Part shown: positions 1 through 64,000 of the stretch, in pieces
How the letters are laid out: each line of letters starts with the position of its first letter
Numbering within the stretch: the stretch's first letter is position 1
From: Streptomyces sp. NBC_01445
Lineage (GTDB): Bacteria > Actinomycetota > Actinomycetes > Streptomycetales > Streptomycetaceae
DNA: 64,000 bases
NCBI RefSeq assembly: GCF_035918235.1
Contig: NZ_CP109485.1
Location: 6,001,501 to 6,065,500, forward strand
Direction: 5' to 3'
Made by a program: the position numbers and the translations under genes
The notes under the pieces: generated by a model
What the model was told of the DNA's origin: nothing
Seen by the model: only the letters and a program-made list of their open reading frames with translations
Database searches by the model: none

Positions 1-374
1 GCGCGCAGCTGGGCGAGGCCCGCATTCATGCGGGCACGCTGTTCCTCGGGTGTGCACCTGGCCTCAGGTTTGGGCATGTCTCGGACCCATAGCGAGACCG
101 AGCTCTTCGAACAGCCCAGCTCGGCCTGGATCTCGTTGTAGGTCCGCCCCAGCTCGCGTAGCTTCCGCGCCTGGTCCCGCAGGTCGTCTTTTGCGTTGGG
201 GCGCTTGTTCCGCTCGGCCGGAGGTTCGCCCTTGACGAGGCGGCTCAAGGTCTCCTTGCTGCGTACCCCCAGTGCGTCGCCGATCTGCCGAAGGCTGAGA
301 CCCTCCCGTCGCAGCGCGACCGCCCGCTCCCGCAGTCCCTCGAAGTCCGTGTATTTGCCTGTGGTCTGTGTCAT
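1..374 (-). CDS. Helix-turn-helix protein, two HTH units (C-terminus outside window)
   Basis: Minus-strand reading frame open from ATG at 374 to the window edge, about 124 residues visible. Two similar helix-turn-helix segments can be read: residues about 15-45 (GLSLRQIGDALGVRSKETLS) and about 80-105 (GRTYNEIQAELGCSKSSVSL, followed by WVRDMPKPEA). Both look like the DNA-recognition halves of resolvase- or transposase-like proteins. Actinobacterial proteins of this type often continue into a C-terminal domain of unknown or homing-endonuclease-like character, but that part is not in the window. It is divergent from the histidine kinase at 543. Function unknown; a DNA-binding role is inferred from the HTH pair only. 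Confidence 0.75.
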   Translation of the reverse strand, partial: MTQTTGKYTDFEGLRERAVALRREGLSLRQIGDALGVRSKETLSRLVKGEPPAERNKRPNAKDDLRDQARKLRELGRTYNEIQAELGCSKSSVSLWVRDMPKPEARCTPEEQRARMNAGLAQLR

Positions 375-542
375 AGGCACAGGCTCGTTCCGGATGCGGG
401 TGGGTGGGGTCGTATTTGCATATGGGCCAACAGTTCGAGGGATACCAGCTGGTTTCGCTTCTGTTCGATTGGTGCCCGTGGCAGAGGGCTGTCGCGGAAA
501 CTCACCGGAAAAGGGGCACTCCCCGCCCGTAGGCTGGACGGC

Positions 543-1847
543 ATGACCACGACGGGGGAAATGCACCGGACGGCCGGGGGGCCGTGGTGGTGGGAGCGGC
601 GGCGTAGTGCCGTGCTCGATGTCGGGCTGGCCGTCGCGTCGGCGGTGGAGTGCGGGGTGGAGGGGGTCGGGTTCGCGCGGGACGCCGGGGTGCCGGCGGC
701 CGTGGGTGTTGTTTTCGGGGTGCTTGCCGGGGCGACGCTGGTGCTGCGCCGGCGGTGGCCGATCGCGGTGGTGCTGATCGGGGTCGCGGTGACTCCGGCC
801 CGGATGGGTGTGCTGCTGAGCGTGGTGGGTCTGTACACGCTGGCCGCGTCCGAGATGCCGCGGCGGATCATCGGTGCTCTGGCGGGGATGTCGTTCGTCG
901 GGACGCTGATCGTGTCGGTGGTGCGGGCGCAGCAGGACGTGGGGCACGGGAATCTCGTGCGGGTGGGGGACTGGTTCGTTCCGTTCGTCGCCATCACGAC
1001 GTCGTTGGGTGTGACCGCTCCGCCGTTGCTGCTGGGGCTTTATGTCGGTGCGCGGCGGCGTCTGATGGAGAGTCTGCGGGAGCGGGCGGATTCGCTGGAG
1101 CGGGAGCTTCAGTTGCTTGCTGAGCGTGCGGAGGAGCGGGCCGAGTGGGCGCGGGGTGAGGAGCGGACGCGGATCGCTCGGGAGATGCATGACGTGGTGG
1201 CGCACCGGGTGAGTCTGATGGTGGTGCATGCGGCGGCGTTGCAGGCGGTGGCCCGTAAGGATCCGGAGAAGGCCGTGAAGAACGCGGCGCTGGTGGGGGA
1301 CATGGGCCGGCAGGCGTTGACCGAGTTGCGGGAGATGCTCGGGGTGATGCGGTCGGGTGGCGGTGGGCGTGAGCCTGGTGCGGGGGTGCCGTTGGCGGCG
1401 GTGGGTGTGGCGGCTGCGGCTGCGGCGTCGCGGGCCGTTGATGAGGAGGACGGGCCGTGTCTGGGTGATCTGGATGAGCTGGTGGGTCAGTCGCGGGCGG
1501 CGGGCATGGTGGTGGAGCTGCTGGTCGAGGGTGATGCGCGGTCGTATGTCGCGGTGGTGGAGCAGGCGGCGTATCGGGTGGTGCAGGAGGCGCTGACGAA
1601 CGTGCACAAGCACGCGGCGGGTGCGAAGACGTATGTGCGTCTTGCTCACCGGGTGTCGGAGTTCGCGATGCAGGTGGAGAACGAGCCGCCGCCGGACGTG
1701 GATTCGGCGGCTGGTGTGCGGCTGCCGAGCGGGGGGAACGGGCTGGTCGGCATGAGGGAGCGGGTGACGGGCCTGGGTGGCGTGTTCGTGTGCGGGCCGA
1801 CGGATGCGGGCGGGTACCGGGTGTCGGCGGTGTTGCCGGCGACGTAG
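543..1847 (+). CDS. NarL-family sensor histidine kinase (orphan)
   Basis: 434 residues. The N-terminal 180 residues contain about five hydrophobic membrane segments, then a short coiled linker (about 185-205). The HisKA_3 dimerisation and phosphoacceptor box is REMHDVVAHRVSLMVVH with the likely phosphorylated His216. The C-terminal HATPase has an N-box around Asn353 (VQEALTNVHKHAAG) and a G-box GNGLVGMRERV. This layout is that of actinobacterial two-component sensor kinases. No response regulator lies next to it: the following genes are SUKH/deaminase genes on the opposite strand, so its partner must be elsewhere or was lost. Signal unknown. Confidence 0.93.
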   Translation: MTTTGEMHRTAGGPWWWERRRSAVLDVGLAVASAVECGVEGVGFARDAGVPAAVGVVFGVLAGATLVLRRRWPIAVVLIGVAVTPARMGVLLSVVGLYTLAASEMPRRIIGALAGMSFVGTLIVSVVRAQQDVGHGNLVRVGDWFVPFVAITTSLGVTAPPLLLGLYVGARRRLMESLRERADSLERELQLLAERAEERAEWARGEERTRIAREMHDVVAHRVSLMVVHAAALQAVARKDPEKAVKNAALVGDMGRQALTELREMLGVMRSGGGGREPGAGVPLAAVGVAAAAAASRAVDEEDGPCLGDLDELVGQSRAAGMVVELLVEGDARSYVAVVEQAAYRVVQEALTNVHKHAAGAKTYVRLAHRVSEFAMQVENEPPPDVDSAAGVRLPSGGNGLVGMRERVTGLGGVFVCGPTDAGGYRVSAVLPAT

Positions 1848-1875
1848 GTCGTGGGTCCGGTGGGGGTGTGGCGCG

Positions 1876-2361
1876 CTATGCCGCTGTCAGGCGGGTGGGC
1901 TGGGTGCCGTTGATGAGGGTTTCCAGGGCGTGGTCGATGTCGGGGCCGAGGTACCAGTCGCCGCTGTGGTCGAGGGCGTAGACGCGGCCTTCGGTGTCGA
2001 TGGCGAGGAGGGCTTCGGAGCCGGATTCGGCGCCGAGGGGGCAGACCTCGGTGTCGAGGGCGCGGCCGAGGTCGCCGAGGGTGCGGGCCATGTGGAGGCC
2101 GTGGAGTGGGTCGAGGTGGGGCTGGGCGGGTGCTATCTGGCGGCCGGGGCCCTGTGGGGTGAGGTGGAGTCCGCCGAATTCGGCCCAGGCCTCGACGGCG
2201 GCGGGGAAGACGGTGTGGCGGTGGCCTGCGGGGGATACGTGGGTGCGCAGGGCGTCGGCCCAGAATTCGGCCTGTTTGATGTCCCAGCGGCCGGGCTGCC
2301 AGCCGGCGGCGCGCAGTGCGGCGTCGACGGGTGCGGTGAAGCGGGTGCGGTCGGCGGTCAT
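1876..2361 (-). CDS. SUKH-3 family immunity protein
   Basis: 161 residues, ATG at 2361. Sequence features typical of SUKH-3 proteins: a start with an aromatic WQPGR motif, the stretch VFPAAVEAWAEFGGL, then LARTLGDLGRAL-like and LLAIDTEGRVYALDHSGDWY followed by a helix with LETLINGTQP. SUKH proteins are usually cytoplasmic antidotes to polymorphic nuclease or deaminase toxins. It sits 64 bp downstream of the YwqJ-type deaminase gene on the same strand, the usual toxin-then-immunity order, so it probably neutralises that protein. The pairing is inferred from position. Confidence 0.85.
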   Translation of the reverse strand: MTADRTRFTAPVDAALRAAGWQPGRWDIKQAEFWADALRTHVSPAGHRHTVFPAAVEAWAEFGGLHLTPQGPGRQIAPAQPHLDPLHGLHMARTLGDLGRALDTEVCPLGAESGSEALLAIDTEGRVYALDHSGDWYLGPDIDHALETLINGTQPTRLTAA

Positions 2362-2425
2362 GTGGGGTGGCCTCGTCCTGTTCTGCTGCTGCCTGCGGTG
2401 GTGCGTGGGTGTTCTGGTGTGCCGG

Positions 2426-2998
2426 TCAGCCGGTGGTGTCCGTGGCCGGGTCCACGACGTGGACGCCGAAGTGGGCGGTGAGTGCGGCGCAGGCGCGGCA
2501 GGGGCGGGCGAAGCCGCCGTGCAGGGGGTCGCCGTCCTCGCGGATGCGGCGGGTGGTGAGTTTGGCGTGTTTGAGGGCTTTGCGGGCTTCGCCGTTGGTC
2601 ATGGGTTTGCGGCGGGCGCGTTTGGAGCGTTCCTCGTCGGCGGCCGTGAGGTGGCGGGAGATGAGGATCGTTTCGGCGCAGCGTCCGGTGAAGCGGTCGC
2701 GCTGGGCGCTGGTGAGGGTGTCGAGGAAGTCCTGGACGAGCGGGTGCAGGGCGGGGGCGTGTTCGCCGCGGGCGGCGGTGCTGGTCAGTGTGGTGCCGCG
2801 GACGGAGAGGGCGGCGGCGACGGTGGGCAGGATGCCGTCGCGGCGCTGGCGCAGGGCCGGGGCGGGCGCGTCGTCGGCGCTGCTCCAGCCGACGCGTGGG
2901 TCGCCGGAGGCGCCGTCGGCGGTGGCCGGGTGCCCGGTGTCGGGTTCCTGGGCCGGTACGACGGCTGTGTCGGATGACGGTGCGGTGCTGCTCTGCAT
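2426..2998 (-). CDS. YwqJ-related putative deaminase (toxin-type)
   Basis: 190 residues from ATG at 2998, preceded by a GGAGGGG ribosome site; a TTG at 3019 is a weaker alternative. The zinc-deaminase signature is visible: Cys107-Ala-Glu109 (GRCAETILIS) and Cys167-x2-Cys170 (ARPCRACAALTAHFG), with a preceding RGEHAPALHPLVQDFL segment, all as in the YwqJ family of nucleic acid or nucleotide deaminases from polymorphic toxin systems. The first 50 residues are low complexity. No signal peptide, WXG100 or export domain is seen, so it appears cytoplasmic. It is followed by a SUKH-3 immunity gene and is divergent from another toxin/immunity-type operon. Confidence 0.85.
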   Translation of the reverse strand: MQSSTAPSSDTAVVPAQEPDTGHPATADGASGDPRVGWSSADDAPAPALRQRRDGILPTVAAALSVRGTTLTSTAARGEHAPALHPLVQDFLDTLTSAQRDRFTGRCAETILISRHLTAADEERSKRARRKPMTNGEARKALKHAKLTTRRIREDGDPLHGGFARPCRACAALTAHFGVHVVDPATDTTG

Positions 2999-3219
2999 GT
3001 GGTGCTTCCCCTCCTGCAATCCCCCGGGTTGCGTGCACAGACTGCCAAATGCGGCCGGTGGTGCGGAAGCTGGGGCGCGGCGACACGCGGGAGCGTGGGC
3101 TCATCGTCACGGTGGGGTGACTGCTGGTCATGGAACCGGAGGGCCGGTGACCGGTGTCGTACAACCGCATAGGCTGTCGCTATCCGCGATCCATAACAGT
3201 GCCGCAGGGGGCAACCGCC

Positions 3220-4245
3220 ATGACGACAGGTCGGCTCGGGCAGCAAGCCGCGCCGCCGAACGCGGCCTACGCCGGGCAGGTCGTGCACTTCCCGGACCCG
3301 GTCCGTGCTGCGCGCCATCCCAGGGGCGTACGGATCGACGGGAACGGCTATCCGGATTTTTCGGCCTACGCGCGTGCCGCGGCGGAGATCGCCGAGCCCC
3401 CGGAGGGGTTCGGGGTCGATGAGCTGCGGTTGACGGACTATGTGTCGGCGAATGCGGCGTTGGCCGCGGCCGGGCATGACTTGTGGGACACGATCGTGCC
3501 GGTGGCGACGCCGCACGGCTGGACCTGGCATCACGTGCCGGGCAGTCGTCGCATGGAGTTGGTGCCGGTCGAGGTGAAGGCGCTGCTGCGGCATCACGGT
3601 GGTCTCGCGACGGCTGCCGTGGATCACGGCAAGCGGGGGACGCGTCCGTTGCAGGAGACGCGGCCGGCGCATTTCGGGCTGCCGAAGTCGTCGGTGGCGG
3701 TGACCGAGCAGCAGGTCCTGGGTGCCGAGGAGGACTTGGGGTACCGGTTGCCGGGTGCGTACCGGGCGTTCTTGAAGGCGGCGGGCGGGTGTGCTCCGGT
3801 GGGGGCGGCGCTGGATGCCGAGCTGGGGCTTCTGGTGGACCAGCCGTTCTTCACGGTGCGGGACGAGGCCGCGGTGAACGATCTGGTGTACGTGAACAAG
3901 TGCCTGCGTGATCACCTGACCAAGGACTATCTGGGTGTGGGGTTCGTGCAGGGCGGCATTCTTGCCGTGAAGGTCAAGGGTGATCGGGCGGGTTCGGTGT
4001 GGTTCTGCGCGTATGACGACGCGCGGGACAGCGGGGACACGGCCGGGTGGTCGGTCGCCGAGCGGGTGGAGCGTCTGCTGCTGCCGTGCGGTGACGACTT
4101 CGATGCGTTCCTGGCCCGGCTCGCGGGCAATCCGCCGGAGCTGGAGACGGTGGCGAACCTGATGGTGGACGGCGGTTTCGCGAGTGCGGTGGACGCCTCC
4201 GGCGTCGCCGTGCCGGCTGCTTCGACTGTCCCGGACGAGGGGTGA
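3220..4245 (+). CDS. WHH-type nuclease domain fused to a SUKH (SMI1/KNR4) domain
   Basis: 341 residues. ATG at 3220 with a CAGGGGG site is preferred over upstream GTG codons. Residues about 85-130 carry a WHH nuclease signature of the HNH/Endo VII group: Trp103-His104-His105, then MELVP at 112-116 and HHGG at 125-128. The His normally found four residues after the VP pair is Lys120, so the site may be altered. Residues about 160-310 match a SUKH-1-like domain (LGYRLPGAYRAFLKAAGG, then FVQGGILAVKVKG). It thus looks like a toxin domain joined to its immunity domain, or an immunity protein carrying a relic nuclease. The next gene begins 7 bp after its stop. Confidence 0.8.
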   Translation: MTTGRLGQQAAPPNAAYAGQVVHFPDPVRAARHPRGVRIDGNGYPDFSAYARAAAEIAEPPEGFGVDELRLTDYVSANAALAAAGHDLWDTIVPVATPHGWTWHHVPGSRRMELVPVEVKALLRHHGGLATAAVDHGKRGTRPLQETRPAHFGLPKSSVAVTEQQVLGAEEDLGYRLPGAYRAFLKAAGGCAPVGAALDAELGLLVDQPFFTVRDEAAVNDLVYVNKCLRDHLTKDYLGVGFVQGGILAVKVKGDRAGSVWFCAYDDARDSGDTAGWSVAERVERLLLPCGDDFDAFLARLAGNPPELETVANLMVDGGFASAVDASGVAVPAASTVPDEG

Positions 4246-4252
4246 GTGTCCG

Positions 4253-7174
4253 ATGGTGACGTTCGCGCAGGCGCAGGAGCGCGCCGAAGAGTGGATCAAC
4301 GGGGATGTGCCCGGCTATCAGCACCGTGAGGTGCGGGTGCGGGAGTTCGAGCTGGGGTTCGTGGTGTGGGCGGAGGACCGCGACGGTGGTCCGGTGTCCG
4401 ACGGCGGGCGCCAGCGGCTCGTCATCGCGCGTGACAGCGGGGACGCTTCGCTGTGGCCGGGGCTGCCGGTGGGTGAGGTGATCCGGCGGTACGAGGAGGA
4501 GTACGGGCTGCCGGAGGCTTCGCCGGAGCCGTCGGACGCGCCGCCGGAGCGGGTGGATCTGAATCAGACGTCGTTCCTGTTGAGCCCTCCGGAGTGGCTC
4601 CAGGAGGCGGCGGACAAGCTGGGCATTCCGGATCGGCGGGGGGATGCGTCTTCTGCCGGCGGGTCTGGCGCGTCTGCTGGTGCTGGTACGGGTGCTGTCT
4701 CCGGTACGGGTACGGGTGCTGTCTCCGGTGCGGGATCGGGTTCGGGTGCGTCCGTGCCTGGGCCGGCCGCCCCGGCGCCGGTGGCCGCCGACGCGGGCAG
4801 TGGCGCGACGCCGTGGCCCGCTTCGCCCGCGACGCCTTCCGGGGCGACTCCGTGGGCCGGTACGGACACGAACGCGGACGAGGAGGAGGACCGCTCGGTC
4901 GCGCCTCCGGCGACGGTGTTCGCGCCGCCGCTGGTGGACGAGGGCGACGTGCCTGCGCCGACCGCCGCTCCTGAGGCCAAGACGGCGCTGATGTCGGGCG
5001 GCAGCCAGCTCCCGCGCACGGCGGTGGCCCCGGCGTTCGACGGGTCGGCTCCCGCCGCTCCGGGCGCCCCGACGCCGGGTGCTCCTGACGCGTACGGCTA
5101 CCCGCAGGGTCCCGGCGCGCAGCAGACTCCGCCGCCCGGCGCGCCGCCGAACTACGGCTACCCGCAGGGGCCGGGCACTCCGCCTGCGCCCAACGTGCCG
5201 CAGGCGCACGGGAGTTCGCAGGGCGGGCAGACTCCGTCGCCCACGTACGGCTACCCGCAGGGTTTCGCCGCGCAGCAGACTCCGCCGCCCGGCGCCGCGC
5301 CGAACTACGGCTACCCGCAGGGGCCGGGCCGGCAGCAGACTCCGCCGCCGGGTGCTCCTGACGCGTACGGCTATCCGCAGGGTCCGGGTGCGCAGCAGGC
5401 TCCGCCGCCGGCCGGGCAGGACGCGGCCGGGCGGCCGCTCGCGCCCGGGGCCGGTGACATCGCCGACGCCGCGACCAGCAAGGCGCAGGGTCCGCCCCGC
5501 GGTGCGCGCGGTGGTGGCGCGACGACTCCTCCGCCGCCCGGTGCCCCGGGCACTCCCGGCGCGCGGCCCTCGGGGCCCGGCGCTCCGGGTACCCCGGCGG
5601 GCGGCTACGTTCCGACGCAGCTCGTTTCGCAGCTCGGTCCCGACGGGCCCGAGGCCCCGCCCGCTCCGGGTGGTACGCCGCCCGGCGGTGTGCACCACGC
5701 CGCGACGATGCTGGCGGACCCGAGCATGGGTGGCCCCGGCGCGCCCAAGCCGCCCGGCGCGCCCGGCACTCCGGGGGCTCCCAAGCCGCCCGGTCCGCCC
5801 GGCGTGCCCGGTGCGGGTGCCCCCAAGCCGCCCGGCGCCCCCGGAACTCCCGGTGCGCCGCAGCCTCCCGGCCCGCCCGGCGCCCCCGGGGGTACGCCGC
5901 CCGGTGGCGTGCACCACGCCGCGACCATGCTGGCCCAGCCGGGTCCGGCCGGTCCCGGTACGCCGCCCCCGCCGGCGGCGCCCGGCGTGCCCGGGGCACC
6001 TGGTGCGCCCGGGGCTCCCGGTGGCGGTGTTCATCACGCCGCGACGATGCTGGCCGGTCCCGGTCAGGTCGGTCCCGGCATGCCTCCTCCCGCGCCGCCG
6101 CAGGCGCCGGGCGGGATGCCGATGCCGCCGCCCATGCCCGGGCAGCAGGTTCCTGGCGGTCCGCCCCCGGCCTCGTACGGGTATCCGCAGCCCACCGGTC
6201 AGCCGACCGTCGGGCCCGGCTACCAGGCCGTGCTGCGCTACCGCGCGCCCGACGGCTCGGAGCAGCAGCTGATCCGCCGCTCGGCGCCCGGTACGCCGCA
6301 CCCGGAGTGGCAGATCTTCCATGAGCTGCGCGGCATGAACGTCCCGCCGGACCAGGTTCTGGAGCTGCACACGGAGCTGGAGTCCTGCGAGCTGCCGGGC
6401 GCGTACTGCGCCCGCATGATCCGTGAGCAGTGGCCGCAGGCCAGGATCACGTCCATCGCCCCGTACGGCAGGGACCACGCGTCGCGCCAGCAGGGCATGC
6501 AGCAGCTGATCGCGCACCAGGGCGAGTTGCACCAGGTGGCGGACGGTCCGGCGCGGCTCGCGCCGGTGCGTGCGCCGCTGCCGCCCGCGCAGCCGATGCC
6601 GCCGGTTCCGCCGGAGGCGGTCGGGCAGGAGCTGGCCGCTGCGTTCGGTCCCGGGGTGTTCCGGTTCGACCAGCGGGCCGTGTCCCGTCAGGGCGTGCCG
6701 GACCTCGTGGCGCACACCCTTGTCGTGGCAGGGCTGCCCGCCGACTTCGGGCCGTTCTTCTGGGCGCAGGCTCAGCCGGGCCGTCCGGTGCCGACGCTCG
6801 CCGAGCTGGCGCAGGAGCGGGGGGTGCAGCCCGCGGCGGACGCGGGTTCGTACCTCGTGATGGGCAGTGACTTCGGGCGGGCGATCTGTGTCCAGTACGG
6901 CACGGCGAACATCGTGGCCGTGCCGGTGGAGGCGGGTCCCGGCGGTGCGCCGGTGCCGCCGCAGTTCGTGAACACGGGTCTGCCCGAGTTCGCGCGCAGC
7001 CTCGCGGTGCTCGGCCGGATGTGGCCGCTGCGGTTCGGGCTCAATCAGGAGCAGGCGGGCCGCTGGACCGTCGACTTCCAGGCGCAGCTGGCCGCCGTCG
7101 ACCCGGCGGCGCTCGCGTCGCCGGAGGGCTGGTGGTCGGTGCTGCTCGAGCAGATGTGGGACGGCCTGCTGTAG
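4253..7174 (+). CDS. Imm35-like / Pro-rich linker / deaminase-like / SUKH-4-like fusion protein
   Basis: 973 residues, ATG at 4253 just after the previous stop with GAGGGG upstream. Residues 1-85 resemble YrhB/Imm35 immunity proteins (AQERAEEWINGD, then QRLVIARDSGD). Residues about 125-645 are a Pro/Gly/Ala linker with YGYPQG repeats and three copies of HHAATMLA (His at 481, 554, 594). Residues about 656-760 look like a toxin-type nucleic acid deaminase: His683-Pro-Glu685, Cys712 and Cys719 (ELESCELPGAYCARMI) are the likely zinc and proton-shuttle residues. Residues about 788-973 resemble SUKH-4 (LVVAGLPADFGPFFWAQ, then GSYLVMGSDFG). No export signal is seen. A perfect hairpin terminator follows. 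Confidence 0.75.
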   Translation: MVTFAQAQERAEEWINGDVPGYQHREVRVREFELGFVVWAEDRDGGPVSDGGRQRLVIARDSGDASLWPGLPVGEVIRRYEEEYGLPEASPEPSDAPPERVDLNQTSFLLSPPEWLQEAADKLGIPDRRGDASSAGGSGASAGAGTGAVSGTGTGAVSGAGSGSGASVPGPAAPAPVAADAGSGATPWPASPATPSGATPWAGTDTNADEEEDRSVAPPATVFAPPLVDEGDVPAPTAAPEAKTALMSGGSQLPRTAVAPAFDGSAPAAPGAPTPGAPDAYGYPQGPGAQQTPPPGAPPNYGYPQGPGTPPAPNVPQAHGSSQGGQTPSPTYGYPQGFAAQQTPPPGAAPNYGYPQGPGRQQTPPPGAPDAYGYPQGPGAQQAPPPAGQDAAGRPLAPGAGDIADAATSKAQGPPRGARGGGATTPPPPGAPGTPGARPSGPGAPGTPAGGYVPTQLVSQLGPDGPEAPPAPGGTPPGGVHHAATMLADPSMGGPGAPKPPGAPGTPGAPKPPGPPGVPGAGAPKPPGAPGTPGAPQPPGPPGAPGGTPPGGVHHAATMLAQPGPAGPGTPPPPAAPGVPGAPGAPGAPGGGVHHAATMLAGPGQVGPGMPPPAPPQAPGGMPMPPPMPGQQVPGGPPPASYGYPQPTGQPTVGPGYQAVLRYRAPDGSEQQLIRRSAPGTPHPEWQIFHELRGMNVPPDQVLELHTELESCELPGAYCARMIREQWPQARITSIAPYGRDHASRQQGMQQLIAHQGELHQVADGPARLAPVRAPLPPAQPMPPVPPEAVGQELAAAFGPGVFRFDQRAVSRQGVPDLVAHTLVVAGLPADFGPFFWAQAQPGRPVPTLAELAQERGVQPAADAGSYLVMGSDFGRAICVQYGTANIVAVPVEAGPGGAPVPPQFVNTGLPEFARSLAVLGRMWPLRFGLNQEQAGRWTVDFQAQLAAVDPAALASPEGWWSVLLEQMWDGLL

Positions 7175-7195
7175 CCCGTCGGCAGCACAGAAGTC

Positions 7196-7236
7196 GAGGA
7201 GAGGCGCGCGACCGTATCGGTCGCGCGCCTCTCCTC
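7196..7236 (+). terminator. Rho-independent-type terminator after the fusion-toxin operon
   Basis: Perfect 18-bp inverted repeat (7196-7213 and 7219-7236) with a 5-base loop GTATC, beginning 21 bp after the stop of the 973-residue protein and followed by a pyrimidine stretch. It closes the 3220-7174 operon. Confidence 0.9.
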
Positions 7237-7441
7237 TTTCTCTGGGTCCCTCTTTCTCTGTGCGCCCTTCACGGACGGGGCAGGGTGTGAGCTGCCTCGC
7301 TCCCCGGGCTCCCGATTCCGACTTTCAGCAATATTTGGCGCATCCTTGTCGAGTGGGTTGGGCGGAGTGTCTTGTTTTGAGCGCTTCGGCTCGATCGAGT
7401 GCTGGGTAGGAGAGCCGAAGCGGCTAAGAGGGGAATCAAGG

Positions 7442-8341
7442 ATGAGCAGCGGTACGTCGGTGTCGCCCCATGGCTTCGTCGCGGGACGGGGCCGCGGCTA
7501 TCGTCCCGGGCCGGTGGACGCGCTGGCCGCCGAGCTGTCCGGGGCCCGCGACGACGCCCGCGAGCGCGCCGCCCTCCTGGCCGCCCAGGTCGAGGAGCTG
7601 GAGGCCGAGGCGCAGCGGCTGCGCCTGGCCGTGACCCAGCTCGCCCCCCAGACGTACGAGTCCCTCGGCGACCGCGCCCGCGAGATCCTCGCCCTCGCCG
7701 AGGAGGAGGCGGACGGGGTACGGGCGTCTGCCGCCGATTCCGTCCGGCGGATCACGGCGGACGCCGAGGCCGATGCGCGGGAGACGCGCGAGGCGGCCCG
7801 CGCCGCGGCCGACGCCGTACTGGCCGAGGCCGAGCAGTGGGCCGACGAGCGGCTGAACGCCGACCGGGCCACGGCCGACGGGGCCCGCGCCGCCGCACGT
7901 GACGAGGCGAAGGCGTGGCGCGAGGAAGCGCTTGCGGCGCTGGACGAGGCGCGGGAGCGGACCCGGGCGACCCTCGCAGGTCAGGAGAAGGACCACGCCG
8001 AGCGGCGGGACGAGGCCGAGCGGGAGCTCGCCGGGCAGGAGGCCGCGGCGGACGCGCGCGACGCGGAGCGCCTGGCGCGGGCCGAGGGGCGTCTTTCCGA
8101 GGCGAGGCGGGCGTTCGCCGAGACGGAGGAGTCGGCCCGGCACGGCCAGGAGGACGCCGAGGCCCGCGCCGCGGAGCTCCTCGCGGAGGCGACCCTGCAC
8201 GAGGAGGGCGTGGGCCGCGAGACGGAGCGGGTGCTGCGCGAGCACGGCGAGAAGTGGGACGAGGTCCGCGCCCACATGGACCACGTCCGCACCACCCTGG
8301 CCTCCCTCACGGGCCGAAACCCGGCCGACGAGGCGCCGTAG
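7442..8341 (+). CDS. DivIVA/FilP-like coiled-coil protein ('cellulose-binding protein' family)
   Basis: 299 residues from ATG at 7442. The N-terminus (GFVAGRGRGYRPGPVDALAAEL) resembles the short DivIVA-type head in which a glycine-rich turn is followed by a VD-x-L helix. Nearly all the rest (about residues 30-280) is Glu/Ala/Arg coiled coil. Streptomyces has several such proteins (FilP, Scy and relatives) that form filaments or scaffolds at growing tips, and many are annotated as cellulose-binding for historical reasons. This one is not clearly FilP or Scy; the polar-growth role is inferred. An upstream in-frame start at 7346 gives an unlikely N-terminal extension. Confidence 0.75.
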   Translation: MSSGTSVSPHGFVAGRGRGYRPGPVDALAAELSGARDDARERAALLAAQVEELEAEAQRLRLAVTQLAPQTYESLGDRAREILALAEEEADGVRASAADSVRRITADAEADARETREAARAAADAVLAEAEQWADERLNADRATADGARAAARDEAKAWREEALAALDEARERTRATLAGQEKDHAERRDEAERELAGQEAAADARDAERLARAEGRLSEARRAFAETEESARHGQEDAEARAAELLAEATLHEEGVGRETERVLREHGEKWDEVRAHMDHVRTTLASLTGRNPADEAP

Positions 8342-8429
8342 GCGCTGCGGCCAGCCACGAGCCGCGCCCACGCCGACGGGGCGTCGTACGCGCCATTGCT
8401 CCCGAGCCACACCACGGCCGCCGCGACGG

Positions 8430-8523
8430 GACGCCGTAAGCGGGCCGGATCCTCGCCGAGGGACGCCGTAAGCGGGACGCCGCAAACCGGCCAAGCCCCC
8501 GCCCACGAGACGCCGTAGGCGGG
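8430..8523. repeat. Short direct repeats GACGCCGTAAGCGGG
   Basis: Between two convergent genes, the 15-mer GACGCCGTAAGCGGG occurs at 8430-8444 and 8462-8476, with near copies at 8476-8490 (GACGCCGCAAACCGG) and 8509-8523 (GACGCCGTAGGCGGG). A related string, GGCGCCGTAGGCGCTG, overlaps the stop of the upstream gene. No hairpin with a T-run stands out. Function unknown. Confidence 0.6.
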
Positions 8524-8544
8524 CGGCGCGGCCCGTGTCGCGCC

Positions 8545-10170
8545 CTACCCGTCCTTCCCCCGCGGTGCCTGCCGCGTCACGCCCGCCAGGATCCACGCCT
8601 CCACCGCCTCGTACTGGCGGCGCTGGTCATCGGCTGTGCGGCGGCCGGAGGCCATCGTGCCGAGCCAGCCGAAGAGGAAGCCGAGCGGGATCGAGACGAT
8701 GCCTGTCGTGGTGAAGGGGAACCAGTTGAAGTCCTGGTCCGGGAACGCCGAAGTGGGCGAGCCCGACACCAGGTTGGTACCCGTCATCAGGACGAGGCAG
8801 GACGCCGTGCCGCCGAGCAGCGTCCACAGCAGGCCCGTACTCGTGTAGCGGCGCCAGAACAGGCTGTAGACGAGCGCGGGCGCGAGCGCCGAGGCGCCCA
8901 GGCAGAACGACAGCGTGATCAGCGGCTGGAGGTTGTAGTGCTGGACGAGCGTGGCCAGGAGGATCGCGGGCACACCGACGGACAGCGCCGAGACCCGGGC
9001 CAGCGTCATCTCCCTGCGGGCGGTGAGCTGCGCCTTGCGGTGCGCGAAGACGTCGTGCGCAAGGGAGTTGGCGCAGGCCAGGATCATTCCGGCGACCGAG
9101 GCGAGCAGCGTGAGGAAGAGCGCCGTGGTGACCGTGGTGAACACCAGCGTCTCCGCCGTGGAGGCGTCCGCGCCGAACGCGGCCCGCGCCCCGAGCAGAT
9201 AGGCGGTGTTGCCCTGCGGGTCGGCCGCCGCGACGGCGGCCCGGCCGAGGAGCGCCGTCGCGCCGAACCCGACGACCGCGATGATCAGTACGAAGAGACC
9301 GACCGCTGACACCGCCCAGGACATCGAGCGGCGCACCTCACGCGCGCTGCGCGCCGTGTACATGCGCATCGTGACGTGGGGCAGGCACGCGCCGCCGAGG
9401 ACGACGGTCAGCTCCGAACTGATCATGTCCAGGCGGGGGTTGGCGGTGCCGGCGAACTGGAGGCCCGAGTGCAGGAAGGCGTCTCCCACACCGCTGGCCT
9501 GTGCGGCCTGTGAGGCGAGCGCGCCCGGGTTCCAGTCGAAGCGGTACAGGATGATGAGGGCGACGGCGAGGCCGGAGCCGAGCAGCATCACGGTCTTCAT
9601 GATCTGGATGAGGGCGGTGCCCTTCATGCCGCCGATCGCCGCGTAGCTGATCATCAGGGCGCCGAGCGCGATGACGCAGCCCGTCTTGAACCCCTCGCTG
9701 GTGAAGCCGAGGACGAACCCCAACAGATCGCCCGCGCCCGCAAGTTGGACGAGCATCAGCGGGAGCAGTGCCGCGAGGGTGGCAGCGCACGCGGTGATGC
9801 GTACGGCGCGTCCCGGCAGACGGCGGGCGATCACGTCGCCCATGGTGAACCGGCCCGCGTTGCGCAGGGGTTCGGCCAGCAGGAACATCAGGAGCATCAG
9901 GGACAGGGAGGTGCTCAGGGCGAGGACGATCCCGTCGTAGCCGGTGAGCGCGATGATGCCGCCGGTGCCGAGTACGGTCCCCGCGGAGATGTAGTCGCCC
10001 GCGATGGCGAGGCCGTTGCGCATCGGGGTGAGGGAGCCGAAGCCGGTGTAGAACTCGTCGAGGTTGTCGCGGTCGGGGCCCGTCATCACGCACAGGAGCA
10101 GCGTGATGGTGGCGACCGCGGTGAAGGCGACCAGGGACATGTCCTGGGCCGAGCTGCTGAAGTCCGTCAT
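8545..10170 (-). CDS. Sodium:solute symporter, monocarboxylate/acetate type
   Basis: 541 residues, about 13-14 membrane spans, SSS family. The motif GNTAYLLGARA, the early segment FYTGFGSLTPMRNGLAIAGDYISAG and the RFTMGDVIARR loop are typical of the ActP/MctC branch that imports acetate, pyruvate or lactate with Na+ or H+. ATG at 10170 overlaps the stop of the DUF485 gene in an ATGA arrangement, implying translational coupling; a longer upstream frame lacks membrane character. DUF485 partners are standard for this transporter branch. Exact substrate not determined. Confidence 0.9.
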   Translation of the reverse strand: MTDFSSSAQDMSLVAFTAVATITLLLCVMTGPDRDNLDEFYTGFGSLTPMRNGLAIAGDYISAGTVLGTGGIIALTGYDGIVLALSTSLSLMLLMFLLAEPLRNAGRFTMGDVIARRLPGRAVRITACAATLAALLPLMLVQLAGAGDLLGFVLGFTSEGFKTGCVIALGALMISYAAIGGMKGTALIQIMKTVMLLGSGLAVALIILYRFDWNPGALASQAAQASGVGDAFLHSGLQFAGTANPRLDMISSELTVVLGGACLPHVTMRMYTARSAREVRRSMSWAVSAVGLFVLIIAVVGFGATALLGRAAVAAADPQGNTAYLLGARAAFGADASTAETLVFTTVTTALFLTLLASVAGMILACANSLAHDVFAHRKAQLTARREMTLARVSALSVGVPAILLATLVQHYNLQPLITLSFCLGASALAPALVYSLFWRRYTSTGLLWTLLGGTASCLVLMTGTNLVSGSPTSAFPDQDFNWFPFTTTGIVSIPLGFLFGWLGTMASGRRTADDQRRQYEAVEAWILAGVTRQAPRGKDG

Positions 10171-10766
10171 CGGGAGTTCCCCCCGGCCGTTCCGGGAGCC
10201 GGGCGGTCCAGCTCCGCTTGTCTGCGCAGTCGGTGGGCGAGCGGGTCGACCCGGCGGCGGGCGGTGTACTCGTACAGCCAGAGCGCGAGCGCGGTCACCG
10301 GGAGCTGGCACAGGCCGAGGAGGAGGCCGGTGGAGAAGCCGCCGGGGAGTGTGCCCGTCATGAGGGAGGGCGCGAACGCCGACAGGACGAGGAAGAGGGT
10401 GAAGTAGCCGAGGGCGGTGAGCGTGGCGACGCGGCGCTGCCAGCGGTAGGCGCTGCGCAGGAGCCGCAGGTCACTGTGGTGGCCGAGCGCGGGGTGGCGG
10501 GGGAGCCGGTGTGTGGGCGCGGGCGGTGGGGGAGGGGGCGCCCAGGGATAGGTGAGGGCGGGGTCGGGCTGCTGTCGGGGGTGCGGCGGTTGTCGGGGGT
10601 ACGGCTGCTGGTGCTCGCCCGGGTACTGGTTCCCGTACGGGCCCTGGCTCGGGTTGCCGTACTGGTTCCGGTTCTGGCTCCCGTACTGGCTCTGGCCCGT
10701 GGGGAAGGGGCCCTGCCATGGCTCGTTCTGGTGGTCGGAATATGAGCGGTGCGGTGTGTCGGACAT
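10167..10766 (-). CDS. DUF485 membrane protein, symporter partner
   Basis: 199 residues, ATG at 10766 with an AAGGAG site. The first 90 residues are a hydrophilic Gln/Pro/Tyr-rich cytoplasmic tail. The DUF485 core follows: RLLRSAYRWQRRVA, a membrane span (GYFTLFLVLSAFAPSLM), a second span (LLLGLCQLPVTALALWLYEY) and a basic end. DUF485 proteins accompany acetate/monocarboxylate symporters such as ActP and MctC. The stop overlaps the start of the symporter gene, so the two are probably made in fixed proportion. The long tail is unusual for the family. Confidence 0.88.
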   Translation of the reverse strand: MSDTPHRSYSDHQNEPWQGPFPTGQSQYGSQNRNQYGNPSQGPYGNQYPGEHQQPYPRQPPHPRQQPDPALTYPWAPPPPPPAPTHRLPRHPALGHHSDLRLLRSAYRWQRRVATLTALGYFTLFLVLSAFAPSLMTGTLPGGFSTGLLLGLCQLPVTALALWLYEYTARRRVDPLAHRLRRQAELDRPAPGTAGGNSR

Positions 10767-10880
10767 CCCGGTTCTCCTTGCGCGGCTTGGGTCCGCCGGG
10801 GAGTGCGGACGCAGGGAGCGAGAGGGGAGCCGGAACGTTACTCGTAGGTAGCGCTTTCCGCGACGGTTCTCGTGAACTGT

Positions 10881-12497
10881 TCAGTCGGTTTGTTGTGAGA
10901 GGGGTGAGTGATGCCGATGCGCATCTTGTGAGCCGGCTGAGTTGCAGGCGGCCTCTGATGTCGCCTCGCCAGCCCCCTCGCCCGCCCGCTCGCCGCCCCG
11001 CTCGCCGTCCTGGTCGATCACCGGGAAACGCCGCGGCGCGAGGCACAGCAGGACGACCAGAGCGAGCGCGGCAGCGCCGGCCGCACCCACGTAGACCGAG
11101 TCGACGGCCGCCGCGACGGCGCGCCGCAGCCGGTCCGGGTCGGCCACCGAGGCGGGGTCCTCAAGGGCCTTGGCCACCGAGTCGAGGGAGCCGGCGCCGC
11201 CGAGGCGCCCGGCGAGCACGGTGTTGGCGACGGCGCCGAACAGCGCGGCGCCGATCGTCTGGCCTATCTGCCGGCAGAACAGGACGGACGCGGTCGTCGT
11301 GCCGCGCTCGGCCCACCCGACGGTCGACTGGACCCCGATGATCAGGGGCAGTTGGAAGAGGCCGAGCGCCGCGCCGAGGAGCAGCATGACCAGCGCGGGC
11401 TGCCAGGCGGCCCCGGGGTAGGGGAGCAGCGGGAACGCGAGCAGGATGAGGAGCGCGGCGGCCATGCCGACGACGGCCGTGTTGCGGAAGCCGATCCTGC
11501 TGTACACGTGCTGACTGAGGGCCGCGGAGACGGGCCAGCTCAGCGTCATCACGGAGAGCACGAACCCGGCGGCCATGGGCGCGAGTCCGAGGACGGCCTG
11601 CGCGTAGGTGGGCACGAACACGGTGGGTGCGACCATCAGGAGGCCGAGTGCGCCGAGCGCGAGATTGACGGCCGCGATGGTGGGCCGGCGCCAGACCCAG
11701 CCGGGGATGATCGGCTCGGCGGCGCGCCGCTCGATCGCGACGACGGCGCCGACCAGCGCAACTCCCGTACCGAACAGGGCGATCGACTGTGCGGAGAGCC
11801 AGTCCCAGGCGACGCCGCCCTGGACGAGCGCGGTCAGGAGCACCCCGCCGCACGCGAACACGGCGAGCGCTCCGGCCCAGTCGATGCGGGCGCGCGGCCC
11901 CTTCTCCCGTACGGGTTCGTGGAGATGGCGTGCGACGAGCCAGAGGGCGAGCGCGCCGATCGGGATGTTGATGAGGAAGATCCAGCGCCAGCCCGCGTAC
12001 GAGGCGAGGAGCCCGCCGAGCGCAGGGCCCGCGACGGCGGAGGTCGCCCAGACCGTCGACAGCCGGGCCTGGATGCGGGGGCGTTCCTTGAGCGGGTAGA
12101 GGTCGGCGGCGAGGGTCTGGACCGTTCCCTGGATGGCGCCGCCGCCCAGGCCCTGGACGACGCGGAAGGCGATGAGCGTGCCCATGTTCCAGGAGCCTGC
12201 GCACAGGACCGAGCCGACGAGGAAGAGGATGCTGCCGCCGATGAGGACGGGCTTGCGGCCGAAGGTGTCCGACAGCTTCCCGTAGACCGGCAGCGTGACC
12301 GTGACGGCGAGCAGATAGCCCGAGAAGAGCCAGGAGAAGACGGAGAATCCGCCGAGGTCGCCGACGATCTGCGGGACCGCCGTCGAGACGATGGTGGAGT
12401 CGAGTGCCGCCAGTGCCATGGAGAGCATCAGCGCGGCGACGACCGCGCCCCGGCGCCGGTCCTTCCCCGTGCCCGCCTGCGATGTCGCGCTGCCCAC
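10881..12497 (-). CDS. MFS drug-resistance transporter, DHA2 (EmrB/QacA) type
   Basis: 538 residues, GTG start at 12497 after GGAAGGAA. Fourteen predicted membrane spans; LDSTIVSTAVPQI in the first span and GKLSDTFGRKPV between spans 2 and 3 are the standard motifs of 14-span drug/H+ antiporters, and WRWIFLINIPIG is typical of the sixth-span region. The last 40 residues are a Glu/Gly/Ala-rich then His-rich tail. No regulator gene is adjacent; the gene is divergent from an ABC exporter across a repeat-rich 343-bp region. Substrate unknown. Confidence 0.92.
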   Translation of the reverse strand: MGSATSQAGTGKDRRRGAVVAALMLSMALAALDSTIVSTAVPQIVGDLGGFSVFSWLFSGYLLAVTVTLPVYGKLSDTFGRKPVLIGGSILFLVGSVLCAGSWNMGTLIAFRVVQGLGGGAIQGTVQTLAADLYPLKERPRIQARLSTVWATSAVAGPALGGLLASYAGWRWIFLINIPIGALALWLVARHLHEPVREKGPRARIDWAGALAVFACGGVLLTALVQGGVAWDWLSAQSIALFGTGVALVGAVVAIERRAAEPIIPGWVWRRPTIAAVNLALGALGLLMVAPTVFVPTYAQAVLGLAPMAAGFVLSVMTLSWPVSAALSQHVYSRIGFRNTAVVGMAAALLILLAFPLLPYPGAAWQPALVMLLLGAALGLFQLPLIIGVQSTVGWAERGTTTASVLFCRQIGQTIGAALFGAVANTVLAGRLGGAGSLDSVAKALEDPASVADPDRLRRAVAAAVDSVYVGAAGAAALALVVLLCLAPRRFPVIDQDGERGGERAGEGAGEATSEAACNSAGSQDAHRHHSPLSQQTD

Positions 12498-12564
12498 CGG
12501 ATTCCTTCCCCCTGCATCTATTCCGCCGCCGACACCATCTCACTTGACCCTGCCGCGGCGGGAG

Positions 12565-12657
12565 GGTGGAGCGTGACTGCGCAGGAAGGTGGAGCGAACC
12601 CCTAGAGGCGCTCCACCGTTGGGTGGACTCCCCCTAGGGGGACCTCCGTACTACGGA
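12565..12657. promoter_or_regulatory. Repeat-rich operator region between exporter operons
   Basis: The 343 bp between divergent exporter genes (12498-12840) contain GGTGGAGCG at 12565-12573 and 12588-12596 and its inverse CGCTCCACC at 12609-12617. They also contain the palindrome TCCCCCTAGGGGGA at 12629-12642 and the palindrome TCCGTACTACGGA at 12645-12657. Such a cluster suggests one or more regulator binding sites controlling the ABC exporter, the MFS gene or both. No regulator is encoded nearby. Sites were read by eye; binding is inferred. Confidence 0.5.
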
Positions 12658-12840
12658 CAGGGGACGGTTCGTCCCCCCGGAGGACGAGGGGAGTGGGGGG
12701 TTCTTCCTACCTTCAAGGGGTGGGGTTTTCCCCCGGGAAAGACGGCGACCTGCACCAGGGCGCCGGGGCACCCCTCGCCACCAGACTGAAGCGCGTCGCA
12801 CACACCTGACATTCCGCATGACCGACATAGGAGACTTACC

Positions 12841-13629
12841 GTGACAACGGCTGTGACCATTCCCAGGACCGGGGGCACTGGAGGGCAGACGGCCGTCGCC
12901 GCACGGGCGCGGCAGGTCGTCAAGGCCTACGGCTCGGGTGAGACCCGCGTCGTCGCGCTCGACCACGTCGATGTGGACATCGCCCGCGGCCGGTTCACCG
13001 CGATCATGGGCCCCTCGGGCTCCGGCAAGTCCACGCTGATGCACTGCCTCGCAGGCCTCGACAACGTCACGTCCGGGCAGATCTACCTGGACGAGACCGA
13101 GATCACCGGCCTCAAGGACAAGAAGCTCACGCGGCTGCGCCGGGACCGGATCGGCTTCATCTTCCAGGCGTTCAACCTGCTGCCGACGCTGAACGCACTC
13201 GAGAACATCACGCTCCCCATGGACATCGCGGGCCGCAGGGCGGACAAGGAGTGGCTGGACCGCGTCGTGCGGACCGTGGGCCTGGCCGAGCGCCTCAAGC
13301 ACCGGCCCACCGAGCTCTCCGGCGGCCAGCAGCAGCGCGTCGCCGTGGCCCGCGCGCTCGCCGCTCGGCCGGAGATCATCTTCGGTGACGAGCCGACCGG
13401 AAACCTGGACTCCCGCGCCGGCGCCGAAGTGCTCGGCTTCCTGCGGCAGTCCGTCGACGAGCTCGGCCAGACCATCGTGATGGTCACCCACGACCCGGTC
13501 GCCGCCTCGTACGCGGACCGGGTGCTCTACCTCGCGGACGGCCGCATCGTCGACGAGATGCTCCGCCCCACCGCGGACGCCGTCCTCGACCGCATGAAGG
13601 ACTTCGACGCGCGGGGGCGCACGTCATGA
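12841..13629 (+). CDS. ABC exporter ATP-binding protein, MacB/LolD type
   Basis: 262 residues, GTG at 12841 after ATAGGAGA. Walker A GPSGSGKST, Q-loop FIFQAFNLLPTL, signature [15 protein letters not shown], Walker B EIIFGDEPTGNLDS and the H-loop VTHDP are all intact. The family powers FtsX/MacB-type permeases that move peptides, lipids or lipoproteins, or sense cell-envelope stress. The stop overlaps the permease start (ATGA at 13626). It is closely paralogous to the ATPase at 42977-43747, sharing even the C-terminal DRMK-x-FDA-x-GRTS. Confidence 0.95.
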   Translation: MTTAVTIPRTGGTGGQTAVAARARQVVKAYGSGETRVVALDHVDVDIARGRFTAIMGPSGSGKSTLMHCLAGLDNVTSGQIYLDETEITGLKDKKLTRLRRDRIGFIFQAFNLLPTLNALENITLPMDIAGRRADKEWLDRVVRTVGLAERLKHRPTELSGGQQQRVAVARALAARPEIIFGDEPTGNLDSRAGAEVLGFLRQSVDELGQTIVMVTHDPVAASYADRVLYLADGRIVDEMLRPTADAVLDRMKDFDARGRTS

Positions 13630-16196
13630 GTGCGAACACCGTGATGAAGACCTCCCTGCGCAACTTCTTCGCGCACAAGGGGCGCATGGCCCTGTCGGCC
13701 GTGGCGGTCCTGCTGTCGGTGGCGTTCGTGTGCGGCACGCTCGTCTTCACCGACACGATGAACACGACGTTCGACAAGCTGTTCGCGGCGACGTCGTCCG
13801 ACGTGACGGTCAGTCCGAAGGCCGCCAGGAGCGAGGGCAGCGACACCGGGCGCCCCGAGTCGATGCCGGCCTCCACCCTCACGCAGGTCAAGCGGGCCGA
13901 CGGCGTCAAGTCGGCCGAGGGCGCGGTCAGCTCGATGAACGTGACCGTCGTGAACGCGGACAACAAGAACATGGGCTCCGAGAACGGCGGCCCCACGATC
14001 GCGGGCAACTGGACGCACAACGACCTGCGTTCCATGGACATCACCTCCGGCCACGCCCCGCGCGGGCCCACCGAGGTCATGGTCGACTCCGACACCGCCG
14101 ACAAGCACCACCTGAAGATGGGCGACGAGCTGCGCACCATCGCCGCCACCGGTGACTTCAGGGCGAAGATCGTCGGCATCGCCTCCTTCAAGGTGACCAA
14201 CCCGGGCGCGGCCGTCGTCTACTTCGACACGGCCACCGCCCAGCGCGAACTCATCGGCCGGGGCGGCCGGTTCACCCAGATCAACGTCGCCGCCGCCCCC
14301 GGCGTCAGCGACACCCTGCTCAAGAAGAACGTCGCGGCGTCCCTCGACGGCCCGTACAAGTTCCAGACGCAGAAGGAGACCGCGGACGCCAACCGCAAGG
14401 ACGTCGGCTCCTTCATGAACGTCATCAAGTACGCCATGCTCGGCTTCGCCGGGATCGCCTTCCTCGTCGGCATCTTCCTGATCATCAACACCTTCTCGAT
14501 GCTGGTCGCCCAGCGGACCCGCGAGATCGGCCTGATGCGGGCCATCGGGTCGAGCCGCAGGCAGGTCAACCGCTCGGTCCTCGTCGAGGCGCTGCTGCTC
14601 GGCGTCTTCGGGTCGGTCATCGGCGTCGGCGCGGGCGTCGGACTCGCCGTCGGCCTGATGAAGATGATGTCCGCGGCGGGCATGGACCTGTCCACCGACG
14701 ACCTGACCGTCAAGTGGACGACCCCCGTCGTCGGGCTGCTCCTCGGCATCGTCGTCACCGTCTTCGCCGCGTACATTCCGGCCCGCCGCGCGGGCAAGGT
14801 CTCGCCGATGGCAGCCCTCAGGGACGCCGGCACCCCCGCCGACGTCAAGGCGGGCGCGGTCCGCGCCCTGATCGGTCTCGTCCTCACGGGCGGCGGCGGC
14901 TTCGCGCTCTACACCGCCACACAGGCCGCCAAGGCGAGCGAGGGCTCCCTGTGGCTCGGCGTCGGCATCGTCGCCACGCTCATCGGGTTCGTCGTCATCG
15001 GACCGCTCCTCGCGGGCGGTGTGGTGCGCGTCATCAGCGCCGTGCTCCTGCGGATGTTCGGCTCCGTCGGCCGCATGGCCGAGCGCAACGCGCTGCGCAA
15101 CCCGCGCCGCACCGGCGCCACCGGCGCGGCCCTGATGATCGGCCTCGCGCTCGTCGCCTGCCTGTCCGTCGTCGGCTCCTCGATGGTCGCCTCGGCCACC
15201 AGCGAGCTCGACAAGTCCGTCGGCGCCGACTTCATCGTCGAGGGGCAGAACGGGCTGAAGCCGCAGGCCGCCGAGGCTCTGAAGAAGGCCCCGTACGTCT
15301 CCCACGTCACGGAGGTCAAGTACGTCAAGACGAAGCTGACCACACCGGGCGGCACGAAGGAGGACGAGGAGCTCGTCGCCGCGACGCCCACGTACGCCCA
15401 GGACCTGCGGCGCGAGACGACCGCCGGTGAGCTGTCGGCGGCGTACGGGAAGAACGCGATGTCGGTCGGCTCGGAGTTCGCCACGAAGAACCACCTCAAG
15501 GTCGGCGACACCATGAACGTCGCCTTCGAGCGGGGCCGCACCGCCGACCTGAAGATCGCGGCGATCACCTCGGACGACACGACGTTCGACAAGGGCGCGA
15601 TGTACATCGGCCTCGCGACCGCGAAGCAGTACGTGCCCGCCCGGCAGCTGCCGCTCAACGGGATGATGTTCGCCAAGGCGGACTCCGGCAAGGCCGACAA
15701 GGCGTACAAGGCGCTGAAGGCGTCGGTCGCGTCCGACCCGACGGTCCACGTCAAGGACCAGACCGACTACAAGCAGACCCTGAAGGACCAGATCGGCCAG
15801 CTCCTCAACATGATCTACGGGCTCCTGGCCCTCGCGATCATCGTGGCGGTCCTGGGCGTCGTGAACACGCTGGCCCTCTCCGTGGTGGAGCGCACCCGGG
15901 AGATCGGCCTGATGCGGGCCATCGGCCTCTCGCGCCGGCAGCTGCGCCGCATGATCCGCCTGGAGTCGGTGGTCATCGCCCTCTTCGGCGCACTCATCGG
16001 CCTCGGCCTGGGCATGGGCTGGGGCGCGACCGCCCAGAAGCTCCTCGCCCTGGAGGGCCTGAACGTCCTGGAGATCCCCTGGCCGACGATCATCGGCGTC
16101 TTCATCGGCTCGGCCTTCGTGGGCCTGTTCGCCGCCCTGGTCCCGGCGTTCCGGGCGGGCCGGATGAACGTACTGAACGCGATCGCCACCGAGTAG
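13626..16196 (+). CDS. FtsX/MacB-type ABC permease, two repeats
   Basis: 856 residues. An N-terminal span (LSAVAVLLSVAFVCGTLVF) is followed by a large extracytoplasmic MacB-like region (about 45-250), three membrane spans with the FtsX signature TREIGLMRAIGSSRRQV, a second extracytoplasmic domain and a repeat of the FtsX core (TREIGLMRAIGLSRRQL) near the C-terminus. About eight to ten spans in all. Translationally coupled to the ATPase by a 4-base overlap. Substrate unknown; the same two-gene architecture recurs at 40374-43747. Confidence 0.93.
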   Translation: MSANTVMKTSLRNFFAHKGRMALSAVAVLLSVAFVCGTLVFTDTMNTTFDKLFAATSSDVTVSPKAARSEGSDTGRPESMPASTLTQVKRADGVKSAEGAVSSMNVTVVNADNKNMGSENGGPTIAGNWTHNDLRSMDITSGHAPRGPTEVMVDSDTADKHHLKMGDELRTIAATGDFRAKIVGIASFKVTNPGAAVVYFDTATAQRELIGRGGRFTQINVAAAPGVSDTLLKKNVAASLDGPYKFQTQKETADANRKDVGSFMNVIKYAMLGFAGIAFLVGIFLIINTFSMLVAQRTREIGLMRAIGSSRRQVNRSVLVEALLLGVFGSVIGVGAGVGLAVGLMKMMSAAGMDLSTDDLTVKWTTPVVGLLLGIVVTVFAAYIPARRAGKVSPMAALRDAGTPADVKAGAVRALIGLVLTGGGGFALYTATQAAKASEGSLWLGVGIVATLIGFVVIGPLLAGGVVRVISAVLLRMFGSVGRMAERNALRNPRRTGATGAALMIGLALVACLSVVGSSMVASATSELDKSVGADFIVEGQNGLKPQAAEALKKAPYVSHVTEVKYVKTKLTTPGGTKEDEELVAATPTYAQDLRRETTAGELSAAYGKNAMSVGSEFATKNHLKVGDTMNVAFERGRTADLKIAAITSDDTTFDKGAMYIGLATAKQYVPARQLPLNGMMFAKADSGKADKAYKALKASVASDPTVHVKDQTDYKQTLKDQIGQLLNMIYGLLALAIIVAVLGVVNTLALSVVERTREIGLMRAIGLSRRQLRRMIRLESVVIALFGALIGLGLGMGWGATAQKLLALEGLNVLEIPWPTIIGVFIGSAFVGLFAALVPAFRAGRMNVLNAIATE

Positions 16197-16237
16197 CTCC
16201 GCGGGGCGATGCGAACGGGGGAACGTGGGGAAAGGGG

Positions 16238-16282
16238 ACGGCGGCCCCGGAGTGTCCTTCCCGGACACTCCGGGGCCGCCGT
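16238..16282 (+). terminator. Terminator hairpin after the ABC exporter
   Basis: Perfect 20-bp inverted repeat (16238-16257 and 16263-16282) with a 5-base loop TTCCC, 42 bp past the permease stop and before mfd. Confidence 0.9.
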
Positions 16283-16420
16283 GTGCCCTGGGGACCACGC
16301 ATGTGATCCGCGAATGATCCGCACGCGGGTGTCGGCGGCGCGTCGTAGTCTGGAAGACCCCCGGCCCGTTCGACGTGTCGGGCGGTTCGCGTTGCCCACT
16401 CCCCGGGATGGAAGCCCTTC

Positions 16421-19400
16421 ATGAGTCTGCACGGTCTGCTGGACGCCGTAAGTCGAGACCCGGCGCTCGCCGAAGCGGTGAAGGCCGCCACCGACGGGCA
16501 CCGCCCCCACGTCGACCTCGTCGGCCCGCCCGCCGCGCGGCCCTTCGCGGTGGCCTCTCTTGCCCGGCGGACCGGGCGGACCGTGCTGGCCGTGACCGCC
16601 ACCGGGCGGGAGGCCGAGGACCTGGCCGCGGCGCTGCGCTCGCTGCTGCCGCCGGACGGCGTCGCCGAGTACCCCTCGTGGGAGACGCTCCCGCACGAGC
16701 GGCTCTCGCCGCGCTCCGACACCGTGGGCCGCCGGCTCGCCGTCCTGCGCCGCCTCGCGCACCCCCGCACCGACGACCCCGAGACCGGCCCGGTCTCCGT
16801 CGTCGTCGCCCCCGTCAGGTCCGTGCTCCAGCCGCAGGTCAAGGGGCTCGGCGACCTGGAGCCCGTGGCGCTGAGGACCGGCCAGAGCGCCGATCTGAAC
16901 GAGATCGTCGAGGCGCTCGCCGCGGCCGCCTACGCCCGGGTCGAACTCGTCGAGAAGCGCGGCGAGTTCGCCGTACGCGGCGGCATCCTCGACGTCTTCC
17001 CGCCGACCGAGGAACACCCCCTGCGCGTCGAGTTCTGGGGCGACGACGTCGAGGAGATCCGCTACTTCAAGGTCGCCGACCAGCGCTCCCTCGAAGTCGC
17101 CGAGCACGGTCTGTGGGCGCCGCCCTGCCGCGAGCTGCTGCTCACCGACCAGGTGCGCGAGCGGGCCGCCGCCCTCGCCGAGGAACACCCCGAGCTGGGC
17201 GAACTCCTCGGCAAGATCGCCGAGGGCATCGCCGTCGAGGGCATGGAGTCCCTCGCCCCGGTCCTCGTCGACGACATGGAGCTGCTGCTCGACGTGCTGC
17301 CCGAGGGCTCCATGGCCGTGGTGTGCGACCCGGAGCGGGTGCGCACGCGCGCGGCCGACCTGGTGGCCACGTCGCAGGAGTTCCTCCAGGCGTCGTGGGC
17401 GGCCACGGCCGGCGGCGGCGAGGCCCCCATCGACGTGGACGCGGCGTCCCTGCGGTCCATCGCCGACGTCCGTGACCGGGCCCGCGAGCTGGACATGATG
17501 TGGTGGTCCGTCTCCCCGTTCGCGGCCGACGAGGAGCTCGGCTCCGACACCCTCAAGCTCGGCATGCACGCCCCCGAGTCGTACCGCGGCGACACCGCGC
17601 GGGCGCTCGCCGACACCAAGGGCTGGCTGTCCGACGGCTGGCGCACCATCTACGTCACCGAGGCGCACGGCCCCGCAGCCCGCACCGTCGAGGTGCTCGG
17701 CGGCGAAGGCGTCCCGGCCCGCCTCGACCAGGACCTCACCGAACTCACCCCGGCCGTCGTGCAGGTCTCCTGCGGCTCCATCGACTACGGCTTCGTGGAC
17801 CCGGCCCTGAAGCTGGTGGTCCTCACCGAGACGGACCTGACCGGCCAGAAGGCGGCGGGCAAGGACGGCCAGCGCATGCCGGCCCGCCGCCGCAAGACGA
17901 TCGACCCGCTCACCCTCGAGTCCGGCGACTACATCGTCCACGAGCAGCACGGCGTGGGCCGCTACATCGAGATGGTCCAGCGCACGGTCCAGGGCGCGAC
18001 CCGCGAGTACCTCGTCGTCGAATACGCCCCGGCCAAGCGCGGCCAGCCCGGCGACCGCCTCTACATCCCCACCGACCAGCTGGAGCAGATCACCAAGTAC
18101 GTCGGCGGCGAGGCCCCGACGCTCCACCGCCTGGGGGGCGCGGACTGGACGAAGACGAAGGCCCGCGCGAAGAAGGCGGTCAAGGAGATCGCCGCGGACC
18201 TGATCAAGCTGTACTCGGCGCGCATGGCGGCGCCCGGCCACTCCTTCGGCCCGGACACGCCCTGGCAGCGCGAGCTGGAGGACGCCTTCCCGTACGTGGA
18301 GACCCCCGACCAGCTCACGACCATCGCCGAGGTCAAGGAGGACATGGAGAAGACGGTCCCGATGGACCGCCTGATCTGCGGCGACGTCGGCTACGGCAAA
18401 ACAGAGATCGCTGTTCGCGCAGCCTTCAAGGCCGTCCAGGACGGCAAGCAGGTCGCGGTCCTCGTGCCCACGACCCTCCTCGTCCAGCAGCACTTCGGGA
18501 CGTTCTCCGACCGCTACTCGCAGTTCCCGGTCAACGTACGGGCGCTGTCGCGCTTCCAGACGGAGACCGAGTCGAAGGCCACCCTGGAGGGCCTGCGCGA
18601 CGGGGCGGTCGACATCGTCATCGGCACACACCGCCTGTTCTCCTCCGAGACGAAGTTCAAGGACCTCGGCCTCGTCATCGTCGACGAGGAACAGCGCTTC
18701 GGCGTCGAGCACAAGGAGCAGCTGAAGAAGCTCCGCGCGAACGTCGACGTCCTCACGATGTCCGCGACCCCCATCCCCCGTACGCTCGAAATGGCCGTCA
18801 CCGGCATCCGCGAGATGTCGACGATCACCACGCCGCCGGAGGAGCGCCACCCGGTGCTCACCTTCGTGGGCCCGTACGAGGAGAAGCAGATCGGCGCGGC
18901 CGTGCGCCGTGAACTGCTGCGCGAGGGCCAGGTCTTCTACATCCACAACCGCGTCGAGTCCATCGACCGCGCGGCGGCCCGCCTGCGCGACATCATCCCC
19001 GAGGCGCGCATCGCGACGGCCCACGGCCAGATGTCCGAACAGGCCCTGGAACAGGTGGTCGTGGACTTCTGGGAGAAGAAGTTCGACGTCCTCGTCTCGA
19101 CGACGATCGTCGAGTCGGGCATCGACATCTCGAACGCGAACACCCTCATCGTCGAGCGCGGCGACAACTTCGGCCTCAGCCAGCTCCACCAGCTGCGCGG
19201 CCGCGTCGGCCGAGGCCGCGAGCGCGGTTACGCGTACTTCCTCTACCCGCCGGAGAAGCCGCTCACCGAGACCGCGCACGAGCGACTCGCCACCATCGCC
19301 CAGCACACGGAGATGGGCGCGGGCATGTACGTGGCGATGAAGGACCTGGAGATCCGCGGAGCGGGCAACCTGCTCGGCGGCGAGCAGTCGGGCCACATCG

Positions 19401-19951
19401 CGGGCGTCGGCTTCGACCTCTACATCCGCATGGTCGGCGAGGCGGTGGCCGACTACCGGGCCGCCGTCGAGGGCGGCGTCGAGGAGGAGCCGCCCCTGGA
19501 CGTCAAGATCGAGCTCCCGGTCGACGCGCACGTCCCGCACGACTACGCGCCGGGTGAGCGGCTCAGGCTGCAGGCCTACCGCGCCATCGCCTCCGTGAAC
19601 ACGGAAGCGGACGTCAAGGCGGTCCGCGAGGAGCTCACCGACCGCTACGGCAAGCTGCCCGAGCCGGTCGAGAACCTGCTGCTCGTCGCCGGCCTGCGCA
19701 TGTTCGCGCGGGCGTGCGGCGTCGCCGAGATCGTCCTCCAGGGCAACAACATCCGCTTCGCCCCCGTGGAGCTGAGGGAGTCGCAGGAGCTGCGCCTCAA
19801 GCGCCTCTACCCGGGCACGGTCATCAAGGCGGCCGCGCACCAGGTACTCGTCCCGCGCCCGAAGACCGCGAAGGTGGGCGGCAAGCCGCTCGTCGGACGC
19901 GAACTCCTGGGCTGGGTCGGGGAGTTCTTGACGTCGATCCTCGGTTCGTAG
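16421..19951 (+). CDS. mfd: Transcription-repair coupling factor
   Basis: 1176 residues, the normal length for Mfd. It removes RNA polymerase stalled at DNA lesions and recruits UvrA. The UvrB-like N-terminal domains include FAVRGGILDVFPP; the RNA-polymerase-interacting domain (about 480-560) includes GDYIVHEQHGVGRY. The translocase has Walker A GDVGYGKTE (Lys660), DEEQ (755-758), MSATPIPRTLEM and the motif-VI-like LHQLRGRVGRG. The TRCF C-terminal domain is complete. Preceded by the terminator at 16238, so probably expressed from its own promoter. Confidence 0.98.
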   Translation: MSLHGLLDAVSRDPALAEAVKAATDGHRPHVDLVGPPAARPFAVASLARRTGRTVLAVTATGREAEDLAAALRSLLPPDGVAEYPSWETLPHERLSPRSDTVGRRLAVLRRLAHPRTDDPETGPVSVVVAPVRSVLQPQVKGLGDLEPVALRTGQSADLNEIVEALAAAAYARVELVEKRGEFAVRGGILDVFPPTEEHPLRVEFWGDDVEEIRYFKVADQRSLEVAEHGLWAPPCRELLLTDQVRERAAALAEEHPELGELLGKIAEGIAVEGMESLAPVLVDDMELLLDVLPEGSMAVVCDPERVRTRAADLVATSQEFLQASWAATAGGGEAPIDVDAASLRSIADVRDRARELDMMWWSVSPFAADEELGSDTLKLGMHAPESYRGDTARALADTKGWLSDGWRTIYVTEAHGPAARTVEVLGGEGVPARLDQDLTELTPAVVQVSCGSIDYGFVDPALKLVVLTETDLTGQKAAGKDGQRMPARRRKTIDPLTLESGDYIVHEQHGVGRYIEMVQRTVQGATREYLVVEYAPAKRGQPGDRLYIPTDQLEQITKYVGGEAPTLHRLGGADWTKTKARAKKAVKEIAADLIKLYSARMAAPGHSFGPDTPWQRELEDAFPYVETPDQLTTIAEVKEDMEKTVPMDRLICGDVGYGKTEIAVRAAFKAVQDGKQVAVLVPTTLLVQQHFGTFSDRYSQFPVNVRALSRFQTETESKATLEGLRDGAVDIVIGTHRLFSSETKFKDLGLVIVDEEQRFGVEHKEQLKKLRANVDVLTMSATPIPRTLEMAVTGIREMSTITTPPEERHPVLTFVGPYEEKQIGAAVRRELLREGQVFYIHNRVESIDRAAARLRDIIPEARIATAHGQMSEQALEQVVVDFWEKKFDVLVSTTIVESGIDISNANTLIVERGDNFGLSQLHQLRGRVGRGRERGYAYFLYPPEKPLTETAHERLATIAQHTEMGAGMYVAMKDLEIRGAGNLLGGEQSGHIAGVGFDLYIRMVGEAVADYRAAVEGGVEEEPPLDVKIELPVDAHVPHDYAPGERLRLQAYRAIASVNTEADVKAVREELTDRYGKLPEPVENLLLVAGLRMFARACGVAEIVLQGNNIRFAPVELRESQELRLKRLYPGTVIKAAAHQVLVPRPKTAKVGGKPLVGRELLGWVGEFLTSILGS

Positions 19952-20016
19952 AGTCTCGCGGGACGGGCCCGGGGCCTGTCCGGGGCGGGGTGAGTGCGAC
20001 GAGGGGACGGTCGGTC

Positions 20017-20895
20017 ATGTCCGAGAGTGCTGAGGTCGGGCCCGGCAGGGTGCGCCAGATGTGGCACCTCATCGAGCCGCTCCACGCGGTGCTGTACTAC
20101 GCGCCCGAGGCCTTCGAGGAGGCGGCCGGGCTCGGGTTCCGGACCGACGAGCGGTGGCCGAGCTACTTCGCCTGGCGTGCCGCCCCGCTGGGCGCCGCCG
20201 GGCCCACGCGGGTGGCCTCGGCGTTCTACAGCTTCAACCCGGACATGGTCGCCGAGCACGTACCGGCGGCGTGGCGGACCGCGGCACCGGACGCGGGCCT
20301 CGCGGGACGGCTGCGCTCCGTCGACCGCGCGTACCGCACGCTCTTCGGTGAGCGGCTCGACGGCCCCGAGCTCGCCGAGGCCGCCGCTCTCGCCCGCCGG
20401 GCCGCCGAGGCGGTGAACGCCGAGGGCCGCCCCCTGGCCGCCGCCAACGCCGAACTGCCCTGGCCCGAAGAGCCGCACCTCGTGTTCTGGCAGGCTGCGA
20501 CGGTCCTGCGCGAGCACCGGGGCGACGGCCATCTCGCCGCACTGCTCGCGGCCGGCCTCGACCCGGTCGAGGCACTCGTGTCGTTCGCGGCGGTGGGCGC
20601 AGCTTCCGCGCAGACGTTCACCAGCCGAGGCTGGAGCCAGGACCAGTGGGACGCCGCGCGGGAACGGCTCGCCGCTCGGGGCCTGTTGGACGAGACGGGC
20701 TCCGCCACGGAGGACGGGAAGGCCCTGCGGGCGGAGGTGGAGGAGCGTACGGACGAGCTGGCCGCCGCACCGTGGCGCACGCTCGGCGCGACGGACACCG
20801 CCAGGCTCTCCGACCTCCTCGGGCCCCTGTGGGTGGAGGTGCTCGGCTCCGGACTGCTGCCGTCGGAGACGACACTGGGCATCGGGAAGGTGTGA
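20017..20895 (+). CDS. SCO6745-family protein (winged-helix-like, unknown function)
   Basis: 292 residues, ATG at 20017 with GAGGGGA 10 bp upstream; an upstream in-frame extension runs into mfd and was discarded. It resembles the actinobacterial SCO6745 family: start RQMWHLIEPLHAVLYYAPEA, then GFRTDERWPSYFAWRAAPLG and ASAFYSFNPDMV. The C-terminal region (about 195-290) has winged-helix character (ARERLAARGLLDETGSATEDG). No enzymatic motif is recognised. It follows mfd on the same strand by 65 bp. The family is known; its function is not. Confidence 0.82.
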   Translation: MSESAEVGPGRVRQMWHLIEPLHAVLYYAPEAFEEAAGLGFRTDERWPSYFAWRAAPLGAAGPTRVASAFYSFNPDMVAEHVPAAWRTAAPDAGLAGRLRSVDRAYRTLFGERLDGPELAEAAALARRAAEAVNAEGRPLAAANAELPWPEEPHLVFWQAATVLREHRGDGHLAALLAAGLDPVEALVSFAAVGAASAQTFTSRGWSQDQWDAARERLAARGLLDETGSATEDGKALRAEVEERTDELAAAPWRTLGATDTARLSDLLGPLWVEVLGSGLLPSETTLGIGKV

Positions 20896-21018
20896 GCGGG
20901 AAGGCGTGCGCGGGAGGGGCGACCGGAAGGTGTGGCTTCCGCGCCCCGGTGCGCCCCGGTAACGCGGGCGTTCACCCGATACGGTGACACCCGAACCGGA
21001 CTAGCAGGGGGGAGCGTC

Positions 21019-21735
21019 GTGATGCGAGGCGCTGGGCGAGCCGTCGCCGCCGTACTGGTGACCGTGGCCGTCGCCACCGGCTGCACCGTGGAGCAGCAGG
21101 GCGGGTCGGGGTCCGGGCCCGAGTACAAGGCGGGCGGTGCGCTCGACGCCGTGAACTCGCTGACCGTCAAGGGGCGGGCGCCCAAGACCGGTTACGACCG
21201 GGGCCGCTTCGGCAGCGCCTGGGCCGACACCGATTCGAACGGCTGCGACACCCGCGACGACATACTCAAGCGGGACCTGACGGGGGTGAAGTTCCGCGAC
21301 GGGCGCTGCACGGTCGTGTCGGGGACGCTCGCCTCCGACCCGTACACCGGCAAGGAGATCGCCTTCGCGCGCGGCCGCAGTCAGGTCGACATCGACCATC
21401 TGGTGGCCCTCTCCGACGCCTGGCAGAAGGGCGCCCAGAAGTGGGACCCGAGCAAGCGCATCGCCCTGGCCAACGACCCGCTCAACCTCCTCGCGGTCGA
21501 CGCGGGCCCCAACCGCAGCAAGGGCGAGGGCGATACGGCGACCTGGCTGCCGCCCCGCAAGGGGTACCGGTGCACGTATGTCGCCGGGCAGGTCGCCGTG
21601 AAGAAGAAGTACGGGCTGTGGGTGACGGCCGGTGAGCGGGACGCCATGAAGCGCGTGCTGTCGAGCTGCCCGGACCAGGCGCTGCCCACGGGCGGCAACC
21701 CGACGTCGGCGCCGGAGCGCTTCCACGCGCGCTGA
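21019..21735 (+). CDS. Secreted HNH-family nuclease lipoprotein (DUF1524-like)
   Basis: 238 residues. GTG at 21019 (or ATG at 21022) follows GGGGGGAG. A lipoprotein signal ends in VAVATGC, so Cys is probably lipidated and the protein held on the outer face of the membrane. The DUF1524/GmrSD-type HNH motif is clear: Asp124-Ile-Asp126-His127 (DIDHLVALSDAW), then Asn152 (NDPLNLLAVD) and NRSKGEGDTATWLPP. Such enzymes are non-specific extracellular nucleases, used for nutrient scavenging or defence. Convergent with the lipoprotein gene at 21750. Confidence 0.88.
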   Translation: MMRGAGRAVAAVLVTVAVATGCTVEQQGGSGSGPEYKAGGALDAVNSLTVKGRAPKTGYDRGRFGSAWADTDSNGCDTRDDILKRDLTGVKFRDGRCTVVSGTLASDPYTGKEIAFARGRSQVDIDHLVALSDAWQKGAQKWDPSKRIALANDPLNLLAVDAGPNRSKGEGDTATWLPPRKGYRCTYVAGQVAVKKKYGLWVTAGERDAMKRVLSSCPDQALPTGGNPTSAPERFHAR

Positions 21736-21749
21736 GCCTTCGGGCCCGG

Positions 21750-22514
21750 TCAGCCGCCCATCTTGTCCAGGTCGACGACGTCCTTGTCGGCCGGCGGCGC
21801 GGCCTCGACCGGCTTGTCGTAGTCCGAGAACGTGAGCGAGCCCGGCTCCTTGGCGGACTTGGTGACGAGCTTGAGCACGTACGGCTTGCCCTCGGTCGCG
21901 ACGTAGAGCGTGTACTCGTCCTTGCCGTCGGTCTCGGTGACCGTGAACGCGGGCGTGCCGTCGACCGTCGTCGCCCGGCCCTTGCGGGCGAGGGTGTCAT
22001 TGCTCTTGAACTCGGCGAGCAGCGAGTCGAGGTCGCAGAACGCCGCCATGTCCTTGGCGTCGGGGCTGTCCGCCTTCGACTTCATCCAGCGTCCCGCGAG
22101 CATCTTCACGACGGCGTCGGTGTCCGCCTTGGACTCGCCCTCGCTCTGGGCGCGCAGGAACGCCTCGTCGGACTTGAGGTACATGGTCGGGCCCGTCTTG
22201 ATCAGGTCGACCCTGCCCTGCCCCTTCATGCTCATCGAGCCGGCGCACTCGCCCTTCCTGTCGAGGGCGACGTCGAGGGCGATCTGCCCGCCCTCCCCGT
22301 CGGCCGCGTTGCCCTTGATGGTGAGGGACGTGGCGCCGCGGGTGGCCTTCATGGCCTTGTTGGCGATCTCCGGTCCTGACAGGTCGGCGAAGGGGGCCTT
22401 GGGCTTGTCGCCCGACCCCGCGGCGTTGCCGGGGCCGCCGGGCCCGCACGCGGTGAGCGAGACGGCGGCCGTGACGACGGTGAGGCAGAGGGCGGCAAGT
22501 GTGCTGCGGCGCAT
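21750..22514 (-). CDS. Lipoprotein with a LolA/LppX-like fold (predicted)
   Basis: 254 residues. A signal peptide with lipobox SLTACG gives a lipidated Cys near residue 23. The body alternates beta-strand-like segments: ATSLTIKGNAADGEGG, IALDVALDRKGECAGSM, PTMYLKSDEAF and DEYTLYVATEGKPYVLKLV. That pattern is characteristic of actinobacterial LppX/LprG-type lipoproteins thought to bind lipids. Fold assignment is by pattern, not search. It precedes the gene order toward the convergent nuclease gene only 14 bp away. Confidence 0.75.
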   Translation of the reverse strand: MRRSTLAALCLTVVTAAVSLTACGPGGPGNAAGSGDKPKAPFADLSGPEIANKAMKATRGATSLTIKGNAADGEGGQIALDVALDRKGECAGSMSMKGQGRVDLIKTGPTMYLKSDEAFLRAQSEGESKADTDAVVKMLAGRWMKSKADSPDAKDMAAFCDLDSLLAEFKSNDTLARKGRATTVDGTPAFTVTETDGKDEYTLYVATEGKPYVLKLVTKSAKEPGSLTFSDYDKPVEAAPPADKDVVDLDKMGG

Positions 22515-22570
22515 GGGAGTTCCCCGGGAAGTGGTTGAGGTGGTGGAGGCGGAGCGGTGGTGTACGGCCG

Positions 22571-23059
22571 TCAGAAGTTGCCGTTGGTGATGATCTCGCC
22601 GTCGGCGTCGTAGACCGTGACCAGGCCGTTCTTGCTGTCCTTCCAGTCCGCGAACGCGGAGGCGATCAGCTTGGAGGGGCCGGAGCCCTCGCCCGTCAGA
22701 CCGCCGGTGAAGTCGGTGTAGACGTCGGCGCTGTCGAGGATGTCGTTCTGCTGGTCGGCGCCCTGGACCTTGAGGACGTGGGCGACGGCGTCCTTCTCCT
22801 TGGGCGTGCCGTTCTTCGCCACGAAGGCCTTGAACTGCTCGGCCTGCGAGGCCTTCGACGCGCCCTTGTCGCCGGCGTCGGACTTGGCGCCGTCATCGGC
22901 CTTGCCGGCCTTGTCGCCCGCGTTCTTGCCCGCGGCGGCGGAGGTACCGCCGCCGTTCCCCCCGTTGCCGTTGTCGCCGTCACCCGAGTTCGCCGATACG
23001 ACGCCGATCACGACGATTCCGACGACCGCACCCAGCGCGACCTTGGTCTTCATGCCCAT
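22571..23059 (-). CDS. Small membrane-anchored secreted protein, unknown
   Basis: 162 residues from ATG at 23059, which has GGGGGGA at the right distance; an upstream GTG at 23074 would contain the ribosome site. The N-terminus MGMKTKVALGAVVGIVVIGVVS is an uncleaved or signal segment. Residues about 20-80 are a Gly/Asn/Ala/Lys/Asp-rich linker, followed by a folded C-terminal half (EQFKAFVAKNGTPKEKDAVAHV, then YDADGEIITNGNF). Similar small surface proteins are common in Streptomyces; no function is known to me. It is 56 bp upstream of the lipoprotein gene and may be co-transcribed with it. Confidence 0.75.
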   Translation of the reverse strand: MGMKTKVALGAVVGIVVIGVVSANSGDGDNGNGGNGGGTSAAAGKNAGDKAGKADDGAKSDAGDKGASKASQAEQFKAFVAKNGTPKEKDAVAHVLKVQGADQQNDILDSADVYTDFTGGLTGEGSGPSKLIASAFADWKDSKNGLVTVYDADGEIITNGNF

Positions 23060-23153
23060 GGCTGATCCCCCCACAGAAGGCGGCCCCCGATTCCGGCGAC
23101 CGCTCGTTTCGATGGGTCAATAAGAGCAGAGCTTGTGAACCGAGTCAACACGC

Positions 23154-23185
23154 TTCACGAGGTCGAGTGTGTACACGCTCGTGAA
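23154..23185. promoter_or_regulatory. Overlapping dyads upstream of the methylase-like gene
   Basis: In the divergent region 23060-23256, TTCACGAG (23154-23161) pairs with CTCGTGAA (23178-23185). A second, offset near-palindrome GAGTGTGTACACGCTC lies at 23165-23180. These look like protein-binding sites for control of one or both divergent genes; a role for the HTH head of the downstream protein is speculative. Confidence 0.45.
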
Positions 23186-23256
23186 TGGGGTGCTTACGCG
23201 TTCGCGGGTATGCTCGGCGCCACAGTCATGTGGGGGAGCCGAGGGGAGCACGCCGG

Positions 23257-25353
23257 GTGCAGGACAACGCCACTGAAGTGACCGCGGCCGGGATCGCCCG
23301 GCTCGCGGGGGTCGGCCGCGCCGCCGTCAGCAACTGGCGCCGCCGCCATCCCGACTTCCCCAAGCCCGTCGGCGGCACCGAGACCAGCCCCTCCTTCGCC
23401 CTCGCCGACGTCGAGAACTGGCTGCGCGAGCAAGGAAAGCTCGCCGAGGTCCCGCTGCGTGAACGCGTCTGGCAGCAGCTCGCCGGACACCCCGCGGGCC
23501 CCGGCGTCGCGCTCCTGCACACCGGCTGCGCCCTGCTCCTCGTGCACGACCGGCCCACCGACTGGCTCGAACTCGCCGCGGTCTCCGACGAACACCTCGC
23601 CCAGCGCCTCCCGGCCGCCCTCGACGACGTCCTGACCCCGCGCTTCGGCCCCCGCGACGAGCGCGCGGTGCGCCTGCCCGACACGGGGCTCCTGCCCTCG
23701 GTCCCGCTGCTGCGCGGCGCCGCCGAACTCGCCGCGGAACTGGGCGCCCGTCAGACGTACGAGTTCCTGCTCGGCCGTCATCTCGACGCCAACCCGCGCC
23801 AGTACACGCTCACGCCCGCGGGTCCCGCCCAGCTCATGGCCGCCCTCGCCGGATCCGCCCGCACCGTCCTCGACCCGGCCTGCGGCACCGGTGCCCTGCT
23901 GCGCGCCGTACGCGACCTCGCGCCCGAGCCGGACCAGCGCCTCTACGGCCAGGACAGCGCCCCCGACCTCGCCGCCCTCACCGCGCTGCGCCTCGCACTC
24001 GGCACCCCCGCCGCCACCGACGGCGCCACCGTGCGCACGGCGGCCGGCGACACCCTGCGCGCCGACGCGTTCCCCGACGTCCGCGCCGACGCCGTCCTCG
24101 CCCACCCGCCGTTCAACGAACGCAACTGGGGCCACGACGAACTCGCCTACGACGCCCGCTGGGAGTACGGCTTCCCGGCCCGCACCGAGTCCGAACTCGC
24201 CTGGATCCAGCACGCGTTGGCCCGCCTGCGGGACGGCGGCACCGCCGTCCTGCTGATGCCGCCCGCCGCCGCGTCCCGCCGCTCTGGCCGCCGCATCCGC
24301 GCCGACCTCCTGCGCCGTGGGGCCCTGCGCGCCGTGATCGCCCTGCCCGCGGGCTCCGTCCCGCCCAACAACATCCCGCTCCACCTGTGGGTACTGCGCC
24401 GACCCGGCGCCGGCGCGCCGCCCGCGCCCGAACTCCTCCTCGTGGAGACGACCGGGGGCGGCCCGGCCGGCTCCGGCGACGGACGCGACAAGCTGCCGTG
24501 GGAGCAGGTCCAGCAGGCCGTCCTCGACGCCTGGCGCCCCTTCGACCGCGACGGCACCCTCGAGGAACTGCCCGGCATCGCCCGCTCCGTGCCCGTGATC
24601 GAGCTGCTCGACGACGAGGTCGACCTCGCGCCCGCGCGCCGACTGCCGCCCCCGGCCGCGGGCGGCGGCGCCGAGGAACTCGCCGCGGTCCGCACCCGCC
24701 TCGGCGACACCCTGCGCCTCACCGCCGACCGCGCCCCCGACACCCCGCCCGCCGCGCAGTCCCCGGCCCGGTGGCCCCGGACGACGGTCGGTGAACTCGC
24801 CCGCGCGGGCGCCCTGTTGCTCCGGACCACCACGGCGACCGCGGCGGCATCGGGTCCCGCCACCGGCGGCGCCGCGCGTGTGCCCGTCCTCACCGACCAC
24901 GACGTCCTCGCCGGAACCGCGCCCTCCGGCTCACCCCAGGGCGGGGACGAGGAGCCCGTACTCGTCGAGGCGGGCGACGTCGTCGTGCCCCTGGCCGGCG
25001 GCGGCGCGGTCGTCCGCGTCGTCGACGAGGCCACCGCGGGCGCCGCACTCGGCCGCGGCCTGACCCTGCTGCGCCCCGACCCGGCAGCCCTCGACCCCTG
25101 GTTCCTCGCCGGGTTCCTGCGCGGCACCGCCAACAACCGTCAGGCCAGCAGCTACGCGTCCACCGCCACGCGCCTGGACGTGCGCCGCCTCCAACTGCCG
25201 CGCCTGCCGCTCGCCGACCAGCACCGCTACGGCGAACGCTTCCGCGCCCTCGCCGAGTTCGAGGACGCCCTGCGCCAGGCCGCGCGCCTCGGTGAACAGC
25301 TCGTGCAGGGCCTGCACGACGGACTGACGGACGGCACGCTCGGCCCCGAGTGA
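23257..25353 (+). CDS. Single-chain N-6 adenine methylase-like protein (HTH + HsdM-like + specificity-like region)
   Basis: 698 residues, GTG at 23257 after GAGGGGA. An N-terminal HTH (GIARLAGVGRAAVSNWRRR) is followed by an HsdM-like domain. The SAM motif is DPACGTGALL at about 206. The catalytic motif IV, normally [NDS]-PP-[YF], reads His283-Pro-Pro-Phe286 (VLAHPPFNERNWG), and RTESELAWIQHALARLR follows. The C-terminal 200 residues resemble a type I specificity (TRD) region (VPLAGGGAVVRVV, then FLRGTANNRQASSYASTATRL). No restriction subunit is adjacent. The altered motif raises doubt about methyl transfer; a regulatory DNA-binding role is possible. Confidence 0.82.
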   Translation: MQDNATEVTAAGIARLAGVGRAAVSNWRRRHPDFPKPVGGTETSPSFALADVENWLREQGKLAEVPLRERVWQQLAGHPAGPGVALLHTGCALLLVHDRPTDWLELAAVSDEHLAQRLPAALDDVLTPRFGPRDERAVRLPDTGLLPSVPLLRGAAELAAELGARQTYEFLLGRHLDANPRQYTLTPAGPAQLMAALAGSARTVLDPACGTGALLRAVRDLAPEPDQRLYGQDSAPDLAALTALRLALGTPAATDGATVRTAAGDTLRADAFPDVRADAVLAHPPFNERNWGHDELAYDARWEYGFPARTESELAWIQHALARLRDGGTAVLLMPPAAASRRSGRRIRADLLRRGALRAVIALPAGSVPPNNIPLHLWVLRRPGAGAPPAPELLLVETTGGGPAGSGDGRDKLPWEQVQQAVLDAWRPFDRDGTLEELPGIARSVPVIELLDDEVDLAPARRLPPPAAGGGAEELAAVRTRLGDTLRLTADRAPDTPPAAQSPARWPRTTVGELARAGALLLRTTTATAAASGPATGGAARVPVLTDHDVLAGTAPSGSPQGGDEEPVLVEAGDVVVPLAGGGAVVRVVDEATAGAALGRGLTLLRPDPAALDPWFLAGFLRGTANNRQASSYASTATRLDVRRLQLPRLPLADQHRYGERFRALAEFEDALRQAARLGEQLVQGLHDGLTDGTLGPE

Positions 25354-25385
25354 CGCTTTTGACATCCGTACGACAACGGTTCCGT

Positions 25386-25404
25386 ACAACCCGGCGCGGG
25401 TTGT
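25386..25404. promoter_or_regulatory. Inverted repeat upstream of the membrane protein-kinase operon
   Basis: ACAACCCG-GCG-CGGGTTGT, a perfect 8-3-8 inverted repeat, lies 62 bp before the start at 25466. A TTGACA hexamer at 25359-25364 could be a -35 element, but no convincing -10 is seen at standard spacing. Candidate operator or short hairpin; not assigned to a regulator. Confidence 0.4.
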
Positions 25405-25465
25405 CGGAGTCGGCCTATACGCTCGACACACCAAGGACCCGTCAGCAGGAGCAGCAGGAGAAACC

Positions 25466-26125
25466 ATGCACGGCCAGGGCTACATGCCACCGCCACAGCG
25501 CCCGTCGCATGGCGTGCAGATCGGATTGCGCGTCCTGTTCGTGGCGCTCGCCGTGCTGAGCATCGGCTTCCTCGCGTGGACGGCGCTGCTGCGCCTCGCG
25601 CTGACGACGCGCAGCAGGACGGACTGGATCGTCTTCGCGTCCGGCGCCGCGCTCCAGGCCTGCACGGTCGTGCTGCTCGCCACGGACCCCGGCGTCGACG
25701 AGTTCACGACGTGGCGGGGCGACGCGGGCATGACGATCCTCCTGCTCACGCTCGCCGGAGTCGTCTCGTACTACCTGGTGGCCGACATCCGCCACGGCCG
25801 CAAGGGGCGCCTCGGGTTCTACGGCGGCGGCTACGCGAACGGATACCAGCCGCAGCAGCTGCCGCTCCAGCAGCAGCCGCTCCAGCAACCGCCGCACCAG
25901 CGGCCCGCGTACGGATTCCCGCAGCAGCAGCACTACGCGCCGCCCACGCCGCCGTCGACACAGCCCGTGCACGACCAGCTCACCCAGACCGCGGGCCCGG
26001 CCCCCACGCCCGTGCCCACCCCCGCACCGCAGACCCAGACGCCGCCGCCCCACCGCATCGACCAGGTCCGCGCGGAGCTCGACGAACTCAGCGACTACCT
26101 GCGAAAGCAGGAAGGCGGACGGTGA
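25466..26125 (+). CDS. Three-span membrane protein coupled to a Ser/Thr kinase
   Basis: 219 residues. Three hydrophobic spans lie in the first 115 residues: LRVLFVALAVLSIGFLAWTA, WIVFASGAALQACTVVLLAT and MTILLLTLAGVVSYYLVAD. A long cytoplasmic Gln/Pro-rich tail follows (LPLQQQPLQQPPHQ) and ends in a helix, RIDQVRAELDELSDYLRKQE. The stop overlaps the kinase start (GTGA at 26122-26125), so the two are translated together. Since the kinase lacks a membrane span, this protein may anchor or signal to it; that is inference from coupling. Confidence 0.82.
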   Translation: MHGQGYMPPPQRPSHGVQIGLRVLFVALAVLSIGFLAWTALLRLALTTRSRTDWIVFASGAALQACTVVLLATDPGVDEFTTWRGDAGMTILLLTLAGVVSYYLVADIRHGRKGRLGFYGGGYANGYQPQQLPLQQQPLQQPPHQRPAYGFPQQQHYAPPTPPSTQPVHDQLTQTAGPAPTPVPTPAPQTQTPPPHRIDQVRAELDELSDYLRKQEGGR

Positions 26126-27660
26126 CCCACCCCCTGAACGCGTCCGGCGGACAACTCGTCGCCGGGCGCTACGAGCTGTCCACCCTCATCGGCCAGGGCG
26201 GCATGGGCCAGGTCTGGACGGCGTACGACCAGCGGCTCGACCGGCGCGTCGCCGTGAAGCTGCTGCGCCCCGACCGTGTCGCCGGCCAGGAGGCCGACGA
26301 GCTGCGCCGCCGCTTCGTGCGCGAGTGCCGCGTCACGGCCCAGGTCGACCACCCCGGCCTGGTCACCGTCCACGACGCGGGCACCCAGGGCGAGGACCTC
26401 TACCTCGTCATGCAGTACGTCGACGGGGCCGACCTCTCCGACCACCTCGCCGAGCACGACCCCTACCCGTGGCAGTGGGCGGTCTCCGTCGCGGCCCAGC
26501 TGTGCGCCGTCCTGTGCGCGGTGCACGCCGTGCCGATCGTGCACCGCGACCTCAAGCCGCGGAACGTGATGGTCAAGCAGGACGGCACCGTCACCGTCCT
26601 CGACCTCGGCGTCGCCTCCGTGCTCGACACCGACACCACCCGCCTCACGCACACCGGCTCCCCCATCGGCAGCCCCGCCTACATGGCGCCCGAACAGGCC
26701 ATGGGCGGCGCGGTGGGCCCCTACACGGACCTGTACGCACTCGGGGTGCTGCTGCACGAACTCCTCAGCGGAGACGTCCCGTTCGCGGGCTCCACCGCCC
26801 TCGGCGTCCTGCACCGCCACCTCTACGAGCCACCCCTGCCCGTGCGCCGGCTGCGCCCTGAGGTCCCCGAACCCCTGGAGGCCCTCGTCCTGCGCCTGCT
26901 CGCCAAGGACCCGCAGCACCGGCCGGCCTCCGCCCAGGAGACGTACGAGGCACTGCTCCCGCTGCTGCCCGCGCGCGGCGTGCCGAGCGGCGGTCCGCTC
27001 GACCCGACCCGCCCCTTTCTGCGCCCGCACGCCCCCTGGCCCGACCGCGCCCGCACCCCCGCCCCGCAGCCCGCCGCGCCCACCCCCCACACCGACAAGC
27101 CGGACGTCGCGGGCGCCGTCGACGAGGTCAAGCGCCTCCTCGGCGAGGGCCGCATCACCCAGGCCGTCGACATCCTCGGCGCGATCCTGCCCGCCGCCGC
27201 GGCCCAGCACGGCGAGCACTCACCGGTCGTCCGCACGCTGCGCAAGCAGTACGCCGCCACGCTCATGGACGACGGCCAGTACCGCCGCGCCCTGCCCGAG
27301 CTGCGCCGCCTCGCCGACGAGCGCGCCACCGAGGCGGGCCAGGCCGACCCGCAGTCCCTCCAGTTCCGCTACGAGGCCGCGCAGTGCCTGGAACAGCTCG
27401 GCGAACCGGCCGCCGCACTCGCCGAATACCGGGCGCTGCTCCCGTACTACGAGAACCAGTACGCGACGACGGACGTCACGCTGCCCCTCGAAGTCCGGCG
27501 CCGCATCGGCCACTTGCTCCTCGCCCTCGGCGACCGGGCCGCCGCTCACGACACCCTCGTGCGCCTCCTGCACGACGCGGAGCGCCTGCACGGGCCGGGA
27601 CACCCGTTCCCGGCCGAAATCCGCCGCACCCTGCAGTGGCTGGGGCAGGTCCGGGGCTGA
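26122..27660 (+). CDS. Ser/Thr protein kinase (PknB-like) with C-terminal TPR region
   Basis: 512 residues, GTG at 26122. Hanks-type kinase domain in residues about 15-285: GQGGMGQVW, VAVKLL (Lys46), HRDLKPRN (Asp143), DLG at 161-163 in place of DFG, and GSPAYMAPEQ. A Pro-rich linker (about 285-330) leads to a helical C-terminal region of about 180 residues with TPR-like repeats (QYRRALPELRRLADERA, then GEPAAALAEYRALLPYYE). No membrane span or PASTA domain. The TPR tail resembles kinases that recruit substrates by protein contact. Translationally coupled to a membrane protein. Confidence 0.93.
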   Translation: MTHPLNASGGQLVAGRYELSTLIGQGGMGQVWTAYDQRLDRRVAVKLLRPDRVAGQEADELRRRFVRECRVTAQVDHPGLVTVHDAGTQGEDLYLVMQYVDGADLSDHLAEHDPYPWQWAVSVAAQLCAVLCAVHAVPIVHRDLKPRNVMVKQDGTVTVLDLGVASVLDTDTTRLTHTGSPIGSPAYMAPEQAMGGAVGPYTDLYALGVLLHELLSGDVPFAGSTALGVLHRHLYEPPLPVRRLRPEVPEPLEALVLRLLAKDPQHRPASAQETYEALLPLLPARGVPSGGPLDPTRPFLRPHAPWPDRARTPAPQPAAPTPHTDKPDVAGAVDEVKRLLGEGRITQAVDILGAILPAAAAQHGEHSPVVRTLRKQYAATLMDDGQYRRALPELRRLADERATEAGQADPQSLQFRYEAAQCLEQLGEPAAALAEYRALLPYYENQYATTDVTLPLEVRRRIGHLLLALGDRAAAHDTLVRLLHDAERLHGPGHPFPAEIRRTLQWLGQVRG

Positions 27661-27806
27661 GCCGGGGCGGGCCGGGCGCGGGGAGTGCCTCAACTCCTGG
27701 CGAATCGTTGGGTCGAATAGGTGGCCGAGAGCACGGCCACTGCCTAACATCGATCACCGCCGGACTTTGTGCACCGACGCACAAACTCGTCGCAGGGAGG
27801 CCCACC

Positions 27807-28493
27807 TTGCACCGCCGCAAGAGCAGCAACAGCCGCCGCACCGCGCTCGTCCTCTCCACCGCCGCCGTAGCCGCGGTCCCTCTCCTCACCGCCTGCGGCA
27901 GCGACGCGCACCCCGGCGCCGCGGCCGTCGTGGGCAGCGACCGCATCACCGTCTCCCAGCTGGAGAACCGGGTGAACGAGGTGCGCGACGCCCAGCAGGC
28001 CGCCACCAAGGGCGACCAGCAGTACGAGCAGGCCATCGCCAAGTCCGGCGGCCTCACCCGGAACACGCTGCACTCCATGGTCTTCGACCGCGTCCTGCAC
28101 CGCGCGGCCGCCGACGCGGGCGTCACGGTGACCCGCAGGCAGATCCAGGAGCGGAAAGCCGCGATGGCGCAGCAGGCCGGCGGCGTCCGGCAGCTTGAGC
28201 TCGCCCTGCTCGAGCAGTACAGCATCGCGCCCGAGCGCGTCGCGGACAGTGCCCGCACCGACCTCGAGGTGATGGGCCTTGCCCAGAAGGTCGGCGCGAA
28301 CATGCAGTCCCAGTCCGAGACCGACCAGGCCCCCTTCTGGAAGGCGCTCGACCAGGCATCCAAGGAGCTGAACGTCGACCTGAACCCGCGCTACGGCACC
28401 TGGGACATCGCCAAGAGCCATGGCCGCGCCGACGCGAAGACGCCCTGGGTGCGCGAGGTCACGTCCCCGAAGACCGAGCAGCAGACGGCGTAG
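27807..28493 (+). CDS. SurA N-terminal-domain lipoprotein (foldase-type)
   Basis: 228 residues, TTG start at 27807 after GCAGGGAGG. The signal peptide ends in the lipobox LLTACG. The following SurA_N-like region has AAVVGSDRITVSQLENRVNEV, then helices with LHSMVFDRVLHRAAADAGVT and VTRRQIQERKAAM. No PPIase (rotamase) domain follows, so it is more likely a chaperone-like lipoprotein than a full PrsA/SurA isomerase. It sits 47 bp upstream of the mazG-type gene, an order I recall as common in Streptomyces. Confidence 0.88.
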   Translation: MHRRKSSNSRRTALVLSTAAVAAVPLLTACGSDAHPGAAAVVGSDRITVSQLENRVNEVRDAQQAATKGDQQYEQAIAKSGGLTRNTLHSMVFDRVLHRAAADAGVTVTRRQIQERKAAMAQQAGGVRQLELALLEQYSIAPERVADSARTDLEVMGLAQKVGANMQSQSETDQAPFWKALDQASKELNVDLNPRYGTWDIAKSHGRADAKTPWVREVTSPKTEQQTA

Positions 28494-28540
28494 GGCCTCT
28501 CGCCCGGTGCGCGGCAGGCGGCCTGGGTTACGTTCGAGGC

Positions 28541-29533
28541 GTGAACGCCGAGAACGCACCCGCCGCCGCCCCGACCGGCCGCATCGTCCTGCTCACCACC
28601 AGCCACCGCGTCGCGCCCGGCCTGCTGTCGTGGTCGGCCTGGCAGCTCCTGCACGCCGCCGACGAGGTGCTGTGCGCCGACGCCGCGCACCCGCAGCTGC
28701 CGTATCTGCGGGAGGCGGGCATCGAGGTGCGGGAGGCCGCGCCGACCGCCAGTGAGCTCGTCGACGCCTGTGCCGGGGGCCGCACCGTCGTGGTCGTCGC
28801 CACCGCCGAGGGCGACCGGCGCCTGACCGACGGCCTCGCCGCGCTCGCCGGGTCGGGCCGCGTAGCGATGCCCGACCTGGAACTGCTCCCGGCCTCCTAC
28901 GATCTGCCGGGCGCCCGCCTCCTCGACCTGGTCCAGGTCATGGACCGCATCCGCCGCGAGTGCCCGTGGTCCTCGCAGCAGACCCACAAGGGCCTCGCGA
29001 AGTACGCGATCGAGGAGGCGTACGAACTCGTCGAGGCGATCGAGGACGGCGACCGGGACGAACTGCGCGAGGAGCTCGGGGACGTACTCCTCCAGGTCGT
29101 CTTCCACGCCCGGATCGCCGAGGAGGCCTCCGGCGAGGAAGGGGACGAGGCCTTCTCCGTGGACGACGTCGCCGGCGGCATCGTCGAGAAGCTCATCCAC
29201 CGCCACCCGCACGTCTTCGGCGACGACACGGCGCTCACGCCCGAGGACGTGAAGGAGCACTGGCTGCGCACGAAGGCCGTGGAGAAGCAGCGCGAGTCCG
29301 TCACGGACGGGGTGCCGGTCGGCCAGCCCGGCCTCGCACTCGCGGCGAAGCTGGGGTCCCGCGTCCGCACGGCCGGCCTCGACGTGCCGACGCCGGGCGG
29401 CGACGGCGTCGGCTACGAACTGCTCGCCCTCGCCCTGCGAGCTGAGTCCGACGGAGTCGACCCGGAAGCAGCGCTGCGGGCGGCGGCCCGGGCGTACCGG
29501 GACGCGATCCGCGCGGCGGAGGGGCTGGCCTAG
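28541..29533 (+). CDS. mazG: MazG-type nucleoside triphosphate pyrophosphohydrolase
   Basis: 330 residues, GTG at 28541. Residues about 1-130 form a tetrapyrrole-methylase-like or degenerate N-terminal region with VVVVATAEGDRRL. The MazG domain begins near 135 (LDLVQVMDRIRRECPW) and carries the metal-binding EExxE/ExxD set (YAIEEAYELVEAIEDGDRDE, then LREELGDVLLQVVFH). It hydrolyses NTPs to NMP and pyrophosphate and is linked to nucleotide-pool cleaning and stringent control. The C-terminal region has LAAKLGSRVRTAGLDV, which resembles the second half of longer MazG proteins. Confidence 0.93.
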   Translation: MNAENAPAAAPTGRIVLLTTSHRVAPGLLSWSAWQLLHAADEVLCADAAHPQLPYLREAGIEVREAAPTASELVDACAGGRTVVVVATAEGDRRLTDGLAALAGSGRVAMPDLELLPASYDLPGARLLDLVQVMDRIRRECPWSSQQTHKGLAKYAIEEAYELVEAIEDGDRDELREELGDVLLQVVFHARIAEEASGEEGDEAFSVDDVAGGIVEKLIHRHPHVFGDDTALTPEDVKEHWLRTKAVEKQRESVTDGVPVGQPGLALAAKLGSRVRTAGLDVPTPGGDGVGYELLALALRAESDGVDPEAALRAAARAYRDAIRAAEGLA

Positions 29534-29578
29534 GGCCGGTCGTCACCTTCCCGCCTGCCCGGCGGCGTCCGGCACGCA

Positions 29579-29618
29579 CTCCCCGAGCTCTCGGCCCCGC
29601 TCGGGCAGGGGAGACCCC
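29579..29618. repeat. Candidate dispersed intergenic inverted repeat
   Basis: The segment from CTCCCCGAGC (29579) to CAGGGGAG is an imperfect hairpin. It resembles short GAGCTCTCGG/GCTCGGGCAGGGG elements that I recall scattered through Streptomyces intergenic DNA. A second small hairpin, GTCCGCCC-GCA-GGGCGGAC, lies at 29670-29688. The 239 bp between mazG and the P450 gene otherwise show nothing coding. Confidence 0.35.
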
Positions 29619-29772
29619 GGTCGAAGGGCTGTCCGGCGCCTGGCGATCGCACGCATCAGATGCCGCCAGGTCCGCCCGCAGGGCGGACGACGGGAATCTG
29701 GCGACAGGCCCCGGAACCGGTCGGCGGTGGGGTCCGGCCAACGGGCCGCCCCGCGCCGGATACCGTCGACGC

Positions 29773-31044
29773 GTGACCGAAAAGCCCGCGCAGCGCACCG
29801 CTCCCGAACTCTTCACCTGGGAGTTCGCCACCGATCCGTACCCGGCCTACGCCTGGCTGCGCGAGCACTCGCCCGTTCATCGCACCACGCTCCCCAGTGG
29901 CGTCGAGGCCTGGCTGGTCACGCGGTACGCGGACGCGAAGCAGGCGCTGGCCGACCAGCGCCTGTCCAAGAACCCGGCGCACCACGACGAGCCCGCCCAC
30001 GCCAAGGGCAAGACCGGCATTCCGGGCGAGCGCAAGGCCGAGCTGATGACGCATCTGCTCAATATCGACCCGCCGGACCACACCCGCCTGCGCCGCCTCG
30101 TCTCGAAGGCGTTCACCCCGCGCCGGGTGGCCGAATTCGCGCCCCGGGTACAGGAGTTGACCGACCGGCTCATCGACGAGTTCGCCGCCAAGGGCGAGGC
30201 GGACCTCATCCACGACTTCGCCTTCCCGCTCCCCATCTACGCGATCTGCGACCTGCTCGGCGTCCCGCGCGAGGACCAGGACGACCTGCGGGACTGGGCG
30301 GGCATGATGATCCGCCACGGGGGCGGCCCGCGCGGCGGGGTCGCCCGCTCCGTGAAGAAGATCCGGAACTATCTCGTCGAGCTCATCCACCGCAAGCGCG
30401 ACGAGCCCGGCGACGACCTGATCTCCGGCCTCATCCGCGCCTCCGACCACGGCGAGCATCTGACGGAGAACGAGGCCGCCGCGATGGCCTTCATCCTCCT
30501 GTTCGCCGGTTTTGAAACCACCATCAACCTCATCGGCAACGGCACATACGCCCTGCTCACCCACCCCGAGCAGCGCGAGCGCCTGCAACTCTCCCTGGAA
30601 AGGGGCGAATCGGGCCTCCTCGAGACCGGCATCGAGGAACTCCTGCGCTACGACGGCCCGGTGGAGCTCGCCACCTGGCGCTTCGCGACCGAGCCGCTGA
30701 CCGTCGGCGGACAGGACATCTCCGCCGGCGACCCCGTCCTCGTCGTGCTCGCCGCCGCAGACCGCGACCCGGCGCGCTTCGAGGAGCCCGACACTCTCGA
30801 CCTGTCCCGGCGTGACAATCAGCACCTCGGATACGGGCACGGCATCCACTACTGCCTCGGCGCACCCCTCGCGCGCCTGGAGGGACAGACCGCCCTCGCG
30901 ACGCTTCTGACGCGCCTTCCGGACCTGCGACTCGCGGGAGAACCTGCCGATTTGCGCTGGCGCGGCGGGCTCATCATGCGGGGATTGCGCACACTTCCGG
31001 TCGAGTTCACGCCGCATCAGGAGGGCTCGGACAAAGCCCCGTAA
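29773..31044 (+). CDS. Cytochrome P450 (actinobacterial class I)
   Basis: 423 residues, GTG at 29773. The heme-binding loop is GYGHGIHYCLGAPLARLEG with the thiolate Cys361; the I-helix oxygen-activation motif is AGFETT (245-250); the K-helix ExxR is EELLRYDGPVE with an Arg in place. Overall like CYP107/CYP105-type soluble bacterial P450s, which take electrons from ferredoxin and ferredoxin reductase. No ferredoxin gene is adjacent. Substrate not predictable; not part of a visible biosynthetic cluster. Confidence 0.95.
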   Translation: MTEKPAQRTAPELFTWEFATDPYPAYAWLREHSPVHRTTLPSGVEAWLVTRYADAKQALADQRLSKNPAHHDEPAHAKGKTGIPGERKAELMTHLLNIDPPDHTRLRRLVSKAFTPRRVAEFAPRVQELTDRLIDEFAAKGEADLIHDFAFPLPIYAICDLLGVPREDQDDLRDWAGMMIRHGGGPRGGVARSVKKIRNYLVELIHRKRDEPGDDLISGLIRASDHGEHLTENEAAAMAFILLFAGFETTINLIGNGTYALLTHPEQRERLQLSLERGESGLLETGIEELLRYDGPVELATWRFATEPLTVGGQDISAGDPVLVVLAAADRDPARFEEPDTLDLSRRDNQHLGYGHGIHYCLGAPLARLEGQTALATLLTRLPDLRLAGEPADLRWRGGLIMRGLRTLPVEFTPHQEGSDKAP

Positions 31045-31183
31045 CTGACGGGCCGTCAAGACTGTGACTTTCACGTGATCTCTGCTGCATCGACTTGTGA
31101 CAAGCGTTCGACTCCCGCTACGTTCACCAGTCATCGCGGCACCACCCGCCGCAGCATTCCCCGAGCCACCGAAAGGCGCCTCC

Positions 31184-32167
31184 ATGCTCACCGGGAACGG
31201 TCGTCACCGTCGCCCCCGCCAGGCTCCCGCGCTCATCGTCGCCGCGGGAGTGGCCGGCTCCGCCATCGCGATCCCTCTGCTCGGCGCGACCAGCGCGAGC
31301 GCCGCGTCGACGGCCACATGGGACAAGCTCGCCGAGTGTGAGAGCGGCGGCTCCTGGAGCGCCGATCCGGGCAACGGCTATTACGGCGGGCTCCAGTTCT
31401 CCCAGGAGACCTGGGAGAACTACGGCGGCCTCGACTTCGCGCCGCGCGCCGACCAGGCCAGCCGCTCGCAGCAGATCGCCGTCGCCGAGAAGGTCCTCGC
31501 CGACCAGGGCCCGCGGGCATGGCCGGTCTGCTCGGTCACCTCGGGGCTCACGGCGGACGCCGCCGCCGCCGATGTCGACCCCGGGGCGGCCCTGCCGACC
31601 CCGTCGGCGTCGGCCGGTGACTCCGGGAGCGACGACGCGGCGGACGGCGCCGCGAAGGGGGACGCGAGCGACGAGCCGTCGGACTCCGCTTCCTCGGGTG
31701 CGAAGGACACCTCCCGAGAGAAGAATCACGACAAGACGGGTGATACCGCAGGTAACACCTCGGATGACTCCAAGGGTGACAAGTCCGGCCGGGACGGCTC
31801 GACTTCGACCCCCGCGACGCCCTCGCCGGAGACCTCCGCCGGCTCGGACGCGGCCACCCCGCCCGCCTCCGGCCGGCACCGCGGCGACGCCGCCGCGGAC
31901 GACACCGCGGACTCCTTGCGCGCCGACGACGGCTCGGGCCGCCATGCCTCACGCGGCGACGAAAGCGGGCGTAAGCAGGCGAATCAGGACGAAGGTGCCT
32001 ACACCGTGCGCGCCGGCGACAACCTCTGGGACATCGCCGACACCCATGACGTGGACGGCGGATGGGCCGCTCTGTATGCCGAGAACAAGAAGACGGTGGG
32101 TGCCGACCCGGACCTCATCCTTCCTGGTCAGAGTCTGGATCTTGGGCTCGAATCGGGCGAAAAGTAG
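31184..32167 (+). CDS. Resuscitation-promoting factor with long acidic linker and LysM
   Basis: 327 residues, ATG at 31184 with GAAAGG upstream. The signal peptide ends near ATSASA-A. The Rpf (lysozyme-like transglycosylase) domain is residues about 45-125: WDKLAECESGGSW with the catalytic Glu, [15 protein letters not shown] and [12 protein letters not shown] Ser/Asp/Gly/Thr-rich linker of about 150 residues follows, and a C-terminal LysM (YTVRAGDNLWDIADTHDVDG) binds peptidoglycan. Secreted muralytic enzyme for spore germination and outgrowth. By order it may correspond to the second Rpf gene next to S. coelicolor rpfA (recall). Confidence 0.93.
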   Translation: MLTGNGRHRRPRQAPALIVAAGVAGSAIAIPLLGATSASAASTATWDKLAECESGGSWSADPGNGYYGGLQFSQETWENYGGLDFAPRADQASRSQQIAVAEKVLADQGPRAWPVCSVTSGLTADAAAADVDPGAALPTPSASAGDSGSDDAADGAAKGDASDEPSDSASSGAKDTSREKNHDKTGDTAGNTSDDSKGDKSGRDGSTSTPATPSPETSAGSDAATPPASGRHRGDAAADDTADSLRADDGSGRHASRGDESGRKQANQDEGAYTVRAGDNLWDIADTHDVDGGWAALYAENKKTVGADPDLILPGQSLDLGLESGEK

Positions 32168-32299
32168 CGGCAGTTCGGGCTGAATGTCCGCTTTGGCGAG
32201 AGTGAGAGATGGGTCTCAAAGGCCCTGATCGTCTTTGAAATTCCGGCGATCCACTGCTTACGGTCATCACCGCTCGCCACAGCGGGCCCCGTCGGATGT

Positions 32300-34792
<2,493 letters not shown>

Positions 34793-34821
34793 GCCACACA
34801 GGCTTCGGTAGAAGCGTCGTA

Positions 34822-34866
34822 CGTACGTCCCCGCACCCGGTCCCGTACCGTGTGCGGGGACGTACG
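34822..34866 (+). terminator. Hairpin between eno and divIC
   Basis: Perfect 15-bp inverted repeat (34822-34836 CGTACGTCCCCGCAC and 34852-34866) with a 15-base loop, no T-run. It lies 22 bp before the divIC start. It may terminate eno transcripts or attenuate read-through. Confidence 0.75.
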
Positions 34867-34888
34867 CACGTAAAGGGGAGGCGCGAAG

Positions 34889-35377
34889 ATGGCCGGGAGA
34901 GTCCGGGACAGGGACCGTGACCGGTTCTCCACCGCGACCCGGCTACGTCTGCTCGGCGAGCAGACCGCCGAGCGCGTCTACCGCTCACAGACCAGACGCC
35001 AGGCCCGCCGCTCCCGCCTCACCGGCCGCGCGGCACTCCTGGCCCTCGTCCTGTGCACCCTGGTCGTCGCGCTCGCCTACCCCATAAGGCAGTACGTCTC
35101 CCAGCGCGGTGAGATCGCCGATCTCCAGCGCCAGCAGCAGGAGGCCCAGAGCAGGGTCGACAGGCTGCGCGACGAGAAGGCGCGCTGGCAGGACGACTCG
35201 TACGCGGAGCAGCGGATCCGCGACCGGCTCCACCTGGTGATGCCGGGCGAGACCGGCTACATCGCCCGCGACCCCGACGCGGCGAAGCGCACCCGCTCCG
35301 AGCAGGGCGCGGCGGGCCGGCCCTGGTACTCGAACGTCTGGGACGGTGTCGACAAGGCCGACCGCCCCGACAACTGA
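34889..35377 (+). CDS. divIC: Septum formation initiator, DivIC/FtsB type
   Basis: 162 residues. A basic cytoplasmic N-terminus of about 50 residues, one membrane span (LLALVLCTLVVALAYPI), then a coiled coil (GEIADLQRQQQEAQSRVDRLRDE, read in parts) and the conserved YAEQRIRDRLHLVMPGETGY. Bitopic cell-division protein acting with FtsL and FtsQ at sporulation septa in Streptomyces. The position directly after eno is conserved in actinobacteria. Confidence 0.93.
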   Translation: MAGRVRDRDRDRFSTATRLRLLGEQTAERVYRSQTRRQARRSRLTGRAALLALVLCTLVVALAYPIRQYVSQRGEIADLQRQQQEAQSRVDRLRDEKARWQDDSYAEQRIRDRLHLVMPGETGYIARDPDAAKRTRSEQGAAGRPWYSNVWDGVDKADRPDN

Positions 35378-35392
35378 CCCGTCTCACCAACG

Positions 35393-35442
35393 CCCGAAGC
35401 CGAAGCCCCAAGCCGCAAGCCCGAAGCCCCGAGCCCGAACCC
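35393..35442. repeat. Degenerate tandem repeat of a CCGAAGC unit
   Basis: About seven copies of a 6-8 base unit (CCGAAGC, CCAAGCCG, CCCGAAGCC and similar) fill the space between divIC and the DUF501 gene. Simple-sequence expansion; no known role. Confidence 0.6.
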
Positions 35443-35484
35443 GTAGTACCCCCACCGAAGTTCACTGAAGGAAAGCCCCCAGGC

Positions 35485-36015
35485 ATGGACACGCCCCCGC
35501 CCCAGACCGAGCCGACCACGCCCACGGACGCCGACATCCAGGCGTTCAAGGAGCAGCTCGGCCGCCCGCCGCGCGGCCTGCGGGCCATCGCGCACCGCTG
35601 CCCGTGCGGCAACCCGGACGTGGTCGAGACGGCCCCGCGCCTCGAGGACGGCACGCCCTTCCCGACGACGTACTACCTCACGTGCCCGCGCGCCGCGTCC
35701 GCGATCGGCACCCTGGAGGCGAACGGCGTCATGAAGGAGATGACGGAGCGCCTCTCGACGGACCCCGAGCTCGCGGACGCGTACCGCAAGGCGCACGAGG
35801 ACTACATCGCGCGCCGCGACGCCATCGAGGTCCTCGAGGGCTTCCCGAGCGCGGGCGGCATGCCGGACCGGGTGAAGTGCCTGCACGTCCTGGTCGGCCA
35901 CTCCCTGGCCGCGGGCCCGGGTGTGAACCCGCTCGGCGACGAGGCCATCGCGATGCTGCCCGAGTGGTGGGCGAAGGGCCCGTGCGTGTCGGCCGCGCCC
36001 GAGGAGAGCGAGTGA
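35485..36015 (+). CDS. DUF501 protein
   Basis: 176 residues, ATG at 35485 after GAAGGAAAG. Typical DUF501: FKEQLGRPPRGLRAIAHRCPCGNPDVVET, read as two motifs LGRPPRG and RCPCGNPDVV, then FPTTYYLTCPR, EANGVMKEM, and a C-terminal VKCLHVLVGHSLAAGPGVNP. The conserved Cys residues suggest metal or cofactor binding, but the biochemical function is unknown. Overlaps the next gene in a GTGA arrangement. The eno-divIC-DUF501-ppx order is conserved in actinobacteria. Confidence 0.92.
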   Translation: MDTPPPQTEPTTPTDADIQAFKEQLGRPPRGLRAIAHRCPCGNPDVVETAPRLEDGTPFPTTYYLTCPRAASAIGTLEANGVMKEMTERLSTDPELADAYRKAHEDYIARRDAIEVLEGFPSAGGMPDRVKCLHVLVGHSLAAGPGVNPLGDEAIAMLPEWWAKGPCVSAAPEESE

Positions 36016-36956
36016 CCAGGGTCGCCGCCGTCGACTGCGGCACGAACTCGATCCGCCTGCTCGTCGCCGACGCCGACCCTGTGACGGGCGAACTCGTCGA
36101 CCTGGACCGCCGCATGACGATCGTGCGGCTCGGGCAGGGCGTGGACCGCACGGGACGGCTCGCGCCCGAGGCGCTGGAGCGCACCTTCGCGGCCTGCCGC
36201 GAGTACGCCGAGGTCATCAAGGCGCACGGCGCCGAGAAGATCCGGTTCGTGGCCACGTCCGCGTCCCGCGACGCCGAGAACCGGGACGACTTCGTGCGCG
36301 GGGTCATGGACATCCTGGGCGTCGAGCCCGAGGTCATCACCGGTGACCAGGAGGCCGAGTTCTCCTTCACCGGCGCGACGAAGGAGCTGACGGGCCGGGC
36401 CGACCTCGACAAGCCCTACCTCGTCGTGGACATCGGCGGCGGCTCGACGGAGTTCGTCGTCGGCGAGGACACGGTCGTGGCCGCGCGCTCCGTCGACATC
36501 GGCTGCGTCCGTATGACGGAGCGCCACCTCGTGGGGGAGGACGGCCAGGTCACCGACCCGCCGACGCCCGCGCAGATCGAGGCCGTCCGAGAGGACGTCG
36601 TCGCGGCCCTCGACCTCGTGACGCAGACCGTCCCGCTGACCGCGGCCCGCACGCTCGTCGGCCTCGCCGGCTCCGTGACGACGGTCGCCGCCCTCGCGCT
36701 CGGCCTGACCGAGTACGACTCGGTGGCCATCCACCACTCCCGTATCTCCTACGAGCGCGTCGCCGAGCTCACGGACTGGCTGGTGACGTCCACGCACGAC
36801 CAGCGCTCCCTGAACCCGGTCATCCACCCGGGCCGTGTCGACGTCATCGCCTCCGGCGCACTGGTGCTGCGCCTGATCATGGAGTGGATCGGCGCCAAGG
36901 AGGTCGTGGTGAGCGAGCACGACATCCTCGACGGCATTGCCTGGTCGATCGCCTAG
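36012..36956 (+). CDS. ppx: Ppx/GppA phosphatase (exopolyphosphatase)
   Basis: 314 residues, GTG at 36012 overlapping the previous stop. ASKHA-fold phosphate-binding loops are visible: AAVDCGTNSIRLLV, VVDIGGGSTEFV and GLAGSVTTVAAL; RFVATSASRDAENRDDF is typical of the family. It removes terminal phosphate from polyphosphate or acts on pppGpp. It matches the single-domain actinobacterial version rather than the long E. coli enzyme. Coupled to DUF501; probably the end of the eno-divIC operon. Confidence 0.93.
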   Translation: MTRVAAVDCGTNSIRLLVADADPVTGELVDLDRRMTIVRLGQGVDRTGRLAPEALERTFAACREYAEVIKAHGAEKIRFVATSASRDAENRDDFVRGVMDILGVEPEVITGDQEAEFSFTGATKELTGRADLDKPYLVVDIGGGSTEFVVGEDTVVAARSVDIGCVRMTERHLVGEDGQVTDPPTPAQIEAVREDVVAALDLVTQTVPLTAARTLVGLAGSVTTVAALALGLTEYDSVAIHHSRISYERVAELTDWLVTSTHDQRSLNPVIHPGRVDVIASGALVLRLIMEWIGAKEVVVSEHDILDGIAWSIA

Positions 36957-37378
36957 CCCGCCCGTCCAAGGTGCCCGGCCCCTCCAAGACCCCTCTCCCG
37001 GCCTCTTCCTGGAGGGGGGCGACACGCTCCGGCGACACCCCGTCGGGAAAGTTCGTGAAGTTCTTCACAAGGAATTCGGCCCCGTTGGGCGAGGTTCCGG
37101 GTCAGATGGCCCGCGGAAGGGGGTCCTGGGGCCCTGGCGGCTGACGCGCGGGGCGTTCCAGACTTGTTTCGGACAGATGAACCGGGCGAGTGGTCCACCC
37201 CCGCCAAATGCCCGGAGCGGCAGCTCAACAGGGGTGTGGAACGACCGGCGTTATACCGTGGTTCCCCGCTGGGGCCATGACGTCCGTCACGTGGGCGGCG
37301 AAGTGTAGCAGAGGCCCTCTCCATGCTTGTGAAGGGGCGCACGAGCGACCCCCTCCGGACAGGTGGATACTCGATGGC
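36957..37378. other. Intergenic region ppx-ndh
   Basis: 422 bp without a gene. CCCCTCC/GGAGGGG (36979-36985, 37011-37017) could form a weak hairpin after ppx. A Rex-like operator lies at 37054-37069. No further clear promoter hexamers were assigned. Confidence 0.5.
37054..37069. promoter_or_regulatory. Rex (ROP) operator-like site upstream of ndh
   Basis: CGTGAAGTTCTTCACA matches the Streptomyces Rex operator TGTGAAC-N3-TTCACA apart from the first base and one inner base. Rex senses NADH/NAD+ and represses respiratory genes such as cyd and nuo. The site is about 310 bp upstream of the type II NADH dehydrogenase start. Read by eye; regulation is inferred. Confidence 0.6.
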
Positions 37379-38776
37379 ATGAGCACCACGGAGCGTCCCA
37401 GGATCCTCGTAGTAGGCGGTGGGTACGTAGGCCTGTACGCAGCACGACGCATTCTCAAGAAGATGCGTTATGCGGAAGCGACCGTCACGGTCGTGGACCC
37501 GCGCTCGTACATGACTTACCAGCCCTTCCTCCCCGAAACTGCCGCCGGCAGCATCTCGCCGCGCAACGTCGTCGTCCCGCTGCGACGCGCTGTGCCCGGA
37601 GCCGAGATTCTCACCGGGCGGGTCACCACCATCGACCAGGACCGCAAGGTCGCCACGGTCGCCCCGCTCGTCGGCGAGGCGTACGAGGTTCCCTTCGACT
37701 ACCTGGTGATCGCGCTCGGCGCGGTCTCCCGCACCTTCCCGACGCCGGGCCTCGCCGAGGTCGGCATCGGTATGAAGGGCGTCGAGGAGGCCATCGGCCT
37801 GCGTAACCACGTGCTCGAGCAGCTCGACAAGGCCGAGTCCACGAACGACGAGGAGATCCGCCGCAAGGCGCTCACCTTCGTGTTCGTCGGCGGTGGCTTC
37901 GCGGGCGCCGAGACGATCGGTGAGGTCGAGGACCTGGCGCGCGACGCGGCCAAGTTCTACAAGAACGTGAAGCGCGAGGACATGCGCTTCGTGCTCGTCG
38001 ACGCCGCCGACAAGGTGCTGCCCGAGGTCGGCCCCGAGCTCGGCACGTACGGCAGGAAGCACCTGGAGTCCCGCGGTATCGAGGTCTACCTGAAGACCAC
38101 GATGCCCTCCTGCGTCGACGGTCACGTCGTGCTCAGCAACGGCCTCGAGGTCGACTCCAACACCGTCGTGTGGACCGCCGGCGTCAAGCCGAACCCGGCC
38201 CTCGCGCGCTTCGGTCTCCCGCTCGGCCCCCGCGGCCACGTGGACACCCAGACCACCCTCCAGGTGCAGGGCAGCGACTACATCTGGGCCGCGGGCGACA
38301 ACGCCCAGGTCCCGGACCTGGTGGCCGTCAAGAACGGCACGCCGGCCGAGCGCGCCTGGTGCCCGCCGAACGCCCAGCACGCCATGCGCCAGGCCAAGGT
38401 CCTCGGCGACAACGTGGTCTCCGGCATGCGGGGCTTCCCGCAGAAGGAGTACAGCCACAGCAACAAGGGCGCGGTGGCGGGTCTCGGCCTGCACAAGGGC
38501 GTCGCGATGATCGTCATGGGCAAGATGAAGATCAAGCTCAAGGGCCGTCTCGCCTGGTACATGCACCGTGGCTACCACGGGCTCGCCATGCCGACCTGGA
38601 ACCGCAAGACCCGTGTGATCGCCGAGTGGACGCTCAACATGTTCCAGAAGCGCGACATCACCGCGCTCGGTGCCCTCGAGTCTCCCCGCGAGGAGTTCTA
38701 CGAGGCCGCCAAGCCGGCGCCGGCCCCGGCCGTCGCCGAGGCTCCGAAGGTCGAGGAGAAGGCCAAGGCCTCCTGA
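37379..38776 (+). CDS. ndh: Type II NADH dehydrogenase
   Basis: 465 residues, ATG at 37379; a longer upstream frame is not conserved-looking. FAD-binding GxGxxG near the start (VVGGGYVGLYAARR), second dinucleotide-binding site TFVFVGGGFAGAETIGEVED, and IWAAGDNAQVPD for the flavin. The C-terminal amphipathic region (MGKMKIKLKGRLAWYMHRGY) resembles the membrane-attachment part of NDH-2. It oxidises NADH and reduces menaquinone without proton pumping. Ends in an Ala/Pro/Lys-rich tail. A Rex-like site upstream suggests redox control. Confidence 0.93.
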   Translation: MSTTERPRILVVGGGYVGLYAARRILKKMRYAEATVTVVDPRSYMTYQPFLPETAAGSISPRNVVVPLRRAVPGAEILTGRVTTIDQDRKVATVAPLVGEAYEVPFDYLVIALGAVSRTFPTPGLAEVGIGMKGVEEAIGLRNHVLEQLDKAESTNDEEIRRKALTFVFVGGGFAGAETIGEVEDLARDAAKFYKNVKREDMRFVLVDAADKVLPEVGPELGTYGRKHLESRGIEVYLKTTMPSCVDGHVVLSNGLEVDSNTVVWTAGVKPNPALARFGLPLGPRGHVDTQTTLQVQGSDYIWAAGDNAQVPDLVAVKNGTPAERAWCPPNAQHAMRQAKVLGDNVVSGMRGFPQKEYSHSNKGAVAGLGLHKGVAMIVMGKMKIKLKGRLAWYMHRGYHGLAMPTWNRKTRVIAEWTLNMFQKRDITALGALESPREEFYEAAKPAPAPAVAEAPKVEEKAKAS

Positions 38777-38797
38777 CCCCGGTCCAGTAACACCCCT

Positions 38798-38835
38798 GAA
38801 GGGGCGCTCGCCATCCGTGGTGCGAGCGCCCCTTC
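38798..38835 (+). terminator. Terminator hairpin after ndh
   Basis: 14-bp perfect stem (38798-38811 GAAGGGGCGCTCGC and 38822-38835) with a 10-base loop, 21 bp past the ndh stop. Confidence 0.88.
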
Positions 38836-39012
38836 GGCGTTCCCGGAGCCGCCCGGGACCGCCCGGAAACCGACCCGGCACGCCGATATACATGCCTGCT
38901 ACATGTATTTTGCCGATCCGTAACGCAGTAACGGGACTGCGAGAGCGGCCCGTTGGTGTTTACGTGGTGTTGGACGATTCCGGGATCGTCTCCCATCACG
39001 GAGGTGTGCGCC

Positions 39013-40311
39013 ATGCAGGACGCCGCACAGCGGCTCAAGAACCTCGCCGAACAGCTACTCGGAGTACCGCTCCCCGTCAGGCTTCGCGCCTGGGACGGTT
39101 CGGAGGCCGGGCCGCCCGCCGGACCCACTCTCGTCGTACGCAACCGCCGCGCCCTGCGCCGCCTGTTGTGGAAGCCGGGAGAACTCGGCCTGGCCCGCGC
39201 CTGGGTGGCCGGTGACCTGGACGTGGAGGGCGATCTGTACGACGCCCTCGGCCGGATGGCCGGACTCATCTGGGAGCGCCCCGAGGAGGACAGCAGGAGC
39301 CTCGTCGAGGCACTGAAGGAGCCCAGGGTCAGGGCCGCCGTCGCCGAGCTGGTCAAGCTCGCCGGACCCTTCCTGCCGCCCGCCCCGCCCGGTGAGGAGA
39401 TGCGCAGGCACGGCCGCCTGCATCTGCACACCAAGCGCAGCGACCGACGGGCCATCAGTCACCACTACGACGTCGGCAACGACTTCTACGAGCTGGTGCT
39501 CGGCCCCTCGATGGTCTACTCGTGCGCGTACTGGGCCTCGCCGGACGGCACCCTCGAGGACGCCCAGCGCGACAAGCTCGAACTCATCTCCCGCAAGCTC
39601 GGCCTCGCGCCCGGTCAGCGCCTGCTCGACGTCGGCTGCGGCTGGGGCTCCATGGCCATTCACGCCGCCCGCGAGTATGACGTCGGCGTCGTCGGCGTGA
39701 CGCTCTCGCAGGAGCAGGCCGCGTACGCCCGTAAGCGGGTCGCCGAGGAGGGGCTCACCGACCGGGTGGAGATCCGGGTCCAGGACTACCGCGACGTGCG
39801 CGACGGGCCCTTCGACGCGATCTCGTCCATCGGCATGGCCGAACACGTCGGCTCCGAGCGGTACCTGGAGTACGCCGAGGCGCTCTACGCCCTCCTCAAG
39901 CCGGGCGGCAGGCTCCTCAACCACCAGATCGGCCGACGCCCCCAGAAGGACGAGTCGACGTACGAGGTCGACGAGTTCATCGACGCGTATGTCTTCCCGG
40001 ACGGGGAGCTCGCGCCGGTCGGCACGACCACCGGGATCCTGGAGCGGGCCGGCTTCGAGGTCAGGGACCTGGAGGCGATCCGGGAGCACTACGCGCTCAC
40101 GCTGCGCCGCTGGGTGGCCAACCTGGAGGCCGCCTGGCCCGCGGCCGTGAAGTTCACGAGCCCCGGCCGGGCCCGCATCTGGCGCCTGTACATGGCCGCG
40201 TGCGCGCTGAGCTTCGAGCGCAACAAGATCGGGGTGAACCAGATCCTCGCCGTGAAGACGCCCCTGTCGGGCGACCCGGGTATGCCCCTGCGGGCGCGTA
40301 CCTGGAACTGA
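39013..40311 (+). CDS. cfa: Cyclopropane-fatty-acyl-phospholipid synthase family methyltransferase
   Basis: 432 residues, ATG at 39013 with GGAGG upstream. Residues about 1-130 are the CFA N-terminal substrate region; the SAM-binding motif is LLDVGCGWGSMAIHAA, preceded by SHHYDVGNDFYELVLGPSMVYSCAYW, read as SHHYDVGNDFY and MVYSCAYW, both diagnostic. SIGMAEHVG and LKPGGRLLNHQIGRR follow. It adds a methylene or methyl group to unsaturated lipid acyl chains at the membrane. Possibly in one module with ndh, but a terminator separates them. Confidence 0.94.
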   Translation: MQDAAQRLKNLAEQLLGVPLPVRLRAWDGSEAGPPAGPTLVVRNRRALRRLLWKPGELGLARAWVAGDLDVEGDLYDALGRMAGLIWERPEEDSRSLVEALKEPRVRAAVAELVKLAGPFLPPAPPGEEMRRHGRLHLHTKRSDRRAISHHYDVGNDFYELVLGPSMVYSCAYWASPDGTLEDAQRDKLELISRKLGLAPGQRLLDVGCGWGSMAIHAAREYDVGVVGVTLSQEQAAYARKRVAEEGLTDRVEIRVQDYRDVRDGPFDAISSIGMAEHVGSERYLEYAEALYALLKPGGRLLNHQIGRRPQKDESTYEVDEFIDAYVFPDGELAPVGTTTGILERAGFEVRDLEAIREHYALTLRRWVANLEAAWPAAVKFTSPGRARIWRLYMAACALSFERNKIGVNQILAVKTPLSGDPGMPLRARTWN

Positions 40312-40325
40312 CGGCCCGGACACAC

Positions 40326-40364
40326 GGATGGGGCGCACCGGCACTCGGCCGGTGCGCCCCATCC
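40326..40364. terminator. Bidirectional terminator between cfa and the ABC permease
   Basis: 16-bp perfect stem (40326-40341 and 40349-40364) with a 7-base loop, in the 62-bp gap between two convergent genes. Confidence 0.9.
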
Positions 40365-40373
40365 GCCGTATCG

Positions 40374-42905
40374 CTACTCCGACTTGATGGCGGCGAGCAT
40401 GTTCAGCCGCGCCGCGCGGCGGGCCGGCCACAGGGCCGCCAGGATGCCGACGAGGGCGGCCAGCACGAGGAAGATCCCGATCCGGCCCCAGGGCAGGACC
40501 AGCTCGTACGTCGTCAGGGACGTCGCCATCAGCTTGCCCGCGGCCCAGCCGAAGAACACGCCGAGGCCGACGCCGAGGACGCCGCCGAACAGCGAGATCA
40601 CCAGGGACTCCAGGCGCACCATGCGCTTGATGCCCTTGCGGTCGAGGCCGATGGCGCGCAGCATGCCGATCTCCTGCGAGCGCTCGAAGACGGACATGGC
40701 GAGGGTGTTGATGACGCCGAGGACGGCGACGATGACCGCCATGGCGAGCAGGCCGTAGAGCATGTTCAGCATCAGCGTGAACATCTTCGAGATCGCGTTG
40801 GAGATGTCCTGCTTGTCCTGGACGAGGATCGCCGGGTTGTCGCCGAGCGCCTTCTCGATGCGGTCCTTGGCGGCCGCGGACGTGCCGCCGTCGGTCTTCA
40901 CCATGACCTGCATGTCGGACGGGTCCGTGACGTGCGGGGTCAGGACGGCGGAGTCCAGCATGATGCCGCGCATCATGTCGTTGCCCTCGTAGACCCCGGC
41001 GACGGCCAGCTGCTGCTTCTTGCCGTCCTCGAAGTTCGTGGTGAACGTCGAGCCGGTGCGCCAGCCGTGGTCCTTCGCGGTCTTGTCGTCCACGACGACG
41101 TCACGGCCGCCGATCCGGAAGGTGCCGCTGTCGACCTTGAGGTCGGTCAGCGAGCCGATGGTCGCGCCGTTGACGCCGGTCAGGAACTCGGTCTGCCCGT
41201 CGATGCGTGAGGGCGAGTTGCTCAGGCCGCTGGTGGCGGTGACGCCGTCGACCTTGGCGAGCTTGCCGGCGACCTCGGGGGACAGGGAGTTCATGTTCGC
41301 CATGGAGACGACGTAGTCGGCCTTGAGGGCGGACGACGCCATCTTGTCGATGGCCTGCTGGGCGCTGCCCGCGATGACCGTCATGCCGGTGATCAGCGTG
41401 AGGCCGATCATCAGGGCGGAGGCGGTCGCGGCGGTGCGGCGCGGGTTGCGGACGGCGTTCTGGCGGGCCAGCTTCCCGGAGACCCCGAAGACGCGCAGGA
41501 CCGGCCCCGCGGCCGCGATCAGCGGGCGCGAGAGCAGCGGGGTGAGGACGAAGACGCCGATCACGAGGAGGCCCGCGCCGAGGCCCAGGGGGGCCTGCGC
41601 CGAGGTGCCGTCGCTCATCGTCGTGGCGTAGAGGGAGGCGGCGATGCCGGCCGCCGCGAACAGCGCGCCGATGGTGTTCCGTACGACGAGGGAGCGGGTG
41701 GTTGCCGTGGCGTGCACGCTGCTCATCGCCGCGACCGGCGGGATCTTCGCGGCTCGGCGGCCCGGCAGCCACGCGGCCAGCATCGTGATGACGACGCCGA
41801 CGACGAGGGACGTGGCGATCGTGCCGGGCGAGACCACGAGCGGTCCGTCGGGGATCTGCGCGTCGGTCGCGCCCATCAGGGAGCGCATCCCGGCGCCGAT
41901 GCCGATGCCCGCCGCCAGACCGGTGACCGCCGCGACCGCGCCGACGATGAACGCCTCCGCGAGGACGGAGCGCGTGACCTGCTTGCGCGAGGCGCCGACG
42001 GCCCGCATGAGCGCGAGTTCCTTGGTGCGCTGGGCGACGAGCATCGTGAACGTGTTGGCGATGATGAAGACGCCGACGAAGAGCGCGATCCCGGCGAAGA
42101 CCAGCAGGCTCGACTTCATCGAGCTCATGCTGGAGGAGATCTGCTCGGCCTGGTCGTCGGCGAGCTGCTTGCCGGTCGTGGTCTTGGCCTGGTCCTTCGG
42201 CAGGGCCTTGTCGAGCGCGCTCCGCAGGGCGGCCTGGCTGGTGCCGGCGGCGGCCTTGACGTCGATCTCGTCGTACGAGCCCGGCTTGTGCAGGAGCTGC
42301 TGCGCGGTCGCCGTGTCGAACAGGGCGAGGCTGCCGCCGGCCGCGACGTTGCCGTCCTCGGTGGTGAAGACGCCGGTGACGGTGGGCGTCAGGACGGGCC
42401 CGTCGATGGACATCCGTACGGTGTCGCCGACCTTGTAGCCCGCGCGCTTCGCGGTCTGCGAGTCGAGCGCGACCTCGCCCTTGCCGCTGGGCGCCCTGCC
42501 GCTCTTGAGCGGGTAGCGCGGGTCGTTGTCACCCCAGTAGTTGGCGCCCTGGGTGGAGAAGCCGTTGCCGACGAGCTTGCCGTCCTTGTCGGCGACGGCC
42601 GCGAAGCCGCTGACGACGCCGATGGCGGACGCGGCGCCCGGCGTCTTCGCGGCCCGGTCGAGGGTGGCCTGCGTGAGCTTCGGGTCCTCGGCGACCTTGT
42701 CGCCCTTCGACTCGGCGATCTCGGGCGTGACGGCGACGTCGACCTGGTCGAAGCCCTTGGCGGAGCTCTTCTGGAAGGCGTCGGAGATGGTGTTGGTGAA
42801 GACCAGGGTGCCGGAGACGAAGGCGACGCCGAGCATGACGGCGAGCACGGTCATCAGGAGCCTGGCCTTGTGCGCGAACACATTGCGCAAGGCGGTACGG
42901 AACAT
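40374..42905 (-). CDS. FtsX/MacB-type ABC permease, two repeats (second locus)
   Basis: 843 residues. N-terminal span (LLMTVLAVMLGVAFVSGTLVF), a MacB-like extracytoplasmic domain, spans with the FtsX core RTKELALMRAVGASRKQV, a second extracytoplasmic domain and a final FtsX core (SQEIGMLRAIGLDRKGI). Same architecture and similar sequence as the permease at 13626-16196. It lies 71 bp downstream of its ATPase rather than overlapping it. Substrate unknown; the family exports lipids, peptides or lipoproteins or mediates envelope-stress responses. Confidence 0.93.
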   Translation of the reverse strand: MFRTALRNVFAHKARLLMTVLAVMLGVAFVSGTLVFTNTISDAFQKSSAKGFDQVDVAVTPEIAESKGDKVAEDPKLTQATLDRAAKTPGAASAIGVVSGFAAVADKDGKLVGNGFSTQGANYWGDNDPRYPLKSGRAPSGKGEVALDSQTAKRAGYKVGDTVRMSIDGPVLTPTVTGVFTTEDGNVAAGGSLALFDTATAQQLLHKPGSYDEIDVKAAAGTSQAALRSALDKALPKDQAKTTTGKQLADDQAEQISSSMSSMKSSLLVFAGIALFVGVFIIANTFTMLVAQRTKELALMRAVGASRKQVTRSVLAEAFIVGAVAAVTGLAAGIGIGAGMRSLMGATDAQIPDGPLVVSPGTIATSLVVGVVITMLAAWLPGRRAAKIPPVAAMSSVHATATTRSLVVRNTIGALFAAAGIAASLYATTMSDGTSAQAPLGLGAGLLVIGVFVLTPLLSRPLIAAAGPVLRVFGVSGKLARQNAVRNPRRTAATASALMIGLTLITGMTVIAGSAQQAIDKMASSALKADYVVSMANMNSLSPEVAGKLAKVDGVTATSGLSNSPSRIDGQTEFLTGVNGATIGSLTDLKVDSGTFRIGGRDVVVDDKTAKDHGWRTGSTFTTNFEDGKKQQLAVAGVYEGNDMMRGIMLDSAVLTPHVTDPSDMQVMVKTDGGTSAAAKDRIEKALGDNPAILVQDKQDISNAISKMFTLMLNMLYGLLAMAVIVAVLGVINTLAMSVFERSQEIGMLRAIGLDRKGIKRMVRLESLVISLFGGVLGVGLGVFFGWAAGKLMATSLTTYELVLPWGRIGIFLVLAALVGILAALWPARRAARLNMLAAIKSE

Positions 42906-42976
42906 GGGTTACTCAGTCCAGGGGTACGGCGACGAGGCGTCGAGGCGGCGGCGGGCGGCGGCTGTGCGGGCGGGCG

Positions 42977-43747
42977 TCAGCTGGTACGGCCCTTGGCGTC
43001 GAACTGCTTCATGCGGTCCAGGACCGAGTCGGCCGTCGGGGCGTACACCTCGTCGACGACGCGGCCGTCGGCGAGGAAGATCACGCGGTCCGCGTAGGCG
43101 GCGGCGACCGGGTCGTGGGTGACCATGACGACGGTCTGGCCCAGCTCGCGTACGGAGTTGCGCAGGAAGCCGAGGACCTCGGCGCCGGAGCGCGAGTCCA
43201 GGTTTCCGGTCGGCTCGTCACCGAAGATGATCTCGGGCCGGGAGGCGAGGGCGCGGGCCACGGCCACGCGCTGCTGCTGGCCGCCGGAGAGCTCCGAGGG
43301 CCGGTGGCCGAGCCGGTCGGACAGGCCCACCATCGCGATCACGTTCTCCAGCCACTGCTTGTCCGCCTTGCGGCCCGCGATGTCCATGGGGAGTGTGATG
43401 TTCTCCAGGGCCGTCAGGGTGGGCAGCAGGTTGAACGCCTGGAAGATGAAGCCGATCTTGTCCCGGCGGAGCCTGGTGAGCTGCTTGTCCTTGAGGGACC
43501 CCAGCTCGGTGTCGCCGATGCGCACGGAGCCCGACGAGAAGTTGTCGAGGCCGGCGACGCAGTGCATCAGGGTCGACTTGCCGGACCCGGAGGGGCCCAT
43601 GATCGCGGTGAACTCGGCCTGGCGGAAGTCGACGGAGACCCGGTCGAGGGCGACCACCTGGGTCTCGCCCTGTCCGTAGACCTTGGACAGATCCGTGGCG
43701 CGCGCGGCCACTGCGGTGGCCTTGCCGGCGATGGGGGTGGTGGTCAC
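42977..43747 (-). CDS. ABC exporter ATP-binding protein (second locus)
   Basis: 256 residues, GTG at 43747 after AGGAG. Walker A GPSGSGKST, signature [15 protein letters not shown], Walker B EIIFGDEPTGNLDS and VTHDPVAA are intact. Very similar to the ATPase at 12841-13629, including the shared FIFQAFNLLPTL-x-ALENITLPMDIAG stretch and the identical end GRTS. The two loci are probably an old duplication; both partner large FtsX-type permeases. Confidence 0.95.
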   Translation of the reverse strand: MTTTPIAGKATAVAARATDLSKVYGQGETQVVALDRVSVDFRQAEFTAIMGPSGSGKSTLMHCVAGLDNFSSGSVRIGDTELGSLKDKQLTRLRRDKIGFIFQAFNLLPTLTALENITLPMDIAGRKADKQWLENVIAMVGLSDRLGHRPSELSGGQQQRVAVARALASRPEIIFGDEPTGNLDSRSGAEVLGFLRNSVRELGQTVVMVTHDPVAAAYADRVIFLADGRVVDEVYAPTADSVLDRMKQFDAKGRTS

Positions 43748-43783
43748 GGAAGGGTGCTCCTGTCGGACGACGGGTGGGGACGG

Positions 43784-43801
43784 GGTCCCGTTGGAGGGAC
43801 C
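43784..43801. promoter_or_regulatory. Small inverted repeat upstream of the second ABC operon; rest of 43748-44138
   Basis: GGTCCC-N6-GGGACC lies 37 bp upstream of the ATPase start and may be an operator. The remaining 391-bp gap up to the tRNA contains no convincing gene. It includes an unusually AT-rich patch around 44048-44066 (AATAAAATAAGAC) that probably belongs to the tRNA promoter region. Confidence 0.4.
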
Positions 43802-44104
43802 TCTCCATCGTCGTGGCCGTAGAGGGCCGTGAAGTCAGCCGCTGTTCCGGTTCCTGGGGGCGACTTCGGAGGGACCGGAGCCGGTCGGGTCATACCTGGG
43901 GATGACCCGTGACCCTGAGAGCGAAGATCACCGCGGGAGGTGAAATCCCGTCAATCCACGGTGACGGGGGCGAGGGCGCCAAGGGCTGTGGAAGGGCCTG
44001 CGGCATGTGCTGATGGCGGCTACCGTGGTCTGATGCACCCTCAGACGTCAATAAAATAAGACAACATCGAGCGGGCGTTCCGCTGTTCGGGGGATCTGTC
44101 CCGA

Positions 44105-44110
44105 TAGGCT
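44105..44110 (+). promoter_or_regulatory. Possible -10 element of the bldA promoter
   Basis: TAGGCT, 28 bp before the tRNA 5' end, resembles a Streptomyces -10 hexamer. No good -35 hexamer is seen at 17-18 bp spacing; TGTTCG and TTCCGC upstream are weak candidates. Low confidence. Confidence 0.3.
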
Positions 44111-44138
44111 CGGAACCTCGTTGCGGAGCCCACGGCCT

Positions 44139-44222
44139 GCCCGGATGGTGGAATGCAGACACGGCGAGCTTAAACCTCGCTGCCCCTTCGCGGGCGTACC
44201 GGTTCAAGTCCGGTTCCGGGCA
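44139..44222 (+). tRNA. bldA: tRNA-Leu (anticodon TAA), the bldA developmental tRNA
   Basis: 84 bases without CCA. Acceptor stem GCCCGGA (44139-44145) pairs with TCCGGGC (44215-44221), discriminator A at 44222. Anticodon stem GCGAG/CTCGC encloses the loop CTTAAAC with anticodon TAA at 44171-44173. A long variable arm follows (TGCCCCTTCGCGGGCG), then the T-arm ACCGG-TTCAAGT-CCGGT. Only CC of the 3' CCA is encoded. It reads UUA, the rare Leu codon whose translation limits development and antibiotic synthesis in Streptomyces. Confidence 0.96.
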
Positions 44223-44384
44223 CCTCCCACTTCCCCCTGCCGCTCCCGGCCGAGCCGTTTCCTGTCGCCGCGTGCCGATCGAATCCGATCGCCGCGGCTT
44301 TTTTCTGTGCCCCGGTGCCGTTTTCTGCGGCCCGGAACCGTTGACAGCGCATCGAGCCGGGCGGAGACTCCGCTGAGCACATTA

Positions 44385-44422
44385 TGAACGAAAGTTCACC
44401 AGGCGAACAAGGCTGAACGAAA
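44385..44422. promoter_or_regulatory. Operator-like repeats upstream of pobA
   Basis: TGAAC-GAAA-GTTCA, a perfect 5-4-5 inverted repeat, lies at 44385-44398, and TGAACGAAA recurs at 44414-44422, 13 bp before the start codon. GGCGAACAAGG lies between them. The arrangement resembles IclR- or LysR-type operators of aromatic catabolic genes, but no regulator gene is adjacent. Confidence 0.5.
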
Positions 44423-44434
44423 AAGAAGGTACTC

Positions 44435-45610
44435 ATGCGCACCACCGTCGGCATCATCGGAGCGGGCCCCGCCGGACTGCTCCTCGCCCGGCTCCTGCAC
44501 AACGCCGGAATCGACTCCGTCGTCCTGGAGAGCCGCGACCGCGCGTACGTCGAACAGCGTCAGCGCGCCGGGATCCTGGAGCAGGGCACCGTCGACGTAC
44601 TGCGCGCGGCGGGCGCGGCGGAGCGCATGGACCGCGAAGGGCTCCCGCACGACGGCATCGAGCTGCGCTTCGACCGGCGCCGCCACCGCGTCGACTTCCC
44701 CGCCCTGACCGGCGGCAGGTCCGTGCTGGTCTACGCCCAGACCGAGGTGTGCAAGGACCTCATCGCCCTCCAGCTCGCCGAGGGAGGCCCGCTGCTCTTC
44801 GAGGCGGAGGCGCTGGCCGTCGAGGGCGCCGAGACCGACCGCCCGAGCGTCCGTTTCCGCCACGAGGGCCGCGAGGACGTCCTCGACTGCGACTACGTCG
44901 TCGCCTGCGACGGCTCGTGGGGCGTGGGCCGCAAGGCCGTACCCGCCGACGTCTCCCAGGTCTTCGAGCGCACGTACCCCTTCGGCTGGCTCGGCATCCT
45001 CGCCGATGTCGCCCCGTCCCACGACGAGTTGGTCTACGCCCGCCACGACCGCGGCTTCGCCCTCCTGTCCATGCGCTCCCCGTCCGTGACCCGCGCCTAC
45101 CTCCAGGTCCCCGAGGCGACGAACGCCCACGACTGGAGCGACGAGGAGATCTGGGACGAACTCGACCGCCGCCTGGAGACCGCCGACGGCTGGAAGCTGG
45201 AGCGCGGCACCATCACCTCCAAGTCCGTCACACCGATGAGGAGTTACGTCCACGAGCCGATGCGCCACGGACGGCTCTTCCTCGCCGGGGACGCCGCCCA
45301 CATCGTCCCGCCGACCGGCGCCAAGGGCCTCAACCTCGCCGTCGGCGACGTCGTCACCTTCGCCCGCGCCCTGGCGCACCGCCAGAAGACCGGCTCCACC
45401 GAGCGCCTCGACGCCTACTCACAGACCTGCCTGCGCCGCGTCTGGCAGGCCGAGCGGTTCTCGTACGCGATGACGACGATGCTGCACCGCGCCCCCGACG
45501 CGACGCCCTTCGACGACCGTATCCAGCGCGCCCACCTCGACCGGATCACGGCCTCGTCCGCCGCGGGGACCGACCTCGCCGAGGGCTACACGGGCTTCCC
45601 CCTCGACTGA
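44435..45610 (+). CDS. pobA: 4-hydroxybenzoate 3-monooxygenase
   Basis: 391 residues, the family length. FAD-binding VGIIGAGPAGLLLARLL at the start, RQRAGILEQGTVDVLR (typical of PobA), CDGSWGVGRK with the DG motif, and RLFLAGDAAHIVPPTGAKGLNLA for FAD ribityl binding. NADPH-dependent flavin hydroxylase converting 4-hydroxybenzoate to protocatechuate. Followed at 71 bp by an aromatic acid importer. No protocatechuate ring-cleavage (pca) genes are in the window, so the product must feed a pathway elsewhere. Confidence 0.95.
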   Translation: MRTTVGIIGAGPAGLLLARLLHNAGIDSVVLESRDRAYVEQRQRAGILEQGTVDVLRAAGAAERMDREGLPHDGIELRFDRRRHRVDFPALTGGRSVLVYAQTEVCKDLIALQLAEGGPLLFEAEALAVEGAETDRPSVRFRHEGREDVLDCDYVVACDGSWGVGRKAVPADVSQVFERTYPFGWLGILADVAPSHDELVYARHDRGFALLSMRSPSVTRAYLQVPEATNAHDWSDEEIWDELDRRLETADGWKLERGTITSKSVTPMRSYVHEPMRHGRLFLAGDAAHIVPPTGAKGLNLAVGDVVTFARALAHRQKTGSTERLDAYSQTCLRRVWQAERFSYAMTTMLHRAPDATPFDDRIQRAHLDRITASSAAGTDLAEGYTGFPLD

Positions 45611-45681
45611 GCCCGCACCACCGCACCGTCCACGAACCGCCGCACACCCGTCCCCGCGTACCCACGACGAAGTGAGTGCTC

Positions 45682-47046
45682 ATGTCCCCCGACACCCCCC
45701 ACGGCACCGCCATACCCTCCCCGCCCCGCACCTTCAGGGCCGTCGCCCCCGTCATCGCCCTGTGCTGGCTCGTCGTCTTCTTCGACGGCATGGACGTCAA
45801 CATCTACGGCGCCGTCATGCCGCACCTCCTCGACGACAAGGGCTTCGGCTTCACCGCCTCCACCGCCGGCACGATCGGCTCCTGGACCACGTTCGGCATG
45901 CTGATCGGCGCGCTCGGCTGCGGCACGCTGACCGACTGGCTCGGTCGCAAGCCGATGGTCACCGGCTCCGTCGTCCTCTTCTCCGCAGGCTCCGCCGTGT
46001 GCGCGCTCGCCCAGAGCGCCGCCGTGTTCGGCGGGGGCCGCTTCCTCGCCGGGCTCGGCCTCGGCGGCCTGATGCCGATCGGGCTCGCGATCGTCGCCGA
46101 GTTCGCCCCGCCCCGCAGGGCCGCCCTCGCCACCGGCCTGATGATGACCTCGTACCACGCGGGCGGCATGGCCGCGACGGGCCTCGGCCTCGCGCTCGGC
46201 CCCGACCACGGCTGGCGCGTCGTCTTCTGGGCCGGCGTCATCCCGGCCGTCATAGCCGTCCCCCTCGTCCTGAAATGGCTGCCCGAGTCCCCGGCCGTCC
46301 TGTTCGCCAAGGGGCGTACCGCCGACGCGAACACCGTCGCCGCCCGCTACGGGCTGCCCGAGCCGACCCGCGCCGAGGCCCCCGCCGCCGGCGCCAAGGG
46401 CCGCTTCGCCGCCGTCGCCTCGCTCTTCGCACCCGGCACCCGTGCCGCGACCCCGCTCCTGTGGGTCGCCTCCTTCGCCGGCCTGCTCCTCGTCTACGGC
46501 GTCTCCACCTGGCTCCCCGAGCTGATGCGAGCCTCCGGCTACTCGCTCTCCTCGTCCGTCACCTTCCTCATGGTGATCAACGCGGGCGGCATCGTCGGCA
46601 TGCTCGTCGCGGGCCGCGCGGCCGACCGGTTCGGCGCGGCCAGGGTGTCCGCGCTGTGGTTCGTCCTGACAGCCTGCGGCGCCTTCCTGCTCCGCGCCCA
46701 CCTGCCGCTCGGCGTCGCGTACGCCCTGGTCTTCGTCACCGGCGTCTGGCTGTTCTCCGCCCAGGTCATGGTCTACGCGGCCGCCCCTTCCGTATACACG
46801 CCCGGCCAGCGCGCCACCGGCCTCGGCTGGATCACCGGCGTGGGCCGCACCGGAGCCGTCGTCGGACCCTGGCTGGGCGGCGCGGTCGTCGCCGGAGGCA
46901 ACGCGGGCCTCGGCTTCACCACCTTCGCCGCGGCCGCGGTCCTCGGCGCCGTCGCCATCTCCCTGGTGCCGCTCGTTCGGCGGAACACCGGGCATGTCCC
47001 GGACGTTGCGGGTAACAGGATGGGAAAGATCCTCCCTGAGCACTAG
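45682..47046 (+). CDS. MFS aromatic acid:H+ symporter (PcaK/BenK-like)
   Basis: 454 residues from ATG at 45682 (GTG at 45676 is possible). Twelve spans; the AAHS signature LVVFFDGMDVNIYGAVMPHL in span 1, with the charged DGxD motif, and TDWLGRKPM after span 2 identify the aromatic acid:H+ symporter family. It probably imports 4-hydroxybenzoate or protocatechuate for the preceding hydroxylase, with which it forms a two-gene unit. Confidence 0.92.
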   Translation: MSPDTPHGTAIPSPPRTFRAVAPVIALCWLVVFFDGMDVNIYGAVMPHLLDDKGFGFTASTAGTIGSWTTFGMLIGALGCGTLTDWLGRKPMVTGSVVLFSAGSAVCALAQSAAVFGGGRFLAGLGLGGLMPIGLAIVAEFAPPRRAALATGLMMTSYHAGGMAATGLGLALGPDHGWRVVFWAGVIPAVIAVPLVLKWLPESPAVLFAKGRTADANTVAARYGLPEPTRAEAPAAGAKGRFAAVASLFAPGTRAATPLLWVASFAGLLLVYGVSTWLPELMRASGYSLSSSVTFLMVINAGGIVGMLVAGRAADRFGAARVSALWFVLTACGAFLLRAHLPLGVAYALVFVTGVWLFSAQVMVYAAAPSVYTPGQRATGLGWITGVGRTGAVVGPWLGGAVVAGGNAGLGFTTFAAAAVLGAVAISLVPLVRRNTGHVPDVAGNRMGKILPEH

Positions 47047-47113
47047 GCTGGGATCTTTGCCTGCCTATTACCCTTGAGCGCAAGGCCGCGCAGGGTGGCC
47101 ATGGAGGAGTGAG

Positions 47114-48001
47114 ATGAGGAGCAGTAACCCGGTCTTCTCGCGACGGGGGTTCAGCCGCGACAACGGCTACGCGGGCTTCAACGCGCAGCCGCAGGCCGGG
47201 GGACCCGCAGTCGGCACACAGGGGAACCCCTACGCCGGCAACAACCCGTACGCGCAGAATCCCTACGCACAGCAGGACCTGCAGTACGGCGCTCCGCCGC
47301 AGGCCCCGGCCACCACCGGCCGCATGACGATGGACGACGTCGTCATGCGCACCGCCACCACACTCGGCGTCCTCGTCGTGACGGCCGCGCTCGCCTGGGC
47401 GCTGCTGCCGGTCGACGACGCGCACATCAACAAGTCGTACGGCATCGCGATCGGCGCAGGCCTCGTCGCGATGGTGCTCGGCTTCGTCCAGGCGTTCAAG
47501 CGCAAGGCGTCCCCGGCGCTGATCCTCACGTACGCGGGCCTCGAGGGTGTCTTCCTCGGCGTCCTGTCGAGCATCGTCGACAACCGCATCGCGAGCGGCG
47601 CGGCCATGCAGGCCGTGATCGGCACGATGGCGGTCTTCGTGGCCGTCCTCGTCGCGTACAAGGCGGGCTGGATCCGGGTCAACCGCCGGTTCTACGGCTT
47701 CGTGATGGCCGCGGCCATGGGCTTCATCCTGCTCATGGCGGTGAACCTGCTGTTCTCCGTCTTCGGCGGCGGTGACGGCCTCGGCTTCCGCAGCGGCGGC
47801 CTCGGCATCGTCTTCGGCATCATCGGCGTGCTGCTCGGCGCGTGCTTCCTCGCTCTCGACTTCAAGCAGGTCGAGGACGGCATCGCGTACGGCGCCCCGC
47901 GCGAGGAGGCCTGGCTCGCGGCCTTCGGCCTCACGATGACGCTGGTCTGGATCTACCTCGAGTTCCTGCGCCTCATCGCGATCCTGCAGGGCAACGACTG
48001 A
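47114..48001 (+). CDS. Bax inhibitor-1/YccA-family membrane protein
   Basis: 295 residues, ATG at 47114 with GGAGGAG. The first 70 residues are a soluble Asn/Pro/Gln/Tyr-rich tail (GNPYAGNNPYAQNPYAQQ). Seven membrane spans follow from MTMDDVVMRTATTLGVLVV to the end; LDFKQVEDGIAYGAPREEAW is the conserved loop with acidic residues before the last span. BI-1 homologues act as pH-sensitive Ca2+ leak channels in some bacteria; the role in Streptomyces is not known. Followed by a strong terminator. Confidence 0.92.
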   Translation: MRSSNPVFSRRGFSRDNGYAGFNAQPQAGGPAVGTQGNPYAGNNPYAQNPYAQQDLQYGAPPQAPATTGRMTMDDVVMRTATTLGVLVVTAALAWALLPVDDAHINKSYGIAIGAGLVAMVLGFVQAFKRKASPALILTYAGLEGVFLGVLSSIVDNRIASGAAMQAVIGTMAVFVAVLVAYKAGWIRVNRRFYGFVMAAAMGFILLMAVNLLFSVFGGGDGLGFRSGGLGIVFGIIGVLLGACFLALDFKQVEDGIAYGAPREEAWLAAFGLTMTLVWIYLEFLRLIAILQGND

Positions 48002-48019
48002 TCAGCCGGCAGTAGTAGC

Positions 48020-48058
48020 TGAAAGGGCCCGCGCACCTACGGTGTGCGGGCTCTTTCA
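48020..48058. terminator. Terminator after the Bax-inhibitor-like gene
   Basis: 17-bp stem with two G-T pairs (48020-48036 TGAAAGGGCCCGCGCAC and 48042-48058) and a 5-base loop, ending in CTTTCA. It serves the plus gene ending at 48001 and may serve the convergent minus gene ending at 48115. Confidence 0.88.
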
Positions 48059-48114
48059 TGGGTGCGGTCATGGGTGCGGTTGTCGTGGGGACGGTCGGGT
48101 CGGGGGTGGAACGC

Positions 48115-48345
48115 TCAGCCCAGGCGGCGGGCGGCCCGCCGCAGGTCGTACTCGTGGATGATCGCCTTGGCATGGCCGTACGCGAGCTCGTGCTCCCCGC
48201 GCAGCCAGCTGACCTTGTCTTCGAAGCGGAGGAAGCACGGGCCTTCCTCGACGGTGCGCAGCCAGTCGGAGATCTCACGACCGGTGCAGTGGGGGATGCG
48301 AGCCAGCAGATTCTGATGGGTCTCCTGCGAGAACACTTGGGACAT
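48115..48345 (-). CDS. DUF4287-like small protein
   Basis: 76 residues from ATG at 48345, which follows GGAGG; an upstream start would add six residues. The sequence TGREISDWLRTVEEGP, then FEDKVSWLRGEHELAYGHAKAIIHEYDLRR, read as WLRGEHELAYGHAKAI, resembles DUF4287/DUF5655-associated helical proteins with a conserved HGxA helix. Function unknown. Confidence 0.72.
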   Translation of the reverse strand: MSQVFSQETHQNLLARIPHCTGREISDWLRTVEEGPCFLRFEDKVSWLRGEHELAYGHAKAIIHEYDLRRAARRLG

Positions 48346-48447
48346 CGGCGCCTCCGGACGCATTGCGATGTAGCCGGTCCTTCAGGCCACCGTGCCTGAG
48401 CGTTCGGTTGTTGGCAACAGTCGAGGGAAGGCGCATAGGGTCGCGGC

Positions 48448-48759
48448 ATGCTCGATACGACGCCGTTGACGGATGCAGTGGACCGATTCGCCGACCGGCT
48501 GCGCGCCGCGCCGCAGAGCCGGCTCCAGCGAGGGGCCGCCGCCGAGGCGCTCGCCCTCGCCAGGGAACTCTCCGCCTGGGCACAGCGCCTGGAGGACCCG
48601 GAGGGACCCGTACGGGAGATGCCGGACGCCGGGATGTTCGCCGGGTCCGACCAGATCACCGTCGCCGCACGTGACCTGTCCGTCGTCCTGGAGGACACCG
48701 CCCAGCTGACCCAGGCGCTCACGCTCGTCGAGGAGGCACAGAAACGCGCCGGGGTGTGA
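48448..48759 (+). CDS. Small hypothetical helical protein
   Basis: 103 residues, ATG at 48448. All-helical with no membrane span: LTDAVDRFADRLRAAPQ, AAAEALALARELSAWAQRLE and VLEDTAQLTQALTLVEEAQK. The central PDAGMFAGSDQITVAARDL is the most specific segment. I do not recognise a family. A terminator-like hairpin overlaps its stop codon. Confidence 0.7.
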   Translation: MLDTTPLTDAVDRFADRLRAAPQSRLQRGAAAEALALARELSAWAQRLEDPEGPVREMPDAGMFAGSDQITVAARDLSVVLEDTAQLTQALTLVEEAQKRAGV

Positions 48760-48775
48760 GCCGACCCGGCGCGTT
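48743..48775 (+). terminator. Terminator hairpin overlapping the stop of the 103-residue ORF
   Basis: 11-bp perfect stem AACGCGCCGGG/CCCGGCGCGTT (48743-48753 and 48765-48775) with the stop codon in the loop, followed by CTTCG. It also lies between convergent genes. Confidence 0.75.
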
Positions 48776-48811
48776 CTTCGATGTGTGGAGTTGGAAGCAG
48801 AGCGGGGGCGC

Positions 48812-49639
48812 TCAGACGGACGCTATGACCCGGTCGGCCAGGATGTAGACGTTCTCGTGGCCGCAGGCGAACGTGAGCGCGTACGCGCCCGAGACACCCG
48901 AGCCGCCGAGCAGCACGGGGGACTCGCCCTCGCGCAGCGCCGCGGCCAGCTGCTCCGCGGTCTCGCGGTGGCCGGGGGTCATGCAGAGCGTCGTGCCGTC
49001 CACGAAGACGTACACGTCGAGCGTGCCGAGCGGGCCCGGGCGCACATCGGCGAGCGCGGTGCGGGCGTCGGCCAGCTCCTCCAGACACGCCACCGTCCGC
49101 TCGTGGTCGCTGCTCCCGCCCGAGACGGGCGACTGCACCGGCACGAAGTCGGGGTGCGAGGGGTGACGGCGACGGGCGGCCGCGAGCTCCGCGGATTCTC
49201 CCGCGAACTCGTCCGCGCCCGCGTCGGCCGGCTCCACCACGGGCTCCAGGCCCGCCGCGAGACCCGGCTCGAGGCCCGCGAAATCGGCCTGGCGCGGCAT
49301 GAACAGATCGTCACCGAGCCCCAGCGCGCCACCGAGCACGGACGGTGCGTCGGAGGCGTCCCGCGCCTCCTGCGCGGCCCAGAAGGCACGCGCCTCGGCG
49401 AGCTCGCGCTCCCGCTCCTCGGCGAGGGCGTCGGCGACAGCCGCGCGTATCTCCTCGGTGTCGGGCGTGGTGCGCGCGGCGGGCACGCCACGACCGGCGC
49501 CGATGGCGCGGTCATGGGCGAGCTCGTCCCGCAGTTCGGTGATCTGCCTGCGCAGTCCGTGGACGGTGTGCAGGGCAGCGGCGCCCACGGCCGTGGCGGC
49601 GGCCGTGGTGATGAGCAAAGCAAAAGGCATGGCGCTCAC
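48812..49639 (-). CDS. Membrane-anchored hypothetical protein
   Basis: 275 residues, GTG at 49639 with GGGAG at good spacing (ATG at 49630 alternative). One N-terminal span (FALLITTAAATAVGAAALHTV), then a coiled coil (LRRQITELRDELAHDR, with a second at AVADALAEERERELAEARAF). A Glu/Ala/Asp linker leads to a C-terminal globular part: HERTVACLEELADARTAL, LDVYVFVDGTTLCMTPGHRE and YALTFACGHENVYILADRV. Topology suggests a cytoplasmic C-terminus on a membrane anchor. No family recognised. Confidence 0.75.
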   Translation of the reverse strand: MSAMPFALLITTAAATAVGAAALHTVHGLRRQITELRDELAHDRAIGAGRGVPAARTTPDTEEIRAAVADALAEERERELAEARAFWAAQEARDASDAPSVLGGALGLGDDLFMPRQADFAGLEPGLAAGLEPVVEPADAGADEFAGESAELAAARRRHPSHPDFVPVQSPVSGGSSDHERTVACLEELADARTALADVRPGPLGTLDVYVFVDGTTLCMTPGHRETAEQLAAALREGESPVLLGGSGVSGAYALTFACGHENVYILADRVIASV

Positions 49640-49797
49640 TGACGTACTCCCGGTTTCAAGTCGACCCCCGACTTCCTACATCAGCTTGAAGCCTGGACCA
49701 TCCTGCTGTCAGTGCATTACGTCACGAAATGGACAGCTCTTTTGGCCGGGTGTTTAGGGGTGTTATGCCCTGAGAGCCCTGCTGACCTGCAAAAACC

Positions 49798-49834
49798 ATC
49801 TCCCCCAGGAGATACGTCACATCCTGGGGGAGAT
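49798..49834 (-). terminator. Terminator of the thiolase gene
   Basis: 13-bp perfect stem (49798-49810 and 49822-49834) with an 11-base loop. Read on the minus strand it is followed by GGTTTTTGC, a rare T-run in this genome, 50 bp past the thiolase stop. Confidence 0.9.
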
Positions 49835-49883
49835 TGGATCACGATTCAGCAGAGGCGCAACCCCGCCCCTCGGGCCACCAGGC

Positions 49884-51104
49884 TCAGCTGAGGCGCTCGA
49901 TGACCATCGCCATGCCCTGGCCGCCGCCGACGCACATGGTCTCCAGACCGAACTGCTTGTCGTGGAACTGGAGGCTGTTGATCAGGGTGCCGGTGATGCG
50001 GGCGCCCGTCATGCCGAAGGGGTGGCCCACGGCGATCGCGCCACCGTTGATGTTCACCTTGTCCTCGTCGATGCCGAGGTCACGCGCCGACGGAATGACC
50101 TGCGCGGCGAACGCCTCGTTGATCTCGACCAGGTCGATGTCGCCGATGCCGAGCCCGGCGCGCTTCAGCGCCTGCTTCGACGCCTCTACCGGGCCGAGGC
50201 CCATGATCTCGGGGGACAGGCCCGAGACGCCGGTGGAGACGATGCGGGCGAGCGGCGTCAGGCCGAGCTCGCGGGCCTTCGTGTCGGACATGATCACAAG
50301 GGCCGCGGCGCCGTCGTTGAGCGGGCAGCAGTTCGCGGCCGTGACCATGCCGTCGGGGCGGAACACCGGCTTCAGGCCCGAGACGCCCTCCAGCGTGACA
50401 CCCGCGCGCGGACCGTCGTCCTGCGAGACGACCGTGCCGTCGGGGGTGGTGACCGGGGTGATCTCCCGCTCCCAGAAGCCGTTCTTGATGGCCTGCTCGG
50501 CCAGGTTCTGCGAACGCACACCGAAGGCGTCCATGTCCGCGCGCGTGACGCCCTTCGTCCGCGCCAGGTTCTCGGCGGTCTGGCCCATCGCGATGTACGC
50601 GTCCGGGACGAGGCCGTCCTCGCGCGGGTCGTGCCACGAGGCGCCCTCGGACTCCGCGACGGCGGCCGTACGGGCCTCTGCCTCGGCGAACAGCGGGTTG
50701 TGCGTGTCCGGCAGCGAGTCCGAGTTGCCCTTCACGAAGCGCGACACCATCTCGACACCGGCCGAGATGAAGACGTCACCCTCGCCGGCCTTGATCGCGT
50801 GCAGCGCCATGCGGCTGGTCTGCAGCGACGACGAGCAGTAGCGGGTGACCGTACATCCCGGCAGGTGGTCCATGCCCATCTGCACGGCCACGATGCGGCC
50901 CAGGTTGTTGCCCTGCTCGCCGCCGGGCAGACCGCAGCCGAGCATCAGGTCGTCGATGTCCCGCGGGTCGAGCTCGGGGACCTTGGCCAGCGCGGCCTGG
51001 ATGATCGTGGCGGTCAGATCGTCCGGGCGCAGGTCCTTGAGGGACCCCTTGAAGGCGCGGCCGATGGGAGAGCGGGCGGTCGAGACGATCACGGCTTCGG
51101 GCAT
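49884..51104 (-). CDS. Acetyl-CoA C-acetyltransferase (thiolase)
   Basis: 406 residues from ATG at 51104 with TTGGAG; the upstream extension lacks conservation. Catalytic Cys90 in TVTRYCSSSLQT, NEAFAAQ, GGAIAVGHPFGMTGAR with the active His, and the second Cys in CVGGGQGMAMV. Degradative-type thiolase, condensing or cleaving acyl-CoA with CoA. Stand-alone gene with its own terminator, as in other Streptomyces. Could serve fatty acid oxidation or acetoacetyl-CoA formation. Confidence 0.94.
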   Translation of the reverse strand: MPEAVIVSTARSPIGRAFKGSLKDLRPDDLTATIIQAALAKVPELDPRDIDDLMLGCGLPGGEQGNNLGRIVAVQMGMDHLPGCTVTRYCSSSLQTSRMALHAIKAGEGDVFISAGVEMVSRFVKGNSDSLPDTHNPLFAEAEARTAAVAESEGASWHDPREDGLVPDAYIAMGQTAENLARTKGVTRADMDAFGVRSQNLAEQAIKNGFWEREITPVTTPDGTVVSQDDGPRAGVTLEGVSGLKPVFRPDGMVTAANCCPLNDGAAALVIMSDTKARELGLTPLARIVSTGVSGLSPEIMGLGPVEASKQALKRAGLGIGDIDLVEINEAFAAQVIPSARDLGIDEDKVNINGGAIAVGHPFGMTGARITGTLINSLQFHDKQFGLETMCVGGGQGMAMVIERLS

Positions 51105-51277
51105 CACGGCTCCAAGAGGTCTACGCGTACGAGCTATTCGCCTACCAGCTGGGAAGTTACCTTTACGTACTGTCCGGGTCACCGGTGTGCGCGTGTGACT
51201 CCCACCGCATTTTTCTAAGCGCTTGCTCAGGGCTCCGCCAGGGTAGGGGGAGCCTGGCCCGGGGGTGCCACAGGGCC

Positions 51278-52309
51278 CTAGATGTTCAGCGGTGTCGGGT
51301 CCTGAGTCGTCAGACGCCGGCGCCTACGACGCTTCAGCAAAGCCCACGGCCCCCTCGGACCCGTCGGCATCGCCGGCGTCACCTCCGTGCCGCCCTCTCC
51401 GGCCGCCTGGGCCGCCGCCCTGGCCACCGGCAGGAAACCCTCGCGCCGCGACACGTCCGGACGCTCCTCCTCCGGCCACAGCCCCAGCGACGCGCACAGC
51501 GTCGGCAGCACCGCCATCGCCGCCGTCGCATACCCCTCCGCCGACGGGTGGAAGTTGTCGGGACCGAACAGCTCCCGTGGGTTCGCCAGGAACTCCGGGC
51601 CGAGCAGGTCGCCCAGCGACACCGTGCGCCCGCCCTGCTCCACCGTGCCGATCGTCTGCGCCGCCGCCAGCTGCCGTGAGGCCCGCCGGGCCAGATACCG
51701 CAGCGGCTGGTTCACCGGCTCGATCGTGCCCAGATCCGGGCACGTCCCCACGACCACCTCCGCACCCGCCGTACGCAGCCTGCGCACCGCCGCCGACAGA
51801 TGGCGCACCGAGCGGGTCGCCGGCATCCGGTGCGTCACGTCGTTCGCGCCGATCATCACGACGCACACGTCGGGCACCCAGTCCGGATCCGAGAGGATCA
51901 CCGCGACCTGACGGTCCAGATCGTCGGACCTGGCGCCCGGCAGCGCCACGTTGCGCAGCTCCACCGGCCGCTCGGCCACCGCCGCGAGCCCCGAGGCGAG
52001 CAGCGCGCCCGGGGTCTGCCGGGCCCGGTGCACGCCCTGCCCCGCCGCCGTCGAGTCACCCAGCATCGCGAACCGCAGCGGCTCCGTCTCCGCCACCTCC
52101 GCGGCCGGACGCTCGGCGAACACCCTCCCGTAGAGACCGTTCGCGGACGGGACCTGCACGCCTCCCCTGTTGTGGTTGCCCACCTGCCGCTTCGCCAGTT
52201 GGACCTCCGCGATCACCAGACCGACCGCGGCCGCGCCGACCAGACCGATACCGCCGCCGCCGTACGCCGCGCCCGCGGCGATCCGCCGTGCCACCCTCGC
52301 CCTCGACAT
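51278..52309 (-). CDS. SGNH/GDSL hydrolase, membrane-anchored
   Basis: 343 residues, ATG at 52309. An N-terminal hydrophobic segment (IAAGAAYGGGGIGLVGAAAVG) anchors or exports it. SGNH blocks are all present: block I FAMLGDSTAAGQG with the nucleophilic Ser, block III VVMIGANDVTHR, and block V FGPDNFHPSAEGY with Asp and His. Esterase or lipase of unknown substrate. A basic C-terminal tail (LLKRRRRRRLTT) is unusual. Divergent from the cystathionine beta-synthase gene. Confidence 0.9.
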   Translation of the reverse strand: MSRARVARRIAAGAAYGGGGIGLVGAAAVGLVIAEVQLAKRQVGNHNRGGVQVPSANGLYGRVFAERPAAEVAETEPLRFAMLGDSTAAGQGVHRARQTPGALLASGLAAVAERPVELRNVALPGARSDDLDRQVAVILSDPDWVPDVCVVMIGANDVTHRMPATRSVRHLSAAVRRLRTAGAEVVVGTCPDLGTIEPVNQPLRYLARRASRQLAAAQTIGTVEQGGRTVSLGDLLGPEFLANPRELFGPDNFHPSAEGYATAAMAVLPTLCASLGLWPEEERPDVSRREGFLPVARAAAQAAGEGGTEVTPAMPTGPRGPWALLKRRRRRRLTTQDPTPLNI

Positions 52310-52480
52310 ACGTCGCAGCCACCTGCCTCTGCGTAGTCCTTTTCAGCCGTACATCCAGTCATTGCCCCGTAAGTACGGTCGGCCAATCGCAACAGGCGAT
52401 GAAGGGGCGGCACTCGGCTTACGCTGACCGCACATCACATCGCGGATCCCTCACAGATCCATCGCAGCCCGGAGACAACG

Positions 52481-53878
52481 GTGCAATTCCACGACTCGAT
52501 GATCAGCCTCGTCGGCAACACCCCGCTCGTGAGGCTCAACAGCGTGACCGAAGGCATTCAGGCAACCGTCCTGGCCAAGGTCGAGTACTTCAACCCCGGC
52601 GGTTCGGTGAAGGACCGCATCGCCGTGCGAATGATCGAGGCGGCGGAGGAGAGCGGCGCGCTCAAGCCCGGCGGCACGATCGTGGAGCCGACCAGCGGCA
52701 ACACGGGCGTCGGCCTGGCCATCGTGGCCCAGCAGAAGGGGTACAAGTGCATCTTCGTGTGCCCCGACAAGGTCTCCACGGACAAGATCAACGTGCTGCG
52801 GGCGTACGGCGCGGAGGTCGTCGTCTGCCCGACGGCCGTGGACCCGGAGCACCCGGACTCGTACTACAACGTCTCCGACCGGCTCGTGCGTGAGACGCCC
52901 GGGGCCTGGAAGCCGGACCAGTACAGCAACCCCAACAACCCCCTCTCGCACTATCACTCCACCGGCCCCGAGCTGTGGGAGCAGACGGAGGGCGAGATCA
53001 CGCACTTCGTGGCGGGCGTCGGCACGGGCGGCACGATCTCCGGCACCGGCCGCTATCTGAAGGACGCGAGCGAGGGCCGCGTGCAGGTCATCGGCGCCGA
53101 TCCGGAGGGCTCGGTGTACTCCGGCGGCTCCGGCCGCCCGTACCTCGTGGAGGGCGTGGGCGAGGACTTCTGGCCGACGGCGTACGACCGCACGGTCGCG
53201 GACGAGATCGTCGCGGTCTCCGACAAGGACTCCTTCCAGATGACCCGCCGCCTCGCCAAGGAGGAGGGCCTCCTCGTGGGCGGCTCCTGCGGCATGGCAG
53301 TCGTAGCGGCCCTCCGCGTAGCGGAACGCCTCGGCCCCCAGGACGTGGTGGTGGTCCTCCTCCCGGACAGCGGCCGCGGCTACCTCAGCAAGATCTTCAA
53401 TGACGAGTGGATGGCCGACTACGGCTTCCTCGCCGACACGGGTACGAGCGCGCGCGTGGGCGACGTGCTCCAGGACAAGGAGGGCGGCGCGCTGCCGTCA
53501 CTCGTCCACATGCACCCGGAGGAGACCGTCGGCGAGGCCATCGAGGTGCTGCGCGAGTACGGCGTCTCGCAGATGCCCATCGTGAAGCCGGGCGCCGGCC
53601 ACCCGGACGTGATGGCGGCCGAGGTCATCGGGTCCGTCGTCGAACGGGAGCTGCTCGACGCCCTGTTCACGCAGCGCGCCTCGCTCGGCGACCCGCTGGA
53701 GAAGCACATGTCGGCCCCGCTGCCGCAGGTCGGCTCGGGCGAGCCGGTGGAGGACCTGATGTCCGTGCTCGGCTCCGCGGACGCGGCGATCGTCCTGGTG
53801 GAGGGCAAGCCCAAGGGTGTGGTCAGCCGCCAGGACCTGTTGTCCTTCCTCGCGAAGAGCGCGAGCAGCGGGAAGTAA
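52481..53878 (+). CDS. cbs: Cystathionine beta-synthase (PLP) with C-terminal CBS pair
   Basis: 465 residues, GTG at 52481. PLP-binding Lys44 in NPGGSVKDR; EPTSGNTGVGLA binds substrate; GVGTGGTISGTGRYL holds the phosphate; SCGMAVVAALRVAERL follows. The last 125 residues are two CBS domains (VGEAIEVLREYGVSQMPI and PVEDLMSVLGSADAAIVLVE), as in full CBS enzymes, and no heme domain is present. It condenses serine with homocysteine, the first step of reverse transsulfuration. Confidence 0.93.
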   Translation: MQFHDSMISLVGNTPLVRLNSVTEGIQATVLAKVEYFNPGGSVKDRIAVRMIEAAEESGALKPGGTIVEPTSGNTGVGLAIVAQQKGYKCIFVCPDKVSTDKINVLRAYGAEVVVCPTAVDPEHPDSYYNVSDRLVRETPGAWKPDQYSNPNNPLSHYHSTGPELWEQTEGEITHFVAGVGTGGTISGTGRYLKDASEGRVQVIGADPEGSVYSGGSGRPYLVEGVGEDFWPTAYDRTVADEIVAVSDKDSFQMTRRLAKEEGLLVGGSCGMAVVAALRVAERLGPQDVVVVLLPDSGRGYLSKIFNDEWMADYGFLADTGTSARVGDVLQDKEGGALPSLVHMHPEETVGEAIEVLREYGVSQMPIVKPGAGHPDVMAAEVIGSVVERELLDALFTQRASLGDPLEKHMSAPLPQVGSGEPVEDLMSVLGSADAAIVLVEGKPKGVVSRQDLLSFLAKSASSGK

Positions 53879-54093
53879 CGGGAGCGGGTTCGTGCAATCG
53901 GTACGAGCGCGACACGTGCGCGCAGCACCCGCTTAACACGGGTCCGGCACATTGGTGGGTGTCGGCAGGGGTGGGAGCGGCTCCCCGCCCAGGCCGGCAC
54001 CGTAGCGGCGTCAAGGACCTCCGGAGCGGCTCCCGGACCTCCACGGACGCCTGCGGACGCGGTGACCCGGTCCTGACCCGGTTCCGTGTCCTT

Positions 54094-54148
54094 CGCGGGG
54101 ACCGCCGTCGTCCCGCCCCCCGTTCACGGGGGTGCGGCGGTCCCCGCG
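54094..54148. terminator. Convergent terminator region between cbs and the RpiR-type regulator
   Basis: In the 301-bp gap 53879-54179, a 14-bp perfect stem (54094-54107 CGCGGGGACCGCCG and 54135-54148) encloses a second small hairpin, CCCCC-GTTCA-CGGGGG. The remaining 200 bp show nothing else I can assign. Confidence 0.8.
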
Positions 54149-54179
54149 CAACACTCTTCTGAGCCTTCTGAGCGCTCTC

Positions 54180-55013
54180 CTATTCGACGAACAGGCTCCG
54201 TTCCGCCGCGCGCACGTCGAATTCCTCCAGGCGGGCCTGCGCCTCGGGCAGGTTGTCGCACATCGCTTCCAGGAGTACGCGGCCGAGCAGCATCGGTGAG
54301 CACGCCGTGTCGAAGGCGAGGCCCTCGCCGACCGCGGCGGGCAGGAGCAGGTCCGAGTGCTTGGCGACGGGGGCGAAGGCCGAGTCGGCGACGGTGATCA
54401 CGGTGAGGCCGGCCGACTTGGCGTAGGCGAGCGCGTCGACGACTTCCTTGGGGTGGCGGGGGAGCGCGAAGCAGAGGAGCGCGGTGGCTCCGGCGCGGAC
54501 CGCGGCGTCGACGCGGTCGGCGAGCATCGTGCCGCCCTCGTCGAGGAGCCGTACGTCGGGGTGGACCTTCGCCGCGAAGTACGAGAAGCCGTAGGCCTGG
54601 GAGGCCGCGGCGCGCAGGCCGAGGACGAGGAGCGGGCGGGAGGCGGCGAGGAGGCGGCCCGCACGTTCGATCGGGGCGGGGTCGGCGAGGAGCTGGGCGA
54701 GGTGACGCAGGTTCTCGATCTCGGCCTCGACGGCCTGCTGGTACTCGTTGGCCGAGGCGGGGGTGGCGGGTTCGGCGGGGGCGACCTCGCGCAGGTGTTT
54801 GCGCAGGGCGGGGTAGCCGTCGAAGCCGAGTGCCACCGCGAAGCGGGTGACGGAGGGCTGGCTGACTCCCGCGAGTTCGGCGAGTTCCACGGAGGAGAGG
54901 AACGGGACGTCGGCGGCGCGGCGCACCATGCAGTGGGCGATGCGGCGCTGAGTGGGTGTCAGGCGGTGGACCTCGAAGAGCTGTTGGAGTCGTGCGGCAG
55001 GGCTGTCGTTCAT
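54180..55013 (-). CDS. MurR/RpiR-family transcriptional regulator
   Basis: 277 residues, ATG at 55013 overlapping the stop of the lyase gene (ATGA). The N-terminal HTH_6 domain has LTPTQRRIAHCMVRR and ELAELAGVSQPSVTRFAVALGFDGYP; the C-terminal SIS domain has LVLGLRAAASQAYGFSYFAAK and ALLCFALPRHPKEVVDALAYAK, for a sugar-phosphate or related ligand. Often a repressor of neighbouring catabolic genes. Here it probably controls the lyase and the divergent transport operon; the CTGCAT-N6-ATGCAG dyad at 56710 is a candidate site. Confidence 0.92.
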   Translation of the reverse strand: MNDSPAARLQQLFEVHRLTPTQRRIAHCMVRRAADVPFLSSVELAELAGVSQPSVTRFAVALGFDGYPALRKHLREVAPAEPATPASANEYQQAVEAEIENLRHLAQLLADPAPIERAGRLLAASRPLLVLGLRAAASQAYGFSYFAAKVHPDVRLLDEGGTMLADRVDAAVRAGATALLCFALPRHPKEVVDALAYAKSAGLTVITVADSAFAPVAKHSDLLLPAAVGEGLAFDTACSPMLLGRVLLEAMCDNLPEAQARLEEFDVRAAERSLFVE

Positions 55014-56593
55014 TCCGTCCCCCCAGGGCGGTCTGATCCGGCTGTTGCGGTGGCTGTGGCCGGTCCGTCTGTTCCGTCGGCGATGCGGGTGAAGCTGTCC
55101 AGGAGTCCCGCCGCGGCCCGGGTGACATCTTCCGTCAGGGGGCGGTCGGTTGCGTCCTGGTCGAGGACCGTATCCGCGAGGGCGAAGGCGCGGCCGACCG
55201 GGAGTTCGGGGTCGGGGTGCATGTCGCGCTGGCGCAACGCCCGTACGGCGGCGACGAGTTCGCAGCCGACGACGAGGCGGTAGGCCTCGCAGATGCGCAG
55301 GGTCTGGCGGGCGGCGAGGGACGCGAAGCTGGCCTGTTCCTCGACGCCGCGGGAGAGGACCGCGTGGCCGAGTGACGCGGGGGCGGCGAAGGCGCGCAGG
55401 TCGCCGAGGGCCGCTCCGGCCGCGTATTCGAGGATCATCACGCCCGAGGAGGCGGGTTCGCCGTCGGCGAGGAAGGGGCGCAGACGGGTGTAGGCCGGTT
55501 CGTTGAGGGTGGACAGGCGTGAGGTGGAGAGCCGGGCGACCTGGGCGATGGCGAGCCTGAAGTGGTCGAGTGCCAGGGCGAGTTGGGCCATGTAGAAGCC
55601 GCCGTGGTGGTAGGCGGCCATGTCCTGGGGGGAGATGAGGGGGTTCTCGGCGGCGGCGTTGATCTCGACGGTGAGTACGTCTTCGAGGGCGTCGGCGGCG
55701 TCCTGGGCGGGGCCGTGGATCTGGGGGACGCAGCGGAAGCCGTACGGGTCCTGGATGCGGCCCAGCGGCGGGGTCGGGCGTTCGGGGGCCCCGAGGATCG
55801 CGCGCATGCGGGCGGCGACGGCGTACGAGCCGCGGTGGTGGCGGGCCTCGTGGACGGGCAGGGCGTACGCCTCGTAGGAGCCGTCGACGGCCAGCAGGGA
55901 GAGTGCGGCGACGAGCTGGGTGGCGGAGATCAGGTCGCGCAGTTCGTGGAGCGCGAGGGCCGACTGGCCGAGAGTGAGGGCGTTGCTGCTGATGAGGGCG
56001 AGGGCGTCGTTGTTGTCGAGGGGCTGGGCGTCGGGGGCGCCGTCGCCGCGCCAGGGGTGCTCGCCGGCGAGGGCGAGGCCCATCTGGGCGAGGGCGGCGA
56101 TGTCGCCGGTGCCGACGGAGCCGAACTCGTTCACGACGGGGTAGGCGCCGGCCTCCAGGGCTTCGCAGAGCGCGGTGACGACGGTGGGCCGCAGCCCCGC
56201 ACCGCCGGCGAGGAGCTGGTTGGCGCGGACGGCTAGCATGGCGCGGACCTGCCGTGCGGGCAGCTCGTCGCCGATGGCGCCGGCGTGGCTGCGGAGCAGG
56301 CGCAGGCCGTGGTCGGCGGCGGCCTCGGTGGGCACGTCCTCGTTCCGGTTCGCGCCGACGCCGGTGGAGCGGCCGTAGACGCGGCCCCAGGCGGCGATCT
56401 CGCGGGCGGCGTTCCAGGACTCCTCGACGCGCTTCATGGCGTCGGTGCCGGGCACGGGCCGGGCGGCGGAGTCGGCCAGGCGTACGACGTCGGGCACGGG
56501 GAGACCGTGTCCGTCGAGCACGACGACGGGCGTGAGGCCCGGGGTGGCCGTCATTCGGGGCTTACCCGCGGTGTCCGCGATGTGAGACGACAT
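55010..56593 (-). CDS. Aromatic amino acid lyase (HAL/PAL family) lacking the MIO triad
   Basis: 527 residues from ATG at 56593 (GGAGGG, long spacing; ATG at 56554 possible). HAL-family hallmarks are present: YGRSTGVGANR (73-83), SSNALTLGQSALAL, DPYGFRCVPQIHG and ENPLIS. The prosthetic-group loop, normally GSVGASGDLAPLAH, reads GSVGTGDIAALAQ at 158-170: one residue shorter and without Ala-Ser-Gly, so the MIO electrophile cannot form in the usual way. It is therefore unlikely to be a standard histidine ammonia-lyase; an MIO-independent elimination, as in ergothionase-type enzymes, is an option. Confidence 0.88.
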   Translation of the reverse strand: MSSHIADTAGKPRMTATPGLTPVVVLDGHGLPVPDVVRLADSAARPVPGTDAMKRVEESWNAAREIAAWGRVYGRSTGVGANRNEDVPTEAAADHGLRLLRSHAGAIGDELPARQVRAMLAVRANQLLAGGAGLRPTVVTALCEALEAGAYPVVNEFGSVGTGDIAALAQMGLALAGEHPWRGDGAPDAQPLDNNDALALISSNALTLGQSALALHELRDLISATQLVAALSLLAVDGSYEAYALPVHEARHHRGSYAVAARMRAILGAPERPTPPLGRIQDPYGFRCVPQIHGPAQDAADALEDVLTVEINAAAENPLISPQDMAAYHHGGFYMAQLALALDHFRLAIAQVARLSTSRLSTLNEPAYTRLRPFLADGEPASSGVMILEYAAGAALGDLRAFAAPASLGHAVLSRGVEEQASFASLAARQTLRICEAYRLVVGCELVAAVRALRQRDMHPDPELPVGRAFALADTVLDQDATDRPLTEDVTRAAAGLLDSFTRIADGTDGPATATATAGSDRPGGTE

Positions 56594-56681
56594 GGTGCGC
56601 CAAACCCTCCTCAAACGGACGTCTTGTCTCGTTCCTCGGCTGCGTTAACCAGCGATTTACCTGGCGATGTGCGCCGGGGCA

Positions 56682-56727
56682 TTGACAACTTATTCAGATA
56701 CAGAGAACTCTGCATGACGATATGCAG
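56682..56727. promoter_or_regulatory. Divergent control region of the lyase and transport operons
   Basis: TTGACA at 56682-56687 resembles a -35 element; the -10 is unclear. CTGCAT-GACGAT-ATGCAG at 56710-56727 is a perfect 6-6-6 inverted repeat, and CAGAG-AA-CTCTG overlaps it at 56701-56712. The region is AT-rich relative to its surroundings. Likely binding site of the RpiR-type regulator encoded next to the lyase; inferred. Confidence 0.5.
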
Positions 56728-56747
56728 CCCGGGCAAGGGGACTCCAC

Positions 56748-57875
56748 ATGATCCAGTTCGATACGGTCCACAAACGCTTCCCGAACGGCACGACGGCAGT
56801 GCACGACCTGACGCTCGACATGCCGGAAGGGGGCGTGACCGTCTTCGTCGGGTCTTCCGGTTGCGGCAAGACGACCAGTCTGCGGATGATCAACCGGATG
56901 GTCGACCCGACCTCCGGCACCATCCGCGTCGGCGGCCGTGACGTCCTTGAGCAGGACGCGGCCGAGCTGCGCCGCTCCATCGGGTACGTCATCCAGCAGT
57001 CCGGCCTCTTCCCGCACCGCACCGTCCTCGACAACATCGCGACGGTGCCGCTCCTGCTCGGCTGGGGCCGGCGCAAGGCGCGGGCGCGGGCGGCCGAGCT
57101 CCTGGAGACCGTCGGCCTCACCGCCGAGGCCGGCAAGCGCTACCCGCACCAGCTCTCCGGCGGCCAGCAGCAGCGCGTCGGCGTGGCCCGCGCGCTCGCC
57201 GCCGACCCGCCGGTGCTGCTCATGGACGAGCCGTTCGGCGCGGTCGACCCCGTCGTGCGTACTCAGCTCCAGGACGAACTCCTGCGCCTCCAGCAGGAGT
57301 TGAACAAGACCATCGTCTTCGTCACGCACGACATCGACGAGGCCGTACGGCTCGGCGACCGGATAGCCGTCTTCCGCACGGGCGGTCACCTCGTCCAGTG
57401 CGCGCCGCCCGCCGAGCTGCTCGCCCGCCCCGCGGACGACTTCGTCGCCGACTTCCTGGGCGCCGAGCGCGGCCTGAAGCTGCTGTCCCTGACCACGCTC
57501 GCGGACGTCGGCCAGGGGCCGGCCCCGGAGGGCACCGGCTGGGAACTGGTCCTCGACGCGGCCCGCAAGCCGCTGCTGTGGCGTGACGAGGGCACCTCCG
57601 CCGAGGTGCCGGTGCGCCCGCTGCGGGACACGGACTCGCTCCTGTCGGCGCTGAACGAGTCGCTCGCGGCGCCCGGCGGCCTCGTGGCCCGGGTCGACGC
57701 GGACGGCGTCCTGACCGGCGTCACGTCCCGCGACGAGATCCACGACCGCGCGGGCCTCGCCCACATAGCCGCCGGCACCCGCGTGGACGCGCCCGAGGCC
57801 GCAGGCGACACCAGCGACGCCGCCGTCCACAAGGACGACACGGACGTCCAGAAGGACTCGGACGTGGCCTCATGA
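56748..57875 (+). CDS. OpuC/ProV-type ABC importer ATP-binding protein
   Basis: 375 residues, ATG at 56748 after AAGGGG. Walker [37 protein letters not shown] and VTHDIDEA are typical of glycine betaine/choline/carnitine importers, including [15 protein letters not shown]. The C-terminal 110 residues are a degenerate CBS-like regulatory region and an Asp/Lys-rich tail. First gene of a four-gene import operon; overlaps the permease start (ATGA). Confidence 0.93.
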
Positions 57876-58519
57876 CCATCGACTGGTCGTGGATATCGGA
57901 GCACACCTCCGACCTCACCACGCTCACGCTCTCGCACCTCCAGGCAGCGCTCTCCGCCGTCCTGCTCGGCCTGGTCATCTCGCTGCCGCTGGCCGTCGTC
58001 GCCCATCGCGTCAAGCCGCTGCGCGGCTTCCTGCTCGGGTTCTCGAACGTCCTGTTCACGATCCCGTCGATCGCGGTGTTCGTCCTGCTGCTCCCGGTCT
58101 CCGGCCTCACCCGCACCACCACGGTCATCGGCCTGACGATCTACACGCTCGTGGTGCTCCTGCGGAACACCGTCGAGGGCCTCGACTCGGTACCGGCGAA
58201 GACCAAGGAGGCCGCGAAGGCCATGGGGACGCGCCCGCTGCGCACCCTGCTCACCGTCGAACTGCCCCTCGCCCTGCCGGTGATCATGGCCGGGGTGCGG
58301 ATCGCGACCGTCATGGCGATCTCCCTGGTCTCCGTGGCGACGTACATCGGCGACGGCGGGCTCGGCCAGCTGTTCACCGACGGGTTCCAGCGCAACTTCC
58401 CGACCCCGGTCATCGCCGGCGTCGTGCTGACCCTGCTCCTCGCGCTCGCCGCGGACGCGGTCCTCGTCGCGGTGCAGTACGTGCTGACCCCCTGGACCCG
58501 CCGCCGGAGGAGTGCCTGA
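57872..58519 (+). CDS. OpuC-type ABC importer permease 1
   Basis: 215 residues, five to six spans. The permease EAA-like loop is TKEAAKAMGTRPLRTLLTVELPLALP; short pieces VELPLALPVIMAGVR and GDGGLGQLFTDGF are the standard OpuCB/OpuCD signatures. Coupled to the ATPase by a 4-base overlap. Forms a heterodimeric channel with the next gene product. Confidence 0.93.
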   Translation: MTIDWSWISEHTSDLTTLTLSHLQAALSAVLLGLVISLPLAVVAHRVKPLRGFLLGFSNVLFTIPSIAVFVLLLPVSGLTRTTTVIGLTIYTLVVLLRNTVEGLDSVPAKTKEAAKAMGTRPLRTLLTVELPLALPVIMAGVRIATVMAISLVSVATYIGDGGLGQLFTDGFQRNFPTPVIAGVVLTLLLALAADAVLVAVQYVLTPWTRRRRSA

Positions 58520-58520
58520 G

Positions 58521-59192
58521 ATGTACGAGCTCTTCAAGAACCTCGGCGCGTGGCTGGTCGACGGCGACCAGTGGGCGGGCCCCGACGGCATCGCGCACCG
58601 TCTCGCCGAGCACCTCCAGTACTCGCTGCTCGCCACGCTCATCGCGGCCGTCATCGCGCTGCCGCTCGGCCTGCTCATCGGCCACACCGGGCGCGGCGCG
58701 TTCCTCGCGATCAACCTGTCCAGCTTCGGCCGCGCGCTGCCGACCGTCGGCCTGGTCGTCCTCGTCTTCCTGGCGAGCGGCCTGTCCATGTGGCCGGTCT
58801 ACATCGCGCTCGTGGCCCTCGCGGTCCCGTCGATCGTCACCAACACGTACGCGGGCATGTCCGCCGTGGACCCGGAGGTCAGGGACGCGGCGCGCGGCCA
58901 GGGCATGCGCGGCCACCAGGTCCTGTTCCAGGTGGAGCTGCCGCTCGCGATGCCGCTGATCATGACCGGGCTGCGGCTCGCCCTGATCCAGGTCGTCGCG
59001 ACGGCGACCATCGCCGCGTACGTCTCCTTCGGCGGCCTCGGCCGCTACGTCTTCGACGGGCTCGCCCAGCGCGACCTCGTGCAGGTGCTCGGCGGTGCCG
59101 TCCTCGTGGCGGTCGTCGCCGTCGTACTCGACCTCGCGCTCTCCGCACTGCAGCGCGCCCTCTTCCGCCACCGCCCCGCCAAGTCGGCCTAG
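58521..59192 (+). CDS. OpuC-type ABC importer permease 2
   Basis: 223 residues from ATG at 58521; GGAGGAG lies at the right distance, while a GTG at 58512 would be too close. EAA-like loop RDAARGQGMRGHQVLFQVELPLAMP (pieces RDAARGQGM and VELPLAMPLIMTGLR) and SFGGLGRYVFDGLA are typical. Begins one base after the previous stop. Confidence 0.93.
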   Translation: MYELFKNLGAWLVDGDQWAGPDGIAHRLAEHLQYSLLATLIAAVIALPLGLLIGHTGRGAFLAINLSSFGRALPTVGLVVLVFLASGLSMWPVYIALVALAVPSIVTNTYAGMSAVDPEVRDAARGQGMRGHQVLFQVELPLAMPLIMTGLRLALIQVVATATIAAYVSFGGLGRYVFDGLAQRDLVQVLGGAVLVAVVAVVLDLALSALQRALFRHRPAKSA

Positions 59193-59203
59193 GAGCACGC
59201 AAG

Positions 59204-60139
59204 ATGAACCGCAGGACTGTCATCGGCGGCCTGTTCGCCGCAGCCTCCGTCCCCGCGCTCGCCGCGTGCAGCGGCGGCATCACCTCTCTCGACGGCCAGG
59301 GCTCGGGCGGCGGGGGCGGCGGCTCCAGCAAGAACGGCGTCACCATCGGCACCGCCAACTTCACCGAGAACCAGGTGCTGGGCTACCTGTACGCGGCCGC
59401 GCTCGAAGCGGCCGGTGTGAAGACGAAGGTCCGCCCCAACCTCGGCACCCGCGAGATCCTCATCCCCGCCCTCAAGGGCGGTGACATCGACCTGCTCCCC
59501 GAGTACCAGGGCGCCCTCCTGCACTACCTCGACCCGAAGTCGACGGCCACCGAGGAGGGCGAGATGCAGAACGCCCTCGCCGTCGTCCTGCCCAAGGGCC
59601 TGCAGATCCTGCCCTACGGCCTGGCGGAGGACTCCGACGCGTTCGTCGTCACCGCCGAGACGGCGAAGAAGTACAAGCTGACCTCGCTCGCCGACCTGGC
59701 CGAGCACAACGGCAAGCTCGTCATCGGCGCCGCCCCCGAGGTGAAGAAGCGCCAGGTGGGCGCGGTCGGCCTGAAGGACGTGTACGGCGTCGAGTTCAAG
59801 GAGTTCAAGTCCCTCGACTCGTCGGGTCCGCTGGTCAAGGGCGCCCTGAAGAAGGGCGACGTCGACGTGGCGAACCTCTTCACCACCGACACGGACATCG
59901 TCGACAACCACTGGGTCGTCCTCACCGACCCCAAGAACCTCGTCCCCGGCCAGCACGTCGTCCCGCTCGTCGCCGACCGCAAGGCCGACTCGACGGTCCG
60001 CAAGGCGCTCGCGCGCCTGGGCAACGTACTGACCACGGAGCAGCTCACCGAGCTCAACCGGCAGGTGGACAAGGACAAGAAGGATCCCGAGGACGTCGCC
60101 AACGCGTACGCGCGTCAGCACGGGATCAGCAAGGGCTGA
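59204..60139 (+). CDS. OpuAC-type substrate-binding lipoprotein
   Basis: 311 residues, ATG at 59204. Lipobox LAACSGG anchors it outside the membrane; a Gly/Ser linker follows. The OpuAC fold begins VTIGTANFTENQVLGYLYA and includes LKGGDIDLLPEYQGALLHYL, NLFTTDTDIVDNHWVVL and LVPGQHVVPLVAD. This group binds quaternary ammonium compounds (betaine, choline, carnitine, ergothioneine in EgtU) through an aromatic cage. The substrate here is not known; the adjacent lyase suggests a compound that the lyase can cleave. Confidence 0.92.
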   Translation: MNRRTVIGGLFAAASVPALAACSGGITSLDGQGSGGGGGGSSKNGVTIGTANFTENQVLGYLYAAALEAAGVKTKVRPNLGTREILIPALKGGDIDLLPEYQGALLHYLDPKSTATEEGEMQNALAVVLPKGLQILPYGLAEDSDAFVVTAETAKKYKLTSLADLAEHNGKLVIGAAPEVKKRQVGAVGLKDVYGVEFKEFKSLDSSGPLVKGALKKGDVDVANLFTTDTDIVDNHWVVLTDPKNLVPGQHVVPLVADRKADSTVRKALARLGNVLTTEQLTELNRQVDKDKKDPEDVANAYARQHGISKG

Positions 60140-60153
60140 AGGAGAGTCGGATC

Positions 60154-61554
60154 ATGGCCGAAGCACTCGTGGAGCGGCGCTCCATCGACGTAGTCCCCGA
60201 CGAGGAACGTCACGGCACGGCGTTCTCGCAGTTCACGCTCTGGCTCGGCGCGAACCTCCAGATCACCGCCGTCGTGACGGGCGCACTCGCCGTCGTCTTC
60301 GGCGGGGACGTGGTCTGGTCGCTCGTCGGGCTCGTCGTCGGCAACCTGCTGGGCGGCGCCGTCATGGCGCTGCACTCGGCGCAGGGCCCCAGGCTCGGCC
60401 TGCCGCAGATGATCCAGTCACGCGCCCAGTTCGGTGTGCGCGGCGCGGTCGTCCCGCTGCTCCTGGTGATCCTGATGTACGTCGGGTTCTTCGCGAGCGG
60501 CAGCGTGCTCGCCGGACAGGCCGTCGGCGAGCTCACGCACACCGGCGACACCACGGGCATCGTCGTGTTCGCCCTGGTCACCGGGGCGATGGCGACCGTC
60601 GGCTACCGCGTCATCCACGCGCTCGGCCGGGTCGCCAGCATCGTGTGCGCCGTCGCCTTCGTCTACCTCGGCATCCGGCTCCTGGACCGGGTCGACCTGT
60701 CCGCGCTGCTGCACGACGCGCACTTCGACGCCCCGATGTTCCTGCTCGCCATCTCGCTCTCCGCGTCCTGGCAGCTCGCCTTCGGCCCGTACGTCGCGGA
60801 CTACTCGCGCTATCTGCCCCGCACGACGTCGGCGAAGTCCACGTTCTGGTGGACGCTGTCGGGGTCGGCGATCGGCTCGCAGTGGTCGATGACGTTCGGC
60901 GTCCTCGTCGCGGCGACGGCGGGCGCGAAGTTCCTCGACAACCAGGTCAGCTACGTGGTCGGCCTCGGCGGCGCCGGGATCATCGCCTCGTTCCTGTACT
61001 TCGTGATCGCGCTCGGCAAGCTCACCATCAACGTGCTCAACACGTACGGCGGCTTCATGTCGATGGTGACGAGCGTCAGCGGCTTCCGCGGCCAGAAGGT
61101 CCTCTCGCAGGGCGCCAGGGCCGCGTACATCGCGCTGATCATGATCGCGGGCACGGCGGTCGCGCTCATCGGCAAGGACAGCTTCCTGTCGTCCTTCAAG
61201 GACTTCCTGCTGTTCCTGCTGACCTTCTTCACGCCCTGGTCGGCGATCAACCTGGTCGACTACTACCTGATCTCCAAGGAGCGGTACGACATCCCGGCCC
61301 TCTCCGACCCGCACGGGCGCTACGGGGCCTGGCGCTGGGACGCGCTCACCGTGTACGCGGTCGGGCTCCTCGCGCAGCTCCCGTTCCTCGCCACGCACTT
61401 CTACACGGGCCCCCTCGTCGAGCCGCTCGGCGGCGCCGACGTCTCCTGGATCGTGGGCCTCGTGGTGCCGGCCGTCCTGTACTGGGCCGTGGCCCGGCGC
61501 AACACGGCGCACATCCCCGAGCGGACGCTGCGTGAGCCGGTGGCGGCGGAGTAG
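60154..61554 (+). CDS. NCS1-family permease (cytosine/purine/hydantoin type)
   Basis: 466 residues, about 12 spans, ATG at 60154, 14 bp after the binding-protein stop. NCS1 features: FTLWLGANLQITAVVTGAL (span 1), LPQMIQSRAQFGVRGA between spans 2 and 3, SASWQLAFGPYVADYSRYLP in spans 6-7, and FLLTFFTPWSAINLVDYYL near the end. Family members import nucleobases, hydantoins or allantoin with Na+ or H+. Its place at the end of a betaine-type import operon suggests transport of a related heterocycle. Confidence 0.9.
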   Translation: MAEALVERRSIDVVPDEERHGTAFSQFTLWLGANLQITAVVTGALAVVFGGDVVWSLVGLVVGNLLGGAVMALHSAQGPRLGLPQMIQSRAQFGVRGAVVPLLLVILMYVGFFASGSVLAGQAVGELTHTGDTTGIVVFALVTGAMATVGYRVIHALGRVASIVCAVAFVYLGIRLLDRVDLSALLHDAHFDAPMFLLAISLSASWQLAFGPYVADYSRYLPRTTSAKSTFWWTLSGSAIGSQWSMTFGVLVAATAGAKFLDNQVSYVVGLGGAGIIASFLYFVIALGKLTINVLNTYGGFMSMVTSVSGFRGQKVLSQGARAAYIALIMIAGTAVALIGKDSFLSSFKDFLLFLLTFFTPWSAINLVDYYLISKERYDIPALSDPHGRYGAWRWDALTVYAVGLLAQLPFLATHFYTGPLVEPLGGADVSWIVGLVVPAVLYWAVARRNTAHIPERTLREPVAAE

Positions 61555-61626
61555 GGACCGGCCCAGGGACAAGAGGGGGGCTAGCCCCACTGCCACGGCG
61601 GGATTCACTCCGTACCGTAGGCCGGT

Positions 61627-62049
61627 ATGGAAGCCCGTGACGCCGAACTCAAGAAGGAACTCGACGCCACCCTGCACGCGCGCAGGGAACTCGGCGAAGA
61701 GTACGAGTCCGCGCTCGTCGACTCGTTCCTGGACAAGGTCGAGCAGCGCCTCGACGGTGCCGTGGACCGCCGCGTGCGGCGGCAGCTGGCGGAGCAGCAG
61801 ATGGTCGTCGCCCGCGGCGCGCGCTCCCCGCGCGGCGACAGCGACAGCTGGGGCGAGCGCTTCGGCTTCGGCGTCGTCTCCCTGGTCCTCGCCATCCCGC
61901 TGTCCGCGATCGCCGTCGTCAACGCCGATCTCCCCGGCCTGCTGATCGCCTGGACGGGCATCGTCGGCGTGAACGCGCTGCACGCGGTGCGGGGGATGCC
62001 GAGGTTCGGGTCGCGCAAGGAGCGCGACTCCTCGGACTGGGAGGACTGA
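61627..62049 (+). CDS. Two-span membrane protein, unknown
   Basis: 140 residues, ATG at 61627. A helical N-terminal half (LKKELDATLHARRELGEEYE, then VEQRLDGAVDRRVRRQLAEQ) is followed by two membrane spans (FGVVSLVLAIPLSAIAVV and LLIAWTGIVGVNALHAV) and a short acidic tail. Common in Streptomyces as a hypothetical; function not known. Convergent with the roadblock operon. Confidence 0.78.
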   Translation: MEARDAELKKELDATLHARRELGEEYESALVDSFLDKVEQRLDGAVDRRVRRQLAEQQMVVARGARSPRGDSDSWGERFGFGVVSLVLAIPLSAIAVVNADLPGLLIAWTGIVGVNALHAVRGMPRFGSRKERDSSDWED

Positions 62050-62050
62050 G

Positions 62051-62095
62051 CCCCCGCACGCGCGGGGGGCGCCGCACCCGGCGGGGCGCGGCGCC
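62051..62095. terminator. Convergent terminator hairpins
   Basis: Two adjacent stems: CCCCCGC-ACGC-GCGGGGG (62051-62068) and GGCGCCGC/GCGGCGCC (62068-62075 and 62088-62095), between convergent genes. Confidence 0.75.
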
Positions 62096-62125
62096 GTCCC
62101 TGAGCGGGCGGGAGGGCCTGGAGAC

Positions 62126-62500
62126 TCAGACGTCCAGCTCCGCCTCGATCTTCTTCAGCTGGTGGCGTGCCATCGCCAGGTTCGCGCGGCTCGAGTCGAG
62201 GACCAGGTACAGGAAGAGGCCGTTGCCGGATCGCCCCGACAGCAGGCGGATCAGGTGGTACTGGGTGCCGAGCGTGATCAGGATGTCCTCGATCTCGTCC
62301 TTGAGGCCGAGGTGCTCCATGGTGCGGAGCTTCGCCCGTACGACGTCGGTGTTGCCCGCGGCGGCCACTTCGAGGTCGAAGTCCTTGCTGCCGCCGATGG
62401 TGCCAAGCGCCATGCCGCTCGTGTAGTCGACGAGCGCGGCGGCGGTGGCGCCTTCGATCGAGGTGACGGCGTCCTTGAGGGAGGCTTCGGTGTTGGCCAT
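62126..62500 (-). CDS. Roadblock/LC7-like protein
   Basis: 124 residues, ATG at 62500 after AAAGGA. Roadblock-like alpha/beta pattern: [60 protein letters not shown] and [25 protein letters not shown], read here as separate strands and helices. Its C-terminal pattern is shared by the partial gene at the window edge. Roadblock proteins regulate small GTPases in bacteria; last gene of this operon. Confidence 0.82.
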
Positions 62501-62541
62501 GGTCGGTCCTTTCGAGGGATGCACGTGTGCGGTGGAGTCGT

Positions 62542-63018
62542 TCAGGAAGCGGACGGGGGCGGTACGGGGCGTGTCGGCAGCCGCTGTTGCCGGGGCGACG
62601 GCCGTGCCTGCCGCCCCTCGGGCGCGGGCCGAGGTTCGACGGGTGTCAGGACGTCCGCCACGAGTTCGCCGATACGCGCCCCGGAGCGGCGGCCCTCCAG
62701 GTGCAGGCGGCCGACGCTGACCTGGTCGTCCGCGAGCAGCGTCAGGACGGCTGACGGGCCGGCCGCGTAGGTGGCCACATAGCCGTGCGTGCCGCGCACG
62801 AGGAGTTCGCGGAGGGCGCCGCGCCCCGTCGCGTCGGCCATGCGCAGGGCCACACCGAGTGAGGCGGCGGTGAGCGCGGCGAGGGACTCGGCCTCCACGC
62901 CCGGGGTGTCCTGGGCGAGCACGAGCCCGTCGACACCCGCCGCGAGCGCACCCGTGAGGCGGGGCATCCGAGCCCTCAACCGGTGCAGTTCTTCGAGGAC
63001 TTCGGCCTCGGCCGTCAT
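62542..63018 (-). CDS. Roadblock/LC7-domain protein
   Basis: 158 residues, ATG at 63018 with AGGAGA. The roadblock fold is clearer than in its neighbour: [58 protein letters not shown] and [21 protein letters not shown] Pro/Arg-rich tail follows residue 125. Bacterial roadblock proteins pair with MglA-like GTPases or conservon sensors; no GTPase is in the visible part of the operon. Confidence 0.88.
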
Positions 63019-63056
63019 CAGCTGTCTCCTCTCGGCACGCTGGCGGAGCGCGCGTC

Positions 63057-63860
63057 TCACAGGGCCTCCAGCGCGTCTCTGAGGCGGCGTAACAGGGCGA
63101 CATCGGCGTCGGCCGACGCCGCGCCGGCCCAGGCGGGCACGGCCGGGGCGGGCGGCAGCGGACGCGGCGCCGCAGCCCGTACGAGGCCGGCGGCGGCGAG
63201 CCTGCGCAGATCCACCAGGGTGTGGAAGGCGGGCCTGCCGAGGACGTGGGAGATGTCGGCCGCGGTGCGCGCCCCGTCCACGAGGGCGAGCACCGCGCGC
63301 TGGCGCGGCGGCACCGCGGGGCTGTGGCGGCCGCCGTCCCGTTCGAGGGGCGCCGTGTCGGTCGCGGCGTCGGGCCGGATGCCGTGCAGCAGCTCGCGCC
63401 GGCGCAGCGTCTCGGCCTCCACGGACGCGACGGAGACGGGATGGACGGTGCCGAACCAGTGGGCGGCGCCGTAGCGGAAGCGGGCCGGGGCGCCGCTGGG
63501 CGCGAGGGCGAAGAACGCGGCGTCGTAGAGGGCGCCCAGGTGGCAGAGTTCGAGCGCGCCGTCGGTGAGCCGGCCGCTCTCCACGAGGTACCGGCCGACC
63601 CGCTGCCGTGTCCCGGCCGCGTCGACGGCCTCCCACCAGCCGTCGGGGTGCAGGGTGCCGCCGGTGGTGAGCAGGACGTCGATGCCGGGCGTCGCGGGGC
63701 TCTCGGCGTGCACGACCTGTCCGTCGGCGAGGTAGAGCGTGCCGCGGTCGCGCAGCAGGGCGCCGGTGGCCCGCTCCTCGGCGAGGCGGCGCAGCATGGG
63801 GGAGACCCCGGCCGGTGCCGTGGTGCGCCCCTCGGCCCTGGCCGCTGCCGTCGCGGTCAC
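63057..63860 (-). CDS. DUF4388-like protein with C-terminal winged-helix segment
   Basis: 267 residues, GTG at 63860 overlapping the upstream stop (GTGA). The N-terminal half resembles DUF4388/PatA-type domains: [38 protein letters not shown] middle part has [15 protein letters not shown]. The C-terminal [20 protein letters not shown] and [16 protein letters not shown] form a winged-helix-like element. Such proteins act in signalling clusters with roadblock and GTPase components. Function inferred from context only. Confidence 0.75.
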
Positions 63861-64000
63861 CCGAGCACCAGCCGGTCCGCCATCTCGCCGAGCCGGATGC
63901 GGGACAGCGCCAGGTTGCCTTGTTCCCGGTCGAGCCACAGATGGAGGAAGACGCTGCTGTCGAACGTGGTCCGCACGAAGCGCAGCACGTGATAGCCGTC
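63857..64000 (-). CDS. Roadblock-like protein, C-terminal part (start outside window)
   Basis: The minus-strand frame enters from the right edge and ends at 63857. The 47 visible residues read HVLRFVRTTFDSSVFLHLWL, then DREQGNLALSRIRLGEMADR. They match in pattern the end of the roadblock-like protein at 62126-62500 ([20 protein letters not shown]...[13 protein letters not shown]), so it is a probable paralogue. Its stop overlaps the start of the DUF4388-like gene. Confidence 0.75.
   Translation of the reverse strand, partial: DGYHVLRFVRTTFDSSVFLHLWLDREQGNLALSRIRLGEMADRLVLG

Follow-up and report, generated by a model that had tools for sequence, protein, structure and literature searches.

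The stretch of Streptomyces sp. NBC_01445 DNA analysed here, referred to as the window, is 64,000 nucleotides long. At positions 54180-61554 it carries a reverse-strand operon for a lyase and an RpiR-family regulator, divergent from a forward-strand run in which four genes for an OpuC-type ABC importer are followed by one for an NCS1 permease (Table 1). This gene content and arrangement agree with the preliminary description of the locus. The RpiR and lyase genes overlap by 4 nt, the ATPase and permease 1 genes by 4 nt and the two permease genes by 8 nt. Gaps of 11 nt and 14 nt separate the lipoprotein gene from permease 2 and the NCS1 gene, respectively, and the spacing is operon-like. The longest open reading frame of the lyase spans 55010-56614 (TTG at 56614); the better start is the ATG at 56593, which has GGAGGG upstream and gives a protein of 527 aa.

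Table 1. Features of the lyase and importer locus (positions in the window).
Feature	Position	Strand	Basis
RpiR-family regulator, second gene of the lyase operon	54180-55013	-	Pfam HTH_6 43 bits; SIS 20 bits, below cut-off
MIO-less lyase, predicted hercynine (trimethylhistidine) trimethylamine-lyase	55010-56593	-	Pfam PF00221, signature residues, Foldseek, trees
Lost MIO triad site, GSVGTGDI (G165-I172 of the longest ORF)	56099-56122	-	HAL equivalent GSVGASGDL
Intergenic region separating the divergent lyase and ABC operons	56594-56747		sequence
Inverted repeat CTGCAT-N6-ATGCAG, candidate operator	56710-56727		alignment of 19 divergent loci
ABC ATPase, ProV/OpuCA type	56748-57875	+	ABC_tran 126 bits; TIGR01186 305 bits, below 326.6 cut-off
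ABC permease 1	57872-58519	+	BPD_transp_1 (two permeases: 86 and 77 bits)
ABC permease 2	58512-59192	+	BPD_transp_1
OpuAC-family lipoprotein, EgtU/ProX relative	59204-60139	+	OpuAC 180 bits
NCS1 permease, Transp_cyt_pur	60154-61554	+	PF02133 195 bits; TIGR00800 126 bits, below 353 cut-off

The lyase matches Pfam Lyase_aromatic (PF00221) with 377 bits. It had been described as a HAL-like enzyme without the MIO triad, and the alignment confirmed this: GSVGASGD of HAL is GSVG-TGD in the window lyase, a one-residue deletion. The deletion, together with V for F and S for N195, was found in 51 of 51 MIO-less rows (the window lyase, ergothionase 6s7j and 49 loci) and in none of the eight HAL rows. 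The locus L056, which has a broken lyase frame, and one duplicate of L066 were left out of this alignment. By pattern scan only, L143 has the triad together with the V mark, and L121 and L187 are without the triad and have F and L at the V position. A second Streptomyces type (L225 and L226) is also without the triad and has L and R at the V and H83 positions. The window lyase shares the fold, retained pocket residues and hut context with HutH but differs in the missing MIO triad, in GVG for GFG and in S for N195. Against the HutH model TIGR01225 it scored 288.5 bits, far below the cut-off of 539; a plain HutH identity was rejected on this score and the MIO loss. Three other PF00221 proteins are encoded in this genome, all with the MIO triad.

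The top Foldseek match of the lyase was ergothionase 6s7j (TM 0.81/0.87, 25-26% identity in the alignment). The margin was narrow, with HAL chains reaching equal or higher TM-scores, and by sequence HAL 7tqr outscored ergothionase. In a 41-row tree, a 100/100 branch separated the MIO rows from the MIO-less rows; whether the latter have a single origin depends on the root. The window lyase lay in an actinobacterial clade of its own (100/99, 23 rows; 100/100, 13 rows), with the ergothionase clade elsewhere. The phylogeny that the preliminary description had suggested thus placed the lyase with the MIO-less rows and apart from HutH, but not within the ergothionase clade. Our comparison was with the Treponema denticola enzyme only (6s7j/6s7q), although a Burkholderia sp. 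HME13 ergothionase is also known. The two proteins share the fold, the identical MIO deletion, both further marks and most pocket residues. These likenesses and the narrow Foldseek lead favour the main alternative reading, that the lyase is a strict ergothionase converting ergothioneine to thiourocanate and trimethylamine. The separate clade argues against it, as does the active site. Where three of four ergothionase-clade rows have K384, presumably the catalytic lysine of ergothionase, the window lyase has Y, and it keeps Y280, which is changed to L in all four of those rows.

The pocket equivalents in the window lyase are Y53, H83, Q277, Y280, R283, F329 and E414. Most are kept across the window clade, the exceptions being Y280, which varies, and F329, which is W in Kribbella; a decayed pseudoenzyme was rejected on this ground. 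The pocket position Y280 and the residue after F329 differ between subclades. Together with the Kribbella W, this variation could allow different rings, such that the substrate would be a different aromatic betaine, derived from tyrosine or tryptophan, or an ergothioneine with an S-modification, and the hut and ergothioneine genes would be near for other reasons. We consider this very improbable, given that linkage to hut and cupin/desulfinase genes recurs in different genera and that H83 and E414, which we take to be the imidazole contacts of HAL, are kept in all window-clade rows covering those positions.

HutU-HutI-HutF genes lie ~8 kb from the lyase in this genome, just beyond the window end, and the lyase is near hutU in several genera. 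Nine hutU genes, each no more than 10 kb from an actinobacterial MIO-less lyase, were scored; all were above the hutU cut-off and below both thiourocanate-type cut-offs (9/9), and no thiourocanate hydratase above the curated cut-off was found in this genome. A route via thiourocanate hydratase was rejected on these scores, and HutU proteins that are ordinary both nearby and genome-wide also speak against a strict ergothionase. An ordinary hutU nearby is no proof of substrate, because in Paracoccus (L212) one adjoins an ergothionase-clade lyase, and a single insertion in an ancestor could account for the closeness of hutU in Streptomyces. A true HutH occurs alongside the MIO-less lyase in three loci (L098, L115 and L172), with both genes inside one hut gene run in L098. 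This genome also carries an EgtD-family gene (385 bits).

The lyase has a cupin neighbour, either the same protein as PDB 8qfl or one close to it, in Actinomadura, Thermocatellispora, Nonomuraea and some Streptomyces; in most cases a putative desulfinase is encoded there too. The PDB title of 8qfl is 'Cysteine dioxygenase' only; we take it to be an ergothioneine dioxygenase. Nalivaiko and Seebeck reportedly described (Angew. Chem. 2024) an ergothioneine dioxygenase and an ergothioneine sulfinic acid desulfinase in oxidative ergothioneine degradation. The Thermocatellispora locus L167 encodes a protein that matches 8qfl at 100% identity, together with the lyase, LacI and a desulfinase candidate. 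A 15-kb stretch of Actinomadura L115 contains a hutI/F relative, AAH, hutU, true hutH, ABC, the MIO-less lyase, LacI, a desulfinase candidate and the cupin. The cupin is present without a desulfinase candidate in L109, and Nocardioides SR21 (L162) has both in a hut locus, with no MIO-less lyase found in the genome. The desulfinase candidate gave no match in Pfam, the PDB or NCBIfam (at 1e-20).

A wider survey covered the best 80 of at least 552 relatives, which is not a census: the cupin gene was present in 8 of 18 MIO-less loci and in 1 of 62 others (Fisher p 1.2e-5), the latter including L124, which the pattern scan could not classify. Of 121 Streptomyces genomes sampled in a single draw, 60 carried a lyase of the window group (by score), and all nine genomes with the cupin were among these 60 (p 0.0013); in six of the nine, the cupin lies within the lyase locus itself. 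The remaining 51 lyase-bearing genomes were without a cupin homologue at E 1e-25, suggesting that prior sulfur removal is not required, as a strict ergothionase would have it. Ergothioneine, the direct substrate proposed in the preliminary description, is nevertheless less likely than hercynine, because the nearby hutU genes are ordinary, the ergothionase lysine is missing and the linked dioxygenase/desulfinase pair, with the functions given above, would strip the sulfur first. Overall, a strict ergothionase appears unlikely.

Collectively, these results suggest that the lyase is probably a MIO-independent hercynine trimethylamine-lyase feeding urocanate to the Hut pathway. The broader proposal of a histidine betaine as the probable substrate holds, as linkage to putative ergothioneine-pathway and hut genes recurs in other genera. 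The lyase would convert hercynine (N-alpha-trimethylhistidine) to urocanate and trimethylamine. Since trimethylammonium is a good leaving group, the MIO electrophile that ammonia elimination requires would be dispensable, and the retained ammonia-lyase pocket residues would hold the imidazole and carboxylate and take the beta-proton. Urocanate would then pass to the neighbouring HutU-HutI-HutF. In relatives, two genes next to the lyase would provide for the prior conversion of ergothioneine to hercynine, one encoding a cysteine-dioxygenase-like enzyme and the other an amidohydrolase-like desulfinase. The lyase would thus act one step later than the oxidative degradation pair, whose genes are both near it in Thermocatellispora and others. 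For neither gene was a close copy found in this genome, where the search gave only 34-35% cupin relatives and nothing that matched the desulfinase; hercynine, taken up from outside or made by the strain's EgtD-like enzyme, would be used directly.

The best solved relatives of the importer lipoprotein include Lmo1422, AfProX and EgtUC. According to the available text of PMC9732360, EgtU has cage residues F293, Y341, Y419 and Y443 with N339, while E375 binds the imidazole and R379 the carboxylate. The lipoprotein has Y/D/F/Q at the four cage positions and D for N339, and both K242 and T296 are replaced by A. The EgtU likeness suggested previously is therefore upheld for the importer family and the retained E375 and R379 equivalents, but not for the cage, in which two of four aromatics are lost (D for Y341, Q for Y443), nor for the carboxylate Lys/Thr. 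L098 encodes a binding protein with the full cage. A further difference from EgtU/OpuC importers is that each of the two permeases encoded here has a gene of its own and the lipoprotein is free. The cargo of the ABC importer is probably hercynine or an imidazole amino acid related to it. The NCS1 permease would carry a related heterocycle; its family assignment was correct, and the thio-imidazole cargo suggested for it is only one option because an NCS1 relative also occurs in plain hut operons (L131 and L144). In L044, L046, L053, L054 and L055, a relative comes after the dioxygenase gene.

HutXWV is an ABC importer of the betaine family. In the available part of PMC8871633, HutXWV and HutTu are hut transporters for histidine and urocanate in P. 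fluorescens, which at the level of description resembles the present locus: an ABC importer plus a further permease serving histidine or urocanate use. On this precedent, the locus could be an auxiliary histidine-utilisation module, in which histidine or urocanate enters through the ABC importer and NCS1 permease and the lyase works as a histidine ammonia-lyase that is slow or degenerate. Consistent with this, the same ABC type with the same acidic pocket lies near true HutH in four Lentzea (among the best 80 of at least 552 relatives), and NCS1 relatives lie within hut loci of Nocardioides jejuensis and Metallococcus. However, elsewhere in each of the four Lentzea genomes there is a lyase gene related to that of the window at 56-58% (relatedness by identity, MIO site aside), and the three loci with both enzymes already have a true HutH. 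Characterised family members require the MIO to eliminate ammonia. The window group is present in half of the sampled Streptomyces and retains most pocket residues, which does not fit an enzyme in decay. A histidine module is hence improbable.

The RpiR regulator would control the cluster. Copies 77-91% identical to it occur in 18 of 40 Streptomyces lyase loci, and copies 46-51% identical in the hut/lyase loci L098 and L105. Across the 19 aligned divergent loci, the inverted repeat was perfect in nine and had one mismatch in ten, and it is the sole copy in the window at up to one mismatch. It may be an operator; it could also be leader or coding sequence, because the ATG within it is an in-frame upstream ATPase start in L044 and L054. 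No copy was found upstream of hutU in L095 at up to two mismatches. A promoter scan gave no promoters and one terminator-like site, where 1.8 were expected; this site is the inverted repeat.

The importer binding-protein gene was present in 32 of the 40 Streptomyces lyase loci fetched, and the gene arrangement is not due to chance. Five lyase loci (L058 and L062-L065) are without the importer binding protein, RpiR, NCS1, hutU and cupin, and all ten lyase-negative loci examined carry the ABC genes without any other partner looked for. At least 15 of 396 genomes were MIO-less, a lower bound because the cut-off was strict; G153, G292 and G294 have the triad and were left out.

We found no earlier description of a hercynine lyase in the open literature, judged by listings; subscription journals were mostly outside this scope, so absence from print is not implied. 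Database names for such lyases are histidine or aromatic amino acid ammonia-lyase. Ergothionase is reported, in the available part of a 2026 paper, to be restricted to few genera, with divergent homologues possibly missed (PMC13405746); the window group would be divergent homologues of this kind, with a different substrate. If our reading is correct, about half of the sampled Streptomyces hold a trimethylamine-releasing lyase, and many annotations need correcting. We see an even chance of the wider picture: a separate MIO-independent lyase family in many actinobacteria that turns hercynine into urocanate and trimethylamine and joins oxidative ergothioneine breakdown to histidine utilisation, with a partner importer whose EgtU-like cage was re-tooled with acidic residues. 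Ergothioneine producers could then recycle ergothioneine fully to glutamate. Hercynine would have a fate, and the route from ergothioneine to glutamate would be complete in soil actinobacteria.

Every gene that the preliminary description had placed in the cluster was found, with open reading frames, in the 11.47-Mb source genome. The ABC importer and NCS1 genes form a plus-strand run in which neighbours overlap by 4 or 8 nt or are separated by 11 or 14 nt. The inverted repeat in the divergent gap was perfect in 9 of 19 aligned loci and carried one mismatch in 10. In two Streptomyces loci, L044 and L054, the ATG within the repeat is an in-frame upstream start, so an operator is one reading of the repeat among others. 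In another locus, L061, the permease and binding-protein genes are separated by a Roadblock/LC7 gene and a kinase-like gene.

Features of the window and of the hut run beyond its end (window-equivalent coordinates)
Feature	Position	Strand	Remarks
c-di-AMP riboswitch (ydaO/yuaA)	32337-32508		68.6 bits
RpiR regulator	54180-55013	-	overlaps lyase gene by 4 nt
Lyase	55010-56614	-	better start 56593; same strand as RpiR
Inverted repeat CTGCAT-N6-ATGCAG	56710-56727		in divergent gap; alignment of 19 loci
ATPase, two permeases, lipoprotein, NCS1 permease	56748-61554	+	divergent from RpiR/lyase
Small genes	62126-63860	-	between NCS1 and hutU
hutU-AAH-hutF-hutI run	64644-70138 (L095:6144-11638)	+	just past window end; hutU start at 64644, ~8 kb from lyase; AAH, allantoate-amidohydrolase-type gene

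Three marks distinguish the MIO-less lyases from ammonia-lyases: the MIO triad is shortened by one residue (GSVG-TGD versus GSVGASGD), the F of TGFG is replaced by V, and N195 is replaced by S. All three were present in 51 of 51 aligned MIO-less rows (the window protein, the Treponema ergothionase 6s7j and 49 loci, leaving out the broken-frame L056 and one duplicate) and in none of 8 HAL rows; a pattern scan of additional loci gave exceptions to the V mark in L121, L143 and L187. Equivalents of Y53, H83, Q277, R283 and F329, with numbering and roles that we take to be those of Pseudomonas HAL, occur in all 51 rows, and that of E414 in every MIO-less row covering the position. Kribbella, in a later row set, has W at F329, and Y280 is present in the window lyase and variable across its clade. 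At the position of the lysine presumed to be catalytic in ergothionase, three of the four ergothionase-clade rows have K and the window lyase has Y. A rarer second Streptomyces lyase type (L225, L226) has L at the V position, R at the H83 position and the ergothionase-like lysine. It lies in a second type of cluster (L225:3160-11256; L226:8898-16043), in which this different MIO-less lyase, an ornithine-cyclodeaminase-family protein and a paralogue of the desulfinase candidate described below are divergent from an ABC importer of the window's type; in L225 an RpiR gene 80% identical to that of the window lies downstream of the importer. The hut locus L099 contains another aromatic-lyase homologue (L099:12557-14059) beside a MIO-less lyase; at its MIO site this homologue reads AVGAAGEIQ.

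An AlphaFold2 model of the window lyase (19 sequences; mean pLDDT 86) was searched with Foldseek. Three chains of ergothionase 6s7j ranked on top with HALs next, by a narrow margin and with HAL TM-scores equal or higher. In sequence comparison, HAL 7tqr was the top-scoring PDB match (183 bits), ahead of ergothionase (152 bits). A 41-row tree, repeated with 28 rows, separated 29 MIO-less from 12 MIO proteins by a 100/100 branch. The MIO-less proteins fell into three groups: an actinobacterial clade of 23 including the window lyase, a four-member ergothionase clade, and L102 paired with L105. The nearest relatives of the window lyase carry the name Streptomyces. The 41-row tree had no outgroup and, midpoint-rooted, placed the MIO proteins nearer to the ergothionase clade than to the window clade, so it does not establish common descent of the MIO-less groups. 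The phylogeny called for in the preliminary description sets the lyase apart from MIO ammonia-lyases, in a clade separate from ergothionase. A mode of action like that of ergothionase is proposed, but two tests of ergothionase membership failed, and we therefore class the window lyase as a distinct family, though one of the same kind. Overall, it is likely to release trimethylamine from a histidine betaine independently of MIO, hercynine and ergothioneine being counted together.

Several related lyases have neighbours that would belong to ergothioneine breakdown. In Thermocatellispora tengchongensis (L167) the MIO-less lyase is followed by LacI, a desulfinase candidate and, as third gene, a cupin 100% identical to PDB 8qfl; the cupin beside the L044 lyase scores 250 bits against 8qfl and ~30 bits against other cysteine dioxygenases. 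We take 8qfl to be the ergothioneine dioxygenase that Nalivaiko and Seebeck (2024) described; it reportedly acts together with a desulfinase, a metal-dependent enzyme for ergothioneine sulfinic acid, to give trimethylhistidine (hercynine) and SO2. The desulfinase candidate, whose gene overlaps the cupin gene, starts with an amidohydrolase-like DVHQH motif and gave no family score, Amidohydro_2 included; its L225 paralogue gave 30 bits with Amidohydro_2. Among the best 80 of at least 552 relatives, the match was a MIO-less lyase in 18 named loci and not in 62 (61 with the triad, L124 unclear). Within these 80, the cupin occurred in 8 of the 18 and 1 of the 62 (Fisher p 1.2e-5, which is optimistic because many of the 18 are from related genera), accompanied by the desulfinase candidate in 7 of the 8 and in 1 of the 62. 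The cupin (E < 1e-25) was found in 9 of 121 Streptomyces genomes, all with the lyase, three of them with the cupin on another contig. The source genome has distant cupins only (34-35%), and a search for the desulfinase, run without a positive control, found no match there. In Nocardioides SR21 (L162:15131-16608) desulfinase candidate and cupin stand straight after hutU, and no MIO-less lyase was found in that genome.

Lyases of the window group were found by score (best E < 1e-58) in 60 of these same 121 Streptomyces genomes, the source genome included. In 40 fetched loci (MIO site checked in 39), the binding protein was present in 32, RpiR in 18, hutU in 14, NCS1 in 12 (two fragmentary or partial) and the LacI, desulfinase candidate and cupin trio in 6. 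NCS1 follows the cupin in five trio loci (L044, L046, L053, L054, L055) and was not seen in the sixth, L052; L058 and L062-L065 showed no searched partner, save a LacI relative in L064. Binding-protein orthologues of at least 65% identity occur in 36 Streptomyces genomes (one partial), all within the 60; more distant ones occur in many genomes lacking the lyase. Ten such lyase-negative loci (40-44%; two on 12-13 kb stretches) had the ABC genes in every case and no other searched-for partner, so the linkage of importer and lyase is not universal.

The best solved relatives of the window binding protein include Lmo1422, AfProX and EgtUC. Compared with the EgtUC pocket residues given in PMC9732360, it retains E375 and R379 and is aromatic at 293 and 419, but Y341 is replaced by D, Y443 by Q, K242 and T296 each by A, and T275 by R. 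These replacements cast doubt on the proposed betaine ligand in the case of the window protein, which may instead hold an imidazole amino acid through acidic residues. The combination of D341 and R275 recurs in every aligned Streptomyces relative except the misaligned L073; Actinomadura, Kribbella, Lentzea, Arthrobacter and L100 share it, and the other pocket positions vary. The cage is retained in L098, L102 and L105 alone among the loci examined, there with F at 419. Four Lentzea loci have the window's ABC type near a true HutH, and each of these genomes also encodes, at another site, a protein 56-58% identical to the window lyase. NCS1 relatives occur in hut loci L131 and L144, in whose genomes no window-type lyase was found.

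The hut run beyond the window end has no hutH; a second hutU lies at 9.63 Mb, near a triad-bearing HutH relative. Among the best 80 of at least 552 relatives, hutU was in the lyase locus of 6 of 18 MIO-less named loci (Sphaerisporangium, two; Nonomuraea indica; Microbispora; Actinomadura; Kribbella), and it also occurred with the lyase on an Arthrobacter plasmid and in L098, L099, L102 (edge fragment) and L105. A true HutH accompanies the MIO-less lyase in L098, L115 and L172. For nine actinobacterial lyases (L006, L044, L095, L098, L099, L105, L113, L115, L172), the HutU encoded no more than 10 kb away scored 763-935 with the ordinary NCBIfam model (cut-off 375); with the separate models for thiourocanate (cut-off 930) and S-methyl-thiourocanate (880) hydratases it fell short of both cut-offs. 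No match exceeded the thiourocanate hydratase cut-off in the source genome or in 14 control genomes. Proximity to hutU is to be read with caution, since in Paracoccus saliphilus (L212:8911-10599) an ergothionase-clade lyase, annotated as ammonia-lyase, directly follows an ordinary hutU in a hut operon. The histidine betaine of the preliminary description remains likely as lyase substrate, with the preference moving from ergothioneine to hercynine, given that nearby HutU is ordinary by curated cut-offs. A product entering ordinary Hut would be urocanate, so the substrate would most simply be hercynine, which we favour over ergothioneine with moderate confidence.
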